DNA of 11,375 nt, from the NCBI GenBank assembly GCA_030042765.1, contig JASHZA010000109.1, positions 1 to 11,375 on the forward strand. The letters are read 5' to 3'. The notes beneath the pieces are model-generated. The model was not told the origin of the DNA. It ran no database searches and worked only from the letters and a program-made list of their open reading frames with translations. This stretch comes from Candidatus Binataceae bacterium. Its GTDB lineage: Bacteria > Desulfobacterota > Binatia > Binatales > Binataceae. Both the position numbers and the translations under genes were made by a program. Shown piece by piece: positions 1-11,375 of this stretch. The number at the start of each line of letters is the position of its first letter. Position 1 is the first letter of the stretch.

Positions 1-1
1 G

Positions 2-226
2 GAACATTTCTCTCGCGCGGGCGCAACGCTCGGTGCTCTGGCGGTTACGGATAAGGTATCCGGACTCTGCCGCGGCTTTGGGTTTGTCGATATGGCGGAC
101 GCTTCAGACGTGGCGGTCGCGTACAGCCTGCTAAACAACACGTCGCTGAACGGACAATCGATAAAAATCGAACGTGATCCCTCGCTAAAGACCGGCAAAT
201 CGCGCCACCGGACGCAGGAACGCTAG
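2..226 (+). CDS. RNA-recognition-motif (RRM) protein, C-terminal part, 5' end outside window
   Basis: An open frame enters from the left edge and stops at 224-226. It has no start inside the window. The visible 74 residues carry most of an RRM: helix 1 and strand 2 (EHFSRAGATLGALAVTD), then the RNP1 strand RGFGFVDM at about residues 24-31, helix 2 (DVAVAYSLLNNTSLNG) and the last strand (QSIKIERD). A short basic tail ending in RHRTQER follows. RNP1 normally places aromatic residues against RNA bases, and both phenylalanines are present. Small single-RRM proteins of about 80-110 residues occur in cyanobacteria and many Gram-negative bacteria and are thought to bind single-stranded RNA, sometimes in cold or stress responses. 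Only the N-terminal strand with RNP2 is missing, so a small single-domain protein is likely. The following genes show no functional link to it. The family call is firm; the cellular role is not. Confidence 0.82.
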   Translation, partial: EHFSRAGATLGALAVTDKVSGLCRGFGFVDMADASDVAVAYSLLNNTSLNGQSIKIERDPSLKTGKSRHRTQER

Positions 227-280
227 CGCGCGCGTCACCATCGGAATTCTGTCCATCAAAAGCTGGAGGATCGGAATAGA

Positions 281-565
281 TTGGCCCAAAAGTTTTGGCT
301 GACGCATGACTTTGCGGTGAAGATGCTCGATTGGTCCCCGCTCGAGGGTCTCGGCCGGCGTTTTCCTGCCGCAAGTGCGGACGTCGCTTCTGTCATTTTA
401 CAATTCTTTACAATTCTGAACCAACAAGCGTGGGCGGTAGACCAGGACGGCCGAGCTCTAGAAGGCACCATAAGCGACCGCTGGCTGTCGGAAGAATGTC
501 CCCGCCTTGTCCGGGTGCAGGACGACGAAGATCGCAAGCGGCTCTCCCGCATTGCGGCGCAGTAG
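281..565 (+). CDS. small hypothetical protein (94 aa), TTG start
   Basis: I do not recognise this protein. The TTG at 281 is preceded by GGAGGA at 265-270 with a 10-nt spacer, which is a better ribosome site than chance would usually give, and the codon choices look ordinary for this genome. The 94-residue product has a hydrophobic middle (about residues 37-47, VILQFFTILNQ) and a charged C-terminal end rich in D, E, R and K. No known motif is visible. A longer frame on the opposite strand (256-687) is rich in Ser and Arg and looks like a shadow. The local stretch around 395-415 is AT-rich compared with the rest of the window. It lies between the RRM gene and the desaturase, on the same strand as both. 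It could be a real small gene or a decayed or chance frame. Confidence 0.38.
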   Translation: MAQKFWLTHDFAVKMLDWSPLEGLGRRFPAASADVASVILQFFTILNQQAWAVDQDGRALEGTISDRWLSEECPRLVRVQDDEDRKRLSRIAAQ

Positions 566-692
566 CGCGTCCTTGCGCGTATAACCATTTGAAATTCATG
601 AGCCTTGCGACATCGCGCGTTCGGCAACGCAGCTATCGCGTACTGACCGCCTGTTTGTATCTGATGATCTCGTCCTTTTGGAGCCAAGCAGC

Positions 693-1556
693 TTGATCAA
701 CCAAGAAGCCCTTCCCAGCCCACTGCCGGTTCAAGGATGGAATTGGCCGTGGTGGCGCAGCACCAGGCATGACGTGATGGTGATGCCGTGGTTCGTGTTG
801 ATACACCTGACCGCTGTCGCCGGCGTGATCCTCTTTCCTTTACCCGGCTGGAAAGTTTTTCTCGGCACCCTCGCGCTTACCTGGATCGGCGGAATTGGCA
901 CCACCGTATGCTATCACCGATCACTTGCTCATCGAGCTCTGCGACTCAATCCGGCCGTTCGGGCGATACTGATATTTTTTGCAATGTTCAACGGTTCGGG
1001 ATCACCACTGACCTGGGTAGCTAGTCACCGCGTCCATCACGCCCATGCCGACACGCCCAAGGACGTTTCGAGTCCTGTTCTGCATGGATTCTGGTGGGCC
1101 CATTTGCGATGGCTGTGGCAATCGGAGCTGCCGTCGGTCGAACGTTTTTGTCCCGACCTCGATCGTTTCTCATATAGAATCTGGGGGCACGTGCAGCCAG
1201 CTATCCTTGCGCTGTCCTACCTGGGTGGATTGTACTTCGGTCTTGCCGCCTTCTTCTGGCTTGGCTCGATTCGCCTGGCCTTCTCACTCCACGCTCAGTG
1301 CTTCGTCAACAGCTTATGTCATACGGAGCCTGACACACCGGTAGGTGAGGACTCGAGCCGCAATGTACATTGGCTCGCACTGATGCATTTGTTCCAGGGC
1401 GAAAATTGGCATCGTAACCATCACGCGCGACCCGCGCTCGCGAGATTGGGACGCACATGGCGCCAGCCGGATCTGGGCTACGTGATGATTTGCCTTTTGG
1501 AAAAAATGGGGCTGGTCGACGATGTCAGACGTTCACGGAACCTGGCGCAGAATTGA
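693..1556 (+). CDS. acyl-CoA desaturase (membrane di-iron fatty acid desaturase, stearoyl-CoA desaturase type)
   Basis: An integral-membrane di-iron enzyme that should introduce a cis double bond (delta-9 type is usual) into a fatty acyl-CoA or acyl-lipid, using O2 and electrons from a ferredoxin or cytochrome b5-like donor. All three histidine boxes are present: HRSLAH at residues 75-80, HRVHH at 112-116 and HRNHH at 240-244. The extra H200, N206 and H210 segment (HAQCFVNSLCH) matches the additional metal-ligand region of stearoyl-CoA desaturases. Hydrophobic stretches at about 32-48, 53-72, 88-100 and 168-191 fit the membrane topology. Length (287 aa) is a little short but complete. Start choice: TTG at 693 has GGAG at 680-683 with a 9-nt spacer, whereas the TTG at 678 has no visible ribosome site. 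An ATG at 777 would still leave the domain intact. The gene ends 13 nt from the convergent SDR gene. Family certain, substrate and position of the double bond unknown. Confidence 0.93.
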   Translation: MINQEALPSPLPVQGWNWPWWRSTRHDVMVMPWFVLIHLTAVAGVILFPLPGWKVFLGTLALTWIGGIGTTVCYHRSLAHRALRLNPAVRAILIFFAMFNGSGSPLTWVASHRVHHAHADTPKDVSSPVLHGFWWAHLRWLWQSELPSVERFCPDLDRFSYRIWGHVQPAILALSYLGGLYFGLAAFFWLGSIRLAFSLHAQCFVNSLCHTEPDTPVGEDSSRNVHWLALMHLFQGENWHRNHHARPALARLGRTWRQPDLGYVMICLLEKMGLVDDVRRSRNLAQN

Positions 1557-1569
1557 ACCAACCGCGGAA

Positions 1570-2667
1570 TCACTGCCAAGATGAGGATCTGGGCTTTCCT
1601 CCCGGTCCGCTGTAGGTGGCCGTATATCCCGGTTCGCGCTCGAATTTCACTCGAGGCATCTTCTCGCACAACGCTTTCCAGGCCGTGACGAGTTCGTCTT
1701 CCGCCCGATAGTCGAAGGGATCCTGAAGGATCTTTTCGCCGGTTCCCCCGCGTTCCAGCGGATGGTCGCGAAGCCAGTGAGCTGTGAGCGCCAGCCCCTG
1801 TTCGGGCGGCACCACGTCCGTGTAGCCGAGATGGGTCTTGATCCTGGTGAGATCGAGCACCCGATGCGTGGTCCAGGGTTGCGCCATCATTGGACGGGCA
1901 GGTATCGCAAACTGCCACGGCATCGAGACGATTTCCAACTCGTATCCCAGGGCTTGCGCGATGACCTCCACCATCTGGCGCAGAGTAAGCAAGTGCTCGT
2001 CGCCGCAATTGTAAATCTGCCCCTTCGACGCATCCGAACGATCCACCGCCAGCAAAACGGCGTGCGCCGCGTTCTCCACGTAACCCGAATGGCACAACGA
2101 CAGCCCATCTTCGGGCAGTATGATCGAACGCCGGCCGTCGAGAATCCGCCGCACGACGCACCATTCACGCGGTGCGATCTGATACGGACCGTAGAGAAAG
2201 GGGTAACGAAAGTGCGTAGCCTCCGGATGCCGCTCGAAGACCGCCTGTTCGGTCTGCGCAACGCGCCATCCCTTGGGATCTTCGTCCTCGACCGGCACCG
2301 TCGGCGCGTCCTCCGCCGTCGGCACCGGCATCCCTTGCGGGCGCAACACGGTCGGGTTCATATAGCCGCGATATGCAGGTGTGCCGCCGATCGAGATGAA
2401 ACGGCCGGTCCGGCCCGCCATCACTTCGACGATTCGCCGCAAGCGGCCATACGCGGCGATTGTGAGATCGAAGGTGCGGCTGCCCAAGGCACCGCGCAGC
2501 GCATCCTCGGAGAAGGGGTCCGTATGGATATGTTCGACGGTAGGCGGAATTTCGTCCAGCTCGTGACGGCCCGTGTGCAGCATTGCGACCTGATAGCCGC
2601 GGCTCACGAGGCCGTTGACGATGAAATGACCGGTCGGCCCGGTCCCTCCGATCACAAGCGCTTTCAA
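1570..2667 (-). CDS. NAD(P)-binding extended SDR (epimerase/dehydratase-like), atypical active site
   Basis: A 365-residue Rossmann protein of the extended short-chain dehydrogenase/reductase (epimerase) superfamily. The nucleotide-binding glycine motif GGTGPTG is at residues 7-13, followed by typical strands (AAYGRL near 71, RFISIGG 89-95) and the substrate-domain hallmark FRYPFLYGP at 153-161. The catalytic Tyr-x-x-x-Lys expected about 20 residues before that motif is not there: the aligned residues are W134 and Q138 (GWRVAQTEQA). Ordinary hydride-transfer chemistry is therefore doubtful, and a non-redox or binding role is possible. TTG at 2667 is chosen as start because the protein begins directly with the Rossmann strand and AAGGA lies 7 nt upstream (2675-2679). 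It is the last gene of the five-gene minus-strand unit, 54 nt after the CrtC-like gene. Nearly all of its antisense strand is open, which is a GC-rich shadow effect. Superfamily sure, reaction unknown. Confidence 0.9.
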   Translation of the reverse strand: MKALVIGGTGPTGHFIVNGLVSRGYQVAMLHTGRHELDEIPPTVEHIHTDPFSEDALRGALGSRTFDLTIAAYGRLRRIVEVMAGRTGRFISIGGTPAYRGYMNPTVLRPQGMPVPTAEDAPTVPVEDEDPKGWRVAQTEQAVFERHPEATHFRYPFLYGPYQIAPREWCVVRRILDGRRSIILPEDGLSLCHSGYVENAAHAVLLAVDRSDASKGQIYNCGDEHLLTLRQMVEVIAQALGYELEIVSMPWQFAIPARPMMAQPWTTHRVLDLTRIKTHLGYTDVVPPEQGLALTAHWLRDHPLERGGTGEKILQDPFDYRAEDELVTAWKALCEKMPRVKFEREPGYTATYSGPGGKPRSSSWQ

Positions 2668-2721
2668 GATGGCATCCTTCCCCGCCGCCGCGCCTGAATC
2701 CGCGCGATCGGTTCAAAACTA

Positions 2722-3837
2722 TCAGAAGGTAGGCAGGTGCTGGATCTCCTTGTACTTGTAGTAGCCGGGCCCGACGCCATACTCCATGATTCCGAAGCCG
2801 ATGTCGTTGCCGCAGCGCCATTCGATCAAATGGTCGCTTAGCGTGCTCGCCTCGGCAAGCACCTTCGGGTCGCTGAGATCCCACACATCGTGCTCGACGT
2901 GGTATTCGCCCTTGCTGTCGCCATGGTACCAACCGCGGTACCCGCCATAGCCGCCGCCCTTGAGATGCCAGCGCGGCTGGTGGGTCACGAAAGAAACGTC
3001 GCGCCGATTCCCGTTCTTGAAGTAGAGCTGGATCTCTCCGCCCTTGAGCGTCTGGACCGGTCCGGAGGCGTCCCAGCGAAATTCCTGTTCGGTCCGTTCC
3101 AGATGCCATCCGGGATCGCTTTTTTCGCCGAAGGGCCCTGCCCTTTCGCCGCTGAAATAACTGTATTTCCCGGGCCCGCGCTCGACGAAGCGCCAGTGGA
3201 GTGCATAGTTGGGAAATTGCGCCACCGACCAACTGAAGAGGAAAGGTGCGAAGGTGGTGCGGGTAGAATCCGAGGCGTCCGTGCGCAGGGGACGGCGTGT
3301 TCCCCATGATCGGTCGCGATGCGCCCACCAGACGTCTTCGCTCAGCGCGATAGTCTTGCCGCCCACTTCAAGCACACCGCGCACGCGGCCGGCCTGGTCG
3401 AAACGCGAGATATCCTGCACGATCTTGCCGCCGCTCTGGCGGAAGTCGTGCTCCTCCTCGTGCGGATTCATCGTCGCCGCCCATTCAAGGTCCAGGCGCA
3501 GGCTCGACGGGTTATCGTCCAGGCGCATCCGGAAGCGGCGCAATCCCTCGAGCACCTCGACCGACAACGGTCCGATCTTCACCTCGTCGATTCTCGGCCG
3601 CAGCGCGCGCGACGCGCGAAAGTTGTACTGCTTGCCCTGATGCCACACGGTGGCGAATCCGTCCTGCACGTTTTTGTTCGGATATTGGCCTACGCCGAAG
3701 CCAATCATCGCGTCCTTGTCGCGGACGTTGTAGATGCTTACGTAGATGCGCTCGGTCCATTCCGGGCTGTCCGTTTGCACATGGTCCATCGTCGTCGGCA
3801 ACTGATGGCACATCATTTCGTCCCAAGCGCTCAACAT
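2722..3837 (-). CDS. CrtC/AttH-like lipocalin-fold protein (DUF7065/DUF7064 type)
   Basis: A 371-residue soluble protein without signal peptide or membrane segments. It resembles the bacterial two-domain proteins grouped as DUF7065/DUF7064, distant relatives of the hydroxyneurosporene synthase CrtC and AttH families built on paired lipocalin-like barrels. Visible hallmarks are an N-terminal WDEMMCHQ (residues 5-12), GFGVGQYPN at 46-54, IGPLSVEVLEGL at 88-99 and the second-domain motif HRDRSWGTR at 173-181. CrtC itself hydrates a carotenoid double bond. For this branch no reaction is established to my knowledge, but binding or hydrating a hydrophobic isoprenoid- or steroid-like ligand is a reasonable inference. 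The ATG at 3837 has GGGGAG at 3845-3850, 7 nt away. It lies between the phosphotransferase and the SDR in the minus-strand operon, the company such genes often keep with phosphotransferase and F420-type oxidoreductase genes. Function remains uncertain. Confidence 0.82.
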   Translation of the reverse strand: MLSAWDEMMCHQLPTTMDHVQTDSPEWTERIYVSIYNVRDKDAMIGFGVGQYPNKNVQDGFATVWHQGKQYNFRASRALRPRIDEVKIGPLSVEVLEGLRRFRMRLDDNPSSLRLDLEWAATMNPHEEEHDFRQSGGKIVQDISRFDQAGRVRGVLEVGGKTIALSEDVWWAHRDRSWGTRRPLRTDASDSTRTTFAPFLFSWSVAQFPNYALHWRFVERGPGKYSYFSGERAGPFGEKSDPGWHLERTEQEFRWDASGPVQTLKGGEIQLYFKNGNRRDVSFVTHQPRWHLKGGGYGGYRGWYHGDSKGEYHVEHDVWDLSDPKVLAEASTLSDHLIEWRCGNDIGFGIMEYGVGPGYYKYKEIQHLPTF

Positions 3838-3889
3838 CTCGACTCTCCCCTAGAATCTTCGCGGCCGCTGATTTTCCCCGCCGGCACTT

Positions 3890-4924
3890 TCAAAAGCCCA
3901 GTGCCTTCGCCGCCATGTCCAGAACTACCGGAACCGAATAGGTCGTGCGCGCAAGGCGCAGGTCCTTGTTGCGGCCCTCCGCAAACAGTCCCGAGGCGGA
4001 GAGCCAGAAGGCGGTGCTGCGCATCATGTAGAGGATTTCATAGTAGCGGCAAATTTCGAGATCGACTTTGAGGCCGGTAAGCCGCTCGTAATAGTCCAGG
4101 AAGAAATCGCGGTCGACCACGCACGACAGCAGCGGCGAGCCTTCGCGGTTGAGATCGGAAAGCACGTAGGCCACGTCGTACATCGGATCCCCGATCACCT
4201 GCAATTCCCAGTCGATAATCGCGGCGATCGCGTCATCCCTGATAATCAGATTGCCGCTGCGATAAGCGCCGTGCACAAAGGCCAAGCGCTGGGCCTGCGG
4301 TGCGTTCGCCTTGAGCCACATAAGCACTTCGGTCAACACCGGTTCCGGCTTGCTTATCGACTGGCGAATCAGAATCTCCCATTTTTCGATCTCGCGCAGT
4401 GCGAAGTCCTTGCCGGGGCCGGGAACACCGATGAAGTCGAGGCCCGCGGCGCGCCAATCCAGATTGTGCAACGAGGCCAGCGCCTCGACGAAACTGCGCG
4501 GTAACTTTCCGCGTTTGGCCGCCTCGGCGTAGAACTGTTTGCCCGCCCGCGACCACGGATTCGGCACCTCGCCTTCAACCTTCTCCATCACGAAAAAGGG
4601 ACCGCCCAGCAGCGACGGATCCTCTTCGTACCAATAGGCCTTCGGCGTGGGCGCCGCGGTCTTCTCGAGCGCCTTGATTACGGCGAACTGTTCCTTGAGG
4701 CTCGACAGTTCGCGCAACAGTCCGGAGCCCGGATCCTTGCGCAGGCAAAAACCCTCGCGCCGTTCCCGGCCATCCTCCTTCCAGTTCGCATAAAAGATGT
4801 ATATTTCATGCGACCAACCGCCTGCCGTCTGCACGAAGTCCGAAAGCGTCAGATCGCGCGCCGCGGGCAGCTTGCTCCCGAGATAATCGCGAATCCTTTC
4901 CTCGGTCGTGCGCGCGGCCGCCAT
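3890..4924 (-). CDS. APH/choline-kinase-fold phosphotransferase family protein with HGD changed to HGA
   Basis: A 344-residue aminoglycoside-phosphotransferase-fold protein of the branch often found with acyl-CoA dehydrogenases and similar to the kinase part of ACAD10/11. N-lobe features are FCLRKDP with the probable ATP lysine K63, a helix with acidic residues (72-82) and the hinge FVMEKVEGE at 111-119. The C-lobe has LASLHNLDW (149-157), the catalytic-loop motif at 218-225 and the metal-binding IIDWELQVIGDPMYDVAYVL at 237-254 with D238. The catalytic loop reads HGAYRSGN: the general-base Asp of HGDxxxxN is Ala220 (GCT at 4265-4267). Other key residues are intact, so this is either a pseudokinase-like protein, a variant that does without the Asp, or a base error. 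ACAD11-type kinases phosphorylate hydroxyacyl-CoA, which is the nearest known activity. It starts 3 nt after the preceding gene's stop, so translational coupling is likely. Confidence 0.92.
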   Translation of the reverse strand: MAAARTTEERIRDYLGSKLPAARDLTLSDFVQTAGGWSHEIYIFYANWKEDGRERREGFCLRKDPGSGLLRELSSLKEQFAVIKALEKTAAPTPKAYWYEEDPSLLGGPFFVMEKVEGEVPNPWSRAGKQFYAEAAKRGKLPRSFVEALASLHNLDWRAAGLDFIGVPGPGKDFALREIEKWEILIRQSISKPEPVLTEVLMWLKANAPQAQRLAFVHGAYRSGNLIIRDDAIAAIIDWELQVIGDPMYDVAYVLSDLNREGSPLLSCVVDRDFFLDYYERLTGLKVDLEICRYYEILYMMRSTAFWLSASGLFAEGRNKDLRLARTTYSVPVVLDMAAKALGF

Positions 4925-4927
4925 TTC

Positions 4928-5329
4928 TCAGACCCCCGCCTTTCCCGCGACCTTGAGATCTTGATCGAGCAACTGCCGCAAGGTCTGCCGCACCAGGCGA
5001 TTGGCGGCGGTGAATGATTCCTCTCCGATCTGGGCGCGCTGCGCGTACAATTGCTCGATTAACCGGTTCAATTCGGCTTCGCTCGCGGGACCGCCTCCGA
5101 GGAGTCGGTCCGAGCCGGACAGCTGCGAAAGATTGCAGAACAGCGTGGCGAGCGCCTCGTGCTTCCCTTCAGCGATATCACTGCGCTCCTCGACCTGACG
5201 CGACACGAATTCCAGAATCACGGCCGCCATATAGGCCTGCGCCTTGGGAAAGGGTTCGGCGATCGCCGGCGCGATTACGTTACGCAGCGAACTGACGATC
5301 TCATTCAAAAGTTGCTTGGCTGGAATCAT
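4928..5329 (-). CDS. small helical protein next to phosphotransferase (DUF6285-like?)
   Basis: A 133-residue, almost wholly alpha-helical protein with no signal peptide, cysteine pair or membrane helix. The N-terminal pattern, with LL then a helix, PAIAEPFPKAQAYMAAVILEFVSRQVEE at about 21-48, resembles the small DUF6285-type proteins that commonly sit beside APH-family phosphotransferase and acyl-CoA dehydrogenase genes. I recall that likeness from pattern only and am not certain of it. The centre contains a glycine-rich loop (LLGGGPAS, 76-83) and the C-terminus ends in a leucine-rich helix (RLVRQTLRQLLDQDL). It is tightly packed: 17 nt after the oxidoreductase stop and 3 nt before the phosphotransferase ATG. 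No strong ribosome site precedes the ATG at 5329, which suits coupled translation. It may be an accessory subunit or partner of the phosphotransferase; this is inference from position. Confidence 0.78.
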   Translation of the reverse strand: MIPAKQLLNEIVSSLRNVIAPAIAEPFPKAQAYMAAVILEFVSRQVEERSDIAEGKHEALATLFCNLSQLSGSDRLLGGGPASEAELNRLIEQLYAQRAQIGEESFTAANRLVRQTLRQLLDQDLKVAGKAGV

Positions 5330-5346
5330 CGAAATATTGCGGAATT

Positions 5347-6195
5347 TTAACCGACCTTCGCGGCGATCGACGCCGCTTGATCCAGCCTCTTCAAAGCCCG
5401 ATCAGAAGGTTCGCTTGGCTGGCCCAGCACCAGATGCGTGAAGCCGAGATCGATCAGGCGCTTGCACGTGTCCTCCTTCAGCGCGAACACTGCGATGGCC
5501 AGATCGATCGTTTCGAATTTGCGCCCGGCGCGGCTTGCCGCTTCGCGCAGCATTTCAAGCCTGCGCGTAAGCGCATCGATCGGGGCCTCCACCGGGAACC
5601 ATCCTTCGCAATAGTCGACCACGCGCTCGAGCGACTTCGGCGAAAGCGAGCCCATCCATACCGGTGGTCCGCCGGCCTGTGCCGGCTTCGGCCAGCACCA
5701 GATCGGATCGAAATTCACCAGGTCGCCGTGAAATTCCGCGGCCTCTTCCTTCCAGATCCTCTTGATCGCCTTGACGCGCTCGCCGGTCACGCGCCAGCGC
5801 TTTTTGAACGGGACTCCGTGATCTTCCATCTCCTCGGCGTTCCAGCCCGCGCCAATCCCGAGGATTACGCGGCCATTGGACAACGCGTCCAGCGAAGCAA
5901 CTTGTTTTGCCAGATGAATCGGATCGTGTTCGGTGACCAGGCAAACACCAGCGCCGATTTTGATCTTCGTGGTGGTCATCGCCGCGGCCGTCATCGCGAT
6001 GAACAAATCGTGTACGTGCGAATATTCCTTCGGCAGTTCCCCTCCCATCGGGAAGGGCGTTCTTCGGCTGGCCGGAATGTGCGTGTGCTCGGGAAAAAAG
6101 ATCGAGGCGAAGCCGCGTTCTTCCGCTGCCTTGGCAATCTCATCGGGGCGGATCGAATAATCGGTAGGGAATATCTCTACGCCGAAGGTTGCCAT
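5347..6195 (-). CDS. LLM-class F420-dependent oxidoreductase (TIGR03619/Rv2161c-like)
   Basis: A 282-residue luciferase-like monooxygenase-fold enzyme (TIM barrel). The signature is clear: SIFFPEHTHIP at 31-41, a TTTKIKIGAGVCLV strand at 74-87, DPIHLAKQVASLDALSNGRVILGIG at 91-115, and the hallmark GAGWNAEEMEDHGVPFKKRW at 115-134. Length and motif spacing fit the F420-dependent subgroup rather than the FMN-dependent two-component monooxygenases. Such enzymes use reduced or oxidised deazaflavin F420 for hydride transfer to hydrophobic substrates (ketones, alcohols, quinones, steroids). The organism should therefore make F420, which cannot be checked here. The ATG at 6195 has a strong GAGGTG 5 nt away (6201-6206). 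It is the first gene of the five-gene minus-strand operon, and the region just upstream probably carries the promoter. No cofactor genes are nearby. Family sure; cofactor likely but inferred; substrate unknown. Confidence 0.93.
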   Translation of the reverse strand: MATFGVEIFPTDYSIRPDEIAKAAEERGFASIFFPEHTHIPASRRTPFPMGGELPKEYSHVHDLFIAMTAAAMTTTKIKIGAGVCLVTEHDPIHLAKQVASLDALSNGRVILGIGAGWNAEEMEDHGVPFKKRWRVTGERVKAIKRIWKEEAAEFHGDLVNFDPIWCWPKPAQAGGPPVWMGSLSPKSLERVVDYCEGWFPVEAPIDALTRRLEMLREAASRAGRKFETIDLAIAVFALKEDTCKRLIDLGFTHLVLGQPSEPSDRALKRLDQAASIAAKVG

Positions 6196-6200
6196 TGGTT

Positions 6201-6206
6201 CACCTC
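6201..6206 (-). promoter_or_regulatory. Shine-Dalgarno of the LLM oxidoreductase
   Basis: On the minus strand the sequence reads GAGGTG followed by five bases and the ATG at 6195. It is the best-matched ribosome site in the minus-strand operon and fixes the start of the first gene. Confidence 0.7.
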
Positions 6207-6254
6207 ATTATTCGACTCGGTATGGGGTCGCTCAATTTCGCGAGGTCACCCGGA

Positions 6255-6283
6255 TTCGTAGCGGCTGGCGCACTCACCGTCAA
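6255..6283 (-). promoter_or_regulatory. possible promoter of the LLM-led operon
   Basis: On the minus strand a TTGACG box (6278-6283, five of six to the sigma-70 -35 consensus) is followed by exactly 17 bases and TACGAA (6255-6260, a weak three of six -10). Transcription would begin about 50 nt before the ATG at 6195 and include its GAGGTG ribosome site. The weak -10 and unknown sigma preferences of the host keep confidence low. Confidence 0.22.
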
Positions 6284-6345
6284 CCCGCGCTGCGTGGATT
6301 CAGGCGTCGACGCTTTGAGTTGGAACACCGCGCGTCTGAATTTTG

Positions 6346-6435
6346 TCAGGGCAGCAGGCCAAGATGAATCCCGACGATCAGCGCGGCGAGCGCCAGCGCG
6401 AAGAGCATACCCGCAATTGCGCGACTGAGTTTCAT
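6346..6435 (-). CDS. possible 29-residue single-helix membrane microprotein
   Basis: A very short minus-strand frame runs from ATG at 6435 to TGA at 6346-6348. The product begins MKLSRAIAG, continues with an unbroken hydrophobic stretch rich in Leu, Ala and Ile (about residues 7-28, MLFALALAALIVGIHLGLLP at the end) and then stops. A basic N-terminus (K2, R5) followed by one membrane helix is the classic form of a bacterial small membrane protein, orientation N-in. A GGA at about 10 nt before the ATG is a weak ribosome site. It lies between ampG and the oxidoreductase operon, on the same strand as both, so it could be co-transcribed with ampG or lead the operon. Known analogues are small regulators or subunits of membrane complexes, but no specific family is recognised. 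Chance remains possible at this length, since GC-rich DNA readily encodes Ala and Leu. Confidence 0.4.
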   Translation of the reverse strand: MKLSRAIAGMLFALALAALIVGIHLGLLP

Positions 6436-6458
6436 TCGTTTCGTTTCCACGTTCGGCC

Positions 6459-6470
6459 AAGAGGCCTCTT
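6459..6470. repeat. perfect 12-bp palindrome AAGAGGCCTCTT
   Basis: Twelve bases that read the same on both strands, placed 24 bp upstream of the microprotein start and after the ampG stop. It has no loop and no U-run, so it is not a terminator. It could be a protein-binding site or chance. Confidence 0.3.
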
Positions 6471-6528
6471 CTGGAACCTTGCGGTGAGCACTGCCGGCGT
6501 CATTCGACTCGCAATAGCGGTATTTTTA

Positions 6529-7839
6529 TCAGGACGCAGTCGAAGCTGGAACGGTTGTCGCGTCCCGCTCCGACGCCGCAACGTCCTTACGCGCGATCCA
6601 GATGAGCAGCAAAAGAGCGGGGATCGTTACGACTGTGGTTAGCATGAAAAACGAAACCCAGCCGAGCCGGTCAGCCATCACGCCGCCGGAAGAAGCCACC
6701 AGCGTGCGGCCGACCGCCGATAGCGAGGAGAGCAAAGCGTACTGGGTTGCGGTAAAAGCAGGCGAACAGAGGTTCGAGAGATACGCGACCAGCGCCGCGC
6801 CCGCCATCGCGCCCGTGATATTCTCGGCCGCAACGCAGAGCGCCAGGTAATCCAGCCGATGACCGCCTATCGCTTGTAGTACATAAAACAGATTCCCGGC
6901 GGACTGCAGCAGCCCGCACAAAATAAGGGCGCGCATGACTCCGAGACGGGCCGCCACCAAACCGCCCAAAATCGCGCCGACAATTGTCGCGAAAAAACCA
7001 ACCAGCTTGGATACCGCCGCGATCTCCTCGAGCGAGAAACCCAACGAGACATAGAGCGGCATCGACATCACGCCCGCCATCGCCTCGCCCATCTTGTAGC
7101 CCAGGACAGAAAGCAAAATCAGCGGCCACAGGGGACGCCGCATGAAGTCGGCGAAGGGTCCTTCGACCGCGGTCGCGAGCCAAGTGCGCAGCGCTTCCCA
7201 ACCGCGGACTCGAGCTGCCGGTGGAACCTCAACGGGCACCGGCGGTTCCGGGCCAAATAGAAAGCCGACCAACCCGACGACCAGTAACGCAGCCATCGTG
7301 GCGTAGGCTGCGAACCATCCCGCGCGTGCGGCGATGATGAGGGCGCCGGCGCCTGCGGCCAGCATCGCAATGCGATAGCCGGTCTGAATCATTGCGGCAC
7401 CCGGTCCCTGCTGATCGGGTGCGAGAATCTCGACTCGCCACGCGTCAATCACGATGTCCTGGCTCGCCGAGAGGAACGCGACGATGAGCGCGATAATCCC
7501 CATAACGGCGAGGTCGCGCTTGGGGTCGCACAGGCCCATCGCGAGGATCGCGACGATCAGGGCAAGTTGGATCGCGACGCCCCAGCCGCGCCTTCGGCCG
7601 AGGGGCAGCGGCGGCGCCAACCGATCGATGAGGGGCGACCATGCGAACTTTAGGGCGTAAGGAGTGCCGACGAGGGCGAAGGCGCCGATCGCGCTTCGGC
7701 TGACGCCGGCGCTGGCCAACCAGGCCGAAAGAGTCGAGAAGGTAAGCAGCAGCGGCAGGCCGCTGGCGAAGCCCATCGGGAGGATCAGAAGGACGCGGCG
7801 GTCCGAATAGACGGCCAGCGAGGCTCTCCAGGGGGTCAT
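6529..7839 (-). CDS. ampG: AmpG-family muropeptide permease (MFS)
   Basis: A 436-residue, 12-14-helix major-facilitator transporter. It matches AmpG, which brings GlcNAc-1,6-anhydroMurNAc peptides released by lytic transglycosylases from the periplasm into the cytoplasm for cell-wall recycling and, in some species, beta-lactamase signalling. AmpG hallmarks are FASGLPL in helix 1 (24-30), WSPLIDRLAPPLPLGRRRGW between helices 2 and 3 (67-86) and SASQDIVIDAW in helix 4 (124-134). The second half begins after a cytoplasmic loop with GYKMGEAMAGVMSMPLYV. The start is set at the ATG at 7839, about ten residues before helix 1 as in other AmpG proteins. The frame stays open to a TTG at 7986, but the extra 49 residues are polar and unlike the family. 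No clear ribosome site precedes either. No beta-lactamase or amidase gene is near, so a housekeeping recycling role is likely. It supports a Gram-negative envelope. Confidence 0.92.
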   Translation of the reverse strand: MTPWRASLAVYSDRRVLLILPMGFASGLPLLLTFSTLSAWLASAGVSRSAIGAFALVGTPYALKFAWSPLIDRLAPPLPLGRRRGWGVAIQLALIVAILAMGLCDPKRDLAVMGIIALIVAFLSASQDIVIDAWRVEILAPDQQGPGAAMIQTGYRIAMLAAGAGALIIAARAGWFAAYATMAALLVVGLVGFLFGPEPPVPVEVPPAARVRGWEALRTWLATAVEGPFADFMRRPLWPLILLSVLGYKMGEAMAGVMSMPLYVSLGFSLEEIAAVSKLVGFFATIVGAILGGLVAARLGVMRALILCGLLQSAGNLFYVLQAIGGHRLDYLALCVAAENITGAMAGAALVAYLSNLCSPAFTATQYALLSSLSAVGRTLVASSGGVMADRLGWVSFFMLTTVVTIPALLLLIWIARKDVAASERDATTVPASTAS

Positions 7840-7997
7840 CGCCGGTAGGGCATCTCTGCCGGGCGGACTGGCGACGGCTGACTGCAGATAGTGAAAGATT
7901 TCACCCTTAGCAGCAAGGCTACTTTGCCGTAGGATGCGGGTATCATCATGCCTAGGAAACCTTGGCAGATGAGACGGGCGAATCAAGTAGGCACATC

Positions 7998-8023
7998 AAG
8001 GCTTTACAAATTGGGCAAGCCTT
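7998..8023. repeat. inverted repeat, AAGGCTT / AAGCCTT
   Basis: Two perfect 7-bp arms separated by a 12-bp AT-rich loop, in the divergent spacer about 160 bp upstream of the ampG ATG. No U-run follows on either strand, so it is not a standard terminator. An operator or chance repeat is possible. Confidence 0.25.
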
Positions 8024-8083
8024 TCGTTGCGGTATGGGCGAAGGGGCAGTTTTGCGGGCATGGGTTAAGAGGGTAAGTCTCAC

Positions 8084-8104
8084 GGGCGGGATCGAGGGGG
8101 TGGG
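8084..8104 (+). promoter_or_regulatory. G-quadruplex-type motif in the divergent spacer
   Basis: Four G-runs of 3, 3, 5 and 3 bases are separated by loops of 1, 5 and 1 bases, which meets the usual G3+N1-7 rule. More G-runs flank it on both sides (8061-8073 and 8111-8127). It lies on the strand that would become the 5' leader of the crotonase-mutase mRNA if transcription starts upstream of it. In GC-rich DNA such runs may arise by chance. Confidence 0.4.
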
Positions 8105-8286
8105 CCTGGCGGGAGGAGGTTCAGGGGCGAAGATTTTGCGTAAAGAAACGCCGGCGATCCATCGACCGCCAGTGGCCGATCCGGGCGGGTTTCGGATGCC
8201 GTAATTGCTGAGCTTTGGGACAGGTCGCCGCGAGAGAGGCCCAGAAGGCGGGCGGCCGGCGCCGCACCGTTTTACTAACGATCTGG

Positions 8287-8306
8287 ACATCATTTGCCAA
8301 TAATGT
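8287..8306. promoter_or_regulatory. near-perfect inverted repeat upstream of the crotonase gene (possible operator)
   Basis: ACATCATT and AATAATGT form arms matching at seven of eight positions around a TGCC centre. The site is unusually AT-rich for this window and lies 58 bp before the crotonase GTG, where an operator or promoter would be expected. AATAAT inside the right arm resembles a -10 box, but I find no -35 at proper spacing. Regulators of acyl-CoA operons (TetR, GntR type) bind sites of this size. Confidence 0.3.
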
Positions 8307-8352
8307 ACGGTTGAAGCCGGGCGGTGGGTCTGGTGCGTCGTCGGGCGCATCG

Positions 8353-8358
8353 AAGGAG
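8353..8358 (+). promoter_or_regulatory. Shine-Dalgarno that sets the crotonase GTG start
   Basis: AAGGAG followed by six bases and GTG at 8365. It is the strongest ribosome site near this gene and favours the GTG over the TTG at 8215, which would add a 50-residue low-complexity extension. Confidence 0.65.
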
Positions 8359-8364
8359 ATTGCC

Positions 8365-9234
8365 GTGTCTGCCCAGCGCGATGGACATAAATCCGCGGCG
8401 AGCGATGCAGCGGGAGAATCGCCACTGCCGGCGGCGAAGTCGATGCCGACCGGACTCGAAAATCTGCGGTACGCGGAAGACGACGGAGTCGGGCTGCTCA
8501 CGATCGACCGCCCCGCCGTTTACAACGCGATCAGTCTCGCCACCATGGACGAACTGGACCGCGTTCTCGACTGGCTCGAAAATGGATCGCAGGCCGGAGC
8601 GCTGGTGGTCACCGGCGCCGGCGAACGGGTCTTCGTTTCGGGAGGCGACCTCAAGGATTTCGAGTCACTCACCACTTACGATGCCGCGGCCGCGATGTCG
8701 CGGCGAATGCAGCATCTGATGGCGCGCCTGAGCGGCCTGCGGATACCGGTGATCGGGGCGATAAACGGCGACTGCCTGGGCGGCGGATGCGAATTTGCGC
8801 TGGCGACGGATATCCGGATCGTGAGCGAAGGCGCGCATTTCGGCTTCAAGCAGGTGACGCTCGGAATAACCCCGGCGTGGGGCGGGCGGGGCCGGCTGGT
8901 GCGGCTGATCGGCCGTTCGAGAACGCTGATGCTGCTGCTCTCCGGAGACCTGATCGACGCGACCGAGGCTCGTCGGATTGGCCTGGCGGACCGGGTGACG
9001 CCGGCGGGCGAGGTGCTGGCGGCGGCGCTCGAGCTGGCGCGAAGTATCGCGCGGAATCCGCGCGGGGCAGTCGAGGCGATAAAGCGCACGGTCAACCATG
9101 ACGAAGCGGCCGGCGGCGAGGATGCGATCGAGTTCGAAGCCGACGTTTTTGCCCGGACCTGGATTTCCGAGGATCATTATGAAGCGCTGGCGGCCCGCAA
9201 GGAGAAGCGAGCGCCGAAGTTTCGCGGACGTTGA
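8365..9234 (+). CDS. enoyl-CoA hydratase/isomerase (crotonase) family protein, possible acyl-CoA decarboxylase-like
   Basis: A 289-residue crotonase-fold protein. After a polar leader of about 30 residues come the CoA-binding and oxyanion elements: IDRPAVYNAIS at about 47-57, VFVSGGDLKDF at 89-99 and NGDCLGGGCEFALATDIRI at 134-152. Rat mitochondrial enoyl-CoA hydratase uses two glutamates. The first corresponds to E143 here and is present. The second, normally in a PEI motif, is Q163 (FGFKQVTLGITPAWGG). Classical water addition is therefore unlikely. The PAWGG loop with RLVRLIG and a downstream LLSG segment is reminiscent of ethylmalonyl/methylmalonyl-CoA decarboxylases (ECHDC1 type), and E. 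coli also keeps a crotonase decarboxylase (scpB) beside a methylmalonyl-CoA mutase. Isomerase or other acyl-CoA chemistry is equally possible. It is 35 nt ahead of the mutase gene and first in the operon visible here. Family sure, reaction inferred. Confidence 0.93.
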   Translation: MSAQRDGHKSAASDAAGESPLPAAKSMPTGLENLRYAEDDGVGLLTIDRPAVYNAISLATMDELDRVLDWLENGSQAGALVVTGAGERVFVSGGDLKDFESLTTYDAAAAMSRRMQHLMARLSGLRIPVIGAINGDCLGGGCEFALATDIRIVSEGAHFGFKQVTLGITPAWGGRGRLVRLIGRSRTLMLLLSGDLIDATEARRIGLADRVTPAGEVLAAALELARSIARNPRGAVEAIKRTVNHDEAAGGEDAIEFEADVFARTWISEDHYEALAARKEKRAPKFRGR

Positions 9235-9269
9235 TCGGGGACGACATCGATTACGCGGAGTGCAAGATT

Positions 9270-11003
9270 ATGGCTAATGAGTCCGAAGCCAGTGGCGGCA
9301 AGGCGGAGGCGCCAAACGGCGTCGCTCGAGAGCGCGCATCCGAGAATGGGAAGGGAAGCGGTAGTTTCGCCGAGGCCGAACGCCGGTGGCGCCAGCGCGT
9401 GGAAGCCAAGCCGATCAGTCCCGCGCGAACTTCTTCGGGACTCGACATTGACTTTGCGTACACCCCCGAAAGCATAAGCCATCTCGACCCGATGGAAGAT
9501 ATCGGGCTGCCCGGTGAATTTCCTTTCACGCGCGGGGTGCAGCCGACGATGTATCGCGGGCGGCTGTGGACGATGCGGCAGTACAGTGGGTTCGGAACGC
9601 CGAAGGAGTCCAATGCCCGCTACAAATGGCTGCTGGAGCAGGGCCAGACAGGGATCTCGGTGGCGCTCGACCTGCCGACGCAGCTCGGCCTGGATTCGGA
9701 CGATCCCGAAGCGGCCGACGACGTGGGGCGGGTGGGCGTTGCGATCGACACGCTGGCCGACATGGAGACGCTTTTCGAGGGTATCCCGCTGGATCGAATC
9801 AGCACCTCATTCACGATCAACGCGACCGCGGCGATTCTGCTGGCGATGTACCTGGCGGTGGCCGAGCGCAACGGCGTACCGGCGGCCAAGATCAGCGGGA
9901 CGGTGCAGAACGATATCCTGAAGGAATACGTGGCGCGCGGCACCTGGATTTTCCCGCCGGAACCGTCGCTGCGGCTGATCGTCGATACGATCGAGCATTG
10001 CATGCAACATGCTCCGCGTTTCAACGCGATCAGCGTAGCGGGGGCGCATTTCCGCGACGCCGGCGCGACGGCGGTGCAGGAACTCGCGTACACGTTGGCC
10101 GACGGCATCACCTATGCGGAGCGATGCGTCAGCCGCGGGCTCAAGGTCGATGAGTTCGCGCCGCTGATCAGCTTTTACTTTTACACGCATAACGATCTGT
10201 TCGAGGAAGTGGCCAAGTATCGCGCGGGGCGGCGGCTGTGGGCGCGCCTGATGAAGGAACGCTTCGGCGCGCGCGACCCGCGATCGATGATGTTCCGCTT
10301 CGGCGTGGTATGCGGCGGGAGCACGCTCACGGCGCAGCAGCCGCAGAACAATATCGTGCGGGTGGCATACCAGGCGCTGGCGTCGGTGCTGGGCGGCGTG
10401 CAATCCGTGTTCACCGCGGCGTGGGACGAGGCCTTTGCGATCCCGACGGAGACCACGGCGGAGCTGGCGCTGCGCACGCAGCAGGTGCTGGCATACGAGA
10501 CCGGCGTGCCGAACGTCGCGGACCCGCTGGGCGGGTCATATTATGTCGAGGCGCTGACCGATCGAGTCGAGCGGGAGGCAGCGGCGATTATCGATCGAAT
10601 CGACCGCATGGGCGGGATGGTGCCGTGTATCCAGAGCGGGCTGATCCAGAAGGAAATCGCGCTCGAGGCGTATCGGCATCAGCGGCGGATCGAGAGCGGT
10701 GAGCAGGTGGTGGTCGGCGTGAACAAATTCAGCCGCGAGGAACCGGAGCGCCGTCAACTCGAACTCTACGAAGCCGATCCGAGCCTGGGGACGCGCCAGC
10801 GCGAGGAACTTGCGAAGGTCAAAGCGTCGCGCGACAACGCGCGCGTCCGCCGCGCTTTGGATGAATTGCGCGAGACGGCGCACGGCAGCGGGAGCCTGAT
10901 GCCGCCGATAATCGAAGCGGTGAAGGCGTATGCGAGCGTGGGCGAAATCTGTTCGGTGCTGCGCGCGGAATTCGGCACCTTCACGGAGCCGACCAGCCTC
11001 TAG
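9270..11003 (+). CDS. coenzyme-B12 acyl-CoA mutase, catalytic (large/alpha) subunit, methylmalonyl-CoA mutase family
   Basis: A 577-residue catalytic subunit of the split type: the TIM barrel is here and the cobalamin domain is the next gene. It rearranges the carbon skeleton of a CoA ester by a radical route. Core motifs: TMYRGRLWTMRQYSGFGTPKES at 93-114, SVALDLPTQLGLDSDDP at 130-146, SGTVQNDILKEYVARGTWIFPPEP at 209-232, LAYTLADG at 272-279, FYTHNDLFEEVAKYRAGRRLW at 304-324 and VADPLGGSYYVE at 416-427. Residues equal to Tyr89, Gln197, Arg207 and His244 of the P. shermanii enzyme are kept (Y105, Q213, R223, H260). However, Tyr243 is A259, and the HCQ strand (His328, Gln330) reads GVV at 345-347. 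The HND segment is more like isobutyryl-CoA mutase. Substrate is therefore open. ATG at 9270 is preferred: GGAG lies at 9257-9260, while the TTG at 9231 overlaps the previous stop. Confidence 0.95.
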   Translation: MANESEASGGKAEAPNGVARERASENGKGSGSFAEAERRWRQRVEAKPISPARTSSGLDIDFAYTPESISHLDPMEDIGLPGEFPFTRGVQPTMYRGRLWTMRQYSGFGTPKESNARYKWLLEQGQTGISVALDLPTQLGLDSDDPEAADDVGRVGVAIDTLADMETLFEGIPLDRISTSFTINATAAILLAMYLAVAERNGVPAAKISGTVQNDILKEYVARGTWIFPPEPSLRLIVDTIEHCMQHAPRFNAISVAGAHFRDAGATAVQELAYTLADGITYAERCVSRGLKVDEFAPLISFYFYTHNDLFEEVAKYRAGRRLWARLMKERFGARDPRSMMFRFGVVCGGSTLTAQQPQNNIVRVAYQALASVLGGVQSVFTAAWDEAFAIPTETTAELALRTQQVLAYETGVPNVADPLGGSYYVEALTDRVEREAAAIIDRIDRMGGMVPCIQSGLIQKEIALEAYRHQRRIESGEQVVVGVNKFSREEPERRQLELYEADPSLGTRQREELAKVKASRDNARVRRALDELRETAHGSGSLMPPIIEAVKAYASVGEICSVLRAEFGTFTEPTSL

Positions 11004-11004
11004 C

Positions 11005-11009
11005 GGAGG
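11005..11009 (+). promoter_or_regulatory. Shine-Dalgarno for the cobalamin-binding subunit
   Basis: GGAGG lies just after the mutase stop codon and 5 nt before the GTG at 11015, which supports this non-ATG start and tight coupling of the two subunits. Confidence 0.65.
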
Positions 11010-11014
11010 AACGG

Positions 11015-11375
11015 GTGAAATCGGGCCCAATTCGAGTTGTGATCGCGAAGCCGGGACTGGACGGGCATGACCGTGGCGCCAAGGTGATCGCGTACGCGTT
11101 GCGCGACGCGGGAATGGAAGTCATCTATACGGGCCTGCGCCGGAGCACCGAGGAAATCGTCAATGCCGCGATCAGCGAAGATGCGGATGCGATCGGACTG
11201 AGTATCCTGTCCGGCGCGCATATGGCGCTCGCGAAAAAGATATTGGACGGACTCAGCGAGGCGGGCAGCGATGAGGTGGCGGTCTTTGTGGGCGGGACGA
11301 TTCCGCCGCGCGACGTTGAGCCGCTTTTGCAGTTGGGAGTCGCGGGGGTATTTCCCACCGGCACGCCGCTCAAGG
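11015..11375 (+). CDS. acyl-CoA mutase cobalamin-binding (small/beta) subunit, 3' end outside window
   Basis: The first 120 residues of a B12-binding subunit that pairs with the preceding catalytic chain. The base-off/His-on signature is complete: DGHDRG at 16-21 (D16, H18, G21), SIL at 63-65 in SILSGAH, and the GG of VFVGGTIPP at 93-94. H18 is the lower axial ligand to cobalt, and the other motifs line the dimethylbenzimidazole tail pocket. Stand-alone subunits of this kind are about 130-150 residues, so only the last 15-30 residues are missing. The start is GTG at 11015, 11 nt after the mutase stop, with GGAGG 5 nt before it. All cofactor-binding residues look normal, in contrast to the altered substrate pocket of its partner, so the enzyme is probably active. 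A MeaB/ArgK-type GTPase or epimerase gene would be expected downstream but cannot be seen. Confidence 0.96.
   Translation, partial: MKSGPIRVVIAKPGLDGHDRGAKVIAYALRDAGMEVIYTGLRRSTEEIVNAAISEDADAIGLSILSGAHMALAKKILDGLSEAGSDEVAVFVGGTIPPRDVEPLLQLGVAGVFPTGTPLK

Follow-up and report, generated by a model that had tools for sequence, protein, structure and literature searches.

A Widespread Branch of B12-Dependent Acyl-CoA Mutases with a Rebuilt Substrate Pocket, and Its Possible Role in the Conversion of Substituted Succinates

A stretch of 11,375 nucleotides from a Candidatus Binataceae bacterium (the window, which is the whole of contig C249) encodes the large subunit of a B12-dependent acyl-CoA mutase in which the pocket residues Tyr243, His328 and Gln330 are replaced by alanine, glycine and valine. 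Mutases with this signature are widespread and no curiosity of a single organism, and on sequence comparison they make up a separate, apparently uncharacterised branch, in a tree with methylmalonyl-, 2-hydroxyisobutyryl- and ethylmalonyl-CoA mutases as references. The residues, the clade, the gene linkage and the Glu-to-Gln change of the linked crotonases are observed; from pocket residues and gene context we infer activity, substrate class, direction and the role of a neighbouring crotonase-fold protein, and we give even chances to the resulting reading: an active AdoCbl mutase for the pair 2-substituted succinyl-CoA and substituted-methyl malonyl-CoA, working with a decarboxylating crotonase. 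The broader proposal, to which we give slightly less than even chances, is that a new specificity class of B12 mutases and a new crotonase decarboxylase with the residue pair E144/Q164 form an Sbm-like cycle for bulky 2-substituted succinates, widespread in proteobacteria and uncultured phyla.

The Mutase Gene and Its Substrate Pocket

The large (substrate) subunit is encoded at positions 9270..11003 of the forward strand, in a frame of 577 residues (9270-11000). It scored 712.8 bits to TIGR00641 (cut-off 303.8) and also matched PF01642; profile and fold both place it in the acyl-CoA mutase superfamily. The methylmalonyl-CoA mutase equivalog model NF006944, which describes the fused protein including the B12 domain, gave 583.5 bits against a cut-off of 876. 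The mutase fold is intact in the predicted model; an earlier AF2 model built from 23 alignment rows was poor (pLDDT 67.5).

Residues were numbered according to the P. shermanii methylmalonyl-CoA mutase, by alignment to 1req, 2xij and 4r3u. The original prediction held that the radical-cage tyrosine had become alanine beside an unchanged histidine, and the alignment agrees: Tyr243 corresponds to Ala259 (10044..10046, forward strand, as for all residues here) and His244 to His260 (10047..10049). The predicted loss of His and Gln from the RAHCQTSG strand was likewise found, as the segment RFGVVC (R343, F344, G345, V346, V347, C348; 10296..10313) aligns with Arg326-Thr331, placing G345 at H328, V347 (codon 10308-10310) at Q330 and cysteine at Thr331. 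Equivalents of Tyr89 (Tyr105; 9582..9584), Gln197 (Gln213; 9906..9908) and Arg207 (Arg223; 9936..9938) are kept, as had been read from the sequence, and so is that of Glu370 (E387). Arg207 is the carboxylate-binding arginine, human Arg228, according to the account in PMC10356863. Pocket changes beyond those listed earlier are F117L (Leu133; 9666..9668), T331C and N366A (Ala383; 10416..10418).

Against four relatives, the window mutase gave dN/dS of about 0.13-0.19, with dS near saturation; the pair with L113 was out of frame and was dropped. A sequencing error or a one-off change as the origin of the pocket was ruled out, because the substitutions are held across all relatives listed.

Conservation and Phylogeny of the Signature

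The set A243/H244/G328/V330 was present in all 120 nearest proteins, in all 52 new proteins around the relative from genome G150 and in 120/120 around a Diaphorobacter relative, in each case among the matches listed. A pooled alignment of 437 rows, partly redundant in that, for example, some contigs are present twice, contained 316 rows with A243, every one of which also carries H244, R207, G328 and V330. Position 117 is leucine in 313 of these 316 (serine, alanine or a gap in the rest), and position 366 is Cys in 180, Ala in 135 and Thr in one. All 121 rows lacking A243 have Y243, which agrees with the predicted near-invariance of this tyrosine, and nearly all have Q330 (120), H328 (118) and F117 (120). 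The states at 243 and 330 are never mixed in any row. Outside the clade, G328 was met in two of the 121 rows, both of the ethylmalonyl type (L151, beside ccrA, and the partial L003).

With the diagnostic columns removed, the carriers, represented by 13 rows, formed one clade in a careful tree of 50 rows (UFBoot 100, SH-aLRT 99), in 100% of 200 bootstrap trees, and in a quick tree of 93 rows (SH-aLRT 97). The methylmalonyl-, 2-hydroxyisobutyryl- and ethylmalonyl-CoA mutases used as references were all placed outside it, so that the window protein falls in none of their clades. It also lies outside the F89/Q207 rows and outside a three-row group with I89/Q207. Every row of the 93-row tree with F, I or V at position 89 has Gln207, including the 2-hydroxyisobutyryl-CoA mutases.

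Compared with known enzymes, the window mutase shares Y89, Q197, R207, H244 and E370 with the methylmalonyl-CoA mutases (1req, 2xij and E. coli ScpA), which differ at Y243, H328, Q330, F117 and N366 and form a separate clade. HcmAB, the 2-hydroxyisobutyryl-CoA mutase (4r3u), has I89/Q207 with Y243, H328 and Q330, unlike the Y/R pair of the window, and is also in a separate clade. The ethylmalonyl-CoA mutase MeaA (L151) has Y89, R207 and G328 in common with the window protein, but keeps Y243 and Q330 and is very distant in the tree. The pattern F89/Q207, presumably that of isobutyryl-CoA mutase, is not that of the window, judged by these two residues. The statement that the enzyme fits neither the methylmalonyl nor the isobutyryl pattern thus stood as to pocket, clade and the missing F89/Q207, but its Y89/R207 pair is of the methylmalonyl type.

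These shared residues bear on the alternative that an unusual pocket is all that sets the protein apart from methylmalonyl- or ethylmalonyl-CoA mutases: Y89 and R207 are kept and G328 recurs in ethylmalonyl-type rows, but the clade is separate and the window genome holds, in addition, a normal mutase (L002; Y/R, HAQT) and an ethylmalonyl-type fragment (L003), both with Y243 and Q330. We regard this explanation as quite improbable. No description of the A243/G328/V330 signature was found in the open-licence papers searched. The suggestion of an undescribed specificity class was strengthened by this result and by the position outside the three reference types; G328, shared with two ethylmalonyl-type rows, is not unique to the clade.

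Several other mutases were met in the same comparison. A Bacillota protein (L009:608-2245, reverse strand) has T75, V85, L117, F328 and Y330 together with Y243 and an end branch of 1.16 in the tree. Plasmids of Sinorhizobium and Shinella (L141 and L145) carry a V89/Q207 mutase beside genes for an aminotransferase, a B12 subunit, MeaB, a crotonase and an AMP-binding protein; the L141 crotonase has the E/E pair, and the L141 mutase is sister to the 2-hydroxyisobutyryl-CoA mutases. Proteins of Chloroflexi and Dehalococcoidia (L022, L023, L027, L037 and L040) have S366 and V360 in otherwise ordinary pockets, and L022, L023 and L040 form a group of their own in the tree. Four proteins from the phylum of the window (L100, L101, L102 and L109) have C366 and I287, yet Y243, H328 and Q330.

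Distribution of the Clade

Assemblies with the motif belong, by source name, to Candidatus Binataceae, Proteobacteria, Deltaproteobacteria, Gemmatimonadetes and Nitrospinota (7 of 80 loci); those labelled Proteobacteria (L004) and Deltaproteobacteria (L006) are genomes G300 and G317, which are of the window's own family. Carriers are also found in Cupriavidus, Variovorax, Comamonas, Hydrogenophaga, Rhodoferax, Diaphorobacter, Paraburkholderia, Marinobacter and Sulfitobacter. Seven of the 428 plasmid records with a match had at least 60% identity to the Diaphorobacter protein, and five of the seven (all but NZ_AP023176 and NZ_AP028998) were read and carry the signature. A survey of 297 genomes, in which the motif was looked for in 30 loci and mostly four candidates were scored per genome, gave at least four genomes with the signature (the window genome, G179, G150 and G222). 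In a survey of 57 genomes, eight, including the window genome, passed E 1e-215, and all eight have the motif.

Gene Neighbourhood

The gene order in the window is crotonase, 35 bases, mutase, 11 bases and B12-binding subunit, with inferred start codons. The small subunit (11015..11375, forward strand), cut by the contig end, scored 143.6 bits to TIGR00640 (cut-off 57.45) and matched PF02310. It contains DGHDRG (His18, codon 11066-11068), which we take to be the cobalamin-histidine motif. This motif counts against a loss of mutase activity with the protein in another role, as do the retained H244, R207, Q197 and E370, the purifying selection and the undisturbed fold of the model. Such a loss would be in keeping with the changes at several near-invariant positions of the active site, but we consider it highly improbable.

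In nine of 14 genome loci (the window, L020 and L120-L126), the gene directly before that of the mutase encodes a crotonase homologue. The crotonase follows the small subunit in L008, and in L127 it follows the small subunit and a succinate-CoA-ligase-like gene. No crotonase was found in L128 and L129, where a CaiB/BaiF-type CoA-transferase is upstream of the mutase instead; TRAP transporter genes are near the mutase in both. The contig of L010 starts at the mutase, leaving its upstream side unseen. Ten of the 14 loci have a B12 subunit next after the mutase; the sequences of L126, L129 and L020 stop at the mutase itself, and in L010 the next 4.8 kb contain no B12 subunit. In this Nitrospinota locus (L010:1616-6464), an aldehyde ferredoxin oxidoreductase gene follows the mutase in its place. 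The ligase-like gene of L127 (10778-12556, forward strand), which separates the B12 subunit from the E/Q crotonase, encodes a protein of 593 residues with the alpha part of a succinate-CoA ligase in its C-terminal half.

All five plasmid loci (tblastn; four annotated, L153 without annotation) have genes for crotonase, mutase, B12 subunit, CoA-transferase and MeaB-like GTPase in that order. Directly after the GTPase is a TTT- or TRAP-type carboxylate transporter gene in L130, L131 and L137, and an adenosyltransferase gene in L132. A related IclR regulator adjoins the operon in L123, L125, L130, L131, L137 and L153 and so links the Binataceae version to the proteobacterial one. The GTPases of the four annotated plasmid loci are 34-40% identical to E. 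coli ArgK; one that was scanned scores as MeaB just below cut-off (199.2 vs 240.75). No match to the L137 MeaB-like protein was found at E 1e-5 in the window genome (2.08 Mb, 53% complete). The best models for the CoA-transferases were succinate-glutarate (L128, L130) and oxalate (L137); as all scores were far below cut-offs, they name fold and reaction type and not substrate.

Among the Binataceae loci read, a CoA-transferase lies within the stretch in L121 only, and it was rejected as evidence, since each of the 11 genomes tested has related genes. Naming the substrate from flanking genes was also rejected, because the flanks outside the core operon vary between loci. A steroid 3-ketoacyl-CoA-type thiolase gene is present at two Binataceae mutase loci (L123, scanned and above cut-off; L124, a clustered homologue), and in L123 also a pentalenolactone-type Baeyer-Villiger monooxygenase gene, with its model below cut-off. 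Elsewhere in the window, 2722-3837 (reverse strand) encodes an Rv3169-family protein (NF053593, 308.1 bits vs 150) near genes for an APH-type kinase and an F420-dependent LLM oxidoreductase. No Rfam match at gathering scores was found in the window.

The Linked Crotonase

The crotonase-fold partner (8443..9234, forward strand, start codon inferred; PF00378), which adjoins the mutase in related loci as well, retains Glu144 and has Gln in place of Glu164. Hydratases typically need both glutamates. The E144/Q164 pair was present in 16/16 mutase-linked crotonases examined. Genomes G300, G314 and G179 had 43 crotonase matches, of which 30 were read: three have E/Q, exactly the mutase-linked ones, nine have E/E, and one more has Gln164 but Ile144. 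The E. coli methylmalonyl-CoA decarboxylase ScpB resembles the linked crotonases in keeping Glu144 and lacking Glu164. The window crotonase is 38% identical to the enoyl-CoA hydratase 5z7r, 25% to ScpB and 32-36% to the proteobacterial linked crotonases; the nearest linked ones are those of L008 (49%) and L020 (43%). Since it is nearer to an ordinary enoyl-CoA hydratase than to ScpB, decarboxylation by the crotonase is a guess. The E/Q pair may have had several origins; a single one is not supported by these identities.

Proposed Function and Alternatives

In the proposed route, a CaiB/BaiF-type (class III) CoA-transferase would, in the proteobacteria, convert an R-succinate to R-succinyl-CoA, from which the mutase would form a substituted malonyl-CoA. 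The linked crotonase would remove CO2 from this product, the resulting acyl-CoA would enter beta-oxidation, and the MeaB-like GTPase (proteobacteria) would serve the cofactor. In the pocket, Arg207, Tyr89 and Gln197 would still hold the free carboxylate beside the retained His244, while the lost side chains of Tyr243, His328 and Gln330 would leave space at the reacting carbons for a bulky substituent.

The original prediction suggested a bulkier or differently branched acyl-CoA. The rebuilt pocket is in keeping with this, but Arg207 points to a dicarboxylyl-CoA over a merely branched monocarboxylic acyl-CoA, and the former is the more likely substrate judging from residues and gene context. 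Arg207 is kept, whereas the F/Q, I/Q and V/Q rows lack it, and CoA-transferases, a succinate-CoA-ligase-like gene and carboxylate-type transporters are nearby. According to PMC10356863, in the part concerned with this residue, human R228 makes a salt bridge to a substrate analogue and R228Q is inactive, which also favours a dicarboxylyl-CoA. The pocket also favours an extra substituent, as it lacks three to four large side chains, one of them missing in ethylmalonyl-CoA mutase types as well; the limitation of G328 outside the clade to two ethylmalonyl-type rows fits room for a C3 substituent.

The same evidence weighs on the rearrangement of a bulky monocarboxylic branched acyl-CoA, which the earlier guess allowed. 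Fewer large pocket side chains and the beta-oxidation-type genes near the L123 mutase (the thiolase above cut-off, the monooxygenase below) would suit it, but all F/I/V89 rows of the 93-row tree have Gln207, the A243 rows have Arg207 in 316/316, and the neighbouring genes for CoA-transferase, ligase-like protein and carboxylate transporter speak for a second carboxylate. We therefore hold this alternative to be very doubtful.

The route through substituted succinyl-CoA has several known parallels: the E. coli Sbm cycle (PMC5391575), the alkane route (PMC7701123) and the indoleacetate route (PMC8360864), as far as these sources describe them. The E. coli sleeping beauty mutase operon scpA-argK-scpB-scpC, described in PMC5391575 as converting succinate to propionate, combines the same four gene types, for a mutase, a G-protein chaperone, a CoA-transferase and a crotonase-fold protein (the decarboxylase ScpB), but its substrate is succinate and ScpB is distant from the window crotonase. 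Another bulky malonyl/succinyl pair is that of ActD/MatB, a proposed hexylmalonyl-CoA mutase (PMC5719088, as described there), which is biosynthetic and was compared by description. As for the CoA-transferases, we assume that of the E. coli scp operon to be of another class than the linked ones.

The clade could also represent a known activity as yet unmatched by sequence, either that of the phenylsuccinyl-/benzylmalonyl-CoA mutase IaaGH from Aromatoleum or that of the alkylsuccinyl-CoA mutase in anaerobic alkane degraders. IaaGH, the nearest analogue in function and compared by description, has its step flanked by those of IaaL (phenylsuccinyl-CoA transferase) and IaaF (a decarboxylating dehydrogenase; PMC8360864, as outlined there); its place next to a CoA-transferase and ahead of a decarboxylating step is a likeness. 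A rearrangement of this kind is also required in alkane degradation, according to a passage of PMC7701123, and the rearranging enzymes of that route were called not conclusively described in 2018 in a passage of PMC6163223. Against such an identity, decarboxylation in the Iaa route is the work of an acyl-CoA dehydrogenase and not of a crotonase, four of six genomes with an A243 mutase lack a PFL-like glycyl radical enzyme, and the glycyl radical match in G150 is best on choline trimethylamine-lyase, below cut-off. We consider it unlikely on balance, though the chemistry of the clade may coincide with that of IaaGH. A link to anaerobic fumarate addition was rejected on the same glycyl radical survey, in which the G150 match is choline-trimethylamine-lyase-like and the G222 matches are unclassified.

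Implications

If true, the conversion of 2-substituted succinyl-CoA by the A243/G328/V330 mutases would widen the substrate range of the acyl-CoA mutases by one class and would explain many genes named only methylmalonyl-CoA mutase. For the related alkane route, both the rearranging and the decarboxylating enzymes had not been conclusively described according to the 2018 account (PMC6163223, in the passage concerned). The mutase and crotonase would offer a concrete, testable enzyme pair for the breakdown of substituted succinates, and the members from Cupriavidus necator and Variovorax make the clade testable in cultured bacteria.
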